A DNA stretch of 64,000 bases from an uncultured Psychroserpens sp. GTDB lineage: Bacteria; Bacteroidota; Bacteroidia; Flavobacteriales; Flavobacteriaceae. Numbering within the stretch: the stretch's first letter is position 1; each line of letters starts with the position of its first letter. Below the pieces are notes generated by a model. The model made no database searches, was not told where the DNA came from, and worked only from the letters and a program-made list of their open reading frames with translations. The stretch is taken from positions 186,001 to 250,000 of the forward strand of contig NZ_CANMVN010000003.1 of the NCBI RefSeq assembly GCF_947501425.1. The letters are read 5' to 3'. This document shows positions 1-64,000 of this stretch, piece by piece. The position numbers were made by a program, and so were the translations under genes.

Positions 1-162
1 TTTAAGCAATGTAGATTTACCAGAACCATTAAGACCAAGAATCCCGATCTTTGCCCCATAAAAGAAGCTTAAGTAAATATTTTTGAGTACTGGTGTATTT
101 GCAGATTGAAATGTCTTGGTCACGCCAGACATTGAAAAAATTATTTTTTTATCGTCGCTCAT
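1..162 (-). CDS. ettA: ABC-F type ATP-binding protein (EttA-like), N-terminal 54 codons only, runs off window
   Basis: Reverse-strand translation [54 protein letters not shown]; Walker [10 protein letters not shown]. Confidence 0.8.
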
Positions 163-344
163 TATACTCTTCCTTTTAAAGCGTTAAACACCCAAGCAAT
201 AGCAAAAAAGCCAATACCAACAGCTGCAAAACCCCATCCTGCTACTTCATCATATCTAAATGCACCTAGTGCTATTAACCCTAATCCTACAATTATCATT
301 ATTGTGGTAGCCCAAGCTAACACAGTATTTTTATTCATAGCCAT
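162..344 (-). CDS. Small two-TM membrane protein (resembles flavobacterial CAL67264-type family)
   Basis: 60-aa ORF with two hydrophobic helices, directly upstream of ettA. Confidence 0.65.
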
Positions 345-390
345 ATTTCAATTTTTTAAGCGAAATACAAATATCGTATTTTTAAACTAA

Positions 391-420
391 AAAAAAGCAT
401 TCCGTTTAAGAATGCTTTTT
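391..420. terminator. Rho-independent-like hairpin
   Basis: AAAAAAGCATTC-CGTTTAA-GAATGCTTTTT. Confidence 0.7.
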
Positions 421-443
421 CGCTATTAATCAATTAAGGTGTA

Positions 444-1160
444 TTAATTCATAGGAACCTCAACGATCACTAATTCTGATTTATCATTGGCTTTAATCTC
501 AATACGTTCTGTTTCTGATATTCCAATAGCATCTCTCTTTCTCAGGATGGTATCTGCGATATCTACTTCACCATCAACTACAAATATGTAGAACCCATTC
601 TGACCAGATTTGATATCCAAATGTACCGACTTGCCTGCGTCTAAACTAGTTCTGTAGATATAGGCTTGCTGACTAATAGGTAACGCATCACCTTCCAGTT
701 TATCTTTTGGAGCAACAACAGTTTGTAATTGATTTTGTTTCCCTTCAGAAGCAAATGCACGTTGCTCATAGTTTGGCTCCACACTAAGTGCTTCTGGAAT
801 GATCCATAACTGGAGAAAATTAACCTCATCAGTCTTACTATCATTAAATTCAGAATGTGTCAAACCCGTTCCTGCGCTCATCACCTGAACTTCTCCAACT
901 TCGATAGCGCGTTTGTTTCCCATGCTATCCTTGTGAGACAATGCCCCTTTTAATGGTATTGAAATGATCTCCATATTTTGATGTGGATGAGTACCAAATC
1001 CCATTTTTGGTTGTACCACATCATCATTAAGAACGCGTAAAGCACCAAAGTTCATTCGTTCCTGATTTTGATAACTGGCAAAACTAAATGTATGATGTGA
1101 TTTTAACCATCCATGATTTGCAAATCCTCTGGTGTCTGCTTTGTGAATTATTGTTTTCAT
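444..1160 (-). CDS. Pirin family protein (YhhW-like)
   Basis: HTFSFASY, GFGTHPHQNMEIISIPLKGALSHKDSMG motifs. Confidence 0.9.
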   Translation of the reverse strand: MKTIIHKADTRGFANHGWLKSHHTFSFASYQNQERMNFGALRVLNDDVVQPKMGFGTHPHQNMEIISIPLKGALSHKDSMGNKRAIEVGEVQVMSAGTGLTHSEFNDSKTDEVNFLQLWIIPEALSVEPNYEQRAFASEGKQNQLQTVVAPKDKLEGDALPISQQAYIYRTSLDAGKSVHLDIKSGQNGFYIFVVDGEVDIADTILRKRDAIGISETERIEIKANDKSELVIVEVPMN

Positions 1161-1174
1161 AGTGTTTATTTTTA

Positions 1175-2077
1175 TTAGTTCGTTGGAAGAAATCCCATTT
1201 TTCCCATTTGGTAATCTCGCATGGCTTCCAGCAATTCTGTTTGCGAATTCATGACGTAAGGTCCGTAGGTAGCTACAGTTTCTTTAATTGGCTCACCAGA
1301 CAAAAACAAAAGTTTACTGTCTTGTTCTGCTTTGATTTTAAATCCGTCACCATCCTGATTGAACTCCATGAGTTGATTTTTGTCTAATTCTAGATCCTCC
1401 ACGCCATTCACTGTTACTTTTCCGTTGAGTAAATACAAGAATCCTTGATGAGAATTAGCATATTCAATTGCTTCTTCTCCATTAGTTTTTGCGTCGATCA
1501 TAAACGCATTTACAGGAGTTTGTGTTGCTATCTTTCCGAAGGAATTATTAAGTGTACCAGCAATAATTCTAGTTTCTACATTTTGATCTTCGGAAATGAT
1601 CACATTAAAATCCTCATGTCTGGCATGCTGATAATTGGCTTGTATCATTTTTTTCTCTGCGGGTAGATTTAACCAAAGCTGAATACCTTCTATAGTTCCC
1701 CCTTTTCTTATAAGATCTTTTGTTGGTCCTTCCGAATGAATAATACCGCGTCCAGCTGTAGTCCATTGCACATCACCAGCTTTTACAACGCTTTCGTGAC
1801 CTAAGGAATCTCTATGCAATTGTTCGCCTTGTACCAAAAATGTTACTGGCTCAAATCCTCTGTGTGGGTGTGGACCTAGATCAAAAGGGTTGTTGGTTTC
1901 CGAAATCTCATATGGACCATAATGATGTAACAATACAAACGGATCGATCATCTCAATAGCTTGTGTAGGGAATGGTTGTCGTAACCGAATTGGTCCCATA
2001 TTGACGAAATGACTACGTCCTGCTCTTTTTATAGTATTTAATTTCATAATAACACTTTTCATTATAATATTCTCCAT
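1175..2077 (-). CDS. Pirin family protein
   Basis: DPFVLLHHYGP, GPHPHRGFEPVTFLVQGEQLHRDSLGHESVVKAGDVQWTTAGRGIIHSE. Confidence 0.9.
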   Translation of the reverse strand: MENIIMKSVIMKLNTIKRAGRSHFVNMGPIRLRQPFPTQAIEMIDPFVLLHHYGPYEISETNNPFDLGPHPHRGFEPVTFLVQGEQLHRDSLGHESVVKAGDVQWTTAGRGIIHSEGPTKDLIRKGGTIEGIQLWLNLPAEKKMIQANYQHARHEDFNVIISEDQNVETRIIAGTLNNSFGKIATQTPVNAFMIDAKTNGEEAIEYANSHQGFLYLLNGKVTVNGVEDLELDKNQLMEFNQDGDGFKIKAEQDSKLLFLSGEPIKETVATYGPYVMNSQTELLEAMRDYQMGKMGFLPTN

Positions 2078-2104
2078 GGAAAATATTTGATTAAAAAAAT
2101 ACGC

Positions 2105-2542
2105 TTAACGCATTTTATCCAGCAAATCACTTAACTGTTCTGCTTCTTTTTCATTTAAATTTTTAAGCAATTCCTTATTTAAATTATTAGGAATCGAATT
2201 TAATAAGGCTTTTCCTTGCTGTGTAATAACAATTTTAACAACTCTTCTGTCCTGTTCAGAAGGCAATCGTTCTATATAGTTTTTAGCACAAAGCTTATCC
2301 ATTAGTCGTGTTGCGTTAGGTGAACGCTCCAACATTCTATCCTTTATGGTTTGCACATTAAGCGGTTCTCCAGCTCCTTTGAGAATTCTCAATATATTAT
2401 ATTGCTGTGGAGATATGCCAAAGTCTTTGAAAAACTCATTCTGACAACTTGTGATCCAATTGGCCGTATAAATAATATTAAGCATGGCCTTAACTCTATT
2501 ATTTTCAAATGTTGAATTGATATCTTTTGATAGATCTCCCAT
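2105..2542 (-). CDS. MarR family transcriptional regulator
   Basis: wHTH with ISPQQYNILRIL...RSPNATRLMDKLCAKNYIERLPSEQDRRVVKIVIT. Confidence 0.9.
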   Translation of the reverse strand: MGDLSKDINSTFENNRVKAMLNIIYTANWITSCQNEFFKDFGISPQQYNILRILKGAGEPLNVQTIKDRMLERSPNATRLMDKLCAKNYIERLPSEQDRRVVKIVITQQGKALLNSIPNNLNKELLKNLNEKEAEQLSDLLDKMR

Positions 2543-2550
2543 AATAACTC

Positions 2551-2832
2551 TTAAAATAAAACGTCTTTATATTCGGTTCTCTTTTTAAATACTGCTGCTG
2601 CAAACGGACAAAGTGGTAAAATTTTGATTTCTTTTTCTCTGGCATAGTCCACAGAAGCTTCAACTAAAGTATACCCTACGCCTTGTCCTTTCATTGACTC
2701 ATCAACCTCGGTGTGGTCTATAATGATTTTATCAGAACCAGCATGACTGTATGTCATTTGTGCTTTTTTTAATCCTTCAACCTCATAATAGAAGCGACCT
2801 TTACTTCCTGTATCTTCGTGTTGAATAGTCAT
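2551..2832 (-). CDS. Short GNAT-like N-acetyltransferase (YjdJ type)
   Basis: IIDHTEVDESMKGQGVGYTLVEASVDYAREKEIKILPLCPFA. Confidence 0.85.
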   Translation of the reverse strand: MTIQHEDTGSKGRFYYEVEGLKKAQMTYSHAGSDKIIIDHTEVDESMKGQGVGYTLVEASVDYAREKEIKILPLCPFAAAVFKKRTEYKDVLF

Positions 2833-2833
2833 A

Positions 2834-3364
2834 TTATAAACTCTCTTGAAATTGTTTAACCTCTTCCATCAAATCCTGCTTTAATTGGTCATTTACCAAG
2901 ACTCCATCTTTAAAGTTTTCGCCAAAAGAAGGTAAAGAAAATTTTCCAACAATGTTTCCTCCCATATATGGAAAACGTCCAGCAGCTATGTCTAAAACTG
3001 TTACTCCTCCTCTTCCTCCTGGAGACGTTGCCATCAAAAGCATAGGCTTATCACTCCATAATTTTCCATCGATACGAGACATCCAGTCAAATATATTTTT
3101 AAAGACTGTTGCATAGGCTCCATTGTGTTCAGCTAGTGAAATAATAATTCCATCTGATGATTTGATATGCTCCAAAAATTTGTGAGCGTTCTCTGGTATA
3201 CCATGTTGCATCTCATAATCAATTCCATAAATAGGAAGATCAAAATCATTGAGATCTAACACGTTAACCTCTACATTTTCAACCAATGTTGATGCATAGG
3301 TTGCTAATTGTTTATTTATTGAAGTCTTACTATTACTTCCTGCAAATGTTACAATGTGTTTCAT
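2834..3364 (-). CDS. NADPH-dependent FMN reductase family protein
   Basis: MKHIVTFAGSNSKTSINKQLATY..., MATSPGGRGGVTVL; start chosen at the MKHIVTF methionine rather than the ORF-track upstream ATG. Confidence 0.85.
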   Translation of the reverse strand: MKHIVTFAGSNSKTSINKQLATYASTLVENVEVNVLDLNDFDLPIYGIDYEMQHGIPENAHKFLEHIKSSDGIIISLAEHNGAYATVFKNIFDWMSRIDGKLWSDKPMLLMATSPGGRGGVTVLDIAAGRFPYMGGNIVGKFSLPSFGENFKDGVLVNDQLKQDLMEEVKQFQESL

Positions 3365-3368
3365 AAGT

Positions 3369-3725
3369 TTATTTATTAATTCGTTTGTAAAAAATGTATG
3401 ATACAACAAGGAGTACTAGTGCTATTGCAGCACCTCCTTGCTCTCCATCTCCAATCATGTAGTGTGCAAAAAATGCTAATATGAATGCATAGAAAAACCC
3501 AGCATAAGCCCATTCCTTAAGCGTCTTATATTTCGGAAGCCATAAAGCCACTAAACCTAATAATTTAACTACTGCATATGGATAAATGATATATGAAGGA
3601 TATCCAAAACTTGTAAAAGCTTTTACAATATCTTCATGTTTAAAAAAATACATACTAACCGAAAATAGCATCAACATGGTCAGTAAACCAGTTGCTATAT
3701 AAAAAATAATTTTGTCTCTTTTCAT
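3369..3725 (-). CDS. DoxX-like family membrane protein
   Basis: Four TM segments, YPSYIIYPYAVVKLLGLVALWLPKYKTLKEWAYAGFFY. Confidence 0.8.
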   Translation of the reverse strand: MKRDKIIFYIATGLLTMLMLFSVSMYFFKHEDIVKAFTSFGYPSYIIYPYAVVKLLGLVALWLPKYKTLKEWAYAGFFYAFILAFFAHYMIGDGEQGGAAIALVLLVVSYIFYKRINK

Positions 3726-3869
3726 TTGATTATGTGTTATGATGGTACAAATATATGATAAATAATTTTAGTTTCCAAGGAAAATATTTCCACGGATATT
3801 ATTTTAACAAAGTATTCACTTTTTAATCCGTTATGGGTTTCGTAAATTCGTATTAAATAAAAACACAAT

Positions 3870-5498
3870 ATGGACATCAACTTCAACAAGAACGAAGATC
3901 ATAATAAATTACTCCTATCAGAACTTAAAAGACGCCTTGCTAAAGTCAAGCTAGGTGGTGGTGAAAAACGAATTGAAAAGCACCATGCCAAAGGAAAAAT
4001 GACCGCAAGGGAGCGTATAGACTATTTGCTGGATTCAAAAAAACCATCAGTAGAAGTTGGTGCTTTTGCTGGAGAGGACATGTATCAGGAGCATGGTGGT
4101 TGTCCCTCTGGAGGTGTAGTGATTAAGATTGGCTATGTCAAAGGAAAGCAATGCATTGTCGTTGCTAATGATGCTACTGTAAAAGCTGGTGCCTGGTTTC
4201 CAATTACAGGAAAAAAGAATTTACGTGCTCAAGAAATCGCTATCGAAAATAGATTACCTATTATATATCTAGTGGATTCGGCTGGAGTGTATTTACCAAT
4301 GCAGGACGAGATCTTTCCAGATAAGGAACATTTCGGACGTATATTTAGAAATAATGCTGTAATGAGTAGTATGGGAATTACTCAAATTGCTGCTGTCATG
4401 GGAAGTTGTGTTGCTGGTGGTGCCTACTTACCTATTATGAGTGATGAGGCTTTAATAGTTGACAAAACCGGAAGCATTTTCTTAGCTGGTAGTTATTTAG
4501 TGAAAGCAGCTATAGGTGAAACTATTGACAACGAAACTCTAGGAGGCGCTACAACGCATTGCGAAATTTCGGGTGTTACTGATTATAAGGCTAAGGACGA
4601 TAAGGATGCTCTCAATACAATTCAACGTTTGATGGATAAGATTGGTGATTATGATAAAGCGGGTTATAATCGCGTAGCTGCCAAAAAACCAAATGAGAAT
4701 CCTGATGATATCTTCGGAATAGTACCGCGTTCAAGAGCGGATCAATACGATATGAAAGAGATCATCAAACGACTTGTAGATAATAGTGAGTTTGATGAAT
4801 ACAAGGAAGGTTACGGACAAACAATTATTACAGCTTATGCAAGAATTGATGGCTGGGCTGTTGGGATTGTTGCCAACCAACGAAAACTAGTTAAAACCAA
4901 AAAAGGCGAAATGCAATTTGGTGGTGTTATTTATAATGATAGTGCTGACAAAGCCACACGTTTTATTGCGAATTGTAACCAGAAGAAAATCCCGTTAGTA
5001 TTTCTTCAGGATGTGACTGGCTTTATGGTTGGGAGTAAATCTGAACATGGAGGTATTATCAAAGATGGTGCTAAAATGGTAAATGCAGTAAGTAACTCTG
5101 TAGTGCCAAAATTTACGATTGTCATCGGAAATAGTTATGGAGCAGGAAACTATGCCATGTGCGGAAAGGCTTATGATCCACGATTGATTGTAGCTTGGCC
5201 AAGTGCTGAATTAGCAGTGATGAGTGGAAACTCTGCAGCTAAAGTATTGTTACAAATAGAAAAAGCTTCACTAGAAAAACAAGGTGAAAAAATTACACCT
5301 GAAAAAGAAAAAGAGCTCTTTGATAAAATTAAGAATAGATATGATAACCAAGTATCTCCATATTATGCCGCAGCACGCATTTGGACAGATGCTGTGATCA
5401 ATCCGTTAGATACCAGAACATGGATAAGTATGGGAATAGAAGCAGCCAACCACGCTCCTATTGAAAAACCTTTCAATATGGGAGTGTTACAGGTTTAG
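3870..5498 (+). CDS. Acyl-CoA carboxylase carboxyltransferase (beta) subunit
   Basis: KMTARERIDYLLD, GGCPSGGVVIKIGYVKGKQCIVVANDATVKAGAW, full-length biotin-dependent carboxyltransferase. Confidence 0.92.
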   Translation: MDINFNKNEDHNKLLLSELKRRLAKVKLGGGEKRIEKHHAKGKMTARERIDYLLDSKKPSVEVGAFAGEDMYQEHGGCPSGGVVIKIGYVKGKQCIVVANDATVKAGAWFPITGKKNLRAQEIAIENRLPIIYLVDSAGVYLPMQDEIFPDKEHFGRIFRNNAVMSSMGITQIAAVMGSCVAGGAYLPIMSDEALIVDKTGSIFLAGSYLVKAAIGETIDNETLGGATTHCEISGVTDYKAKDDKDALNTIQRLMDKIGDYDKAGYNRVAAKKPNENPDDIFGIVPRSRADQYDMKEIIKRLVDNSEFDEYKEGYGQTIITAYARIDGWAVGIVANQRKLVKTKKGEMQFGGVIYNDSADKATRFIANCNQKKIPLVFLQDVTGFMVGSKSEHGGIIKDGAKMVNAVSNSVVPKFTIVIGNSYGAGNYAMCGKAYDPRLIVAWPSAELAVMSGNSAAKVLLQIEKASLEKQGEKITPEKEKELFDKIKNRYDNQVSPYYAAARIWTDAVINPLDTRTWISMGIEAANHAPIEKPFNMGVLQV

Positions 5499-5499
5499 T

Positions 5500-6315
5500 A
5501 TGAAATTTTTATTAATTATATCATTTCTTTTAGTATCCATATATGGTTTTTCACAAGCAGATGTGATACCACCATTAAAAGCCAAAGATTCTTTTGAGTT
5601 ACAAACTAATCCTGTGTTTAAAAAAGACAGCTTAGTTATCATTCCAAGGGAAACGAAACTTGACTCAAGTTCATTCATTGTCAATAATAAAATTGATAAA
5701 AAACTACTTAATAGATATAAAATATCTGTTTTTTACTATTCAAATGCGAAATCCAGATACCCATATTATGTAAAACAATGGAACGCTCCTATTGTTATAT
5801 ATATGGATAAAGCTCTACCGAAACAATTAAGAAAATCAGTAAAGCTATTTATCTCAAATTTTGAAGGAATTGATAATTTAAATATCACAATTACAAAAAA
5901 TAAAAACAAAGCCAACTATTATATCAAACCAACTGATAAAATTTTCATCAATAAAAGCTATATTTTTGAGAATTATTATGAAGAAGAGAGGTTTGCATTC
6001 AATAATGGTGATTATGTGATCTTACCTTCAGAAAATCAACAAATACAGGGATGTATTCTCGAATTAAATCTTAATACTCATTTAAGCATAGATATTTTAG
6101 AGAGCAATCTAAAGCAACTATTCTTTCTTAGTTTGGGTAGGTTTTTCGTAATTCATAATGACAGAGATGTTACAAGTTATTTATCCCCTTTTTATGAACC
6201 ACAAAATAACTTAAGCATGTCAGATTTAACAATGTTAAAAATACATTACAGTCATATATATGAGTTCCCTACAACTAGTACCGAATTTAATAACCTATTA
6301 AAAGCCAATCAATGA
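5500..6315 (+). CDS. Secreted hypothetical protein, paralog of next gene (possibly DUF2927-like)
   Basis: Signal peptide MKFLLIISFLLVSIYGFSQA; shared W..PI.VY, SLG and HYS blocks with next ORF; ATG 2 nt after carboxylase stop. Confidence 0.7.
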   Translation: MKFLLIISFLLVSIYGFSQADVIPPLKAKDSFELQTNPVFKKDSLVIIPRETKLDSSSFIVNNKIDKKLLNRYKISVFYYSNAKSRYPYYVKQWNAPIVIYMDKALPKQLRKSVKLFISNFEGIDNLNITITKNKNKANYYIKPTDKIFINKSYIFENYYEEERFAFNNGDYVILPSENQQIQGCILELNLNTHLSIDILESNLKQLFFLSLGRFFVIHNDRDVTSYLSPFYEPQNNLSMSDLTMLKIHYSHIYEFPTTSTEFNNLLKANQ

Positions 6316-7190
6316 AATATCTTTTAATACTAATCACAATGTGTTTTTGTTTGCTATCTAGTGGGCAATCCAAGAGTGAACAACAGAGAACCAGTTCATA
6401 TATTCCATTACCGATATGGAAAAAAATTTATAAAAGACCTTTGACTAAACAAGATTCAATGAGTTTTTTAATTCAAGGAAAAGATACTTTAGTTAAAACC
6501 AATACTAATCCAAAAACAGGAGGTATAACTGTACCTTATGAATATAAAGACTCCACATTTTTAAGCTATTATACAAAAGTTGCTTTCAGACTAAAAAATG
6601 ATAGTACTGATAAAAAGCAAACCATGAAATATTGGAAACAACCTATTAGAGTATACATAACAAAAAATTTCTCTAAAAAGGTGGAAAGAGAATTCAAAAA
6701 ATTTGCAAAATCCACCATTAATCACATCGATTCACTACAGATAGAGTTTGTGAATAAATTAGAAGACTCAAATTTTATTGTTTATTCTCAGAAAGATGAC
6801 AATTATGAACCTAAAATAAATATTGATAATCAATCTGCCTATTATATGTATTGGAACAAGAACAATCAGATAACCAAGTTTTCAATGCGAATTAATACAG
6901 ACTTCTATTTTAGTGACAAACTAAAGCTAATGGAAATGAAACGCTATTTCATTCAATCTCTTGGTTATTTTCAGTGGATCGAGGACTTTATTTGTAAGAG
7001 CTATTTTTCAACGTGTTCCTCAACTGAAAAAGAACTAACTTTTTTAGATATTGAATTATTAAAGTATCACTATTCATATGGAATTTGTAAAGGAACTGAC
7101 CTGGAAACATTTATGGATCAACATGCAAAAGCAAAAGCCTTGTTAAGTGAAAATCCAAAAAATAAAATGAACTTTATTCATACTAATTAG
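6312..7190 (+). CDS. Secreted hypothetical protein, paralog of previous gene
   Basis: Signal peptide MKYLLILITMCFCLLSSGQS; ATGA 4-bp overlap with previous CDS. Confidence 0.7.
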   Translation: MKYLLILITMCFCLLSSGQSKSEQQRTSSYIPLPIWKKIYKRPLTKQDSMSFLIQGKDTLVKTNTNPKTGGITVPYEYKDSTFLSYYTKVAFRLKNDSTDKKQTMKYWKQPIRVYITKNFSKKVEREFKKFAKSTINHIDSLQIEFVNKLEDSNFIVYSQKDDNYEPKINIDNQSAYYMYWNKNNQITKFSMRINTDFYFSDKLKLMEMKRYFIQSLGYFQWIEDFICKSYFSTCSSTEKELTFLDIELLKYHYSYGICKGTDLETFMDQHAKAKALLSENPKNKMNFIHTN

Positions 7191-7226
7191 TTAAATTAAC
7201 ATTTATATGACTTACTACTAAACCAA

Positions 7227-8495
7227 GTGAATAATACTAAACACACATCTCCTTCATACGTTATAGTCTTACTAATTCTAGCGGCAGAAGCTGTGTTTAT
7301 TTTACCATTTGTGTTACAACGAATCTTCAGACCTACATTTTTAGAAACGTTTGATGTTAACAATGAGCAATTGGGCTATTGTTTTTCTGTCTATGGTATT
7401 GTAGCGCTATTTTCATATTTATTTGGTGGTCCTATTGCCGATAAATTTCATCCAAAAAATTTAATGGCAGCCGCTTTATTACTCACTGCGGCTGGAGGTG
7501 TATATCTGGCATCATACCCAACACTTGGAAACTTAAGAATATTATATGGTTATTGGGGTTTTACTACAATTTTCTTGTTCTGGGCAGCTATGATCAAAGC
7601 GACAAGAATTTGGGGCGGACAAAACAAACAAGGGATTGCATTTGGTTTTTTAGATGGCGGAAGAGGCCTTGTTGCTGCTGCTTTTGGATCGGTTGGTGTG
7701 CTTATATTCGCGTTATTTATTGATGTAGACATTTCTGAAACGACACTAACTGAAAGGCGCTATGCCTTTAAACAGGTGATTTTAACCTGCTCTGGAATTG
7801 TTGCTTTCATTGCAATACTGGTCTTCTTTTTTTTAAATCGACTCAAAGGAAATGACAGTTCCAATTCAAATCTGAAGTACTTTGACTGGACAGCTTTTGC
7901 ACAACTTATCAAAATTCCTTCGATACAACTTTTGATGATCATTATCCTCTGTGCTTACACAGGTTATAAAGCAAGTGATTTGTTTACTTTATATGCCACT
8001 CATGTGATGAAGTATGATGCTATTACATCCGCAGGTGTTGGCACGTCATTACTTTATGTAAGACCAATTATAGGTGTCGTTATAGGCTTTTTGGCAGATA
8101 GAACTCGACCTTCACTCTGGTTGGTTATTGGATTTGTACTCACTACAGTATCTAGTATGTTTTTTACAATGAATATTATTGATGATAGTACCACGTTGCT
8201 ATTCGTTATTAATATCTTATTGATGGCTATTGGTGTTTACTCCTGCCGTGTGCTTTATTTTGCAACATTAGAAGAAGCTAAAATACCTATAGCATTGACA
8301 GGAACAGCAGTTGGACTAGTCTCTATCGTTGGTTACACTCCAGACATTTTCTCAGGTCCTATGTTTGGTATTCTGGTAGATAATATTGATAAGCCTGTCG
8401 GACTTCAAAATGCGTTTTTGGTACTCGCTTTATTTAGCTTGGTTGGGTTATTAGCCGCATATAAATTTTATCGAATCAATAGATCCTCGTGTTAA
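7227..8495 (+). CDS. MFS transporter
   Basis: About 12 TM segments; FGGPIADKFHPKNLMAAALLLTAAGG and GFLADRTRPSLW; GTG start. Confidence 0.85.
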   Translation: MNNTKHTSPSYVIVLLILAAEAVFILPFVLQRIFRPTFLETFDVNNEQLGYCFSVYGIVALFSYLFGGPIADKFHPKNLMAAALLLTAAGGVYLASYPTLGNLRILYGYWGFTTIFLFWAAMIKATRIWGGQNKQGIAFGFLDGGRGLVAAAFGSVGVLIFALFIDVDISETTLTERRYAFKQVILTCSGIVAFIAILVFFFLNRLKGNDSSNSNLKYFDWTAFAQLIKIPSIQLLMIIILCAYTGYKASDLFTLYATHVMKYDAITSAGVGTSLLYVRPIIGVVIGFLADRTRPSLWLVIGFVLTTVSSMFFTMNIIDDSTTLLFVINILLMAIGVYSCRVLYFATLEEAKIPIALTGTAVGLVSIVGYTPDIFSGPMFGILVDNIDKPVGLQNAFLVLALFSLVGLLAAYKFYRINRSSC

Positions 8496-9829
8496 TTCCC
8501 TTTGTGATCACTAACTCTTGGAATGGTCAATAATTTGGTTTGCCTGCCATTGACATATCTAAATCCGTTGTCTCCATAAAAACCAGCTTCCTCAAGCATC
8601 ACTCTAATATCCCGTTTCCATTCAGGAATTGTCACAGTAGTATTGAGTTCAATAGCATAGACTGTATTAGGATATAGTGGATAATCTCCTGTACCTTCTA
8701 CTCCGCCTTGAGCGTCCCACATCCCAATAGTTGGTCCTGACGAATGTCCATAACTACCTAATGGATGCGTATAAATAGAAGGTCTCAAACCCTGAGATTT
8801 GGCGTCTTTAAGTGATTTTAATAAGATCTCATTTCCTGTTTTTCCAGTTTCAAAATTGGAGGTAAAGATATCCTGAACGCGATTACCTGCTTTGAGAGCA
8901 TCTATCAGAAATTTTGGAGGTCTGGTTTCATTAGGCTTTAAGACATATGCTAATTCCTGACAATCGGTATTGAGTCTTAAGTATGTTATTCCGAAGTCAC
9001 AATGAATCAAATCACCTGGTAAAATAACCTGTTGCTCAGGACGATCTGAAAAGGAATATAAATGCCCTTTTAAATCATCTTTACTACGCTGCACATCTAC
9101 TGTTGGGTGAAACCATGTTTGCAAACCAAGATCGCTTACTTTTTGTCGCATCCACCACTCGACTTCAGTAGTTGTAGTAATTCCTGGCGTGATTACTTTT
9201 TCGGAAAACGCCTCAGCAATGATTTCATGCGTAATATTGACCAGCTGATCGTAGATGACCATTTCTCTATCTGTTCTGGTTTCAATCCAACCAATAGCTA
9301 ATTTTTCCGCAGAAACCACTTTACGATGATACGCTTTTGGGAGATACTTCATGAACGCTTCATAGTCGGTTTTTACAAGTCCGTCAGCAATATTGAAATC
9401 GCTTGAGTAATTGAGTCCTATTGTTTTTGGTTGTCGTTCCTCAATAAGTTCCATGAGACGTTTCCATTGGTTAGGCTCTTTATCTTTATCCCATGCCGAA
9501 ATGATATTCTCTCCAAAATTATATCTGGCAACAGCTAGTTTTTCTATAGTGTTTTTCGTTTTGTTCCTGAAAAATAAAATGATTGTACGTCGTCTCGCGT
9601 TAAGCCAGGTTGCAGGTAGCATTGTTTTGAGAACAGGATCTTCATTATATTCTCTTGAAATGACGATCCACATATCAATATTTGCCCGATCCATAAGCTT
9701 AGGCAAAACCGTATTGAAACGTTCTTCTAAAATCTCATCAACGACTCTTGCTTGCTCCTGAACAGGAAGTATGTGCTGTGCATTGATCTGAAACCCGAAA
9801 CCTAATATTACAATCCAAAATATTCTCAT
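8492..9829 (-). CDS. M24 family metallopeptidase (Xaa-Pro aminopeptidase-like), secreted
   Basis: LIHCDFGITYLRLNTDCQELAYVL, THPLGSYGHSSGPTIGMWD, YAIELNTTV; start assigned at MRIFWIVILGFGFQINAQ. Confidence 0.85.
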   Translation of the reverse strand: MRIFWIVILGFGFQINAQHILPVQEQARVVDEILEERFNTVLPKLMDRANIDMWIVISREYNEDPVLKTMLPATWLNARRRTIILFFRNKTKNTIEKLAVARYNFGENIISAWDKDKEPNQWKRLMELIEERQPKTIGLNYSSDFNIADGLVKTDYEAFMKYLPKAYHRKVVSAEKLAIGWIETRTDREMVIYDQLVNITHEIIAEAFSEKVITPGITTTTEVEWWMRQKVSDLGLQTWFHPTVDVQRSKDDLKGHLYSFSDRPEQQVILPGDLIHCDFGITYLRLNTDCQELAYVLKPNETRPPKFLIDALKAGNRVQDIFTSNFETGKTGNEILLKSLKDAKSQGLRPSIYTHPLGSYGHSSGPTIGMWDAQGGVEGTGDYPLYPNTVYAIELNTTVTIPEWKRDIRVMLEEAGFYGDNGFRYVNGRQTKLLTIPRVSDHKGN

Positions 9830-9890
9830 AGAGTTAATTGTTTCCTTAAAAATATGGATTTTATATATCAAAAAATAACTTACAAATGTT

Positions 9891-10511
9891 TTAATCCTTG
9901 ATGACTGAAATAATCTGTGGCAATAAAGATATAGCTGTAAGTAATACTGCATTATTATTTTTAGAGCCTTCAGAGGCAGTAACAACCGGTTTAGCAGTTG
10001 TTACATCAGATCTGGCAATCATAGTCTTGGGGTTTCTTATCATGACAACAGTGCTTAGAACATCTTCCTCTGCCTGCTCCTTTGCGTAATTGTAAGCCAA
10101 TTCTATACCATCTTTATGCAACTCTTTGATACTACTAGGTTTCAAATGCTCGACAACGTACATGATCTCTTTCAAATCTTTTGAAGAGGTTTTCTTAAGG
10201 GCTATTCCGTTAAAACCTGAGTATGTAATAATAGAAATATTGTCTGTAGCAACCAAACGCTTAGATACTAAATTCAAAGCTTGTTTCAAAATCACTTTGT
10301 CTTCAGCTATGAGTTCACTAACTGGTGTTTGTATCAAAAAAATATAGTGCTCATTATCATACTCCAGATCTTCATCTTTGTTTTCAATAGCATCTACAAT
10401 AAATGAGATCAAATTATTAATCGATACTGATTTCGTTTCAACATTCATGTCCTGTGCAGTTGCTAAATAACTCATTAGCAACACTACTACTAGTGTGATT
10501 GGATTTTTCAT
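9891..10511 (-). CDS. Secreted hypothetical protein, possible degenerate vWA-like fold
   Basis: Signal peptide MKNPITLVVVLLMSYLATAQ; IIT-YSG, ELHKDGIELAYNYAKEQ pattern. Confidence 0.55.
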   Translation of the reverse strand: MKNPITLVVVLLMSYLATAQDMNVETKSVSINNLISFIVDAIENKDEDLEYDNEHYIFLIQTPVSELIAEDKVILKQALNLVSKRLVATDNISIITYSGFNGIALKKTSSKDLKEIMYVVEHLKPSSIKELHKDGIELAYNYAKEQAEEDVLSTVVMIRNPKTMIARSDVTTAKPVVTASEGSKNNNAVLLTAISLLPQIISVIKD

Positions 10512-10602
10512 TGTGTTTGTTTTATAAGTTCATAATAAACTTACAATCAACAACTTGAATTAAAAACACATACTGAGTGAACCTTGCTTTTGGATGAGTG
10601 AA

Positions 10603-11667
10603 CTACTTTGAAATCGCTTCAAGCGTTTTTTTTCTGTGTAGTTTTTTATTGGGTGTTTCAATGAATTTTGGAATATTATACACCACTTTAGGCACTTCAA
10701 ATTTATCTAAGGTATCAAAAACAGATGGGTCAATGGTATTAGTTTCAGCTTCTAAAACTAAAACAACCTTTTGTCCCAAATCATTATCACTTTCTGAAGT
10801 AATAAAAAAACGAGTTTCAATAGTATCCTGAAGTTTTGCTTCAATAACTTCCGGAAATAACTTTAATCCTCCAGAATTAATCATGTTATCAAAACGACCT
10901 ATGATATCAAATTCGGTATCAGAAACCAAATTAATAACATCATTAGTTACTACGACATCATCAGATAATTCTGGAGCATTGATCACCAAACAATCACGAT
11001 CATCTTTTGAAATAGATATATCACGTAATATTTTAAAATGTGCATTTGAATATGACGTTTTATTGAGCTGTCTCACAGCAATATGACTTACCGTTTCTGT
11101 CATGCCATAGGTTTCATAAACGGTAGAACGAACCTTTTGTAATTTAGCTTTAAGCGACTTAGACACTCGTGCTCCACCAACAATTACGGTTTTGATGTCT
11201 TCCAAACGCTCTAAAGAATTTTGTATCTGAAGCGGAATCATGGCACAGAAATCATAAGATTTATGATGATCATAGGCTGGTATGGTAGATGGTGACACCA
11301 TATCCAATTCCAATCCTAATATCATGGCTCTCACCAACATCATCTTACCAGCAATATACTGACTAGGCAAACAGTGTAATGCTTTATCGCCAGGTTGCAA
11401 GCCGAAAAAATCTCCAGTCATTACTGACGAATTAACCATTTGCTGCTTCTTGATCTTTATACTTTTAGGTAAGCCTGTAGAACCAGACGTATTAGTTATT
11501 ACATAATCATGGTCATCAAGCCAATCTAATAAAAAGTGACCAATGATTTGCTCATAGTCTTCTCCTTCTTTCACCAAACTATAGCCTACTTCTTTAAGTT
11601 CGTCGTGGTTATAGTGAATTCCGTTGAGCTTAAATCTTAAATGTATTTTATCAAATGTCGGTGTCAT
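10603..11667 (-). CDS. menE: AMP-binding enzyme, o-succinylbenzoate-CoA ligase
   Basis: TNTSGSTGLPKSIKIKK, ETYGMTETVSHIA, GRFDNMINSGGLKLFPEVIE; located with other men genes. Confidence 0.85.
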   Translation of the reverse strand: MTPTFDKIHLRFKLNGIHYNHDELKEVGYSLVKEGEDYEQIIGHFLLDWLDDHDYVITNTSGSTGLPKSIKIKKQQMVNSSVMTGDFFGLQPGDKALHCLPSQYIAGKMMLVRAMILGLELDMVSPSTIPAYDHHKSYDFCAMIPLQIQNSLERLEDIKTVIVGGARVSKSLKAKLQKVRSTVYETYGMTETVSHIAVRQLNKTSYSNAHFKILRDISISKDDRDCLVINAPELSDDVVVTNDVINLVSDTEFDIIGRFDNMINSGGLKLFPEVIEAKLQDTIETRFFITSESDNDLGQKVVLVLEAETNTIDPSVFDTLDKFEVPKVVYNIPKFIETPNKKLHRKKTLEAISK

Positions 11668-11687
11668 ATCTAATTTGCAATATCTTA

Positions 11688-12632
11688 TTATTCACCAATT
11701 ATTTTATAATCTTCTTTTGGCGGTTCTTCAACAGTTCCTAGAAGTTTCGTTTTCCAATGTTTCCATCTGTACTTTTTGGATAAAATGAACAAGATGATTG
11801 GATACACGACCAATACTGGAATTAATATCTCAGATATATGGTTGGTAGCTTGTTCTGCAGTATTTTTAAAAATAGCATCGGTCTGAATTGCTGACCAATC
11901 TGAAGTAACCAATAATGCTGCCATTAAGTTGTTTCCAAAATGGAAACCAAGTGCTAATTCTAAACCATCATCCATTAAGGTCATTATTCCTAAAAGAAGC
12001 CCTGTTCCTATGTAGAACATCATGATAACAGGACCCATTTCTTTAACCTCAGGATTAGCCGCATGAAGGACTCCAAATAACACAGAAGTTATAATTAAAG
12101 GGAACCATCTGTTCTTTACTACAATTGCAATTTGTTGCATCAAATAACCTCTAAACAAGTACTCTTCGAGACCGATTTGAAGCGGAAATAAAATCAGGCT
12201 CACAATGACTAGTATTGAGAATTTTACGGGATCTATTTGCAACTCTAATTGTGAAGAGTCAGAAAAATAGCTAATAGCAAATAAAACCAGCGTGATAGCA
12301 ACAATTAGCCCAAAAGAAAAAAACGCTCTACGCCAATCTATTTTATCTCGGGCAGTAGTTAATGACACTATACTCCTTTTGTGTAAAAATTTGACGAATA
12401 GAAAGAGAAACAGTAATAAAAAAGCAAAAGGCATCAAGTTAAAGGCCAACCAGAAATTCTTACTGGGTATCATTCTCAACAATTTCTTTTGTTCTTCAAC
12501 AACATCAAATCCATCACTAAAAAAAAGGAAAAAGATAAGATTACCTATGAAAAGCCCAGAAACAACCAATACAGTTAAGATAACTTTCCACGCTTCGTTT
12601 TCACCTTTATAAGCTTGTTGCAAATAATTCAT
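11688..12632 (-). CDS. CPBP family intramembrane metalloprotease
   Basis: GLEEYLFRGYLMQ, SVLFGVLHAAN, GFHFGNNL. Confidence 0.9.
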   Translation of the reverse strand: MNYLQQAYKGENEAWKVILTVLVVSGLFIGNLIFFLFFSDGFDVVEEQKKLLRMIPSKNFWLAFNLMPFAFLLLFLFLFVKFLHKRSIVSLTTARDKIDWRRAFFSFGLIVAITLVLFAISYFSDSSQLELQIDPVKFSILVIVSLILFPLQIGLEEYLFRGYLMQQIAIVVKNRWFPLIITSVLFGVLHAANPEVKEMGPVIMMFYIGTGLLLGIMTLMDDGLELALGFHFGNNLMAALLVTSDWSAIQTDAIFKNTAEQATNHISEILIPVLVVYPIILFILSKKYRWKHWKTKLLGTVEEPPKEDYKIIGE

Positions 12633-12635
12633 TAG

Positions 12636-13682
12636 TTAAATATTAAAATTCCAGTTGATATGTTTTTCGTATTGCAATGTACCATTTTTTACAACTAATG
12701 GCGAATCAAAATTGTTGGTAAATAAACTTCCAGTCCCAAGTCCTTGAGGCAAATTACTATTGAGTGTAAATGTCCACTGAGCTATAGCATTTAATCCTAT
12801 ATTACTTTCTAAAGCACTAGTAATCCACCAACCTATTTGTTTAGCTCTGGCCAGTTTTATCCAACTTTCGCTACCTTGAAAACCACCAACCAATGATGGC
12901 TTTAGTATGATATACTGCGGATTAATAGTTTCTAAAAGTGTGCTTTTTTTCTCTTCGGAAAAAACACCAATTAATTCTTCATCGAGTGCAATAGGCAAAG
13001 GAGTTTGCTCACAAAGTTTTGCCATCTCATCCCATTGACCTTGTCTTATGGGTTGTTCAATAGAATGTAGATCATAATCTGACAAACGTTTAAGTTTTTC
13101 AAGAGCCTCTAAGGGAGAAAAAGCACCATTAGCATCTACACGTAATTCTATAGTATTTGACGAAAATTCTTGTCGGATAGATTTCAGAAGCTCTAATTCT
13201 GTTTGAAAATCGATAGCACCAATTTTCATTTTAATACAACTGAAACCAGCAGCTAACTTATCTTTGATCTGATCCTTCATGAAGCTTTCACTTCCCATCC
13301 AAATGAGTCCGTTAATATCAATCGAGGCATTTTCTTTTGTAAAATCTGATGGAAATAGTTCGAAACTACCCTGACTACTTAAAGACTTAAATGCCATTTC
13401 TAAACCAAATTGTATACTTGGGAATTCTACAAGCTCTATTAATAAATGCTCTAAACCAAGATTGATATGATTACAAGTCCATTGGAGTTGGTCTTCAAAG
13501 TCTGACCGATCATCAATGCTCAACCCTCGAAACATGCCACATTCACCAATTCCACTTTTACCGTTTTCGCTTAAAACAATGAACCATGTATCTTTGGTTT
13601 TCAAAATCCCACGAGACGTTCCGCTGGCTTGTTTGAAATTAAGTGTATATGGTTTGTACGTTGCAGTCATAATCTTCTGCAA
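12636..13682 (-). CDS. menC: o-succinylbenzoate synthase
   Basis: Enolase-superfamily: CIKMKIGAIDF, LRVDANGAFSP, SIEQPIRQGQW, ALDEELIG, ILKPSLVGG. Confidence 0.85.
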   Translation of the reverse strand: MQKIMTATYKPYTLNFKQASGTSRGILKTKDTWFIVLSENGKSGIGECGMFRGLSIDDRSDFEDQLQWTCNHINLGLEHLLIELVEFPSIQFGLEMAFKSLSSQGSFELFPSDFTKENASIDINGLIWMGSESFMKDQIKDKLAAGFSCIKMKIGAIDFQTELELLKSIRQEFSSNTIELRVDANGAFSPLEALEKLKRLSDYDLHSIEQPIRQGQWDEMAKLCEQTPLPIALDEELIGVFSEEKKSTLLETINPQYIILKPSLVGGFQGSESWIKLARAKQIGWWITSALESNIGLNAIAQWTFTLNSNLPQGLGTGSLFTNNFDSPLVVKNGTLQYEKHINWNFNI

Positions 13683-13721
13683 AAATAAGGAATCTTAGTA
13701 CATTATGAGGTTATTAAGTGC

Positions 13722-14411
13722 TTAGAATTTATGATGAAAACTAAGTTGCAATTGTGCTTTTCCTACACTATTAGTTTTTTGATTCATCCATCCCAATTGA
13801 AAGCGCATATTAGGTTTTAAAACATAACCTAATCCCAGATAGGTACGGTTACGATCAAAAAATTCTACTGTTCTGTTGTCTCCAATATCTTGCTGACCAT
13901 TAATAAACAGCTCATTGTACAAGGCTGCATAAAAGGCGCCTTTATCTAAAGCACTTTTATTGACAGGAACGTTCATAAATAAGTTGTAGCGGTATCTGGT
14001 TCTAAAATCTTGATCTTCCACAAAACGTTGTTCATACCTAAATCGATGTGTAAGATATACGCGATTTCCAATTTTATGAGGCAATAATGCTTCCTGATAA
14101 ATTCTACTTTCAACTGATGTGTCATCACTATCTCCAAATACTCCTGTAGTAATATGAGCATAACCGAGTGTAAATTTAGCTTTTACACCTTTCGGACTGT
14201 AAGTTAAACCTGAGCGCAATAATAATTGTTCTAAATCTCCAATCAAATTCCAATTACGATATTGAACATCACCTTGAACCCCAAACTGACTCTCCTTGAA
14301 CTGATGATCAAAAAAATACATATACCATGCTCCAGTTTTACCAGATTCTACCTGAGCTAGAGATTTAACTGAAATGAATAAAATAAGTAGAAGTGTAAGC
14401 TTTAATTTCAT
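13722..14411 (-). CDS. DUF2490 domain-containing protein (outer-membrane beta-barrel-like)
   Basis: Signal peptide MKLKLTLLLILFISVKSLAQ; alternating strands, LTHRFRYEQRF, C-terminal F. Confidence 0.75.
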   Translation of the reverse strand: MKLKLTLLLILFISVKSLAQVESGKTGAWYMYFFDHQFKESQFGVQGDVQYRNWNLIGDLEQLLLRSGLTYSPKGVKAKFTLGYAHITTGVFGDSDDTSVESRIYQEALLPHKIGNRVYLTHRFRYEQRFVEDQDFRTRYRYNLFMNVPVNKSALDKGAFYAALYNELFINGQQDIGDNRTVEFFDRNRTYLGLGYVLKPNMRFQLGWMNQKTNSVGKAQLQLSFHHKF

Positions 14412-14520
14412 AGTTGGCAATTTAGCGCAAAATAAGACCATTGTATCTGTAATTAAAATCAAAGGTAGCAAATAACAGATTTTTAACAATTTTGTACTTT
14501 AGCAGAAAGCAACACTAATA

Positions 14521-15432
14521 ATGCAGGACCCAAACTTCCCAGATATCATCTTATACGCTATTCCTTTTTTTATTATAGCAATGGCACTGGAACTATATGT
14601 TACTATTAAACAAGGCATTAAAACTTACGAGACCAAAGATGCTTTCTCCTCTATTGCTATGGGTTTAGGAAATGTGTTTCTAGGATATTTTAGTAAAGCT
14701 CTGGTATTGCTATCTTTTATTTACATATATAATAATTTCAGACTCTTTACCATTCCAATCGTCTGGTGGAGTTTTATCCTGATATTTTTTGCTGATGATT
14801 TTGCCTACTACTGGTTTCATCGTATTTCGCATGAATGTCGCTTATTTTGGGCCTCACATGTAGTACATCATTCCTCACAGCACTACAATTTGAGTACTGC
14901 ATTGCGTCAAACTTGGTCTGGCGGATTTTATTCTTTTGTGTTTTGGTTATGGTTACCGCTTTTGGGTTTTCATCCAGGAATGATCATGTTGCAGATGTCT
15001 ATTAGCTTATTGTATCAGTTTTGGATCCATACCGAAGCCATAGACAAAATGCCAAGATGGTTTGAAGCGGTCTTTAACACACCATCTCATCATCGTGTGC
15101 ATCATGGAAGCAATCCTCTGTATCTGGATAGAAATCATGCAGGTATTCTCATTATTTGGGACAAATTCTTTGGAACCTTTCAACCAGAATTAAAAGAGGA
15201 AAAAGTAATTTATGGATTAGTTAAAAATATCAATACTTACAATCCGATTAAAATTGCATTCATTGAGTGGATCCATATGTTCAAAGACACGTTCTCTGGT
15301 CGAAAATCCCTAAAGAACAGACTCCTATACCTCATTAAACCTCCAGGTTGGAAGCATGATGGGACTGGACAAGTCTCTGATGATCTTCGAAAAGAATGGC
15401 TAACAAATACTACAAAAAATGACATTCAATAA
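14521..15432 (+). CDS. Sterol desaturase / fatty acid hydroxylase family protein
   Basis: FAYYWFHRISHE, HVVHHSSQHYN, HHRVHHGSNPLYLDRNHAGILIIWDKFFGTF. Confidence 0.92.
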   Translation: MQDPNFPDIILYAIPFFIIAMALELYVTIKQGIKTYETKDAFSSIAMGLGNVFLGYFSKALVLLSFIYIYNNFRLFTIPIVWWSFILIFFADDFAYYWFHRISHECRLFWASHVVHHSSQHYNLSTALRQTWSGGFYSFVFWLWLPLLGFHPGMIMLQMSISLLYQFWIHTEAIDKMPRWFEAVFNTPSHHRVHHGSNPLYLDRNHAGILIIWDKFFGTFQPELKEEKVIYGLVKNINTYNPIKIAFIEWIHMFKDTFSGRKSLKNRLLYLIKPPGWKHDGTGQVSDDLRKEWLTNTTKNDIQ

Positions 15433-16210
15433 TAAGGTAGTTTGGATTACAGGTGCCTCTAGTGGAATTGGCAAAAGCCTTGCCATTGCTCTATCTAAAC
15501 ACAATTGTAAACTCATTCTATCAGCCAGAAGACTTGAAGAACTTGAGAAAGCAAAACTACTATGCCAAAATCCAGAAGCTGTGAAGGTTTTGAAATTAGA
15601 TTTAGCTCATATCGAGTCTATGCCTAATATCACAAATACTGCTATATCTTACTTCGGAAACATTGACGTATTAGTAAATAATGGAGGTATAAGCCAACGC
15701 TCTCCAATTATAGAAACTTCTATTAATGTGGACCGAAAGCTGATGGAAATAGATTATTTAGGCACTGTAGCTTTATCCAAGGCTTTACTTCCGCATTTTG
15801 TAGCCAACCAAGCTGGTCATTTTGTAGTAGTTTCGAGTTTAATGGGAAAGTTTAGCTCTTCATATCGTTCGGCCTATTGTGGTGCCAAACACGCATTACA
15901 TGGCTTCTTTGATGCTTTGCGCTTAGAACATGATAAAGACCATATAAAAGTGACGATGATCTGTCCAGGATTTGTAAACACAAATGTAGCCAGAAATGCA
16001 TTAACAGCAGATGGTACAAAACAAGGTTATCAGGATGACATGACCGAAAATGGTCTTGATGTCGATGTATTTGTTAAAAAAATGATTAAAGCCATCCGTA
16101 AGGAAAAGTTTGAAGCTTATATTGGAAAATTTGAAAGGTTTGGAGTCTATGTCAAACGGTTATCCCCTAAGTTGATTCATAAATTAGTGCTACGAAGTAA
16201 GGTAAGATAG
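15419..16210 (+). CDS. SDR family oxidoreductase
   Basis: WITGASSGIGKSLA, NNGG, YRSAYCGAKHA; overlaps previous CDS by 14 bp. Confidence 0.9.
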   Translation: MTFNNKVVWITGASSGIGKSLAIALSKHNCKLILSARRLEELEKAKLLCQNPEAVKVLKLDLAHIESMPNITNTAISYFGNIDVLVNNGGISQRSPIIETSINVDRKLMEIDYLGTVALSKALLPHFVANQAGHFVVVSSLMGKFSSSYRSAYCGAKHALHGFFDALRLEHDKDHIKVTMICPGFVNTNVARNALTADGTKQGYQDDMTENGLDVDVFVKKMIKAIRKEKFEAYIGKFERFGVYVKRLSPKLIHKLVLRSKVR

Positions 16211-16211
16211 C

Positions 16212-17024
16212 TTATTTTTTCTCAGCGATTACTTCTATCAAAATCGGACAAAACAACGTTGCGCTCTTATTTTTTGACAGGCTTTCAAAAGCCTCTAGTG
16301 CTAGTTTTACATCTTCACCTAATAAGTAACCAGAATCTACTAACCTTGGAAAATAACTATAATAAAAGGATTTGGGCCACTGCCAAACCAAATTATCAGG
16401 AGTGGCAAGTTTAGACATTAATCGTTTGCTAGTTACCTTCATTCCGAGGTCTTCAAAAATTTCAGGTAATTGCCTACCAATATCTATTTCTCCTTCTTGT
16501 TCTTTAAAACTCTTTAGACAAGCTGCAATAGCTTTAGCTACCGCATCATTGTGTGGTTCAATTTGATGCGTACTCCAATCATAGTATTCGTGTAGTACCA
16601 TTTTACCTCCTGGTTTTAATGCTGTCATAACCTTTTCTAAAACCTCTTTCACATTAGGTATCCAGGCCATTGCCCATCGGCAATACATCCCATCTAAACT
16701 ATTAGGCTCTAAAACCATATCATTAAAATCTGCATGCAAGGCATCAATTTGCAAACCATATTGCGCGTTGATACTGTCAAGGAACTTTATAAAATGTTCA
16801 GAACGGTCAACTCCAATCACTTTGCCTGAGTTACCAACCACAAAAGCAAGTTCTTTAGTACAAAATCCTGGTCCGCAACCCAAGTCCAAAATAGTTTGTC
16901 CAGCTGTAAAACCTGCTAACTCCCAACCCTTATGAGCCTCAGAAGCCCATACTTGATGTTGTAAACCCAGTCTGTGTAGCTCTTCCTGATCTGTTCCTAA
17001 AATATAAGCGTTTTCTTCGTTCAA
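16212..17024 (-). CDS. Class I SAM-dependent methyltransferase
   Basis: TILDLGCGPGFCTKELAF, VIGVDRSEHFI. Confidence 0.88.
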   Translation of the reverse strand: MNEENAYILGTDQEELHRLGLQHQVWASEAHKGWELAGFTAGQTILDLGCGPGFCTKELAFVVGNSGKVIGVDRSEHFIKFLDSINAQYGLQIDALHADFNDMVLEPNSLDGMYCRWAMAWIPNVKEVLEKVMTALKPGGKMVLHEYYDWSTHQIEPHNDAVAKAIAACLKSFKEQEGEIDIGRQLPEIFEDLGMKVTSKRLMSKLATPDNLVWQWPKSFYYSYFPRLVDSGYLLGEDVKLALEAFESLSKNKSATLFCPILIEVIAEKK

Positions 17025-17039
17025 TGCTACTGCTTTTTA

Positions 17040-17717
17040 TTACAACTCAATACTTTCTCCAATCTCTAGTAACATCAGATCCTTATTCTTATCAAAGAAT
17101 TTGCGTTTAGCTGCTTCATGGTCAATTTCAATATAACCAAACGTATCAAAATGATACCCAAGCACTTTATCGCACTGCACAAAGTCGCTGGCATGAATGG
17201 CTTCATCAATTCCCATAGTAAAGTTGTCTCCAATAGGTAGTATAGCTAAATCTAGTTTTGTAAATAATGGAATAAGTTTCATATCCATTGTCAATGCTGT
17301 ATCACCTGCAATGTATATATTTTTATGTTCTCCTTCGATTACAAAACCACCTGGCTGACCACCATAGCTACCATTAGGAAAAGACGACGTATGTATAGCA
17401 TTGACATATTTCACGCTACCAAACTCAAATTCCCACTGACCGCCATGATTCATGGGATGACTTTCTAAACCGAGCTTATCATAATGCGTAGCAATTTCAA
17501 AATTAGATACGATGACTGCTCCTGTACGTTTAGCAATAGCTTCCACATCAAGTATATGATCCTGATGTGCATGAGTAACCAATATATAATCGGCTTTTAG
17601 AGTTTCAATATTAATGTCTGCTGCTTTCGGATTACCAGATATGAAAGGATCTACCAGAATATTGATGTCAGCAATTTTAATTCCTAAACTGGCATGACCA
17701 TAAAATGTAATTTGCAT
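17040..17717 (-). CDS. UPF0173-type metal-dependent hydrolase (metallo-beta-lactamase fold)
   Basis: THAHQDH, NHGGQWEF, YIAGDTALTMDMKLI. Confidence 0.88.
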   Translation of the reverse strand: MQITFYGHASLGIKIADINILVDPFISGNPKAADINIETLKADYILVTHAHQDHILDVEAIAKRTGAVIVSNFEIATHYDKLGLESHPMNHGGQWEFEFGSVKYVNAIHTSSFPNGSYGGQPGGFVIEGEHKNIYIAGDTALTMDMKLIPLFTKLDLAILPIGDNFTMGIDEAIHASDFVQCDKVLGYHFDTFGYIEIDHEAAKRKFFDKNKDLMLLEIGESIEL

Positions 17718-17755
17718 TGATGATTGGTTTTGATTAATTCAGAACCTAAAATACG

Positions 17756-17794
17756 AAAAAACTCAGACAGATTAGAAGAATTTGTCTGAGTTTT
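17756..17794. terminator. Hairpin terminator
   Basis: AAAAACTCAGACA-gattagaagaatt-TGTCTGAGTTTT. Confidence 0.7.
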
Positions 17795-17905
17795 AAAGCC
17801 CCAAATTTTATTGCCAACATAATAGCAAACAAATGCCGACCTACAAAATTTCAAGTTAAATATAATAATTAATTATTTGATTTCCAAATAATTATGTTAA
17901 ATAAA

Positions 17906-18811
17906 TTATAAAATATATCCAATACCTAAAAGTACAGAAAACATAAATGCGGTCAGTGCCAATACTTTTAATTGTGGATCAAACTCGTCGGGACTATTAG
18001 CTTTACGTATTTTATTAAGATGGATAATTAAAGGCATATATGCTATGTAGAATAAAAAATTATACACGCTTGAATAGTATAATATTGAAAAAATAAAAGA
18101 CACTAACATCGCGGAAATAATCAGAAACATATGATATTGTTTTGCCTTAACAGCTCCGAGTTTCACAGCCAATGTTTTCTTTCCAGCTGTGATATCAGAA
18201 TTAATATCACGCATGTTATTAAGATTCAAAACTCCAACACTCAGTAAACCCAATGAAATTGCAGGTAAAATCACGTGATGATCAACATGCTTAGTGAATA
18301 GAAAATAACTACCAATGACGCTCAATAATCCGAAGAAAATAAACACAAAGACATCACCTAAACCTCTATAGCCATATGGAGAACTTCCTATTGTATAATT
18401 GATAGCAGCATAAACTGACAAGCCAGATAACAAGAAAAACAACAAGGCATATAGGAAATTTTTACTTCCGAAGGATACAAAAATCAAACCTACAGTTAAA
18501 ACGATAACTACGAGGATATTCATTTTTATTCCATGAAACATCTCGTCTGGCGAAATAGCTCCACTTTGAATAGCACGTTCTGGTCCTATTCTATCCTCAT
18601 TGTCTGTGCCTCTAACTCCATCACCATAATCGTTAGCAAGATTAGAGAGTACTTGCAAACTAATAGTCAAAAGGACAGCAAAGGTCATTATCATACCATC
18701 AAATTTACCATTGTAATAGGCAAAACAAGATCCAATAATAATACCAGATACAGAGAGTGGTAAAGTACGTAATCTAAAAGCTGAGAGCCATGGCTTTACT
18801 TTTTTAAACAT
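17906..18811 (-). CDS. menA: 1,4-dihydroxy-2-naphthoate prenyltransferase
   Basis: UbiA family: LANDYGDGVRGTDNEDRIGP, NNMRDINSDITAGKKTLAVKLG. Confidence 0.9.
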   Translation of the reverse strand: MFKKVKPWLSAFRLRTLPLSVSGIIIGSCFAYYNGKFDGMIMTFAVLLTISLQVLSNLANDYGDGVRGTDNEDRIGPERAIQSGAISPDEMFHGIKMNILVVIVLTVGLIFVSFGSKNFLYALLFFLLSGLSVYAAINYTIGSSPYGYRGLGDVFVFIFFGLLSVIGSYFLFTKHVDHHVILPAISLGLLSVGVLNLNNMRDINSDITAGKKTLAVKLGAVKAKQYHMFLIISAMLVSFIFSILYYSSVYNFLFYIAYMPLIIHLNKIRKANSPDEFDPQLKVLALTAFMFSVLLGIGYIL

Positions 18812-18826
18812 AATTAACTTTTAGAA

Positions 18827-19672
18827 TTATGGAATCCATTTCTTATCAAAGTTAGGCTTACGCTTTTCTAAAAACGCATCACGACCTTCTTTAGCTTCGT
18901 CTGTCATATAAGCCAGACGTGTAGCTTCACCAGCAAACACTTGTTGTCCAACCATTCCATCATCGGTAAGATTCATCGCAAATTTCAGCATTTTAATAGA
19001 CGTTGGTGATTTAGCCAATATTTCCTGAGCCCACTCATAAGCTGTATCTTCTAGTTCATCATGTGGAATTACCGCATTTACCATTCCCATGTCGTAAGCT
19101 TCTTGTGCAGAATAATTTCTTCCGAGAAAAAAAATCTCACGAGCTTTCTTTTGTCCGACCATTTTAGCGAGATATGCAGATCCATATCCACCATCAAAAC
19201 TAGTAACATCAGCATCTGTCTGCTTAAAGATTGCGTGTTCCTTGCTGGCTAACGTTAAATCACATACCACGTGAAGGCTGTGACCTCCTCCTACTGCCCA
19301 TCCTGGAACCACAGCAATAACAGCTTTTGGCATAAAGCGAATCAATCGCTGTACTTCAAGTATGTTTAAACGATGGTATCCATCATCACCAACATAACCT
19401 TGATGACCTCTGGCTTTCTGATCTCCTCCAGAGCAAAAGCTCCAAATACCATCTCTTGTTGATGGGCCTTCAGCAGAAAGTAATACAACACCAATATTGA
19501 CATCCTCATTAGCATCATAAAATGCATCGTAAAGCTCACTTGTGGTTTTAGGACGAAATGCATTTCTCACATCAGGACGATTAAAGGCAATTCTTGCCAC
19601 ACCATTTCGTTTCTTATAGGTAATATCTTCATAAGTTTTTACAGTAACCCATTCGGCTGTGTTCATAGTCAA
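18827..19672 (-). CDS. menB: 1,4-dihydroxy-2-naphthoyl-CoA synthase
   Basis: Crotonase fold: FCSGGDQKARGHQGYVGDDGYHRLNILEVQRLIR, VVPGWAVGGGHSLHVVCDLTLAS. Confidence 0.92.
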   Translation of the reverse strand: MTMNTAEWVTVKTYEDITYKKRNGVARIAFNRPDVRNAFRPKTTSELYDAFYDANEDVNIGVVLLSAEGPSTRDGIWSFCSGGDQKARGHQGYVGDDGYHRLNILEVQRLIRFMPKAVIAVVPGWAVGGGHSLHVVCDLTLASKEHAIFKQTDADVTSFDGGYGSAYLAKMVGQKKAREIFFLGRNYSAQEAYDMGMVNAVIPHDELEDTAYEWAQEILAKSPTSIKMLKFAMNLTDDGMVGQQVFAGEATRLAYMTDEAKEGRDAFLEKRKPNFDKKWIP

Positions 19673-19857
19673 AAATATTTATGCAAAAATACTGCTTTTA
19701 TATATAATATATCAACCTAAAAACATCCAAAACTATCACCTCAATCGTATAAACATTTCGTTGTCAAATTTTTATGTGACTTTTTTAATAAAACTGTGTC
19801 TTAATTTAGGTGTCAAATGATACCAACATTAATTAGTTAAAATAAATATTAAGGGAT

Positions 19858-20286
19858 ATGACCATTGTAGAATCAAATGTAGCTTCAGAAATAATAAAAC
19901 AGGAGTCATCGGAAGCTGGAACACTCCACTTTTTTAACAATTTAGCTGTTGTTGAATTCAACGAAGGTGTTCATGTAGATCTTAACACTGCAAGACAAAC
20001 CATACATGATCTTATTAAATACTTCGGAAATTCTAAACCTTTCGGACTTATAGCTAACAGAGTCAATTCGTATTCAATTTCTTTATTAGAAACGGTTGAA
20101 GTAAAGTCTATATTTCCAAATCTTGTTGCTTATGGTGTTGTAAGTCACAATGAAGCTGGACGAATGAATGCAGAAATTGAGAGTAATTTCTGTGCCACTC
20201 AAAACATCAGTTTTGATAATTTATATGAAGGACTTAATACAATTAACAATAGAGTTATAGAGCAAATACCTGTTTCACTCAACTAG
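19858..20286 (+). CDS. Hypothetical protein, SpoIIAA/STAS-like
   Basis: Short alpha/beta ORF with GLIANRVNSYSIS; fold similarity is inference. Confidence 0.55.
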   Translation: MTIVESNVASEIIKQESSEAGTLHFFNNLAVVEFNEGVHVDLNTARQTIHDLIKYFGNSKPFGLIANRVNSYSISLLETVEVKSIFPNLVAYGVVSHNEAGRMNAEIESNFCATQNISFDNLYEGLNTINNRVIEQIPVSLN

Positions 20287-21111
20287 TCGTATGCCATCAG
20301 ATTCAATAGTAATCAGGCGTTTTTTATAGAGTGTTCCAATAGCTTTTTTAAATGTTTTTTTGCTCATTTGCAGCTCTTGTTTGATATCATCTGGATTAGA
20401 TTTATCGTTAAGCGGCAGGAAACCATCAGGACTATCTTCTAAATATTGCATAACTATATCAGCATTTGGCTCGATTTTGCGGTAACCTATCTTACCTAAA
20501 ACGATATCAAGTTTATTATCGTGTCGTACTTTCTTTACATATCCTTTGAGACGATCACCAACACTTATGTCTTTAAATATATCTTCTGAAAATATTAATC
20601 CCAAATGTTGGTTATTGACTATAACATTCATTCCCAATTCTGATGGATGTGATACAATAAGATCTACTTCATCAAATTGCTGAACTGTAAGTTTAGTATT
20701 GTCCAGAAAACGGTTAGTTTTACTGGAAGCTACTAATCTATCGGTTTCTTCATCGAGATAACAATACACCAAATACCAACCTCCTGCTTTCATTTTAAAG
20801 GCCTGTTCCTTAAACGGGCAAAAAAGCTCTTTAACCATTCCCCAATCGAGAAAAGCACCATGAGATGTAACTTGATTACATCTAAGCAAAGCAAAATCAT
20901 CACGAACAATGTATGGATCGTCTGTAACAGCAACTGGACGTTCTTCATTGTCCAAATAGACAAAAACTTCTATTTTTTCCCATATTTGAAACGATTCTGG
21001 AACATAACGGTTAGGCAGCAAAACCTCATTGTTTTCGGTATCTGCTAAATATAGACCTTGATCAGTTTCACGAATTATGTCAAGTGTATTATAGTCTCCA
21101 ATTCTTATCAT
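20275..21111 (-). CDS. S1-domain RNA-binding protein (CvfB-like)
   Basis: MIRIGDYNTLDIIRETDQGLYL, C-terminal winged helix ELQMSKKTFKKAIGTLYKKRLI. Confidence 0.85.
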   Translation of the reverse strand: MIRIGDYNTLDIIRETDQGLYLADTENNEVLLPNRYVPESFQIWEKIEVFVYLDNEERPVAVTDDPYIVRDDFALLRCNQVTSHGAFLDWGMVKELFCPFKEQAFKMKAGGWYLVYCYLDEETDRLVASSKTNRFLDNTKLTVQQFDEVDLIVSHPSELGMNVIVNNQHLGLIFSEDIFKDISVGDRLKGYVKKVRHDNKLDIVLGKIGYRKIEPNADIVMQYLEDSPDGFLPLNDKSNPDDIKQELQMSKKTFKKAIGTLYKKRLITIESDGIRLVE

Positions 21112-21144
21112 GGGTCAAAGATACAGATATTAGTATTGAGAACT

Positions 21145-21182
21145 AAAAAAAGCGTTACAATTCTATAGAACCATAACGCTTT
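21145..21182. terminator. Hairpin terminator
   Basis: AAAAAAAGCGTTA-N16-TAACGCTTT. Confidence 0.6.
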
Positions 21183-21203
21183 GAATATTTTAAAAAAATC
21201 AGA

Positions 21204-21542
21204 TTAATATGCTGATTCTTTTTTGAAATGCTTTGTTAGTAAATAATACACAACAGCTCTGTATTTATTTCTGTTAGATTTTCCGTAAGTCTCCATGACT
21301 GAATCAATACCTTTATCTAGATCTGCGCTATCTTTTAACCCTAATTTTTTAATTAAAAAATTATTTTTAACAGTCGCTAATTCTGATTCATCAGACCCTG
21401 AAACCGTTGCTGCATCAGCATTGTAGATCGATGGACCACAACCAATAGTTACTTTTGTCAATAAATCCATATCAGGATTTACACCACATTTGTCTTTTAA
21501 ATCTGCAGCATACTTTGCTATCAATTCATCTCTTTTACTCAT
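21204..21542 (-). CDS. DUF2853 family protein
   Basis: KRDELIAKYAADLKDKCG...YRAVVYYLLTKHF. Confidence 0.8.
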   Translation of the reverse strand: MSKRDELIAKYAADLKDKCGVNPDMDLLTKVTIGCGPSIYNADAATVSGSDESELATVKNNFLIKKLGLKDSADLDKGIDSVMETYGKSNRNKYRAVVYYLLTKHFKKESAY

Positions 21543-21629
21543 CTTAGTTGTAATTTTTTCTTGTTAATAAATTATTCGGTCTATAAATATAGTTATTTAT
21601 TGGACACATTAAAATGGGTAAAGTCACAT

Positions 21630-23390
21630 TTATTTAATAAACTCAAAATAATTAAGAAGAATTTCGTCGTTTTCTGTTCTAGGTGTAAAAATTTCCATAA
21701 GACGAGGTTGTTTTGAATTTTTATAAAATGATTTCAATGCCATTTGCAATTCATCTTCATTTTTAACTGTTAAGTAGTCAAAATGAAACATCTCACAAAG
21801 CTGTTTAGCTGTTAAGTTGTGTTTAGTCTCAAAGAAATAATCAAAATTGTCAGTATTCTTATGTCCTGGGAGAATTCTGAAAATACCACCTCCCTGATTA
21901 TTGATAAGAATAATTCTGAAATCATTTGGCACATAATTATTCCAAAGCGCATTACTATCGTAAAAGAAACTCAAATCACCAGTAATAAAAGTTGTTTGTT
22001 TTTTTGAAACAACTGCACATCCAATAGCTGTTGATGTGCTTCCATCAATTCCACTAGTTCCTCGATTGCAATATATTTCAAGAGACGAATTCATATTAAA
22101 TAACTGAGCGTAACGTACAGTAGAGCTATTTCCCAATTGCAATATTGATTTATTTGGAAGTGATTTCAACAGCACGCTAAATACTTTAAAATCACTAAAT
22201 GGAATTTGTTTAATATATTCCAAGTGTTTCTTACTACGGTGTTGTTTCACAGTAGACCAAGTATCTAAATAGCTACTTTTAGTAACATGGGTAATCTTTG
22301 GTAAAAACTCTGAAAAGAAATCATTAGGCGTTGCAACAATATGTTTATCTAAACAGAAAAAAGTATCATTGGCTTTTTTCTCATCAATATGCCAATGGTG
22401 TTTTGGCTTGTACTTTCGTAAAAATGCTTTGATCTTTTTAGAGACTACCATTCCTCCTAAAGTAACTAAAATTTCAGGTTGTAACGCTTTAAACTCAGCC
22501 TCATCAAGAGGAGCAATGATCTTATCAATACTTGGTAGGAATTTAGAATGATGCAAATTTGATGTGGTTTCTGTAAAGACGATAACACTGTCGTCCTCAG
22601 CCAATTCATTGAGCCATTGCTGTTCTATTTGGTTTGGCGGCAATACACCAACTAATATCATTTTTTTAGTGGACACATACCATTCATCTATACAATCCTT
22701 AAGTTCTGCCTGATCAATTTTAGGCAATTTAAGATCAATCAAAACAGGTTTAGGGTGAACAGTAGGCTCCTCAACACGCTCATAAAGTGGTTCATCAAAA
22801 GGCACATTGATATGTACTGGGCCTTTTTTCAGTTTAGCTAAACTTAGAGCTTTACTTATTTCTTCTTCATTATACAACTGAATATCTTGTTGTAGCCCTA
22901 AAAACCTTTCTAGCTTGTTCTCAAGGTTCTTAAAAATAGGCAGTTCCTCTTTTTCTGATAATCGATGCTCGTCTTTAAGATCTAATTTTAAATTAGCCGA
23001 ATACAGAATGTGATTCTCATATACATTTTTTTGTTTGATTGTTTGTCCGTCTCCTATCTCAATTAAATGCTTAGGTCTGTCGGCAGATAACACAACCAAA
23101 GGTATGTCACTATAAAAGGTCTCTGAGATTGCTGGATAGTAATTAAGTAATGCACTACCTGAGGTACAAACAACAGCAACAGGTTCTTGTAATTGTTGTG
23201 CAATTCCCATAGCAAAAAAGGCCGCACAACGCTCATCAACAATACTGTAACAATGAAAAAATTCATCATTTGTAAAACCAATAGTGAGTGGTGCATTTCT
23301 ACTTCCAGGAGAAATTACAATATGCTTAATATTTTTGAGTTTACACAACTGAACCACAGTTTGTGCAAGCGGAATTTTAGGGTACTTCAT
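21630..23390 (-). CDS. menD: 2-succinyl-5-enolpyruvyl-6-hydroxy-3-cyclohexene-1-carboxylate synthase
   Basis: ThDP enzyme: VISPGSRNAPLTIGF, DERCAAFFAMGIA, NRGTSGIDGSTSTAIG, GDLSFFYDSNALWN. Confidence 0.93.
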   Translation of the reverse strand: MKYPKIPLAQTVVQLCKLKNIKHIVISPGSRNAPLTIGFTNDEFFHCYSIVDERCAAFFAMGIAQQLQEPVAVVCTSGSALLNYYPAISETFYSDIPLVVLSADRPKHLIEIGDGQTIKQKNVYENHILYSANLKLDLKDEHRLSEKEELPIFKNLENKLERFLGLQQDIQLYNEEEISKALSLAKLKKGPVHINVPFDEPLYERVEEPTVHPKPVLIDLKLPKIDQAELKDCIDEWYVSTKKMILVGVLPPNQIEQQWLNELAEDDSVIVFTETTSNLHHSKFLPSIDKIIAPLDEAEFKALQPEILVTLGGMVVSKKIKAFLRKYKPKHHWHIDEKKANDTFFCLDKHIVATPNDFFSEFLPKITHVTKSSYLDTWSTVKQHRSKKHLEYIKQIPFSDFKVFSVLLKSLPNKSILQLGNSSTVRYAQLFNMNSSLEIYCNRGTSGIDGSTSTAIGCAVVSKKQTTFITGDLSFFYDSNALWNNYVPNDFRIILINNQGGGIFRILPGHKNTDNFDYFFETKHNLTAKQLCEMFHFDYLTVKNEDELQMALKSFYKNSKQPRLMEIFTPRTENDEILLNYFEFIK

Positions 23391-23486
23391 CTAATGACAA
23401 AGTTATTTAATTTACGGGTCAAAAAAAACAAGAATTACTACAATTAATTTACTAACTTTCACAACTTTATAATCAATTCAAAAAAC

Positions 23487-26400
23487 ATGAAAATTAATTC
23501 CCTCATTTTTCTTCTCAGCATTGTTTTTATTGCAAATACCACAAACGCTCAACAACCCGAAAATCTCTGGCTAAGACATACCGCAATTTCTCCTAACGGA
23601 AATCAAATAGCATTTACTTATAATGCTGATATCTATGTGGTTTCGGTCAATGGTGGAAAAGCAACCAGACTTACAAGTCATAGTGCATACGACACGAAAC
23701 CAGTTTGGTCTCATGATGGTAAACAAATTGCATTTGCTTCAAACAGACATGGTAATTTTGACGTGTATGTGATGACTGCCAACGGAACCAATGTAAAACG
23801 GTTGACCTTCCATTCGGCAGATGATATGCCTACAGATTTCTCACAAAATAATGATGCAGTTTGGTTTAATAGTATTCGTCTTGATGGAGAAAAATCTTTG
23901 TTGTTTCACAGACTTGGGGAGTTATATAGCGTTGATCTTTCTGCTTCCATGCCAAAGCAAATATCAAGTTTTCCAGCTTATGAAGCTAAAAATAACGCCA
24001 AAGGCGATATGATTTTTGAAGAAATAAAAGGTTATGAAGACGAATGGCGTAAACATCACACCTCTTCGGTTACGAGAGATATATGGATAAAATCAACATC
24101 GGGACAATACACAAAACTTTCAGATTTTAAAGGCGAAAACCGTAACCCTGTTTTTGGTCCTGGTGATACTTTTTATTATTTATCAGAACGCTCAGGAACA
24201 TTTAACGTTTTCAGCTCTACGCTTTCTGATCCAGGTTTGGCTGTTCAGGTTTCAGATTTCAAAATGCATCCCGTGAGGCACCTTTCAGTATCAAACAATA
24301 ATATCCTTTGTTATAGTTTTAATGGAGCTATTTACACTCAAAATATTGGTGAGTCTCCAAAAAAATTGAATGTCAATGTTGGAGGTGATCAATCACTAAT
24401 GGATAATGAGCTTCTTTTTGTCAACGGAAATGTAACAGATATGGTTCCCTCTCCCAACGGAAAAGAATTGATATTTATTCATCGAGGCGATGTATTTGTT
24501 ACTTCAGTAGATGGAAGCCTAACACGACGATTAACCGAAACTCCAGAACAGGAACGCAGTATCGATATTAGTCCAGATGGAAGAACTATTGTATATGCAG
24601 GCGAACGAAATAACAGCTGGAATTTGTACACACAAACCATAGCAAATAAAGACGAAAAGTATTTTGTAAATGCTATAGAACTCAAAGAAGAGGTATTACT
24701 CGAAGATTCTTCGGAGAGCTTCCAACCTCTATTTTCTCCAACTGGTGAAGAGGTAGCGTATTTAGAAGAGCGCACTAAATTGAGAACGATAAATGTAAAA
24801 ACGAAAAAAGTAACCGTTATTCATAATGGTGAAAAACATTTCTCGTATGCTGATGGTGACCAAGAATTTCAATGGAGTCCTGATGGTAAATGGCTTGCCA
24901 TAACCTTTTATCCTGACCAATATTGGTTTGGTGAAATAGGCATTTTAAAAGCCGATGGCACAGGAGAACTTATCAATGTATCAAAAAGTGGATTTAGTGA
25001 TTTCTCACCACAATGGTCTCTTGACGGTTCTATATTGTATTGGGCTTCAGATCGAAATGGTATGCATAGTGTAGCTAAAACTGGTCCGTCACAATTAGAT
25101 GTATATGGTGTGTTTTTAACTCAGAAAGCTTTTGATAAATTCAAATTGAATAAAGATGAATTTTCATTTATGGTAGATGAAAAAACAGACGACAAGAAAG
25201 ATGAAGACGCAAAGAAAGGCGATAAAAAGAAAGATAAAGATGCTAAAGACAAGGCAAAGGAATTAAAACCAATTACTATTGAATTTGACAATCTTCATAA
25301 GCGTAAAGCAAAACTTTCATTATTCTCAACGCGCTTATCTGATATGTTAATCACCAAAGATTCAAAATCGTTGTTATATCTTGGTCGTGTTGACAATCAG
25401 GCAAATTTATGGAAACTCGATCTTCGTACGAAAGAGATCAAGTCTTTGGGTAAATATGGACGTGGTGGTTCTATGGTGTTTGGCAAAGATGCTAAAGAAG
25501 TGTTCATACTGAGTGGCGGACGAATTTCTAAAGTTGAAGTTGGATCTGGTAAGAAAACTTCTGTAGGAATTAAAGATGAAATGTCATTCAATTTATCTGC
25601 CGAACGTTTATACCTCATGGATCATGTGTCTCGACAGGTGAAGAAAAAATTTCTCGATCCTAAGCTCCATGGAGCGCCTTGGGATGAATTATCTTCAAAC
25701 TATAAAAAGTTTGTGCAACACGTGAACAACGACTACGACTTTAAAGATATCTTAGGTGAACTTTTAGGTGAACTTAATGCTTCGCACACTGGTGCGCGAT
25801 TTAGAGCATCAAATAGTAAAGGTGACCAAACAGCATCCTTAGGAGTTTTTGTTGATGACACACATTCAGGAAACGGTATCAAAATCTCTGAAGTCATTGA
25901 AGGAAGTCCGTTGATTAACAGTGATAAAAAAGTAAAAGCTGGTGTTATTATTGAAGCTATCGACGGAGAAACCATTGCACAAAATAGCAATTATTATAAA
26001 TTATTAAATAGAAAATCTGGAGATGCAATAACCATTGCTTATTACAATCCTTCAACCAAAAACAGATGGAAAGAACGTGTAAAGCCAATTTCAATTGGTG
26101 CCGAAAATGAATTACGTTACCAACGATGGATCAAGAAAAATCGTGAGATGGTACACAAATTATCAAATAATCAAATTGGTTATATGCATATTAGAAACAT
26201 GAGTGATGGAAGCTTTAGAGAGTTTTTAGAAGAGGTCATGGGAGAAGAAGTGAACAAAAAAGCATTAGTTGTAGATACGCGTTTTAATGGTGGTGGTGAT
26301 CTGGTAGATGACGTGACGACATTCTTAAGTGGTAAAAAATATATGGAATTCCAAAACGGCGGGAAAATTGTTGGTATGGAATCTCAACGTCGTTGGACCA

Positions 26401-26720
26401 AACCAAGTATTATGCTTGTCGGCGAATCTAACTATTCTGATGCGCATTGTACTCCTGCTGGATATAAAGATTTAAAGATTGGTAAACTAGTAGGAATGCC
26501 TGTTCCTGGAACTTGTAGTTTTGTATGGTGGGAACGCATTCAAAATGGTATCGTCTTCGGAATTCCTAACATGCAGGTATTAGATATTAAAGGCGATGTT
26601 CTAGAAAATAAAGAACTACTTCCAGATATTCAGGTAAAAAATGGATTTGACAACATCACTAATGGAAAGGATGAACAAATTGAAGCTGCAGTTAGAGAAT
26701 TGTTGAAGTCTGTGGATTAA
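23487..26720 (+). CDS. Tricorn-like S41 protease: TolB-type beta-propeller, PDZ, S41 domain, secreted
   Basis: WSHDGKQIAFASNRHGNFDVYVM repeats, PDZ-like SLGVFVDDTH...IKISEVIEGSP, VVDTRFNGGGDLVDDVTTFLSG; signal peptide. Confidence 0.88.
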   Translation: MKINSLIFLLSIVFIANTTNAQQPENLWLRHTAISPNGNQIAFTYNADIYVVSVNGGKATRLTSHSAYDTKPVWSHDGKQIAFASNRHGNFDVYVMTANGTNVKRLTFHSADDMPTDFSQNNDAVWFNSIRLDGEKSLLFHRLGELYSVDLSASMPKQISSFPAYEAKNNAKGDMIFEEIKGYEDEWRKHHTSSVTRDIWIKSTSGQYTKLSDFKGENRNPVFGPGDTFYYLSERSGTFNVFSSTLSDPGLAVQVSDFKMHPVRHLSVSNNNILCYSFNGAIYTQNIGESPKKLNVNVGGDQSLMDNELLFVNGNVTDMVPSPNGKELIFIHRGDVFVTSVDGSLTRRLTETPEQERSIDISPDGRTIVYAGERNNSWNLYTQTIANKDEKYFVNAIELKEEVLLEDSSESFQPLFSPTGEEVAYLEERTKLRTINVKTKKVTVIHNGEKHFSYADGDQEFQWSPDGKWLAITFYPDQYWFGEIGILKADGTGELINVSKSGFSDFSPQWSLDGSILYWASDRNGMHSVAKTGPSQLDVYGVFLTQKAFDKFKLNKDEFSFMVDEKTDDKKDEDAKKGDKKKDKDAKDKAKELKPITIEFDNLHKRKAKLSLFSTRLSDMLITKDSKSLLYLGRVDNQANLWKLDLRTKEIKSLGKYGRGGSMVFGKDAKEVFILSGGRISKVEVGSGKKTSVGIKDEMSFNLSAERLYLMDHVSRQVKKKFLDPKLHGAPWDELSSNYKKFVQHVNNDYDFKDILGELLGELNASHTGARFRASNSKGDQTASLGVFVDDTHSGNGIKISEVIEGSPLINSDKKVKAGVIIEAIDGETIAQNSNYYKLLNRKSGDAITIAYYNPSTKNRWKERVKPISIGAENELRYQRWIKKNREMVHKLSNNQIGYMHIRNMSDGSFREFLEEVMGEEVNKKALVVDTRFNGGGDLVDDVTTFLSGKKYMEFQNGGKIVGMESQRRWTKPSIMLVGESNYSDAHCTPAGYKDLKIGKLVGMPVPGTCSFVWWERIQNGIVFGIPNMQVLDIKGDVLENKELLPDIQVKNGFDNITNGKDEQIEAAVRELLKSVD

Positions 26721-26738
26721 GGTTAAATCAAATTATAA

Positions 26739-27089
26739 ATGTCAAAAACCCAATATCGTGTTTATGTTGTAGAGTTATCTAAACGTGTATTTACAGAACA
26801 CGCCAGATTTCGAAATGCTAATCCCCAATTTAATGGTGTGTTGCAATGCTTATATGTTGGTATGACCAGTAAGACACCCAAGGAACGCTTTTTACAACAT
26901 AAAACAGGTTACAGGAATAAGAAAGGCTACAAACTCTCCTCTAATATTGTTGAGAAATACGGCTTGTATTTGAGACCAAGTTTATACAATCACATAGAAC
27001 CCATGGCAACGAGAGCTGAGGCTTTAAAGATGGAAGAAACTCTGGCATTAGAGTTGCGACGACAACGTTATGCGGTATGGTTTAATTAA
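26739..27089 (+). CDS. Short GIY-YIG-like domain protein
   Basis: YRVYVVELS...CLYVGMTSKTPKERFLQHKTG...EALKMEETLALELRR. Confidence 0.6.
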   Translation: MSKTQYRVYVVELSKRVFTEHARFRNANPQFNGVLQCLYVGMTSKTPKERFLQHKTGYRNKKGYKLSSNIVEKYGLYLRPSLYNHIEPMATRAEALKMEETLALELRRQRYAVWFN

Positions 27090-28210
27090 GTCAATACAGA
27101 CAACATAGTCTGCGCCTTATTAACTGTTTCATCCCACTCTTCTAAGGGATTTGAATCTTTGGTAACTCCGCCTCCAACGTAAATCATAGCGTGTTGGTCC
27201 TTGATTTGCATACAGCGTAAATTCACATACAACTGACTAGTAGTTTTTACTGAAGCATATGCATTATTCTCAACATTTCGTCGATTGGTATTTCTAGTCT
27301 TTGTGGTTTTAATATTGAGTTCTCCCAAAAATCCAGTATAAAATTCTCTGTTGTAATTCTCATTAGACAAGATAAATGCTTTGGCGTTGTGTTTTGGTAA
27401 TCCACAAACAGCAGGTGTTGGATGTAAGGTATGAATTACATCTTTTAAACAATCAGGTTTTAAGGTGCCAAAAATTTCAGATTTCAAATGTAATAATTGT
27501 CCGGCTCTAATGGTCATAGCCTCTGTGCTATTTAAACGCTCTACAAATGGTTTTAAACCATCAATTATAAAATCGGTTACAAACTGTTGCTCCTCTTTAT
27601 TTTTTAAATTCCAATCTACATTAAGATGGCCATTGTAAGGTTGTGTTCCAGCCAATGACATGGTTTTAAAACGTTGTCCTTCTACATTTAAAAGTGTTTC
27701 AGGAGTAGCACCTAACCACAATCCTATTTCAGGATGATACCAGATATAAACAAAGGCGTTTTGGTAATGGTTTAGTAAGGATTGAAATATGTCTAAAGGT
27801 GTATCTTCGGATATTGGAACAGTTTCAACTCTGGATAACACAATTTTTTTTACGCTATCAGTAGTGATGTGATCGATACCTTTCTGAACCAAATTGACAT
27901 GATGTTCTCGTTTACTCTCATCATGTAGTTCCCGATTGTTCTTTGGGACTATTTCCGAAGAAAAAGACATTTCAGAAGTTATCATATTGCAGTGTTCTGA
28001 AGGAAAGATAATCGTTGCATGTTCAGAATCAAATGGAGAAAATATAAATCCGTTCTCTGAAAAATCATCAACAATATGAATGGTACTATTGTTTTGAAAC
28101 AAAGCCTTTACAATGGTCTTATTTGGCTTTCGGTAGGCTACAAAAGGTAATTGAGATGTGTAATGTTTTTCAATATGTAAAAAGAAATCCTTTTCAGACA
28201 TGTGCATCAC
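27086..28210 (-). CDS. menF: Isochorismate synthase
   Basis: Chorismate-binding: WLGATPETLLNVEGQRFKTMSLAGTQ, LHPTPAVCGLPK, REFYTGFLGE. Confidence 0.88.
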   Translation of the reverse strand: MMHMSEKDFFLHIEKHYTSQLPFVAYRKPNKTIVKALFQNNSTIHIVDDFSENGFIFSPFDSEHATIIFPSEHCNMITSEMSFSSEIVPKNNRELHDESKREHHVNLVQKGIDHITTDSVKKIVLSRVETVPISEDTPLDIFQSLLNHYQNAFVYIWYHPEIGLWLGATPETLLNVEGQRFKTMSLAGTQPYNGHLNVDWNLKNKEEQQFVTDFIIDGLKPFVERLNSTEAMTIRAGQLLHLKSEIFGTLKPDCLKDVIHTLHPTPAVCGLPKHNAKAFILSNENYNREFYTGFLGELNIKTTKTRNTNRRNVENNAYASVKTTSQLYVNLRCMQIKDQHAMIYVGGGVTKDSNPLEEWDETVNKAQTMLSVLT

Positions 28211-28629
28211 TTTTTTGGAAGTGAAATGGTTGAGAGTCTACAAATAGATATTAAATTATCATGATCATCTGTTACTCTAATATCCAGAAGTTGCGTCGTT
28301 CTGCCTTTGTGTAAAAATGTAGCTTTAGCGTAAACATGTCCATCTGAGACACTTTTAAGATGATTAGCAGTGATTTCAAGTCCGCGCACAAACATGTTTT
28401 CAATGTCCAAAAATATATGAGAAGCAAAACTACCTACACTTTCGGCTAGAGCAGCAGTAGCGCCTCCGTGTAATACTCCATCTGGTTGGTAAACTCTCGA
28501 ATCAACAGGCATTTTGGCAATCAGAAAATCTTCTCCATAATCTACCATCTCAATATTCAAGGTTTCCATTAAGGTATTTTTACATACTGAATTAGCACGA
28601 GCTAACACCTTCTCTTTAGATAATTGCAT
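28207..28629 (-). CDS. Hotdog thioesterase (PaaI/MenI-like; candidate DHNA-CoA thioesterase)
   Basis: VYQPDGVLHGGATAALAESVGSFAS; ATGA overlap with menF. Confidence 0.82.
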   Translation of the reverse strand: MQLSKEKVLARANSVCKNTLMETLNIEMVDYGEDFLIAKMPVDSRVYQPDGVLHGGATAALAESVGSFASHIFLDIENMFVRGLEITANHLKSVSDGHVYAKATFLHKGRTTQLLDIRVTDDHDNLISICRLSTISLPKK

Positions 28630-28669
28630 AGAAATACTGTATTTTTAAAGTCGATAACAAAAATACAAA

Positions 28670-29305
28670 ATGAATTCTACAGAAAAGGAAATTTCTTATA
28701 CCATTACCAATAGTTATTCTACATTAAACACCTTGACATCTGAGACTAAAAATATTTGGTTTGTATGTCATGGCATGGGGTATTTGAGTCGTTATTTTCT
28801 CAAGTATTTTAGAGGGTTAGACCCAAAAGAAAACTACATTATTGCACCTCAAGCTCAAAGCAAATATTACATCTCACCTCAATTTAAACATGTTGGAGCA
28901 AGCTGGTTAACACGAGAAAACATACTAATGGAAACCGAAAATGTAATGAGGTATTATGACTCAATTTTTGAGCATGAGCAAATTTCCGAAGTTAAGAACC
29001 TTATTGTTTTAGGCTATTCGCAAGGTGTTAGTGTAGCTATGCGTTATGTGTCTAAACGCCAGATCCAATGCTCGCAACTCATCTTGCATTCTGGTGGAAT
29101 TCCAAAAGAGCTTTCAGCAAAAGATTTTGAATTTTTTAATGCTAAGGCTACACTCATTTATGGCACAAACGATGAATATCTCGATGACGCACGAATGGAA
29201 CAAGAATCTAAAAAAGCGAGAGAGTTATTCAATGACAAATTAGAAATTATTCCTTTTGAAGGCGTCCATGAGGTCAATGTTGAATTAATACATAATCTTA
29301 TTTAA
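28670..29305 (+). CDS. Alpha/beta hydrolase (phospholipase/carboxylesterase type)
   Basis: LGYSQGVSVAMRY nucleophile elbow, LIYGTNDEYL, GVHEV. Confidence 0.82.
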   Translation: MNSTEKEISYTITNSYSTLNTLTSETKNIWFVCHGMGYLSRYFLKYFRGLDPKENYIIAPQAQSKYYISPQFKHVGASWLTRENILMETENVMRYYDSIFEHEQISEVKNLIVLGYSQGVSVAMRYVSKRQIQCSQLILHSGGIPKELSAKDFEFFNAKATLIYGTNDEYLDDARMEQESKKARELFNDKLEIIPFEGVHEVNVELIHNLI

Positions 29306-29336
29306 AAAGAGGTAGCCATATAATGACTACCTCTTT
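29304..29336. terminator. Hairpin terminator
   Basis: AAAGAGGTAG-N11-CTACCTCTTT between convergent genes. Confidence 0.65.
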
Positions 29337-29374
29337 ACTAAATAATTAAATTCAAAATGTCTCAGTTTACAGTA

Positions 29375-32300
29375 TCACTTTTTATTTGATGACACAATTT
29401 TCTTAAGCACGCTGCCACGATTTGTAGTAACACGAACAAATAGAATTTGGTCTTTTATATTAGATAAGTTAAACTGAGATTTACCTTCTGTATTTTTGAT
29501 ATAACCTTTAATCGTTACATCTTCTAATACCATTCCTCTGATATCCATAATTTGAATAGATACATCTGAATCAAAATCTAACTCATAAGCAATATTCACT
29601 ATATCTTTAAATGGTACAGGATATGCTTTGAAGTCAAAAGAATTATCAATCATATCTGTTATTCTATCTTTTTCACCTTCGTATTCAGTTTGCACACATA
29701 CTTCAACATCAGCATAAGCAATTAAGTAGAAATCATCTAAACAGCCATTTTGTAATACACTATTCACCGGAATAGTAATAGTAGCTGTATTACCATCATC
29801 TGAAAAACTAGAGTACGCATATTCATTAGGATCTGTGGTCTTTACACAGACTCTCCTTTCTTTAGTGGTCATTTTTCGATTACCAGTTGATGTATCTTCA
29901 CATGGAAAAGCTTCACAATCTAAATGCACATTTACATTACCTAATTCGAAATCGAAATCATCAGATAGCGAGTCGTCAACTTCGTAGGTCACAATAATGT
30001 CATTACCTTCTCTTACTAAGGTCACAGAACCGACTAACATTGCTAGAGAGTCTTCATCTGTAGGATCACAATCATTATCAGAATCTACATAAAGATCAAA
30101 CGAATAGGTATTATAATTTCCAAATTGATCTTGTGTCTCAAGGTCTAAACCACCATTGGTCCATCCCCAATCATTCTCGTACAACTGATCTGAATCTAAG
30201 AAACACCATTCGTAATCGCCTCCTGGATCTGGTGCATAAGCATAGGCATCTTCATCAACGCAACAATCTACTATTTCTACTTTGAATTTGATTCCTACTT
30301 CACAACCAGTACCAATTCCGTAAGTATAAGTTAAACCGTGAACACCTTCTCCCAGAACAGTAGGATCAAAACTATAAATACCTTTATCATCTATTACTCC
30401 TGGTCCTGAATATACTCCACCCTCTGGCTGACCACCAAATAGTGGCACATTACCGCCTTGGAGACATATGATCTCTAATGTAGGGTGTGATATTTCAATA
30501 TGTTTCTCATTAAGGATTAATGTAGCATTATATTGACAACCATTAGAATCGTAGAGACTTAATGTAATAGGAGAATCAAATACATCATAAGTAACACCAT
30601 TTAAAGGCCATGTATACGTATCACCAGGACAAACCTCAGCTTCAACAACGATATCTTCAACTTCAGGATATTCATTAATAATCAATGTTGCAGTGTAAGG
30701 GCAGCCGTTATCGTCCAGTAAGTCTAGTACTACCGGAGAATCTGCTGCACTATAGCGTATATCTGTACCTGCCAAATCCCAAGTGTATAGAGTTCCGTAA
30801 CATATAGTTACAGTTTCCTCAACATCTGGTGTCACTGGATAGGCAGTGACAGTTAGCACTGTTTTGTACGGACAGCCATTAATGTCAGTTCTGGAAATAT
30901 CATACATTCCTACACCATATTCAATACCTTCGTAGTTATACGTTTCACCTTCACAAACTTCACCTGAAGCAGTATCGTCTGGTGTTACTGGATAAGCGGT
31001 AACTGTTAATACTGTTTTATACGGACAACCATTAGCATCTACTCGTGGAATGTCATAAGAGCCAACAGCATACTCGTTGCCTTCGTAATTATATGTTTCA
31101 CCTTCACAAACTTCGCCTGAAGCGGTATCATCTGGTGTTACTGGATAGGCAGTAACGGTTAATACTGTTTTATACGGACAACCATTAGCATCTACTCGTG
31201 GAATGTCATAAGATCCAACAGCATACTCGTTGCCTTCGTAGGTATACGTTTCACCTTCACAAACTTCACCTGAAGCGGTATCGTCTGGAGTTACTGGATA
31301 GTTATTTACCGTAACTGTTGACGACACTTCCGGACATGAGCCTGAAGCCAGGAATGTATAAGTATACACATTCCCTACTGGTCCGCTCCAAATTCCGCCG
31401 CCATCTGCATTTCCGCCTAAGGCATTAAATAATTCATTATCTGTTGGTGTCACACCTTCGCAAACGGTTAATGTTCCATTTTCTCCTGGATCTGGTGCAT
31501 CATCTTCTGAAATCGTTAAAGTCGCAGTATATGGACAGCCATTACTATCTGTTAAATTTAGGATCACTGGTGAATCTGCTATGGTGTATGAATTGTTATC
31601 TACTGACCATAGATATGAATCACCTTCACAAACCGTAACATCTGTAATAATATCTGGTGTCACAGGATATGCTGAAACCGTCAACACTGTAGTGTATGGA
31701 CAACCATTAGCATCTACTTTTGGAATATCATAAGATCCAACTTCGTATTCCATTCCTTCATAAGTGAATTTATCACCTTCACAAACTTCGCCTGAAGCGG
31801 TATCATCTGGTGTTACTGGATAGGCAGTAACGGTTAATACTGTTTTATACGGACAACCATTAGCATCTACTCGTGGAATATCATAAGAGCCAACTGCATA
31901 CTCGTTGCCTTCGTAGTTATACGTTTCACCTTCACAAACGTCTCCTGAGGCTGTATCGTCTGGAGTTACTGGATAAGCAGTAACGGTTAATACTGTTTTA
32001 TACGGACAACCATTGCCATCTATTCTCGGAATATCATAAGAGCCAACAGCATACTCGTTGCCTTCGTAGTTATATGTTTCTCCTTCACAAACTTCGCCTG
32101 AAGCTGTATCATCTGGTGTTACTGGATAAGCGGTTACGGTTAGTACTGTTTTATACGGACAACCATTAGCATCTACTCGTGGAATGTCATAAGAGCCAAC
32201 AGCATACTCGTTGCCTTCGTAATTATATGTTTCACCTTCACAAACGTCTCCTGAAGCGGTATCGTCTGGTGTTACTGGATAGGCGGTAACGGTCAACACC

Positions 32301-34744
32301 GTTTTATACGGACAACCATTAGCATCTACTCGTGGAATGTCATAAGATCCAACAGCATACTCGTTGCCTTCATACGTGTAAGTCTCCCCTTCACAGACTT
32401 CGCCTGAAGCCGTATCGTCTGGTGTGACTGGATAAGCAGTAACGGTTAATACTGTTTTATACGAACAACCATTGCCATCAACTCTTGGAATATCATAAGA
32501 GCCAACAGCATACTCGTTGCCTTCGTAGTTATATGTCTCTCCTTCACAAACTTCACCTGAAGCGGTATCGTCTGGTGCCACTGGATAAGCGGTAACGGTT
32601 AATACTGTTTTATACGAACAACCATTGCCATCTACTCGTGGAATATCATAAGAGCCAACGGCATACTCGTTGCCTTCGTAGGTATACGTTTCACCTTCAC
32701 AAACTTCACCTGTAGCAATATCATCTGGTGTCACTGGATAGGCAGTTACTGTTAATACTGTTTTATACGGACAACCATTGCCATCTATTCTCGGAATATC
32801 ATAAGATCCAACAGCATACTCGTTGCCTTCGTAGTTATATGTTTCTCCTTCACAAACTTCGCCTGAAGCGGTATCGTCTGGTGTCACTGGATAAGCGGTA
32901 ACGGTTAATACTGTTTTATACGGACAACCATTGCCATCTATTCTCGGAATATCATAAGAGCCAACAGCATACTCGTTGCCTTCGTAGGTATACGTTTCAC
33001 CTTCACAAACTTCACCTGAAGCGGTATCGTCTGGAGTTACTGGATAGTTATTTACCGTAACTGTTGACGACACTTCCGGACATGAGCCTGAAGCCAGGAA
33101 TGTATAAGTATACACATTACCTACTGGTCCGCTCCAAATTCCGCCGCCATCTGCATTTCCGCCTAAGGCATTAAATAATTCATTATCTGTTGGTGTCACA
33201 CCTTCGCAAACGGTTAATGTTCCATTTTCTCCTGCATCTGGTGCATCATCTTCTGAAATCGTTAAAGTCGCAGTATATGGACAGCCATTACTATCTGTTA
33301 AATTTAGGATCACTGGTGAATCTGCTATGGTGTATGAATTGTTATCTACTGACCATAGATATGAATCACCTTCACAAACCGTAACATCTGTAATAATATC
33401 TGGTGTCACAGGATATGCTGAAACCGTCAACACTGTAGTGTATGGACAACCATTAGCATCTACTTTTGGAATATCATAAGATCCAACTTCGTATTCCATT
33501 CCTTCATAAGTGAATTTATCACCTTCACAAACTTCGCCTGAAGCGGTATCGTCTGGTGTGATATTATATTCAGTAATAGTTAGTGTAGCTGTATAAGGAC
33601 AATCATTGATGTCAGTTAAGTTTAAAACTACCGGAGAATCTGTTGCTGTATAGGTATTACCATCTACTGACCAAAAATATGAATCGCCAGAGCACACCTC
33701 AGCACTGTCATTTATATCATTAGTACCAGGCGGAGGACTTACTCCAGATACATTACCAGTACATTGGGTAGGATTCAGCGGGTCTTCACAACCAGTAGAG
33801 GGAATAACAGGAGTAATATCAATATTGAAATCAGTACCTTGATTATAAGTTAAAGTAAAAGAGCCAGATAGAGCTCCTCCACCCAAATTCCCTAGACATA
33901 CGTCACTTGAAATAGATAATGCGTTTGGATCTGTAGCACTATATTGACCATTAGCTCCATTAATTGGAACTGTTACAGAATAAGTTCCATTTGATACACA
34001 AGATACTAATGGATCTTCAACATTAAGTGAGCAGATTACTACATCACTATCTCCGCATCCAAATCTTGCCTTAAAATTGTTTATAGCTAAATCACCATCG
34101 GCATCTTGATCCCATACTGCTAAATACATATTTGCAGGTTCTAAAAAATCTTCTCCTTCAATAGGTATAGTATTCCATGTACTTGAACTTTCAACACCAC
34201 AGGCTATACGTTTAAGATCGCCACAATCTCCACTTAACTCTTGTCCATTAGCCGCCAAAGTAGTTCCTGCTTGATGAACATTTGAAGAATATAAAACCCA
34301 TGCAATGTTGTCACCAGAATTGTCATTTATCTGAATTTCAAAACTTCCTGCAAATGCCCTAACATCAAAATTTAACCAAATAATAGGTTCTCCATTTGTC
34401 GGGTTTAAAGGAAATACTGTTGTTTGGGTACTTGGATCTACACATGGTATCCCAGAAATATCAATTTCAAATTGTGTAGCATCATAAACAGAATTATTAT
34501 AAGGCATGATCTGAGATTGTGTCTCAGCAGAACTTCCACATCTAATAATACCGTTTGGAAATGCAGCATTAGGTGCGTCATCAATTGATCCACCTGGAAG
34601 CCATGTAGAGCCTTGAGTCCATCGCTGCGCACCTTCACAAGGTGTGTCATTTTGAGCAAAAGATAAATGGAAGCCAAATAGAAGTACGACCAGAAACGAT
34701 ACTCTTTTGAATACGATTTTTGGAGAAATAGCAAAGATGTTCAT
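29375..34744 (-). CDS. Large repeat-containing T9SS-secreted surface protein
   Basis: Signal peptide ending LSFAQ; thirteen 51-aa repeats; C-terminal type A sorting-like domain YPVPFKDIVNIAYELDFDSDVSIQIMDIRGMVLEDV...LFVRVTTNRGSVLKKIV. Confidence 0.92.
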   Translation of the reverse strand: MNIFAISPKIVFKRVSFLVVLLFGFHLSFAQNDTPCEGAQRWTQGSTWLPGGSIDDAPNAAFPNGIIRCGSSAETQSQIMPYNNSVYDATQFEIDISGIPCVDPSTQTTVFPLNPTNGEPIIWLNFDVRAFAGSFEIQINDNSGDNIAWVLYSSNVHQAGTTLAANGQELSGDCGDLKRIACGVESSSTWNTIPIEGEDFLEPANMYLAVWDQDADGDLAINNFKARFGCGDSDVVICSLNVEDPLVSCVSNGTYSVTVPINGANGQYSATDPNALSISSDVCLGNLGGGALSGSFTLTYNQGTDFNIDITPVIPSTGCEDPLNPTQCTGNVSGVSPPPGTNDINDSAEVCSGDSYFWSVDGNTYTATDSPVVLNLTDINDCPYTATLTITEYNITPDDTASGEVCEGDKFTYEGMEYEVGSYDIPKVDANGCPYTTVLTVSAYPVTPDIITDVTVCEGDSYLWSVDNNSYTIADSPVILNLTDSNGCPYTATLTISEDDAPDAGENGTLTVCEGVTPTDNELFNALGGNADGGGIWSGPVGNVYTYTFLASGSCPEVSSTVTVNNYPVTPDDTASGEVCEGETYTYEGNEYAVGSYDIPRIDGNGCPYKTVLTVTAYPVTPDDTASGEVCEGETYNYEGNEYAVGSYDIPRIDGNGCPYKTVLTVTAYPVTPDDIATGEVCEGETYTYEGNEYAVGSYDIPRVDGNGCSYKTVLTVTAYPVAPDDTASGEVCEGETYNYEGNEYAVGSYDIPRVDGNGCSYKTVLTVTAYPVTPDDTASGEVCEGETYTYEGNEYAVGSYDIPRVDANGCPYKTVLTVTAYPVTPDDTASGDVCEGETYNYEGNEYAVGSYDIPRVDANGCPYKTVLTVTAYPVTPDDTASGEVCEGETYNYEGNEYAVGSYDIPRIDGNGCPYKTVLTVTAYPVTPDDTASGDVCEGETYNYEGNEYAVGSYDIPRVDANGCPYKTVLTVTAYPVTPDDTASGEVCEGDKFTYEGMEYEVGSYDIPKVDANGCPYTTVLTVSAYPVTPDIITDVTVCEGDSYLWSVDNNSYTIADSPVILNLTDSNGCPYTATLTISEDDAPDPGENGTLTVCEGVTPTDNELFNALGGNADGGGIWSGPVGNVYTYTFLASGSCPEVSSTVTVNNYPVTPDDTASGEVCEGETYTYEGNEYAVGSYDIPRVDANGCPYKTVLTVTAYPVTPDDTASGEVCEGETYNYEGNEYAVGSYDIPRVDANGCPYKTVLTVTAYPVTPDDTASGEVCEGETYNYEGIEYGVGMYDISRTDINGCPYKTVLTVTAYPVTPDVEETVTICYGTLYTWDLAGTDIRYSAADSPVVLDLLDDNGCPYTATLIINEYPEVEDIVVEAEVCPGDTYTWPLNGVTYDVFDSPITLSLYDSNGCQYNATLILNEKHIEISHPTLEIICLQGGNVPLFGGQPEGGVYSGPGVIDDKGIYSFDPTVLGEGVHGLTYTYGIGTGCEVGIKFKVEIVDCCVDEDAYAYAPDPGGDYEWCFLDSDQLYENDWGWTNGGLDLETQDQFGNYNTYSFDLYVDSDNDCDPTDEDSLAMLVGSVTLVREGNDIIVTYEVDDSLSDDFDFELGNVNVHLDCEAFPCEDTSTGNRKMTTKERRVCVKTTDPNEYAYSSFSDDGNTATITIPVNSVLQNGCLDDFYLIAYADVEVCVQTEYEGEKDRITDMIDNSFDFKAYPVPFKDIVNIAYELDFDSDVSIQIMDIRGMVLEDVTIKGYIKNTEGKSQFNLSNIKDQILFVRVTTNRGSVLKKIVSSNKK
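30843..33569 (-). repeat. Tandem 153-bp (51-aa) repeat array inside the T9SS protein, with two inserted 123-aa modules
   Basis: Consensus YPVTPDDTASGEVCEGETYNYEGNEYAVGSYDIPRVDANGCPYKTVLTVTA counted 13 times. Confidence 0.92.
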
Positions 34745-35059
34745 AATGTAGTTGATTTATTATAAGTTAAACCATCACATTATAGATTCTATATGTATAG
34801 AGAAGGGCTGATATATGCTACTAATCAACCTAAGATTAAAATGCTATTATAATACGTTAAGCTACTTAAAAGCAACTCGTTGTGGGGAGTATTTGATTAA
34901 ATATATAAGTATTAAAAGCTTAGCTCACAATTAATTCGATTAACTGCCAAGTTTTACTGAGCAATGGTAAATAAAATCCGACAAACTCATTTTTAGGAAC
35001 TTACAATTAAGTTTTTGATTTACATTATTTTGAATATTTTTAGAGCTTAATATTGTGCT

Positions 35060-35635
35060 ATGAATATGAACCCTACTCTTGAAAATAAACGCGTAAGATT
35101 AAGTCCGCTTACACTTAATAATTACCAAAATCTCATTGATATAGCGCAAGAAAAAGATCTCATCTACTACTCTCCTAGCGATATTTCAACTTCGGAAAAT
35201 TTAAAAGCCTATGTAGAGATTGCTTTGGAAGGCTATGAACAAAAAACAATCATTCCTTTTATTATATATGACAAGGACAAACAGAAATATGCAGGAAGCA
35301 CACGTTTTGGATTGATTCATTGGAAAAATAAAGTCCTTCATATTGGTTGGACTTGGATTGGACATGAATTTCAAGCTACAGGACTTAACACACACATGAA
35401 ATTTTTAATGCTCCAATATGCCTTTGAAACCTTAGAATTTGAAAAAGTGGAATTTAGAATTGACCAGCGTAATCTAAAGTCTAGAAAAGCCGTTGAAAAA
35501 TTAGGCGCTACACTTGAAGGCATTCTGCGACAAGATACACTTATGAAAGATGGATTTCGACGAAATACCTGTTGTTATGGGATTTTAAAACCTGAGTGGG
35601 AGACAATTAAAGTCAGTCTCATGAACAAACTATAA
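35060..35635 (+). CDS. GNAT acetyltransferase (RimJ/RimL-like)
   Basis: RLSPLTLNNYQNLIDIA, VEFRIDQRNLKSRKAVEKLGATLEGILRQ. Confidence 0.88.
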   Translation: MNMNPTLENKRVRLSPLTLNNYQNLIDIAQEKDLIYYSPSDISTSENLKAYVEIALEGYEQKTIIPFIIYDKDKQKYAGSTRFGLIHWKNKVLHIGWTWIGHEFQATGLNTHMKFLMLQYAFETLEFEKVEFRIDQRNLKSRKAVEKLGATLEGILRQDTLMKDGFRRNTCCYGILKPEWETIKVSLMNKL

Positions 35636-36100
35636 TGCTTTTTCAAAAGTCCATTTAAAACCATCGAATGAAAATACATTCATATCCAATACCAATGTAG
35701 TGTCTGTTAAGGTTGTAATACCAGCAATTCTAATTGTACCATCTAATGTTCCATCCTCATTATAAAATGCCTTTTTTAAAATTGGAATGCCATTATCGTT
35801 ATCTTCAATGACATAATCATAGGTTTGATTTAATATACCTGTACCATCAGGATATGTATTATCAACAGCAATGACTATACTATTTTCAGTATCGAAAGTC
35901 CAGTAACGGTCGCCAATCTCAAAATCTGTATTTTCACCTCCAAATCCACCAAACTGGTTAATCATATTCCATGTTCCATGCAGTGGGTCAGTTATAACTG
36001 GCATTTCAGTTTCATCATTACTACAACCTAGGAATACTCCAAACATTAAAATAACTGAAAATCGTAATAGTAATCTCATGAAGCTAGTTTTATTAAACAT
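35630..36100 (-). CDS. Lipocalin-like lipoprotein, hypothetical
   Basis: Lipobox VFLGC, LHGTWNMI. Confidence 0.65.
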   Translation of the reverse strand: MFNKTSFMRLLLRFSVILMFGVFLGCSNDETEMPVITDPLHGTWNMINQFGGFGGENTDFEIGDRYWTFDTENSIVIAVDNTYPDGTGILNQTYDYVIEDNDNGIPILKKAFYNEDGTLDGTIRIAGITTLTDTTLVLDMNVFSFDGFKWTFEKAL

Positions 36101-36113
36101 AAGAAATAATATC

Positions 36114-36515
36114 CTAACGTTTTAAAAAATCTAATCTTTTATTTTCCAAAAATTGTCTTTCTAAATCGTTTATCACAGTCTACAACGCCTTATCTATATG
36201 AATTAGAGCTACTTTAAAATCTTGCTTTTGTGAATAATAATCGGCTTTAGCTGCATGATATAGATAAACTCTTTGTACTAAGTCTTCAGGGTTTAATTGT
36301 TTAAAATATGAATTAGTTTTTTCAAAATCTTTATTCTGAATACAAATCACACCATCGTTAATACATAAATTGGCATAGGTAGCAATACATATAATGCTTC
36401 ATACCATTTTAAAATTTGGTTCCAATTGGTATATTCAAAATCTTTTGCTTTTAGACGCTCTGCAACTATAGCAGTTTTTGTAATGATAACTGGAAAAATA
36501 GTTGTTTACAATTAT
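36114..36515 (-). pseudogene. Decayed TPR-like gene fragment with frameshift and in-frame stop
   Basis: ITKTAIVAERLKAKDFEYTNWNQILKWYEALYV / frameshift / ATYANLCINDGVICIQNKDFEKTNSYFKQLNPEDLVQRVYLYHAAKADYYSQKQDFKVALIHIDKAL*TVINDLERQFLENKRLDFLKR*. Confidence 0.7.
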
Positions 36516-36596
36516 AAGACGCTTAGCGAATTAAAAAGGGGACAATTTTTTAAAACATTTTCCCCTTCAATATAAAACTTTTGGTAAAAAAAGATA

Positions 36597-37766
36597 CTAA
36601 TTGTAGCTCTCCAATTTCTTTTTTATCCATTCAGATACATCTCTGTAGTAACTTTCACTTAGCTCATCTTTTTGTTCATCCATTAATTTTAGTGCTTTTT
36701 GAAAAGAAGACTTCGCCTTCGTTTTATCTCCGATCTTATCATAGACATCACAAATATTAACAAACACTTTAACATCATTTGGTTTTTTATCTAATGCCAT
36801 ATGATATCCCACTAATGCAGTTTTATAATCCTCTACATCTCTAAAATCATTAGCTACAAAATTCAAATAAGATGCACTAGGTTCGTGCACATAACCAAAT
36901 AACATCTTTCGCTTTTTATTAAATGCTTCTACTTGTGCTTTTAAATCACCTGAAGACGATTTTGATAGGTCTTCCATAATCTTCTGATCAGCAAAATAAT
37001 TTCTACTCATACTCACTAATCCATCACAAAGTGAAGGACCAACAATTTGCCAATGATCAACGCGTTCAATTAAACGCGGTTCCCAAGCCAAGGATTCATT
37101 TGGATATTGTTTTATCAGCTTGTCAATACTATTAACATAACCTCCAAACTCTAACTCTCTTCTACCAACATCTCCATGAGACAAGTATAAGTACTTTCTA
37201 AAAACGGTATTATTCTTTAGCATTTTAGCTGCATTTTTTTCAATAATATTGTCTGTGTCACCAAAGGACGGACTTATACCAATGTAAGCATCAAACATAT
37301 CCTTATTTTCACTGAATAACGTATTACTAACGAAGGCACCTCCCCAGGAATGTCCAACTATTGTTCGAAATCCATCAGTTCTGTAATTTTTCTCTATCAA
37401 CGGAAAAACTTCCTTTTTCAAATGCTCCTGAAGTTCTGTGTTTTCTGGATTAAACTCTGATCCACGATTATCAGAAACAATACCAACAGCAATCATTGGC
37501 ATTGACGCATAATTATCAACGGTATATCCAATATTTCCTTTGGCCATATTCCAAAACAAATCAGATTGTGCGTCGAGTATATAAACCACAGCAAAGTTTG
37601 ATATGGTGTCGTTTTTATAGCGTTGAGGGAGAAAGACTCTTACTTTTCGTTCTTTGTTAAATACTTCGGAATTGATAACATGTTCGATGTTAGATGAATC
37701 TTGAGCTTCAACTTGAATTGTTGAAAAAGCGATGCATAAAATGCAAATGGTTTTTAATAACTTCAT
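36597..37766 (-). CDS. Secreted alpha/beta hydrolase (IroE/esterase D-like) with C-terminal TPR-like repeats
   Basis: VYILDAQSDLFWNMA, IVGHSWGGAFVSNTLF, C-term FVNICDVYDKIGDKTKAKSSFQKALKL. Confidence 0.85.
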   Translation of the reverse strand: MKLLKTICILCIAFSTIQVEAQDSSNIEHVINSEVFNKERKVRVFLPQRYKNDTISNFAVVYILDAQSDLFWNMAKGNIGYTVDNYASMPMIAVGIVSDNRGSEFNPENTELQEHLKKEVFPLIEKNYRTDGFRTIVGHSWGGAFVSNTLFSENKDMFDAYIGISPSFGDTDNIIEKNAAKMLKNNTVFRKYLYLSHGDVGRRELEFGGYVNSIDKLIKQYPNESLAWEPRLIERVDHWQIVGPSLCDGLVSMSRNYFADQKIMEDLSKSSSGDLKAQVEAFNKKRKMLFGYVHEPSASYLNFVANDFRDVEDYKTALVGYHMALDKKPNDVKVFVNICDVYDKIGDKTKAKSSFQKALKLMDEQKDELSESYYRDVSEWIKKKLESYN

Positions 37767-37846
37767 AATTTTGATTTTGATGATAGGTATTATTTTACAT
37801 AAGCATTTTAGTTGATGGTTATATTAAAGATGAGCCTTTAGTAATA

Positions 37847-37871
37847 TTGTTACAGTTAGCATCTGTAACAA
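37847..37871. promoter_or_regulatory. Perfect 9-bp inverted repeat, candidate operator
   Basis: TTGTTACAG-TTAGCAT-CTGTAACAA, about 81 bp upstream of the esterase start. Confidence 0.45.
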
Positions 37872-37934
37872 AAAAAGCACAACTATCAGGATAAAACCCA
37901 ATAGCAATGCTTTAAATATAAATAATAAGTTGTA

Positions 37935-38255
37935 TTAACTTGTTTTCTGTAACGTTTTATTCTTTTCTTTTAGAATTGCTAATTGCTTTTCAATAAATGT
38001 AATGGCTTGCTCTGTTTTGTAACTTGTTTTAGAAGCAAAGTCATCAAATTTTTCTATAAATTTTTCTTTACCAGAAGCTGCAGCTTTAGAGACGTCCTCT
38101 TTAACTTCTGTAAAATCTTTAACGATTTGGTTTTTAATATCCTTACCTTCTTTTTTAAGTTTATCTCGTGTTACGCTCCCTTTTTCAGGTGCTAACAACA
38201 CACCAGCTGTTGCGCCTAATAATACACCTAACACTATTGCTCCTTTATGAATCAT
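37935..38255 (-). CDS. YtxH domain-containing protein
   Basis: GAIVLGVLLGATAGVLLAPEKGSVTRDKLKKEGKDIK. Confidence 0.85.
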   Translation of the reverse strand: MIHKGAIVLGVLLGATAGVLLAPEKGSVTRDKLKKEGKDIKNQIVKDFTEVKEDVSKAAASGKEKFIEKFDDFASKTSYKTEQAITFIEKQLAILKEKNKTLQKTS

Positions 38256-38377
38256 GACCTGTATTTTTAAAATTAATTTGTTTACTATATGAGTCTATCA
38301 AATTACAAAATTGTTACAAACAAATTCATAATCAATGATTTAAACTTTAAGCACAGAAAACATAAGTAAAGCTTTAT

Positions 38378-39325
38378 TTATGAAATAAGATTTTTAACAA
38401 TAGCTTTAACAGGAAGAATTTCTTTAGTATGTTCAATGCTCGGTCCAGCCACCCAAACTGTTTTATAGGTTGCTTTTTTAGCGGCTTTCTCAGTGGCTTT
38501 CATTCCAATGGAGAAACGCACCATTTTAACCCATTTTTTAAGCTTTCGATTTTTATTGAGTAGATTTTCAATCCAGGTGGCTTTGGTTCCTATTTTTTGA
38601 ACATAAGGTGTATTAATCACTGTACACGGTGTTCCGGAGATACGCTCAGTCATGACGATATCCTCTGCTCCATAGTCTACACAAGCTTGCTTATAGTCAT
38701 CGGTTACACCAGCTTCAACAGAGGCAATGAACGGACTTCCAACAGACACACCTTCGGCACCATATCCTAACATTTTGTCAATATCTGCCTTGCAACCCAC
38801 ACCACCAGCAGAAATAACAGGAATAGATAAATTATCATTTAATTCCTTGATTAATGCTTCTGGAGATAAATTTCCACGGTGACCACCAGCCTCATTATTT
38901 ACAGCAATGGCTGCATCTGCTCCTAAACTTTCAACTTTTTTAGCAAAGCGAAGATCAGTGACATCACAAAATACTTTAATGCCAACAGCATGTGCCTGAT
39001 TAATGGTTTCCTCAGGACTTCCGAGAGATGTAATAATAAAATCACAACCTTCTTCACATAGCACTTCTAATTGCCCTTTGTATTTAATATTTGATTTATT
39101 GACTATCAAATTAAAACCAAATGAGCCACCTTCTACTTTATTAGCCTTAAGTGTTCTTATAGCATCACGCAATTCATCTAATGTTCTGTAATTTAAAGCA
39201 GGAATACAACCTGCAATTCCTGCATTCATAGCCTCAGTAACCATTGCTACATTAGATACTAAAAACATTGGCGCTTGAATGATAGGGTATTTAATATTGA
39301 GAAGTTGAGTGAGCTTAGTGTCCAT
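38378..39325 (-). CDS. NAD(P)H-dependent flavin oxidoreductase / nitronate monooxygenase family
   Basis: YPIIQAPMFLVSN, NEAGGHRG, PVISAGGVG, GAEGVSVGSPF. Confidence 0.9.
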   Translation of the reverse strand: MDTKLTQLLNIKYPIIQAPMFLVSNVAMVTEAMNAGIAGCIPALNYRTLDELRDAIRTLKANKVEGGSFGFNLIVNKSNIKYKGQLEVLCEEGCDFIITSLGSPEETINQAHAVGIKVFCDVTDLRFAKKVESLGADAAIAVNNEAGGHRGNLSPEALIKELNDNLSIPVISAGGVGCKADIDKMLGYGAEGVSVGSPFIASVEAGVTDDYKQACVDYGAEDIVMTERISGTPCTVINTPYVQKIGTKATWIENLLNKNRKLKKWVKMVRFSIGMKATEKAAKKATYKTVWVAGPSIEHTKEILPVKAIVKNLIS

Positions 39326-39481
39326 GAATATCAAATTGATTTTAGCAAATATAATAAAATATTATGCACGCATAACATCTGATTGATTAGCAATGTAAAA
39401 AAGAGTTGTATCTGATATATATCATTGCAGCAACTACCTCTATAATATATATTTAAGCTGAAAATCATAAAATATGAAATC

Positions 39482-39982
39482 ATGAAAAAATCGGCTATGA
39501 TTATACTCCTACTTGCATTAAGTAGCCAGGTATATTCTCAAATTGTAAAACTTCCTGAAGTAATCATTACTGCGGTAAATTATAAATATTTAAACGCAGT
39601 TGATTCTGCAGAGAATTCGCTGACAGTACAAATGTTAGAAGAGAAAGTTGCCATGTTCGATCTTAAGGGTTATGAACTTTATAATGATGAATATGACACA
39701 CATTACGTAACATTTTATATTCCAGATGGAAAAATTCTTGCAGCTTATGACAAAAACGGTAAGCTTATTAGAACCATTGAGAAATTTAAAAATGTAAAAC
39801 TTCCTAAAGCAGTACAAAATGCTATTGCTAAACGCTTTCCAAATTGGTCTGTTGTTAGCGATGTGTATAAGGTAAGCTTTCATAAAAACAACGATGTTGC
39901 CAACAAGCAGTACAAAGTACGACTTGAAAATGGTGACAAAAAAATGAAAGTGAAACTGGATGAACAAGGAAACTTTCAGTAG
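39482..39982 (+). CDS. Secreted PepSY-like domain protein
   Basis: Signal peptide; LPKAVQNAIAKRFPNWSVVSDVYKVSFH. Confidence 0.75.
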   Translation: MKKSAMIILLLALSSQVYSQIVKLPEVIITAVNYKYLNAVDSAENSLTVQMLEEKVAMFDLKGYELYNDEYDTHYVTFYIPDGKILAAYDKNGKLIRTIEKFKNVKLPKAVQNAIAKRFPNWSVVSDVYKVSFHKNNDVANKQYKVRLENGDKKMKVKLDEQGNFQ

Positions 39983-39998
39983 TACTCTTTAAGCAGTT

Positions 39999-40035
39999 AA
40001 AAAAGTCCAGTAATATTCTTACTGGGCTTTTTTTT
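39999..40035. terminator. Hairpin terminator
   Basis: AAAAAAGTCCAGTAA-tattc-TTACTGGGCTTTTTTTT. Confidence 0.8.
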
Positions 40036-40041
40036 ATGTAT

Positions 40042-41271
40042 TCAATCATGAAATCTGTAATACGCACATTTTAGGTAAGCTCCTTCCTGAAATCCAATAG
40101 GATGATCCACATCATGCTGTGTTTTCTGCTCTATGGAAAAAGAACGTTTGGTCGATTTTAATGCTTGCTCATTAATATCATAGAATGAAGAAGCAGTTAC
40201 TCTAGAGGAGCAAGACGCCAATACTAATAAACCTTCTCTGGCTGTGAGCTGCTCTCCTAATCTTGCTAGTTGCGCATATTTCTTTTTTGCTAATTGAATT
40301 TCAGATTGTTGCTTTGCAAAACTTGGTGGATCAATGACAACTACATCAAATCGCTTTTTTTCTGAAATGAGCTGTTCTAAAATTTTAAAGGCATCTCCTG
40401 CTATAGTATTATGGACTCCAGAATAGACATTTAGTCTTCCATTGTCTTTTGCAATTTCAAGAGCTTGCTTGCTTATATCCAAACTTGTCACTTCTTTTGC
40501 TCCATTAGCTAAGGCATGCACCGAAAAACCGCCAGCATAAGAAAAGACATCTAAAACGGTTTTTCCCTTACTTAACAATCCAACTTGCCTTCTATTCTCT
40601 CTGTGATCTAAAAAGTAGCCTGTCTTGTGTCCTTTAATTACATTGGCTGAAAACTTTACGCCATGTTCGACAAACTCAACGACCTCATTGTCCAGACTTC
40701 CATAAACCACTTCTCCGTCTTTTAATTCATGAGCTGAGGAGTTTTGTAACCCACGACTCAATCGCAATACCACTGTTTTACAGTGTGAGGTTTCAATTAA
40801 GCTTTCCAGAATAGTTTTTAGGTCAGACAACCAAATTTCAGAATAAAGTTTAACCACTAAAACCCTATCATAGACATCAGCAATGAGAGAAGGAAAACCG
40901 TCATTCTCCCCAAAGATCAATCGATAACTATTCGTGTCTGTTGCTAAAAGTGGTACTCGTTTTTTATATGCATTCTGAATTTTCCGAAGAAAAAACTCAT
41001 CATTAATTGTTACTGATCTACTGTCATTGTAAATCATCTTGATACGAATTGGCGAGTTGCCATCATATAAACCAATACCAATCATGGTATTCTTTCGCTT
41101 TCCGAAAATTATAGCTAAATCACCTGTTTCAGCATCATTATTAATCTTAGTGATACTATCAGAAAACACCCAAGGATGACCTTGTTGCACATAGTTTTCA
41201 CCCTTTGCAGTAAGTTTTACGGCCAGACGTTTTTGCTTAATCGAAGTTTCAATGGTAGACGAAAAGTTCAT
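40042..41271 (-). CDS. Class I SAM-dependent rRNA methyltransferase (RlmI-like)
   Basis: PUA-like GHPWVFSDSI, HRENRRQVGLLSKGKTVLDVFSYAGGFSVHALANGAKEVTSLD, DPPSFAK. Confidence 0.9.
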   Translation of the reverse strand: MNFSSTIETSIKQKRLAVKLTAKGENYVQQGHPWVFSDSITKINNDAETGDLAIIFGKRKNTMIGIGLYDGNSPIRIKMIYNDSRSVTINDEFFLRKIQNAYKKRVPLLATDTNSYRLIFGENDGFPSLIADVYDRVLVVKLYSEIWLSDLKTILESLIETSHCKTVVLRLSRGLQNSSAHELKDGEVVYGSLDNEVVEFVEHGVKFSANVIKGHKTGYFLDHRENRRQVGLLSKGKTVLDVFSYAGGFSVHALANGAKEVTSLDISKQALEIAKDNGRLNVYSGVHNTIAGDAFKILEQLISEKKRFDVVVIDPPSFAKQQSEIQLAKKKYAQLARLGEQLTAREGLLVLASCSSRVTASSFYDINEQALKSTKRSFSIEQKTQHDVDHPIGFQEGAYLKCAYYRFHD

Positions 41272-41315
41272 AGGTGCAAAATAGCAGGATTTTAATAATT
41301 ATTATGAGTATGCAT

Positions 41316-41347
41316 AAAAAAAGCGCGATTAAAAATCGCGCTTTTTT
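41316..41347. terminator. Hairpin terminator
   Basis: AAAAAAAGCGCGATT-aaa-AATCGCGCTTTTTTA. Confidence 0.8.
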
Positions 41348-41366
41348 ATATTTCTTTATTATTTAT

Positions 41367-42098
41367 CTATGCATTTGCTTTTTGCTTACTTGAAGCTAAG
41401 GCATATATTACTAAACCAAAACCAATTTTGTTGATTGCATCTGCGATGTTATAGGCAACATCAACACTTCCAGATCCAAGTATGCTTGTATACCATCCGT
41501 CTGTTCCCAGCATATATCCTAAAGGATAGATTGCCCATCCAACTAATACAAACCAACATAATATTTTATGTGCTTTTAGTATTTCTCCTCCTGCGGCAAC
41601 AGCCAATTTTTTAGCGCTTCCTAACCAAATTTCATACACAATGTAGAAGTAAGCCAATCCAGAGATACCACCCCAAAGAGCTGCCTGATCTGGATATACA
41701 GCCTCTCCAAAGTATCCGGTTACTAACATGATTACAGAAAATAAGATCATTTTCCACATCAATGATTGTTTAGCTCCAGCCACTTTAAGAATTAAGTAAA
41801 ATTCCACACACATCAACGGTACAGTTAAAATCCAATCTACATATCTGAAAAATGTAGGTGATTCCATATTTGCCGCCCAATAATCTCTCATGTAGAAGTA
41901 GTGTACAGCAGCAATGAATGTAATTAAACCAGAGACGAGCACCGAAGTGCGCCATTTTCTATCAAATTGGTTAAGAGATAAAAAGAAAAACGCTGAAGCA
42001 GCCATCATAGCCATACAGCCTACAAAAAATGTGAACCCAACATAATCAGAAGGATCCATTTTTGTAGTAACGTCAGTTAGAAGTAAAAGAGTTTTCAT
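41367..42098 (-). CDS. Proteorhodopsin (light-driven proton pump type)
   Basis: RYVDWILTVPLMCVEFYLIL (D97/T101/M105/E108 by proteorhodopsin numbering), His in AAVHYFYMRDYW, retinal Lys in INKIGFGLVIYAL. Confidence 0.95.
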   Translation of the reverse strand: MKTLLLLTDVTTKMDPSDYVGFTFFVGCMAMMAASAFFFLSLNQFDRKWRTSVLVSGLITFIAAVHYFYMRDYWAANMESPTFFRYVDWILTVPLMCVEFYLILKVAGAKQSLMWKMILFSVIMLVTGYFGEAVYPDQAALWGGISGLAYFYIVYEIWLGSAKKLAVAAGGEILKAHKILCWFVLVGWAIYPLGYMLGTDGWYTSILGSGSVDVAYNIADAINKIGFGLVIYALASSKQKANA

Positions 42099-42123
42099 AA
42101 CGATTTTTTTTTGTTAATTATTT

Positions 42124-42159
42124 TTTTGTTTAATCAAATTTAAACATTGTTAAACAAAA
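42124..42159. promoter_or_regulatory. Perfect 10-bp inverted repeat in proteorhodopsin/blh intergenic region
   Basis: TTTTGTTTAA-N16-TTAAACAAAA. Confidence 0.45.
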
Positions 42160-42214
42160 TTATTTTATTTTTAACAAAATTTTTAGTTATTAATTATTAA
42201 TCTTGCAAATAATT

Positions 42215-43102
42215 ATGTATAAAATTTATAATCTTTCAATAGTTCTTAGTTTTTTCGGTTTATGGGTGACATCCCTATTTCCGGGAGAGCTTGAAGTTGT
42301 TTTAGGATTTATTTTTATTTTCTCTTTTGGTATTTTGCATGGATCCAACGATATTTTACTTATTAATTCTATGTCAAACCCTAAAACCAGATTTCCAATG
42401 TTCAGGGTTTTATTCACGTACATCATAATTGTTTTAGCAGCTGTAGTTGTATTCTACTTTTTACCTTTGTTGGGGTTGATACTTTTTGTCCTTTTTAGTG
42501 CATTTCATTTTGGTGAACAGCATTGGGAACACAGAACATTATCCATTTCTAAAGGCTTGAAACAACTCCTTTACATACTGTACGGACTGTTTGTATTACA
42601 GTTATTGTTTGTATTAAATCCTGATGATGTGATTGAGGTTGTTCAATCTATTTCTGGATATATTTTGGAAGAATCTTTGATTCTTTACTCATTTATTAGC
42701 AATAGCATTGCGCTGTTGGTATTAATCATTATTTTATTATTGAAATCGGAGGTGTTTAAAAATAGTTTGATAAAGGAACTCCTTTATTTAATGGTGTTTA
42801 CTATTATATTCAAAGTATCAACACTTATTTGGGGCTTTACTATTTATTTCATTCTCTGGCATAGTGTGCCCTCTCTTTATGAGCAGGTTGGTTTTATTTA
42901 TGGAACATTCAACAAAAAAAATGTATTGAACTATTGCAAAAAAGCACTTCCCTATTGGATTATATCACTTGTAAGCATAGCATTGGTCTATGTATTATTT
43001 AAAGAGAGAGCTATGTTTTATGCTTTGTTTTTTTCATTTATCGCTGCTGTAACATTTCCACATGCATTAGTGATCAATAAAATGTTTAGTCATAAAACAT
43101 AA
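42215..43102 (+). CDS. blh: Brp/Blh family beta-carotene 15,15'-dioxygenase
   Basis: LHGSNDILLINS, SAFHFGEQHWEHR, LWHSVPSLYEQ, FPHALVINKMF; ATG start preferred over TTG in ORF track. Confidence 0.9.
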   Translation: MYKIYNLSIVLSFFGLWVTSLFPGELEVVLGFIFIFSFGILHGSNDILLINSMSNPKTRFPMFRVLFTYIIIVLAAVVVFYFLPLLGLILFVLFSAFHFGEQHWEHRTLSISKGLKQLLYILYGLFVLQLLFVLNPDDVIEVVQSISGYILEESLILYSFISNSIALLVLIIILLLKSEVFKNSLIKELLYLMVFTIIFKVSTLIWGFTIYFILWHSVPSLYEQVGFIYGTFNKKNVLNYCKKALPYWIISLVSIALVYVLFKERAMFYALFFSFIAAVTFPHALVINKMFSHKT

Positions 43103-43132
43103 AAAACGCAACCATTTCTGATTGCGTTTTTT
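43101..43132. terminator. Hairpin terminator
   Basis: AAAAAACGCAA-N10-TTGCGTTTTTT. Confidence 0.8.
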
Positions 43133-43154
43133 AAATGTTAAGTAATTATTCTTT

Positions 43155-43182
43155 GGATTCCTCGACTTCGCTCGGAATGACA
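43155..43182. repeat. Intergenic repeat-like sequence (type TGTCATTCCGAGCGAAGTCGAGGAATCC)
   Basis: Shares core GAGCGAAGTCGA with neighbouring 43214-43237 sequence; resembles dispersed repeats known from flavobacterial genomes. Confidence 0.6.
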
Positions 43183-43189
43183 ATTCAAT

Positions 43190-43213
43190 TTATTTTACTT
43201 CTTCAAAGTCTAT
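43190..43213 (-). pseudogene. Fossil copy of dnaK 3' end
   Basis: ATA GAC TTT GAA GAA GTA AAA TAA = IDFEEVK*, versus dnaK end GTA GAC TTC GAA GAA GTC AAG TAA = VDFEEVK*. Confidence 0.65.
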
Positions 43214-43237
43214 ACTTCGACTTCGCTCAGTACAGGC
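43214..43237. repeat. Intergenic repeat-like sequence (type GCCTGTACTGAGCGAAGTCGAAGT)
   Basis: Immediately after dnaK stop; shares core GAGCGAAGTCGA. Confidence 0.6.
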
Positions 43238-45145
43238 TTACTTGACTTCTTCGAAGTCTACGTCTTCCACATCATTTCCTTCTGCTTGTTCGTTCTGACT
43301 TGCATCTGGTCCTGGTGCTTCTGCTCCACCTTGTTGCGCTTCTGCTTGTGCTTTGTACATTTCTTCAGAAGCCACTTTCCAAGCTTCATTAATTTTTTCT
43401 AAAGCAGGCTCTATAACAGCAATGTCTTTAGATTCGTAAGCTTTCTTCAATTCTTCAAGCGCTTCTTCAATTGGCTTTTTCTTATCGTCTGATAGTTTAT
43501 CACCAAATTCTTTAAGCTGATTCTCTGTTTGGAAAATCATAGCATCTGCCTGATTTAATTTATCAGCCGTTTCTTTTGCCTTAGCATCAGCTTCAGCATT
43601 AGCTTCTGCTTCTTGCTTCATCTTTTGAATTTCCTCTTCAGTCAAACCAGAAGACGCTTCAATACGAATATCCTGAGATTTTCCTGTAGCTTTATCTGTA
43701 GCAGATACTTTAATGATACCATTAGCATCAATATCAAAAGTTACCTCAATTTGTGGTACACCTCTTTGTGCTGGTGGAATTCCATCTAAGTGAAAACGAC
43801 CAATAGTTTTATTATCTGCTGCCATAGCACGTTCTCCCTGTAATACATGGATCTCTACTGATGGCTGATTATCTGCTGCTGTTGAGAATACTTGTGATTT
43901 CTTAGTTGGAATTGTTGTATTCGCTTCAATTAACTTTGTAAATACATTACCCATTGTTTCGATACCAAGAGATAATGGTGTTACGTCTAATAATAGTACG
44001 TCTTTCACATCACCTGTTAATACACCTCCTTGAATTCCTGCTCCAAGAGATACAACTTCATCAGGATTTACACCTTTACTTGGTGATTTTCCGAAGAACT
44101 TCTCTACGGCTGCCTGAACTGCTGGAATACGTGTAGAACCACCTACTAAGATCACTTCATCAATATCACTCTTAGATAAACCTGCTGCTTTTAATGCAGA
44201 CTCACATGGCTCGATCGTACGTTTTACTAAATCGTCAATTAACTGCTCAAATTTTGAACGCGTTAATGTTCGTACTAAGTGTTTTGGTCCACTAGCAGTA
44301 GCTGTTACATATGGTAAGTTGATTTCTGTTTGTGCAGAAGATGATAATTCGATCTTCGCTTTTTCAGAAGCTTCTTTTAAACGTTGTAAGGCCATTGGGT
44401 CTTTACGTAAGTCGATACCTTCTTCAGAATTAAACTCATCTGCCAACCAATTAATGATTTTTTCATCAACATCGTCACCACCTAAATGCGTATCTCCATC
44501 TGTTGATAATACTTCAAATACACCATCTCCTAATTCAAGAATAGATACATCATGTGTACCACCACCAAAATCAAATACGACGATCTTTTGGTCTTGACCT
44601 TTTTTATCTAAACCATAAGCTAAAGCTGCAGCTGTTGGCTCATTAATAATACGTCTCACTTTAAGACCTGCAATTTCACCAGCTTCTTTAGTTGCCTGAC
44701 GCTGAGAATCATTAAAGTAAGCTGGCACAGTAATTACTGCTTCGCTAACAGATGTTCCTAAATAATCTTCAGCAGTTTTCTTCATTTTCTGAAGAATCAT
44801 AGCCGATAATTCCTGTGGTGTATACAAACGACCATCAATGTCTACACGTGGTGTATCGTTGTCACCTTTTACCACTTTATATGGTACACGTTCTGCTTCT
44901 TTTTTAGACTCAGAATATTTGTTTCCCATAAAACGTTTAATCGAATAAACTGTTTTTGTTGGGTTAGTCACTGCTTGTCTTTTTGCTGGGTCACCAACCT
45001 TAATTTCACCACCTTCAACAAAGGCAATAACTGAAGGCGTAGTTCTTTTACCTTCAGCGTTTGGGATTACTACTGGCTCGTTACCTTCCATTACAGAAAC
45101 ACAAGAGTTCGTAGTTCCTAAATCGATTCCAATAATCTTACTCAT
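43238..45145 (-). CDS. dnaK: Molecular chaperone DnaK
   Basis: [38 protein letters not shown]; full-length Hsp70 ending [14 protein letters not shown]. Confidence 0.98.
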
Positions 45146-45216
45146 AATTGTATATTTAATTTTTCTATTTCCTTTACTTCGGAAATGTTATGTTCATTTT
45201 AAATTCGTAATCTATA

Positions 45217-45258
45217 TGTCAATGATTATGCCATGACAAAAAATATGACATCATGTCA
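45217..45258. promoter_or_regulatory. Cluster of TGTCA/TGACA half-sites in dnaK / crp-fnr divergent region
   Basis: TGTCA 45217, TGACA 45234, palindrome TGACAT-C-ATGTCA 45246-45258. Confidence 0.4.
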
Positions 45259-45333
45259 CAAACAATTCATATCATTCATAAAAAAATGTCTACCTTTAAA
45301 TAGTTACATACTAATATCAACCCTCTACAAACA

Positions 45334-45915
45334 ATGTCAGACTACTATAAGGTTAACTATGATTTTATGCGTTCTTTGTATCCTATTTCAAAGAAAACCT
45401 ATGACAAACTTTATGCTATTGCCGAATTAAAAGAATTCCAAGCGGGTACAAAATTGGTAGATCTGGGTGAAGTAAGTCGTAAACTTTTTCTCATAAACAA
45501 AGGCGTATTGCGCTCGTATCTCATCTTGGAAAATGGTAAGGAATTGACAAAAACACTGTTCACTCCTACTGAATTTTTTGCGTCATTTACCTCAATGCTC
45601 ACAAATAAACCCTCTGAATTTGTTTATGAAACACTGACCGATTGTGATATTTATGAGATCAATTATGAGGCATTCATGAATTTATGTGCTACTAATTCTG
45701 AAGTTTTAAAATTTTATTCTAAATATCTTGAATTTCTGTTTATTGCTGGAGAAAGTATGTTTATTGAGATTTCATCTATGAATGCTAGTGAACGCTATCT
45801 TAAGTTAAAAGAACGCATTCCCAATATTGACCAACTCATCCCTCAATACCAAATTGCATCATTTCTCAACATTACACCTGTACAATTAAGTAGAATACGT
45901 TCAAAACTGTATTGA
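45334..45915 (+). CDS. Crp/Fnr family transcriptional regulator
   Basis: cNMP-binding-like N-term, MNASERYLKLKERIPNIDQLIPQYQIASFLNITPVQLSRIRSKL. Confidence 0.85.
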   Translation: MSDYYKVNYDFMRSLYPISKKTYDKLYAIAELKEFQAGTKLVDLGEVSRKLFLINKGVLRSYLILENGKELTKTLFTPTEFFASFTSMLTNKPSEFVYETLTDCDIYEINYEAFMNLCATNSEVLKFYSKYLEFLFIAGESMFIEISSMNASERYLKLKERIPNIDQLIPQYQIASFLNITPVQLSRIRSKLY

Positions 45916-45984
45916 TTTTATATTTTGCATGTAAGCATTTGTCCCAATAAAAATTATATTTGCCAGACTAAATTGATTTAAAAC

Positions 45985-47406
45985 ATGGAGTGTATTTCTG
46001 TCTTTGACATGCTTAAAATTGGTGTGGGTCCATCCAGCTCCCATACATTAGGTCCATGGCGAGCTGCCGAACGTTGGATCAAAGAGTTGAAAACCTCCAA
46101 AAAGTTTGATAAAGTAGAGCAAGTTAAAGTAGATCTGTATGGTTCTTTATCTCTAACAGGAAAAGGTCATGCTACAGATTATGCTATCCTTTTAGGGTTG
46201 AGTGGTGCAGATCCAGAACTTATTCCTGTGGATACTATAGATATCATTATTGCTTCCATAAAAAACACAGGCACAATCTTATTCAATAATGAAAAACCGC
46301 TTCCTTTCGATGTTTCAAAACAAATTATATTTAACAGAAAATTCTTGCCTTTTCACGCCAATGGCATGAGCTTTTCAGCATTAATCAATGGAAGATATTA
46401 TAAGTCTACTTTTTATTCAATTGGTGGTGGATTTGTGGTGAAAGAAGAACGGACAAATCATAAAAAGAATTTTGAGATCAAGTGTTCATTTCCATATCCC
46501 ATTGATAAGGGAAATGAGCTATTAAAATTTTGCCATGATCTCAATTTGCCAATTTCGGGTGTGGTTTTAGAAAATGAAAAATCTATATATTCTGAAGAAC
46601 ATATTGACACCGAATTGAAGCGCATTTGGGACACCATGTTAGAATGTATGTATGTTGGCTGTCATACCGAAGGTAATTTACCTGGAGGCTTGAATGTAAA
46701 ACGACGTGCCCATGATATGCATGAACGATTAAAGGGTAATGTTCCTTATACCAATCCGGTGGAATGGCTTTTCTCCATAAGAAATACTGAAGTCAAATTT
46801 AGACAGATTTTAAAATGGGTGAGCTGTTTTGCTCTCGCAGTCAATGAGGTTAACGCATCTTTAGGTCGTGTCGTCACAGCACCTACCAATGGAAGTGCAG
46901 GTGTAATTCCTGCAGTATTGATGTACTATCTCGTTATCGAAAACCACGATGGTAATTTTGAAGATATCAAACGCTTTTTACTAGTTGCAGGTGAAATTGG
47001 CAGCATCTTTAAAAAAGGTGCTACTATTAGTGCAGCGATGGGTGGATGTCAAGCTGAAATTGGTGTATCTTCAGCGATGGCAGCTGGAGCATTATGTGAA
47101 TTATCTGGAGGTACTCCAGAACAAGTATTAGTGGCTGCCGAAATAGCCATGGAACACCATTTAGGTCTCACTTGTGATCCCATAGGAGGCTTGGTTCAAA
47201 TCCCTTGCATTGAGCGAAATGCTATGGGAGCTATTAAAGCTATAAACGCTTGTGAACTGGCCTTAGATTCAGATCCTAACCATATGAAAGTCCCACTAGA
47301 TAAAGTAGTTAATACTATGTGGGAAACAGCAAAAGATATGAATACCAAATACAAGGAAACCTCTGAAGGTGGCTTGGCTGTTGGAGTGCATTTGAGTGAT
47401 TGTTAA
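45985..47406 (+). CDS. sdaA: L-serine ammonia-lyase
   Basis: [64 protein letters not shown]. Confidence 0.95.
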
Positions 47407-47413
47407 TTAGAGC

Positions 47414-47872
47414 CTACTCCTGTCTGCAATCTTTTCGTCGTGTATCAATTAAATATATAATCTTCCAATTACCATTGTCTTTGAACAACTGAAATGAATT
47501 TACACCACAATGGCTAAAGTTTTTATCAAACCAGAAATTATAAGGTGTCCAGGCATGTGCCATGTTACCATCTATCTGGATGTTGTAGCCTAGCAATTCT
47601 TCTTTAAAGGTTTTCTCTTTCGGAATGGAAACTATGGAATTCAAAAATGTTTTGAATTCTGAAGTGTTCAATACAAAGCTACCCTCTCTGTTTTGACCAA
47701 TGGACTGCATTTTAATATCCTTGCCAACAGTCTCGAGTATCATTGTACTGTCTTGTTTATGAAAACCTTCAAAAAAACGGTCAATGGTTGCCTTTACCTT
47801 ATCTGTTTCCGAAGATTGAGAAAAGACCAATGATGTAGTGAGCAGTGCAATGAGAATGAAAGAATACTTCAT
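47414..47872 (-). CDS. Secreted NTF2/SnoaL-like protein
   Basis: TIDRFFEGFHKQDSTMILETVGKDI, AHAWTPYNFW; signal peptide. Confidence 0.75.
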   Translation of the reverse strand: MKYSFILIALLTTSLVFSQSSETDKVKATIDRFFEGFHKQDSTMILETVGKDIKMQSIGQNREGSFVLNTSEFKTFLNSIVSIPKEKTFKEELLGYNIQIDGNMAHAWTPYNFWFDKNFSHCGVNSFQLFKDNGNWKIIYLIDTRRKDCRQE

Positions 47873-47978
47873 GAGTTTGAAAATTTCAGTTAAATTATAA
47901 AATTAATAGTTTTTAGACCTAAGAATAAATAAAGTTTAACAAAACTCTGTATTTTTACGGATAATTAATTTATTCAAT

Positions 47979-48797
47979 ATGTCTGTTGCAAAAAAAGATT
48001 ACAAAAGAATTACAGTAAAATCTCTTATTGAGATGAAACAAAACCATGAAAAAATATCCATGCTAACAGCCTATGATTATACCATGGCTAAAATTGTAGA
48101 CGAAGCTGGTGTTGATGTGATATTAGTTGGTGATTCGGCAAGTAATGTGATGGCTGGACATGAAACAACTTTACCAATTACTTTAGATCAAATGATTTAT
48201 CATGCGTCTTCAGTAGTAAGAGCTATTGACAGAGCTTTGGTTGTGGTAGATCTTCCGTTTGGTAGTTATCAAAGTGACCCGAAAGAGGCATTGCGATCTG
48301 CTATCAGAATTATGAAAGAATCTGGAGGACACGCTGTTAAAATGGAAGGTGGTAAAGAAGTAAAAGAGTCTATTAAACGTATTCTTAATGCTGGAATTCC
48401 GGTTATGGGGCATTTAGGTTTGACGCCTCAGTCTATATATAAATTTGGAACTTATACAGTTCGTGCTAAAGAAGAGCAAGAAGCGAAACAATTAAAGGAA
48501 GATGCATTAATGCTTGAAAAAGCAGGTTGTTTTGGGATTGTCCTTGAAAAAATCCCTGCAAAATTAGCTCAAGAGGTTGCTGAAAGTGTTTCTATTCCTG
48601 TTATTGGTATTGGTGCTGGTGCTGGAGTTGATGGACAAGTTCTTGTTTTACATGACATGATTGGAATGACCCACGAATTCAATCCGCGTTTTTTACGTCG
48701 CTATATGAATTTATACGAAGACATGACCAAAGCTATTGGTCAGTATGTTGACGATGTTAAAGCTGTTGATTTTCCTAATGATAAAGAGCAGTACTAA
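47979..48797 (+). CDS. panB: 3-methyl-2-oxobutanoate hydroxymethyltransferase
   Basis: [51 protein letters not shown]. Confidence 0.95.
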
Positions 48798-48801
48798 GCT
48801 A

Positions 48802-49305
48802 ATGTATCCTTTACAAGATCTTATAAAAACACTAGACTTACAACCGCATCCTGAAGGTGGTTTTTTTAAAGAAACGTACAGGAGTGATGGCATGATATCT
48901 AAAACTTGTCTTCCTGATGTTTTTAAAAGTGAAAGACACTACTCTACTGGAATATATTACCTCCTAGAATCCAATGATTTCTCCGCGTTTCACAAAATCA
49001 ATCAGGATGAAATGTGGCATTTTTATTTAGGAGCTCCACTAGAACTTACGATGATTTCAGACCAAGGCGTATTAACAATGGTTACCATTGGAAATGATAT
49101 TCTGAACGATCAAGTCTTACAATTTGTAGTTCCAAAGAATTATTGGTTTGCGGCAAAAGTTTCAACTCCAAATAGCTTTTCACTACTTGGTTGCACAGTT
49201 GCTCCAGGTTTTGATTTTCAAGATTTCACTTTAGCTTCCCGTGGCTCATTAACTGCTAAATTTCCGCAGCATAGAGCTATAATTAAAACACTAACCAGAC
49301 AGTAA
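48802..49305 (+). CDS. Cupin domain protein (DUF985-like)
   Basis: LDLQPHPEGGFFKETYRS, STGIYYLLESNDFSAFHKINQDEMWHFYLG; start refined. Confidence 0.85.
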   Translation: MYPLQDLIKTLDLQPHPEGGFFKETYRSDGMISKTCLPDVFKSERHYSTGIYYLLESNDFSAFHKINQDEMWHFYLGAPLELTMISDQGVLTMVTIGNDILNDQVLQFVVPKNYWFAAKVSTPNSFSLLGCTVAPGFDFQDFTLASRGSLTAKFPQHRAIIKTLTRQ

Positions 49306-50009
49306 TGTCTCATTTAAAAAAAATACTATCCACTAAAGATAATCTTCAAGTTATTTATGAAGACAATCATATTATCATTGTCAATAAACGTGCAGGCGAC
49401 ATTGTTCAAGGTGATAAAACAGGCGACAAGCCTCTGAGCGATGTTGTTAAGGACTATCTAAAAGTCAAATATAATAAGCCAGGAAACGTATACTTAGGAG
49501 TTGTACATCGCTTAGATAGACCAACAACAGGTATTGTGCTATTTTCAAAAACGAGTAAAGCCCTTCCAAGGCTAAATAAGTTATTTGCTGAAAAGAAAGC
49601 CAAAAAGACCTATTGGGCCATTGTTAAAAATCCGCCAGAGACGTCACAAGGAACATTGATTAATTGGTTAAAGAAAAATCCAAAAAACAACAAATCGACT
49701 GCATATCCTAAAGAAATAAAAGACAGTAAAAAAGCCATTTTACACTATCAGCTGATCAAAACATTAGATAATTACAGTCTTTTAGAAATAGAATTAGAAA
49801 CTGGCAGACATCATCAAATTAGATGTCAGCTATCTCACATTGGTTCTCCTATAAAAGGCGACCTTAAATACGGATTTGACAGGAGCAATAAAGACGCTAG
49901 TATTAGTTTGCATGCAAGGCGTTTGGAATTTATTCATCCTGTATCAAAAGACACAATAGATGTTACTGCTAATCTCCCTGAAGATCCTATCTGGAACGCT
50001 TGTAAGTAA
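49305..50009 (+). CDS. RluA family pseudouridine synthase
   Basis: GVVHRLDRPTTGIVLFSKTSKAL, ELETGRHHQIRCQLSHIG; TAATG overlap with previous stop. Confidence 0.92.
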   Translation: MSHLKKILSTKDNLQVIYEDNHIIIVNKRAGDIVQGDKTGDKPLSDVVKDYLKVKYNKPGNVYLGVVHRLDRPTTGIVLFSKTSKALPRLNKLFAEKKAKKTYWAIVKNPPETSQGTLINWLKKNPKNNKSTAYPKEIKDSKKAILHYQLIKTLDNYSLLEIELETGRHHQIRCQLSHIGSPIKGDLKYGFDRSNKDASISLHARRLEFIHPVSKDTIDVTANLPEDPIWNACK

Positions 50010-50015
50010 CAGTAT

Positions 50016-50831
50016 TTAAATTGGGTAATGGATTGTTAACTTCACACCATGATTGGGTTGAGAAGTAATCTCTAAGTCTGCATCGATCAATTCGGCTCTA
50101 CTTTTCATATTGATAAGCCCTGAACCTTTTTCTGCCGAAGCCACATCAAAACCTTTACCATCATCAGTGGCAGTAATCGTGAGTATATCTGTTTGATAAT
50201 CTAAAATTACTTTTAATTGATCTGCTTCAGAGTATTTAACTGAATTAGAAAAGAATTCCTGTAAAATTCTAAAGAGGATAATCTCATGCTTTTTATCGCT
50301 AAATTCTCTTTTATCTCCTTTGATCTCTAACTCGGCTAAGGAAAATTTCATACGTTTGAGTCTATTCAATTCATTGGTAATTGACTCTTCGAAACCCATA
50401 TTTAAAAGCACATCATTATTTAGGGATTTGGATAATGCACGAACTTCCTTAAGACTATCTTTAACAATATCTGTCGTCTCTTGTACTTTACCTTTAACAT
50501 CTTCAGGTACTTTTGTACCTAACATATTAAGTTGCATACTGGCATAAGCTAATAACTGCCCAACATTGTCGTGTAATTCCCATCCAACATGTTTTAAGGT
50601 TTGTTCTTGAATTTCAGATTGTGTTCGTGAAATCTCTTCGTCGAATTCTTGTTGCTGCTTAAAATTATCTAATAGAAGTTTACTTTTTCGTCTTTGAAAA
50701 GCAATAAAAAAGACGATAACCATAAATAGAAGCATGATGACAACTAAAGTCATATAACCTATTAAAGCTATTTCTTCCTCCTTTATCGTTTGTTGCTGTA
50801 AAGCGCATACCAAAATCCAAATGCGAAACAT
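50016..50831 (-). CDS. Sensor histidine kinase (NarX/HPK7-like)
   Basis: GWELHDNVGQLLAYASMQLNML, ILQEFFSNSVKYSEA, ATDDGKGFD, GSGLINMKSRAELI; start uncertain. Confidence 0.88.
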   Translation of the reverse strand: MFRIWILVCALQQQTIKEEEIALIGYMTLVVIMLLFMVIVFFIAFQRRKSKLLLDNFKQQQEFDEEISRTQSEIQEQTLKHVGWELHDNVGQLLAYASMQLNMLGTKVPEDVKGKVQETTDIVKDSLKEVRALSKSLNNDVLLNMGFEESITNELNRLKRMKFSLAELEIKGDKREFSDKKHEIILFRILQEFFSNSVKYSEADQLKVILDYQTDILTITATDDGKGFDVASAEKGSGLINMKSRAELIDADLEITSQPNHGVKLTIHYPI

Positions 50832-51493
50832 AAGTATGTAAAAATATTAATAATCAATAAAAGTAAGTATCTGAATTTTATAAAGTTAGTATTAATAGCC
50901 TTAAAATAACCATCATAAATAAATAATGGCATCACACAAATATACCACATCAACAGTCCAATGCTAACATAGAAAGATGGTAACTTATAAAATTCTAAGA
51001 TCTCATCATTCCTCATCAGCTCAATGAAATACAATATAACATAAATACAAATAATAATTGTCCCAAAAATCATATCATAAGGCAAACTTGAGGTAAAGAA
51101 TGCATCAGTGATGGTGAAAAATATCAAAACAAATAAACTGTAGGTAATAATTACGGTACGAATTATAATCTTTGATGTTTTGGTACTCATCATATTTGAA
51201 TAAAATATTCCAATCATTCCAATAGCTAGATATGAATAGATATTATAAAGCCAAGAATTAGTGCAAAACACACTATTTTTAAAACTGATATACCAGCTAT
51301 AATCATAGTTGTTTTGCATAATTTCAGAATATTCTCCAATTAGTTCAACAAAGAATGTTAACCATAAATAGTATACAAATATTTTTAATACAGAGTTTTT
51401 ATTTTTTTTTAAATAAAGTGTACCAAATACAGCAGCAATAAGCTCTACTGATTTTGTTATTACTGAATAATTATTTAATAAAAAATCTTCCAA
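50783..51493 (-). CDS. Multi-TM hypothetical membrane protein
   Basis: About six to seven hydrophobic segments; overlaps kinase ORF 5' end by 49 bp. Confidence 0.7.
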   Translation of the reverse strand: MEDFLLNNYSVITKSVELIAAVFGTLYLKKNKNSVLKIFVYYLWLTFFVELIGEYSEIMQNNYDYSWYISFKNSVFCTNSWLYNIYSYLAIGMIGIFYSNMMSTKTSKIIIRTVIITYSLFVLIFFTITDAFFTSSLPYDMIFGTIIICIYVILYFIELMRNDEILEFYKLPSFYVSIGLLMWYICVMPLFIYDGYFKAINTNFIKFRYLLLLIINIFTYLCFAFGFWYALYSNKR

Positions 51494-51504
51494 AAATATA
51501 TTTA

Positions 51505-52020
51505 TTATTGAGGATAGTTAGCTCCTGGTGGCTTCCCACTACTTCCATGATCTAATCCATCGCCACCAGGCAGATCGCCTCCACCCTGAAATTTAAAATT
51601 CAAAAGACTTCCTTTTGATTTATTAGGATAACCTGTTGGTGCAAAAAGTATAGTTGTATAACCTGCTGTATCTCCTTCATTTGGATGAGCACCAAGATAT
51701 AATCTTACACCTGTCATAGTGTATTGAAGTGTATCAGCCTGAGCTTGAGCGTAAGCAAGATAATTGTTGAGTTCATCTAATGAATACCATGACGATCTGT
51801 TATCTCCACCTTCAACTCCTCTAAAGAACTGACTAGAAATACTGTCATATCTTGGGTTATAAGCCTCAGTCAACACCTTAATTTCCTTAGGCGAAATCAA
51901 GCCTTTTGGTTGAGATATTGGCACCATTGAATCGACCACATCGTATTCCATAGAGCAGTAGTAATACATCGCAGCTGCTCCGACAACGATTCCTAAAATA
52001 AGTCCTCCTAATTTTTTCAT
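51505..52020 (-). CDS. Hypothetical membrane-anchored protein
   Basis: N-terminal TM MKKLGGLILGIVVGAAAMYYYC, Gly/Pro-rich C-term. Confidence 0.65.
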   Translation of the reverse strand: MKKLGGLILGIVVGAAAMYYYCSMEYDVVDSMVPISQPKGLISPKEIKVLTEAYNPRYDSISSQFFRGVEGGDNRSSWYSLDELNNYLAYAQAQADTLQYTMTGVRLYLGAHPNEGDTAGYTTILFAPTGYPNKSKGSLLNFKFQGGGDLPGGDGLDHGSSGKPPGANYPQ

Positions 52021-52112
52021 AATTTGATTAGTTTTGAATTAATAGTGGGTGTAATGTATTGAAAAACTTAATAAAAATCTACTTTTTTTGTTAAAATCTA
52101 GGTTTTTTCTTA

Positions 52113-52973
52113 CTAAATTATGCATTTAAACCGAATCTTTTTGCCAAAAATCTGTTGAGATAACCTATTTATCGAAGACTCAGTTAATTGCAATATTCTT
52201 GGGTATCCACCTGTGGTCTGACAATCTCGCATTAATATTAAGAGTTGACCAGATGGTGTTAATTGCACAGTCCCGGGTAATACCAACGATGTAATTATAC
52301 CTCCTAGTTCATGAGTAATTCGGTCTTCAAACTGATAAGCCATTCTATTACTGTCTTTTGAAATCGTTAGAGTATTGTCAAAAAGCAAATCTTGCTGCTG
52401 TTTACTTAATTGATTAAACTCTGGGCCTTTAAAAACCTCAAATTCGTTATGACTAAAATGTTTTTTGTTGATTTTCACTGAAGACAAGGGTTTATGATTG
52501 ATACTTGTTTTGCTCAAACACTCAAGAGTATCGCCTTTACTGAGCTTTAACTTAGATGTAATAGCGCTATACATACTTCTACTATTCATCTTTTCCTCAG
52601 TCATAAAACCACCTAAAACTGCAACATAAACTCTAAATCCGTACTCCAACTTACCAAATTGCAATACATCACCTTTTTCTACTGAAATTGGCACATTGTG
52701 CTTTACTACCTCAGAATTAAGCATGGGATTCATATATGCACCAGTAATACATATTTCAGTGGCAATGGAAAACCTGAGTTTTGGTCCGAACATTACAGAT
52801 TCAATAACTGCAGCATTATTATCATTTCCAAGAATTCTATTCGCCAAACTTGCAGAATAAAAATCCATAGCACCCGAAAAGGGAACACCATAAGCCTGAT
52901 AACCTATTCTACCAAGATCTTGAATAGTATCACAGAAACCTGTTTTGAGCACTTCAACCATCAAGCACCTCAC
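52113..52973 (-). CDS. pxpC: 5-oxoprolinase subunit C (biotin-dependent carboxyltransferase family)
   Basis: GFCDTIQDLGRIGYQAYGVPFSGAMDFYSASLANRILGN. Confidence 0.9.
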   Translation of the reverse strand: MRCLMVEVLKTGFCDTIQDLGRIGYQAYGVPFSGAMDFYSASLANRILGNDNNAAVIESVMFGPKLRFSIATEICITGAYMNPMLNSEVVKHNVPISVEKGDVLQFGKLEYGFRVYVAVLGGFMTEEKMNSRSMYSAITSKLKLSKGDTLECLSKTSINHKPLSSVKINKKHFSHNEFEVFKGPEFNQLSKQQQDLLFDNTLTISKDSNRMAYQFEDRITHELGGIITSLVLPGTVQLTPSGQLLILMRDCQTTGGYPRILQLTESSINRLSQQIFGKKIRFKCII

Positions 52974-53685
52974 TTTCTAAAATATAAGTCCCATCTATGA
53001 CCTCATGCAAAATTGAATTGTAGCGACTTCTACTTACTGATACAAACTGAATTTTATCACCAGCTTTAGCAAAACAGGGCACATCATTATTAACATTAAA
53101 AAATTCTAAAGGAGAATTTCCTATGATATTCCATCCTCCCGGACTCGCATTTGGATAGATTCCTGTTTGTTCGCCACCTATAGCTACTGCTCCTTTTTTA
53201 ATATGTAATCTCGGACTTTTTTTCCTCGGAAAACACAAGCGTTTATCTAATCCGCCTAAGTATAAAAATCCTGGTAAAAAACCAATAAAAAAAACTGTGT
53301 AGATTGTATCAGAATGCAGTGTAATAATATCTGATATGGACATATTCTTTTGAATAGAAATTTCATTTAAATCCAGTCCGAATTCTCCATCATAACACAC
53401 TGGAACTTTCCAGCACTTCGAAGTCTTTTTATTTTTAATCACTCGCTCAGAATATAATGCTTTGAGTGCTAAAATCTTATCATTGACATTATCAATAGCA
53501 ACATTGTAAATAACTAATATCGAGTTATATGCATTATTTACCTGAACTATAGATTTAATACTACAACTTTCAATGTGATTCTTAAATAACAGAACATCAT
53601 CTAGTACCTTTTCATCAATTTCTGAGGGCCATTCAATCAAAATTGAACATTCTGAAAAGCGATGATATGTAAGTTCAAAACTCAA
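52954..53685 (-). CDS. pxpB: 5-oxoprolinase subunit B
   Basis: VPVCYDGEFGLDLNEI, FFIGFLPGFLYLGGLDKRLCFPRK, GAVAIGGEQTGIYPNASPGGWNIIG. Confidence 0.92.
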   Translation of the reverse strand: MSFELTYHRFSECSILIEWPSEIDEKVLDDVLLFKNHIESCSIKSIVQVNNAYNSILVIYNVAIDNVNDKILALKALYSERVIKNKKTSKCWKVPVCYDGEFGLDLNEISIQKNMSISDIITLHSDTIYTVFFIGFLPGFLYLGGLDKRLCFPRKKSPRLHIKKGAVAIGGEQTGIYPNASPGGWNIIGNSPLEFFNVNNDVPCFAKAGDKIQFVSVSRSRYNSILHEVIDGTYILESEVLDG

Positions 53686-53692
53686 GTATTAA

Positions 53693-54427
53693 TTAAGAAA
53701 TTTCAATGTTATTTTGTTTCAGTTTAAAGATCAAAGATTCTAAGTTTTTTACTACATTTCTTCCATCACTATGTACACAAAATGTATCTGCTTTTATTGC
53801 TACTTCTTCCCCGTTTAAAGTCGTTACTTTTTTATCTAAAATCATACGACTTACATGATGAAACATGATTTCCGGATCATCAATTAAAGCATCATTATTT
53901 GCTCTGGACACCAAAGTCAGATCCTGATTATAGTTTCTATCTGCAAAAGCCTCAAATACAACCTTCAGGCCTTTTTCAGTAGCTATTTTAGAAATAACCG
54001 ACCCAAAAGGCGCATACAATGCTGTACTAGCATCTATTTTTATTATGACATCTACAATAATGGATGCAGTATTTGCATCAACAGCAGCAAGATTATACAA
54101 AGCACCATGAGGTTTGATATGATGCAATTCTAAACCCTCCGCATTAAGTATCTGTCTGAGTGCATTGATTTGCTCCACAAGACTGTTGCTTAAGTTTTCT
54201 GCAGATATATTCATCACTTTTCGACCAAAGTTTGGTTGATCAGGAAATGACGGGTGAGCTCCGATTTTAACAGCATACTTTTTAGCTAATCCTACTACAG
54301 TTTCCATAGTAGATCGATCTCCAGCATGCCCTCCACAGGCTATGTTACATGATGAGATCAACGGCATTATAAATGCTTCATTACCAGTACCTTCACCTAA
54401 ATCGCAATTTACGTCTATTGTTATCAC
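53693..54427 (-). CDS. pxpA: 5-oxoprolinase subunit A (LamB/YcsF family)
   Basis: IDVNCDLGEGTGNE, SCNIACGGHAGD, GAHPSFPDQPNFGRKVM, VKPHGALYN-like IKPHGALYN. Confidence 0.93.
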   Translation of the reverse strand: MITIDVNCDLGEGTGNEAFIMPLISSCNIACGGHAGDRSTMETVVGLAKKYAVKIGAHPSFPDQPNFGRKVMNISAENLSNSLVEQINALRQILNAEGLELHHIKPHGALYNLAAVDANTASIIVDVIIKIDASTALYAPFGSVISKIATEKGLKVVFEAFADRNYNQDLTLVSRANNDALIDDPEIMFHHVSRMILDKKVTTLNGEEVAIKADTFCVHSDGRNVVKNLESLIFKLKQNNIEIS

Positions 54428-54431
54428 AGAT

Positions 54432-55658
54432 CTACATTAGATTAAATACTTTCAGAATACTTTTTACACCTAGAAAGACAGCTATTCCAAATATAACGAA
54501 TCCGAGAACATTTTGAAGTATTGAGTTTTTATATCTACCTAGAATGGATGTTTTATTCATAATCCACAATAAAAACCCAGCAATTACTGGTAATAGCAGT
54601 CCGTTTGCAACCTGAGCAAATTTTATAATCTCAACAGATTTAAAACCAATTGATGAGAATAACACTCCCAATCCCAAAATAAACATCCAGACCAATCTGA
54701 ATCTTTTCGCTTTCATATTTGAACTCCAACCCAAACAGCCTGAAGCTACGTAAGCAGCGGCTAAAGGTGCCGTAATTGCACTGGTAATTCCCGCAGCAAA
54801 CAAACCCAAAGAAAGAAAATAAGACGCATAGCTCCCAAATAATGGCTCTAAACCCTTTGCAAGATCTGCTGCATTATTTACTTCAACTGTTTTAATAGCT
54901 GCTGCAGATATTATAATACACATCGACACTAGACCTCCTAAAACCACAGCTATAATGGTATCTTTACGAGCATATTTCAAGTCGGAAACATCTTGCCATT
55001 TCTCCTTCACTAGCGAAGCATGTAAGAACAGATTATATGGTACGACTGTAGTTCCTACCAAGGCGATAACTGTCAAAATATTGTCGTCAGAAAACTGTGG
55101 AGTAAAAAGTCCGGCAAATACTTCAGAAAGGTCTGGCTTGGTCAGTACTGCGGTAATTAAAAATGCTAAACTCATTAAAACGACTAATGAAATTAGCGCT
55201 TTTTCTAAAACTTTATAATTTCCTATGTAAAGTAAAATAAAGGCTATCACACCGATGGCCATGGGAAAAATACTTAATGAAAAATCATTGATATCAACTT
55301 GAGAGCTTCCAAATATAGTTTCTAAACCCAATACACTCCCACTAATATTACCAGCTTCATATGCCGCATTACCAATAACTATTGCCGACATGATCAAAAT
55401 AACGGCTAAGGTTTTAAATACAGGATTAGGAATTTCAGATTTGATAACTTCCGACAAACTTTTTTGGGATACAATTCCTAAACGTGCAGACATTTCTTGC
55501 AAAACTACTGTTGCTACAATAGATAACAACATAGCCCAAAGCAGCGAAAAACCAAAATTTACACCAGCTAAAGTACAAACAGTTACTGTTCCAGGACCAA
55601 TAAAAGCTGCAGCCACCAATGGACCTGGTCCAATGTTTTTAAACCAGTTTTTAATCAT
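54432..55658 (-). CDS. Nramp-fold transporter lacking canonical metal-binding motifs
   Basis: GPGPLVAAAFIGPGTVTVCTLAG where canonical Nramps have DPGN; VVPYNLFLHASLV where canonical has MPHxLYLHS. Confidence 0.88.
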   Translation of the reverse strand: MIKNWFKNIGPGPLVAAAFIGPGTVTVCTLAGVNFGFSLLWAMLLSIVATVVLQEMSARLGIVSQKSLSEVIKSEIPNPVFKTLAVILIMSAIVIGNAAYEAGNISGSVLGLETIFGSSQVDINDFSLSIFPMAIGVIAFILLYIGNYKVLEKALISLVVLMSLAFLITAVLTKPDLSEVFAGLFTPQFSDDNILTVIALVGTTVVPYNLFLHASLVKEKWQDVSDLKYARKDTIIAVVLGGLVSMCIIISAAAIKTVEVNNAADLAKGLEPLFGSYASYFLSLGLFAAGITSAITAPLAAAYVASGCLGWSSNMKAKRFRLVWMFILGLGVLFSSIGFKSVEIIKFAQVANGLLLPVIAGFLLWIMNKTSILGRYKNSILQNVLGFVIFGIAVFLGVKSILKVFNLM

Positions 55659-56769
55659 GTTTTACAGAGTTTAAGGCATATATAGCAAAACTACCTAACC
55701 AGTGACCACCTTCATAGCTATCACCAACAATACTTGGCAACGAGTAATTAATATGCTGATTGGCTATCGTATTGAGATGCGAATACTCTGTCAAGTCTTC
55801 AGCAATTTCATTTAAACTCCATGCTCTTGAAAAATTTACACCATCAAGATGCACCAGTTTTCCATCGGTTCTGTCACTAACTTTGCCAGTATCTAAAGAA
55901 AACTTCTCATTTTTTAACTGCGGAAGGAAATCATTAAGCCACATTTTAAATTCTTCAGAAGGCAACACACGTTTCATCAATGCTGCTTCTTCTAAACAAG
56001 GCGACAAAAAATCAAATCCACTAGGCTCCCAAGTCAAAGGGCAACCTGCATCACTACTGTAAAAATCTTTGGCACGTTGTTCAATCAATAATCTAAGTTG
56101 ATCATTTCCAACAGTTTTTGCATAATCGTATGCAAAAGAGAGTCCGAATGCTGTATTAGAATGCTCACCAACACGAATAGGATAATTGAGTTTTGGCAGA
56201 AAATCGATATATTTTTCTACAATCAAATCGGTCAATGGTTGTAAATTATATTCCAATTCTCTCGCAAGAGGGTCCTTCCAGGTATGAAGTTCTTCGGCCA
56301 ATTTTAAGAGCCAAGCCCAACCATAAGTTCGCTCATAGGTAGCGTTGTATTTTCCGAAGAAATAATTCACCTCAGCTTTAATATGTTGTTCAGACATGTT
56401 CTCAAGCAACATGCTTTTTATAGTGTCTGCATTATCTAATTGAGGATATTGTTTTAACAGACTTACCAAACTCCAATGCCCATGAACAGCCGAATGCCAG
56501 TCGAAGCAACCATAAAATGCAGGATGCAAATCTTGAGGCGACCTTAGATCATTATCATCACCAATAGTTTGATTGAGTTTGTTTGGATATTCGGTTTGGA
56601 TACAATGAATGGGGAGTTGCGCTAAGCGATTAGCCTCTTTTAAGTTAATAATAGGTATGACGATATCTTCCGTATTAGCTTTTGCTTCTGTATCAATGGC
56701 TGATTGTTTTTCTTTAGTATTACAGCTAAAAACTAAAATAAAAAGCCATAAAATGTGATAAATTTTCAT
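55651..56769 (-). CDS. DUF2891 family lipoprotein
   Basis: HPAFYGCFDWHSAVHGHWSLVSLLK, TYERTYGWAWLLKLAEEL; lipobox LVFSC. Confidence 0.85.
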   Translation of the reverse strand: MKIYHILWLFILVFSCNTKEKQSAIDTEAKANTEDIVIPIINLKEANRLAQLPIHCIQTEYPNKLNQTIGDDNDLRSPQDLHPAFYGCFDWHSAVHGHWSLVSLLKQYPQLDNADTIKSMLLENMSEQHIKAEVNYFFGKYNATYERTYGWAWLLKLAEELHTWKDPLARELEYNLQPLTDLIVEKYIDFLPKLNYPIRVGEHSNTAFGLSFAYDYAKTVGNDQLRLLIEQRAKDFYSSDAGCPLTWEPSGFDFLSPCLEEAALMKRVLPSEEFKMWLNDFLPQLKNEKFSLDTGKVSDRTDGKLVHLDGVNFSRAWSLNEIAEDLTEYSHLNTIANQHINYSLPSIVGDSYEGGHWLGSFAIYALNSVKHD

Positions 56770-56924
56770 TTTAAAAGATGTCAGTTAGTGTAGTAAAAGT
56801 ACAATTTTAATATGCTTATCTATAACTTTTAAAAGCTATCCATGTAAATATTAGTAATAGTGCTTATATTTAAACTTGTAAATTGAAATTTCAGTATTTT
56901 ACTAGCTATTAAATATTAAAATCG

Positions 56925-59093
56925 ATGTCCACAGAAACTAAACGCTCAAAAAAATGGTTAAGAACCTTAAAGTTTCTAGCGGCTTACTTGGTCGCTGCAT
57001 GGACATTTCTACAATTTATTGATTGGATATTAAATCGCTACAACATTTCACCTTACTGGGTAGATGTTTTACTTTGGATATTTATTGGCATCATTCCATC
57101 TTTACTAATCTATTTGCATCATCAAGAGCGGATTAATAAACGTATTCTGAAGCTTAGAGAAATTATTATTTTTCCACTAAATGCTTTAATCCTTATTCTC
57201 GTTATATACTTTGGCTTTGGCAACAGTGACTTAGGGGCTACCACTAAAGAAATAAAATACACTAACGAAAGTGGAAAAACAGAAACAAAGACAATTACCA
57301 AAGAAGAGTTTAGAGTTGGTATTCCAATTTACGGTTTCAAACAAATTACTCCAGACACAACTTATTCTTGGCTACGCTATGGCATTGGACGTTTATTAGA
57401 AGAAGATTTACTTCAAAATAAAAATATTAGTCCAAATTTCGATTTTTTAACTAATACAACAACTAAAATAAGAGAAGCCTCATTATTCTATAATTTCTAT
57501 ATAGATGGTACTTATGAAAAAGTAGGAAAAGATTTCAAAATCACTACTCATATCAGGAAAGCTAGGAATGGCAAAATTTTAAAAGAGCAAACCTTTACTG
57601 GACCAAATATTTTAACGCTCTTAGATGATATTAGTGTATTTATCACATCTAATTCGGGCTTTGTGGAAAGCAACTCATTAACATACTTAGACCTTCCTAT
57701 AAATGAGTTTATAAGCAATTCTCTGCCTGCCTTGAAAGCTTATGCTGATAACAACTACAGAAAAGCATATGATATCGACAAAGGTTTTGCTCTAGCATAT
57801 TTACAAGAGGCAAAACGCAATACTAAATACAACAGAGGAAAACTAGAAACGCAAGATATAATTGATAAAGCTGTAACGTTAAAAAATAAACTTCCATTAC
57901 AGAAACAACTTGAAATATTCATTCAGAGAAATATTGCTTACGGCAATTTTGAAGAAGCCGAAGAACAAGTAAAACTACAACTAGAAGTTGACCCAAACAA
58001 TGAGTTTTATAATCAAGTACTGTATGCCATTTATGGAGAAACAAAAAACACAAAAGCATACTTAACAGCTTCTGAAGATTTATTTAATAAAAATCCTTCA
58101 GCTTTTAACGGACTGACTCTGGCAGAGGCAGCAATGCTTAATGGTGAAGATGATAAAATAATAGAAGGCCTTAAAACCTATGAATTAATCAATCCTGAAA
58201 TTAAAGCTCTCAAATTAGAACCTCTAATTTTTAAAGGCCAAATTAATGATGCAAAATCTTTATTTGAAGAATACAAATTAGGAAATCCTAACAACGTACG
58301 TAATAGAGCTTATGATTCTATATTTTCCTATTTACAAAATCATAACCTTGAAGATCTAGATATGAATGAATTTGTTGGTCTTTACCGTTCAGAATCTAAT
58401 GAGGCTCTCATTGAATATTGGATCAATAACGGTAGATTAATTCAATATGAAAAGAATCAGGATATGCGTACCTTATTACCAGCAGGCAAAGACGCCATAG
58501 CTGGAGGCTTTGTTAATGATCTCACTTTTCACTACCAAATAATTAGAAGTGAAAACGGCAAACCTATTGGACTCAAATCTACTCTTTTTGATTGGTCAAA
58601 AAGCTATAATAGGTTTTATTGGAAGTTAGATAGTAGTATTCTAGAAGCTAATGAAGCCTTTGAGAATAATCAACTAAAATTAGCAGATTCTCTTTACAAA
58701 ATAGCTATTGACAATAATCCTAAACATGCCTTTTTAAAAAACATACAAGAGCATATTAGATACACAGGGACCATCTCTACCGATTCTCTACTGCTACAAC
58801 ACCAAAAGTTTTCAGGATCCTATGGTCCAAGAAGATTTTGGATTGAAGATGGTAAGTTTTACTACAAGAGAAAAGATGAAAATAGCGACTTGGTAAAGGT
58901 TGAATTATTGGCTATAAATGAAAATCGATATATGGATTTAACAAGATTAGGTACAATTATGGCGTTTGAAAATGATAATTCTGGAAAAGTAGCCTCTAAA
59001 TCTTACAGCTATGCTATAGGTGAAGAACTAAAATTTGAATGGGGTTTCTTTGTCAATGAAACTGTTAATAATTATTTCCCTAAAGATGATTAA
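56925..59093 (+). CDS. TM-anchored TPR protein
   Basis: Three N-terminal TM segments, then TPR-like EEAEEQVKLQLEVDPNNEFYNQVLYAIYGETKN. Confidence 0.7.
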   Translation: MSTETKRSKKWLRTLKFLAAYLVAAWTFLQFIDWILNRYNISPYWVDVLLWIFIGIIPSLLIYLHHQERINKRILKLREIIIFPLNALILILVIYFGFGNSDLGATTKEIKYTNESGKTETKTITKEEFRVGIPIYGFKQITPDTTYSWLRYGIGRLLEEDLLQNKNISPNFDFLTNTTTKIREASLFYNFYIDGTYEKVGKDFKITTHIRKARNGKILKEQTFTGPNILTLLDDISVFITSNSGFVESNSLTYLDLPINEFISNSLPALKAYADNNYRKAYDIDKGFALAYLQEAKRNTKYNRGKLETQDIIDKAVTLKNKLPLQKQLEIFIQRNIAYGNFEEAEEQVKLQLEVDPNNEFYNQVLYAIYGETKNTKAYLTASEDLFNKNPSAFNGLTLAEAAMLNGEDDKIIEGLKTYELINPEIKALKLEPLIFKGQINDAKSLFEEYKLGNPNNVRNRAYDSIFSYLQNHNLEDLDMNEFVGLYRSESNEALIEYWINNGRLIQYEKNQDMRTLLPAGKDAIAGGFVNDLTFHYQIIRSENGKPIGLKSTLFDWSKSYNRFYWKLDSSILEANEAFENNQLKLADSLYKIAIDNNPKHAFLKNIQEHIRYTGTISTDSLLLQHQKFSGSYGPRRFWIEDGKFYYKRKDENSDLVKVELLAINENRYMDLTRLGTIMAFENDNSGKVASKSYSYAIGEELKFEWGFFVNETVNNYFPKDD

Positions 59094-59191
59094 TCACCCC
59101 AACCAACCCTCACGATCCATACTGCGGTATTGAATGGCTTCGGAAATGTGAGCGTCATTAATATTCATTAACATAAAAGATCTGAATGACT
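59094..59191 (-). pseudogene. Fossil 3' end of comM/yifB (clear to about 59165, degraded to about 59191)
   Basis: Translation [22 protein letters not shown] versus real com[23 protein letters not shown]. Confidence 0.88.
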
Positions 59192-59322
59192 TTTAATTAC
59201 ATTAATTCTATTTGAAACAGATAATATCTTTTCAACTTTTTATAATAATATATATATTGGTAAAATTTGATAAAAAAATATAGGGAGGGCTTAATATCAA
59301 AAAGGGAGAGTCAAATTGTTTT

Positions 59323-59739
59323 CTAAATACCTGCTATATAGACAGCGGGATTTTCACAAACTTCAGCACAGCCTCCATTATCAGCACATTCTAGTATCGC
59401 TACGGCAGCACATTTTTTTGTGGGACAAATGGTATAACTGGTTTCGTTTCCTTCGTCATCAAAACACGCTATATGGAATCTGTCACCTTGTGTTCTTTGT
59501 AAATTTCCATTAGACTCCAAAATTCTTATTGAAGTTAGATAGTAAGTGTCAGAACGTTTAGTAATTGTAAAAGCGACATCTGCATTATTATTTATTCTAC
59601 TGTAATCTTCTACTTCGGATAATAAAACTTCTAATGGGTCTTCAATAGTTAATTCTTTTGTTTCGTCAGACTTATTGAATCCAAAACTTAGAGTAGTTAC
59701 AAATGCAACTAAACATAATTTAATAAATGTATTTTTCAT
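59323..59739 (-). CDS. Small exported cysteine-rich protein, paralog of next
   Basis: Signal peptide MKNTFIKLCLVAFVTTLSFG; GDRFHIACFDDEGNETSYTICPTKKCAAVAILECADNGGCAEVCENPA. Confidence 0.75.
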   Translation of the reverse strand: MKNTFIKLCLVAFVTTLSFGFNKSDETKELTIEDPLEVLLSEVEDYSRINNNADVAFTITKRSDTYYLTSIRILESNGNLQRTQGDRFHIACFDDEGNETSYTICPTKKCAAVAILECADNGGCAEVCENPAVYIAGI

Positions 59740-59748
59740 ATTTAAGTT

Positions 59749-60231
59749 TTAATTGATATTGTTAGGTGTATAAGTGATTTTGGCTTTGTTATTACATACA
59801 TTTGCACAACCACCACCTTCAAGGCAGTCCCAAGTTGCTTGACCAGCACAGCCGACATCTTCACCACATTCTGTTACTACTGATTCACCATCACCATATG
59901 TACAAGTTACTTGATAGTCATCCCCTGGACCACGATTTAGATTTTCAGTACCGTTTACAAAATCCATTACTTTTGCAGAATTTTCAATAATTTCAATAAA
60001 ACCTAAATAATCATCTTTCTTAAGATTAGCAAACTCATAGGTTACTATCTTACTATTTTCATCTCCTAAAACTTTCATTTTGGAAACAACTTTATCAATC
60101 CTTAATCTCAGTTCTTCAGATGAAATATTTTCGGGATTGGATTCTTTTTCACACGAAGTGAAGTTTAGTGCAAATGCACAAAGTAGAAGTACTAAAAAGT
60201 ACCTCGAATGATAATGAAATAATTCTTTCAT
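59749..60231 (-). CDS. Small cysteine-rich lipoprotein, paralog of previous
   Basis: Lipobox LNFTSC; GDDYQVTCTYGDGESVVTECGEDVGCAGQATWDCLEGGGCANVCNNKA; 9 bp from next gene. Confidence 0.75.
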   Translation of the reverse strand: MKELFHYHSRYFLVLLLCAFALNFTSCEKESNPENISSEELRLRIDKVVSKMKVLGDENSKIVTYEFANLKKDDYLGFIEIIENSAKVMDFVNGTENLNRGPGDDYQVTCTYGDGESVVTECGEDVGCAGQATWDCLEGGGCANVCNNKAKITYTPNNIN

Positions 60232-60369
60232 ATTAAAAAATTTAATGCCTCATTAAAGGTCTTAGGCTGTTAATTACGACCTTTCAAACTAATATTCAGC
60301 TTGTTAAAATATTTAATTTACAATTTATTTTTTAAATGAGATTTAATTACTAGAATAAAAACTATTAAA

Positions 60370-61908
60370 TTACCCCAACCAACCTTCCCTATCCATACTG
60401 CGATATTGTATGGCTTCGGAAATATGAGTACCATTAATAGTTTCAGAACCTTCCAGATCTGCAATGGTTCTCGACACTTTAAGAATACGATCATAAGCCC
60501 TTGCCGATAAGTTCAGTTGTTCCATCGCGTTTTTTAACAAGGTCATAGATGCGTTATCCAACTTACAATGCTTTCTAATCTGTTTCGTATTCATTTGTGC
60601 ATTATAATGTACAGTTTCCGAAGAAGAAAAACGTAAGGTTTGTACCATTCTGGCCTCAGTTACTCGTTTCCGAATCTCGACTGAAGACTCCCCTTTTCGA
60701 TCATCAGACAATTTATCAAAAGGTACTGGTGTCACTTCAATATGAATATCTATACGATCTAATAAGGGTCCAGACACCTTACTCAAATACCGTTGCATTT
60801 CCGCAGGAGACGATGTTACTGGTGCATTAGGATCATTGAAATAACCACTAGGACTCGGATTCATACTCGCTACCAACATAAACGACGATGGATAAGTAAC
60901 GGTAAACTTAGCTCTCGAAATCGTAACCTCTCGATCTTCCAGAGGTTGACGCATGACTTCCAAAACCTCCCGCTTAAATTCTGGCAATTCATCTAAAAAC
61001 AAAACACCATTATGTGATAAGGAAATTTCACCTGGTTGTGGATAACTGCCACCACCAACCAAAGCCACATTGGAAATAGTATGGTGCGGACTTCTAAATG
61101 GACGCTGAGACATCAAACCTGTATGCGCTTTGACTCGACCTACTACTGAATGAATTTTGGTTGTTTCTAAAGCTTCATGTAATGTCATTGGTGGTAAAAT
61201 ACTAGGTAAACGCTTTGCTAACATCGTTTTTCCTGCACCTGGCGGACCTATTAAAATAATATTATGCCCACCAGCTGCTGCAATTTCCATACAACGCTTA
61301 ATGCTTTCCTGACCTTTGACATCACTAAAATCAAATTCTGGAAAATCCAATTTCTTATAAAACTCCTCTCGTGTATTAATGATTGTTTGTTCTAAAGGTT
61401 GGGCTTTATCAAAATAGTTAATCACCTGAATGATGTTGTCAACACCATAAACATCCAAGCCATCAACAATAGCAGCTTCTTTAGCGTTTTGCTTCGGAAG
61501 AATAAATCCCTTATACCCTTCTTCTTTGGCTTTGATTGCAATTGGGAGCGCTCCTTTTATAGGTTGCAAATTTCCGTCAAGTGATAATTCACCCATGATG
61601 AGATATTCATCCAGTTGTTCTGCTTTTATTTGCTTGGACGCTACAAGGATTCCAATAGCTAAAGTGAGATCATAGGCAGAGCCCTCTTTACGAAGATCGG
61701 CAGGTGACATATTGATTATGATCTTTTTCCCAGGAATTTTATAGCCATTGTTTTGAAGTGCTGCAGCAATTCGAAAATTACTTTCTTTAATAGCATTATC
61801 AGGTAATCCAACCAGATGGTAACCTATTCCAGAATCAATATTAACCTCTACAGTAATTGTAGTGGCTTCAACACCAAAAACGGCACTTCCAAAGACTTTT
61901 TTGAGCAT
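60370..61908 (-). CDS. comM: YifB family Mg chelatase-like AAA ATPase (ComM)
   Basis: [70 protein letters not shown]. Confidence 0.95.
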
Positions 61909-61973
61909 AGATAGAATATTTCTTTAAATATAGAAAATATTCTACAAATCTCTATACTAATTAAGCCTTTTAC

Positions 61974-62795
61974 TTAAGAAAGCACACTGTCAATTACAGC
62001 TTCAAGATCATGATCATCATCAATTGTATTCAACCAAGATGACGTATCGTCATGAAATAAAAACGAGTTGAGTGCCTGACTCACAGCATGTTTATCTGCA
62101 GTTTGTAAGTTATCGACAACTGTTTCAAGATTTTCAAGCAATTGAATTGGTGTTACTTTTTCTTTAGATAATTTAAAAGCAATCTTTCCTGTGATTTCCA
62201 AAAACTTGAGGTAATTGACTTTAGTGGTGATTGGTGTATTAATATTCAGACGATTAAACACTTCTCTTGTGAATGCTCTGGTTTGCGGACCAGAAATACC
62301 GTCAATAATTACTGGCTTTCCGTAGATATAATGCAACACCATTTGAAGGTATAGGGTTTCGGACTGTGATGATTCGTGATAATCAACTATAACACTTGTA
62401 TCTACATGCCAGTGATCGGCATGATTAGGATAGAGATGATTAAGTACAATACCAAAATGCTTCCGAAGAAACGATTCGATTCCTAAATACAATTCTTTTT
62501 GATGAATGAAATTATTAGTCACCAATTGATGATCATCCCAAAAAATAGCATCGAGATCAAAGGCTTTCCCCAAACCATGATGTCCTGGCTTATTGACTAA
62601 GATTCCTGCACACGTAATGATATTTGGAGTACCTAACGGACAATGGTCAAACACCTCTTTTAATGCAGATTCTAACACTGTTAAGAAACTCTCCTCTACT
62701 CTAAAATCGTGAAGTTTCCCAGGTGTTCCATATGGATGCTGAGGTAATCTGGCATAATGTAATGCAATGTTATTAATGGCATTTATTGTCTTCAT
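61974..62795 (-). CDS. Extensin/M15-like domain protein, putative carboxypeptidase
   Basis: HHGLGKAFDLDAIFW...NHADHWHVDTS metal-site-like residues; peptidoglycan-binding-like IIDGISGPQTRAFTREV. Confidence 0.6.
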   Translation of the reverse strand: MKTINAINNIALHYARLPQHPYGTPGKLHDFRVEESFLTVLESALKEVFDHCPLGTPNIITCAGILVNKPGHHGLGKAFDLDAIFWDDHQLVTNNFIHQKELYLGIESFLRKHFGIVLNHLYPNHADHWHVDTSVIVDYHESSQSETLYLQMVLHYIYGKPVIIDGISGPQTRAFTREVFNRLNINTPITTKVNYLKFLEITGKIAFKLSKEKVTPIQLLENLETVVDNLQTADKHAVSQALNSFLFHDDTSSWLNTIDDDHDLEAVIDSVLS

Positions 62796-62807
62796 GTTAT
62801 TTTGATT

Positions 62808-64000
62808 CTAGTTGTTTAACAATTGATTAATTGCTTGTATTTGTTCTGAAATTAGTTCACTTTGAATAACGCTATCGTAATATTTGATGGTACTTGTACT
62901 TAAATGTCTGGCTAGAGTTGGTTCATAGGTTTTCCAGACTGCACCATTATCATCTAGCTCTTTTTTGACTTTAGCATTTTCAACATCTAAAAAATATTTA
63001 AGCTCTATAATCTGGTTAGAATCTGTAAGCTCATCGGCTCCTAAAAAATCTTGAACCTCCTCCAATTCGATCTGAAATGGTAAATAGATCGGAATATAAG
63101 TCATAGATTCTCCCTTATCTCTATCGTTTATAAAATCACTCAGGTAATTTGGTATTTTATCAAGATTGAGTCCTGTCTTAAGGTCTGCTACAATATTATC
63201 CTGTTCCTTTTCATCCATCATTAAATGAGTAATCCCACTTTGTTTTTGAAATTTTTGAATGAGATACCATATGTAATTGTTTCGACCGTTAATGATCTCT
63301 ACAAATACTTTTTTGGTGCGACTCAACGTCGTATCTTTTTGTATGTAATTATAGAGATCTAATGAACTGAGTAATCCGCTATTATCAATAGCACCAGCAT
63401 CAATGTAGTGTCCGTAATTTTTGATCTTAGCTGCCGGACTTAATGCAGGAAACCTGTTTGTTGAAGAGATCGCTTCATAATAAGCTATTGCACCATTATG
63501 TAACTGTGATAGATTATCTGAATTAAAAAATAATGTGGTCTCTCTAGGATATTTAACCGAATAAAACACACCTCGTTTTCCATTCGTTTTGGCTGTGTTA
63601 ATTATTAATGATGGAAAATAACCATTAGCATTATCATAAATATTAGTTTTCCAATATGAATTAAAGGACATAGAGTCTAACTCCATAGACGTTTGACTTT
63701 CCAAAATATTCCTGTAAGTGACCATAGAGTAATATGAGCGATCTTTATATGGATTAATTTTATTGAATGGATATACCTTTCTAATAAAATCATAACCGAA
63801 AGTAAGTGCCAAATCTTTTGATGCAAAATTCTCTTTAGCCACTTCATCTATTTTATTGGCAATTCGTTTGTAATCATTATTGTATCTACCATCTAAAACC
63901 GAATATAACGACAAGCCCATCATGCCACCAGAAGCTCCGGAAAGCGATACAGTCTGATCCAGAAATTCGCCATCAGATTGAATTTGGATCTCGTTAAGCA
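62808..64000 (-). CDS. Patatin-like phospholipase domain protein, 5' truncated by window edge
   Basis: VSLSGASGGMMGLSLYSVLDG (GxSGG elbow) read through window end; YIDAGAIDNSGLL. Confidence 0.65.
   Translation of the reverse strand, partial: LNEIQIQSDGEFLDQTVSLSGASGGMMGLSLYSVLDGRYNNDYKRIANKIDEVAKENFASKDLALTFGYDFIRKVYPFNKINPYKDRSYYSMVTYRNILESQTSMELDSMSFNSYWKTNIYDNANGYFPSLIINTAKTNGKRGVFYSVKYPRETTLFFNSDNLSQLHNGAIAYYEAISSTNRFPALSPAAKIKNYGHYIDAGAIDNSGLLSSLDLYNYIQKDTTLSRTKKVFVEIINGRNNYIWYLIQKFQKQSGITHLMMDEKEQDNIVADLKTGLNLDKIPNYLSDFINDRDKGESMTYIPIYLPFQIELEEVQDFLGADELTDSNQIIELKYFLDVENAKVKKELDDNGAVWKTYEPTLARHLSTSTIKYYDSVIQSELISEQIQAINQLLNN

Follow-up and report, generated by a model that had tools for sequence, protein, structure and literature searches.

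Two related six-cysteine exported proteins of an undescribed flavobacterial family, carried by a small unit inserted at the 3' end of yifB

Two adjacent genes for small, cysteine-rich exported proteins lie next to yifB in an uncultured Psychroserpens sp. (contig NZ_CANMVN010000003.1), and they raise the question of what they encode, how they came to this position and what they might do for the cell. The window is the whole stretch of DNA analysed, 64,000 nucleotides of this genome (G000), and coordinates below refer to it. The original prediction described the two genes as exported paralogues of an unrecognised family within a recently acquired segment, all of which stands, and among its possible readings named an effector/immunity pair and a surface module. 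The tandem open reading frames were confirmed, with B preceding A and a gap of 9 bp:

59323..59739, minus strand: gene A, 138 aa; signal peptide without a lipobox cysteine (LSFGF), short N-terminal domain, six-cysteine module
59749..60231, minus strand: gene B, 160 aa; lipoprotein (LNFTSC), short N-terminal domain, six-cysteine module

Elsewhere in the window, inspection by eye identified a 1789-aa exported, adhesin-like protein with 153-bp repeats (29375-34744), and a rhodopsin-like gene (41367-42098) that is divergent from a membrane-protein gene (42203-43102), which may be its retinal-forming partner.

The C-terminal module predicted to be common to A and B is real, as an independent profile matches both proteins. 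It reads GDRFHIACFDDEGNETSYTICPTKKCAAVAILECADNGGCAEVCENPA in A and GDDYQVTCTYGDGESVVTECGEDVGCAGQATWDCLEGGGCANVCNNKA in B, the spacing ahead of the second cysteine (C2) differing by one residue. With A as a tblastn query against the whole genome, B was matched at E 6e-5, and an HMM built only from members outside the genus matched B at E 3e-22 and A at E 5e-10 (Z=4000); the similarity is therefore not a product of chance. The N-termini had been described as unrelated-looking, whereas homology of the N-terminal halves is now suggested, if not established: the full-length alignments to the out-of-genus HMM run on into the N-terminal halves of both proteins, and an HMM of the N-terminal half only scored above all shuffles for the A protein of the congener G005 and for neither window protein.

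Judged from their sequences, A and B belong to a so far undescribed family of small lipoproteins exported by the Sec route and found in Flavobacteriales and near relatives. Typical members are lipoproteins 140-210 aa long that carry the signature YxVxC..G..W...C.GK.SCG.LI..CLDEGGCA.VC; in many of them a strand such as Y.P....FY comes next. No meaningful match was obtained in Pfam, NCBIfam, PHROGs or PADLOC, and no housekeeping family was thus found in Pfam or NCBIfam to account for the pair. The fold search with two AlphaFold models gave no match, no homologue was found in plasmid and phage records or viral contigs, and the literature search returned no description of the family. A clear match to the module (E < 1e-14) was present in 12 of the 400 genomes sampled from the taxonomic family; the order sample gave 6 of 398, and the phylum sample one genome besides the pair's own among 396. 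Matches of the family search at E 1e-4 to 1e-3 were dropped, as they cover the signal-peptide end only. Named carriers include Tenacibaculum aiptasiae, Lacinutrix jangbogonensis, Flavobacterium microcysteis, an uncultured Aquimarina and an uncultured Cellulophaga, most carrier genomes having a single member. Synteny at the site, which would have counted against the original prediction, is not conserved among the carriers, and the neighbours of family members share isolated coincidences only.

The cysteines of the module offer a view of its probable fold. Exactly six are present in 20 of the 26 module sequences, while one sequence has seven and one has five. The four remaining modules have four cysteines, C2 and C3 being absent from three of them (including both proteins of G323, a genome of another genus) and C5 and C6 from one. 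This pairwise loss suggests C2-C3 and C5-C6 disulfides, leaving C1-C4 by exclusion, and the module is probably held by these three bonds. The structure models reach a modest mean pLDDT of 66 and 74, and the bonding pattern is accordingly put forward from the cysteine losses. Neither G000 nor G005 yielded a VKOR-type oxidase. The module resembles the EGF-like domain of the LDL receptor in a short run like C..NGGC..VC.N and in having six cysteines in ∼45 residues. EGF-like domains are bonded 1-3, 2-4 and 5-6. EGF-like identity was rejected, as the paired losses of C2 with C3 and of C5 with C6 do not fit such bonds, the PDB sequence profile search gave only chance-level EGF stretches of ∼16 positions, and Pfam gave no match.

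Sequence inspection located a lipobox signal peptide in B and in nearly all homologues. The predicted contrast between a signal-peptide protein A and a lipoprotein B holds in the window as a local change and does not extend to the family: where A of G005 has LNFNC, window A has LSFGF, with phenylalanine in place of the lipobox cysteine. In G005 and G323, A and B are lipoproteins alike, which leaves the argument built on contrasting N-termini weaker. Surface lipoproteins of Bacteroidota carry a published export motif, C-X-K-(D/E)2, after the cysteine (PMC5080379). The family is like them in that polar or acidic residues follow the lipobox cysteine in nearly all members, and unlike them in that the published signals are matched loosely and window A has no such cysteine; CEKESN in B resembles the motif without being identical to it (PMC5080379). 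We infer from these signals that A and B would be displayed at the cell surface.

The B-A tandem was found in identical order in three genomes of two genera, namely G000, G005 and G323. In the tree, the A proteins form one group (85/86) and the B proteins another (93/89), which places the duplication before the split of the two genera. Within the A/B clade proper, the genes are in tandem in all three genomes other than G234, where a B-type gene is present without an A-type gene; in G047, a relative without the cysteines adjoins a family member. Between G000 and G005, A and B share ∼55% amino acid identity and yifB 92%, so that the pair is far more divergent. The dN/dS values of the two genes are ∼0.18 and 0.165, with dS near saturation, and demonstrate purifying selection on both.

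The surroundings of the pair in the window bear out the cassette-like location and recent acquisition that had been proposed, through duplicated yifB ends and empty sites in relatives:

59092..60439, no strand: inserted unit, including the yifB-end repeats at its borders, which are spaced 1276 bp apart
60368..60439, minus strand: attached yifB 3'-end copy, probably imported with the unit (repeat comparison)
59092..59163, minus strand: displaced (native) yifB 3'-end copy, with a 36-nt core identical to the yifB end of G005
60370..61908, minus strand: yifB/comM, encoding a Mg chelatase-like AAA ATPase; the gene at which the unit inserted
56925..59093, plus strand: 722-aa gene outside the unit, found after an intact yifB in G014, G020 and G021 and marking the native side

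The bounding repeats are two copies of the yifB 3' end, 72 nt long, 86% identical and 1,276 bp apart, and they form the only direct repeat of at least 45 nt in the window outside one repetitive gene. The empty arrangement is preserved in the three congeners G014, G020 and G021, where the 722-aa gene lies 42-47 bp past a marker in the yifB end; in G000 it lies 46 bp past the same marker in the displaced copy. The yifB end of G005 is matched exactly by the core of the displaced copy and not by the attached copy, so that the latter was probably brought in with the unit. In G009, a 756-bp yifB unit is followed by a downstream spacing of 54 bp, equal to that of the empty site in G008.

Insertions have recurred at the yifB 3' end. 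Displaced fragments occur in 5 of the 25 genus genomes (one of them degenerate) and in G070, which belongs to another family:

59092-60439 in the window, and L046, L048, L056, L059 and L063: loci with a displaced yifB 3' fragment

The displaced fragments lie 0.76-3.9 kb downstream, and the cargo differs between units. In G070 it is an OLD/GajA-like gene, and in G004 (L046:3748-5923) a gene for a 514-aa cysteine-rich lipoprotein-like product is followed by one for a DUF6705 protein. G004 and G007 (L165, L164) have similar stretches of ∼60 bp immediately upstream of their displaced copies, e.g. CAAATTTrTTAGCwGCTGTTGATyATG, which are possibly a common element end. No integrase was noticed in these units or among the open reading frames of the window unit. 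As the repeat lengths differ between genomes, the candidate mechanisms are integrase action, a circle recombining through yifB homology, and import from a unit-bearing donor. A recombination breakpoint inside yifB was sought and could not be located, as the compared species are too divergent (∼80% at the nucleotide level).

The pair occupies a different position in G005, where it lies between rpoD and rpe, two genes that adjoin each other in 23 of the 25 genus genomes, G000 included. The sequence GCTGATTACTyTGGGTTCA, which forms the 3' half of the rpoD terminator, occurs there twice at a distance of 2,527 bp; on the left it restores the terminator, and on the right it leads into the native rpe leader, as seen by comparison with G012. 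The yifB unit of G000 and the rpoD-terminator unit of G005 therefore represent independent insertions of the same pair at two different sites. Within the 2,527-bp unit is a 130-aa integrase-like remnant with a weak PHROG match (E 0.069) and no Pfam match; in our own reading, it appears to retain tyrosine-recombinase-like residues (RHT...GH...Y). An unrelated insert in the rpoD-rpe gap of G023 (L201:9223-10239) carries a 338-aa gene, Fic-like by eye, and from this insert the gap may be a recurrent target like yifB.

Units that restore a gene 3' end are recognised by a host-end repeat at both borders and by empty sites in relatives, and both features were observed at yifB in G000 and at the rpoD terminator in G005. 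A known case is SGI1, a genomic island that inserts at the 3' end of trmE and restores the gene end (PMC8409611). The units described here share with SGI1-type islands the 3'-end direct repeat at the borders, the displaced native copy, the intact host gene and the empty sites; they differ in measuring 0.76-3.9 kb and in having no recognisable integrase at yifB, the sole integrase trace being the decayed remnant in the G005 unit (PMC8409611). The literature search found no description of yifB or rpoD as insertion points in Bacteroidota.

A conserved leader accompanies the pair at both sites:

60256..60283, minus strand: palindrome AAGGTC-N16-GACCTT within the B leader and conserved in G005

It lies just upstream of B in G000 and G005 and is better conserved than its flanks. 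Among the 25 genus genomes, exact matches were limited to the two pair loci; one palindrome-like site in G003, with three mismatches, is at the level of the reversed control. The palindrome is a candidate operator or leader hairpin moving with the pair.

With regard to function, we tentatively favour the reading that the pair forms a mobile module for surface recognition or shielding, built from two related disulfide-stapled lipoproteins; as a whole statement this is plausible yet short of probable. B and A would form an operon, preceded by a palindromic leader of its own, and would travel together as cargo inside units that insert at gene 3' ends and then rebuild them. Each protein would consist of a lipid anchor, a short N-terminal domain and a compact disulfide-held module, and A and B, perhaps as a complex, would sit on the outer membrane as a small protease-resistant module with a protective role, altering which competitors, phages or ligands engage the surface. 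Such a role would account for the pair being accessory, divergent and mobile. The reading is supported by the out-of-genus homology, the lipobox with its polar or acidic residues, the paired cysteine loss, the A and B clades across two genera, the low dN/dS, the two insertion sites and the palindrome at the pair loci. Against it, known surface or protective proteins gave no structural or family match to A or B, the models are of limited confidence, the export signal is matched loosely and is without its cysteine in window A, and VKOR-type oxidases are missing from the G000 and G005 results.

Two alternatives are partly special cases of this surface-module idea. In an effector/immunity pair, which we consider unlikely, one paralogue would be a released or surface toxin and the other would neutralise it; in the window, A would be the released protein, as it lacks the lipobox cysteine, and B the anchored one, in the manner of BcpT and BcpI. 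The B-A tandem, stable across three genomes from two genera, agrees with this, as do the mobility and export of the pair. In Bacteroidales, the toxin BcpT and its immunity protein BcpI are lipoproteins encoded on a mobile plasmid, and like A and B they are adjacent, mobile and accessory in Bacteroidota; unlike them, they have no six-cysteine module and are not paralogues, BcpT being a proteolytically activated protein of 499 aa and BcpI one of 57 aa (PMC9308784). The effector/immunity reading was not demonstrated for A and B: the genes do not always occur together, and the lone members, including most homologues and the B-type gene of G234, argue against it for the family as a whole. It is unusual for a toxin and its immunity protein to be full-length paralogues under comparable constraint, whereas the two paralogues here are similarly constrained, and the toxin and defence families searched gave no match. 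Phage or mobile-element exclusion, in which surface lipoproteins block a receptor or DNA entry as cargo of the elements they protect, we likewise judge improbable. Small mobile lipoproteins with such action are known, an integrase-like remnant adjoins the pair in G005, and the similar yifB-bounded unit of G070 holds the OLD/GajA-like gene; against it, neither the phage, plasmid and viral sequences nor PADLOC yielded a relative.

A peptide-export cluster (double-glycine leader, C39/VKOR) with the module as a disulfide-stapled secreted peptide is very improbable: the uncultured Aquimarina member (L106:5211-8886) is flanked by two small GG-leader cysteine peptides with a C39-VKOR-thioredoxin gene upstream, and in one MAG (L110:2600-2971, contig of L078) the first ∼64 C39 peptidase residues are fused in frame to the module, but that fusion comes from one small contig only and may be gene decay, a real fusion or misassembly, VKOR is absent from most carriers tested, and the reading is disfavoured by the Sec/lipobox signals of the members and a C39/VKOR link confined to one or two genomes. 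Identity as a double-glycine leader peptide was rejected on those signals, the absence of an NCBIfam match and the position of the genome's own C39 exporter gene, unlinked on another contig.

The surface recognition or shielding reading has a bolder form, distinctly doubtful, in which B-A would be a new kind of mobile, self-regulated, disulfide-stapled two-protein module gating or shielding the flavobacterial surface, carried by tiny 3'-end-restoring units that depend on recombination functions provided in trans. The analysis defines an undescribed family, offers a disulfide pattern that can be tested and a conserved control palindrome, and allows a natural with/without comparison within one genus. 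Two places where small accessory units insert in these bacteria also emerge, the yifB 3' end and the rpoD terminator, and these can help to locate surface and defence cargo that current family libraries miss.
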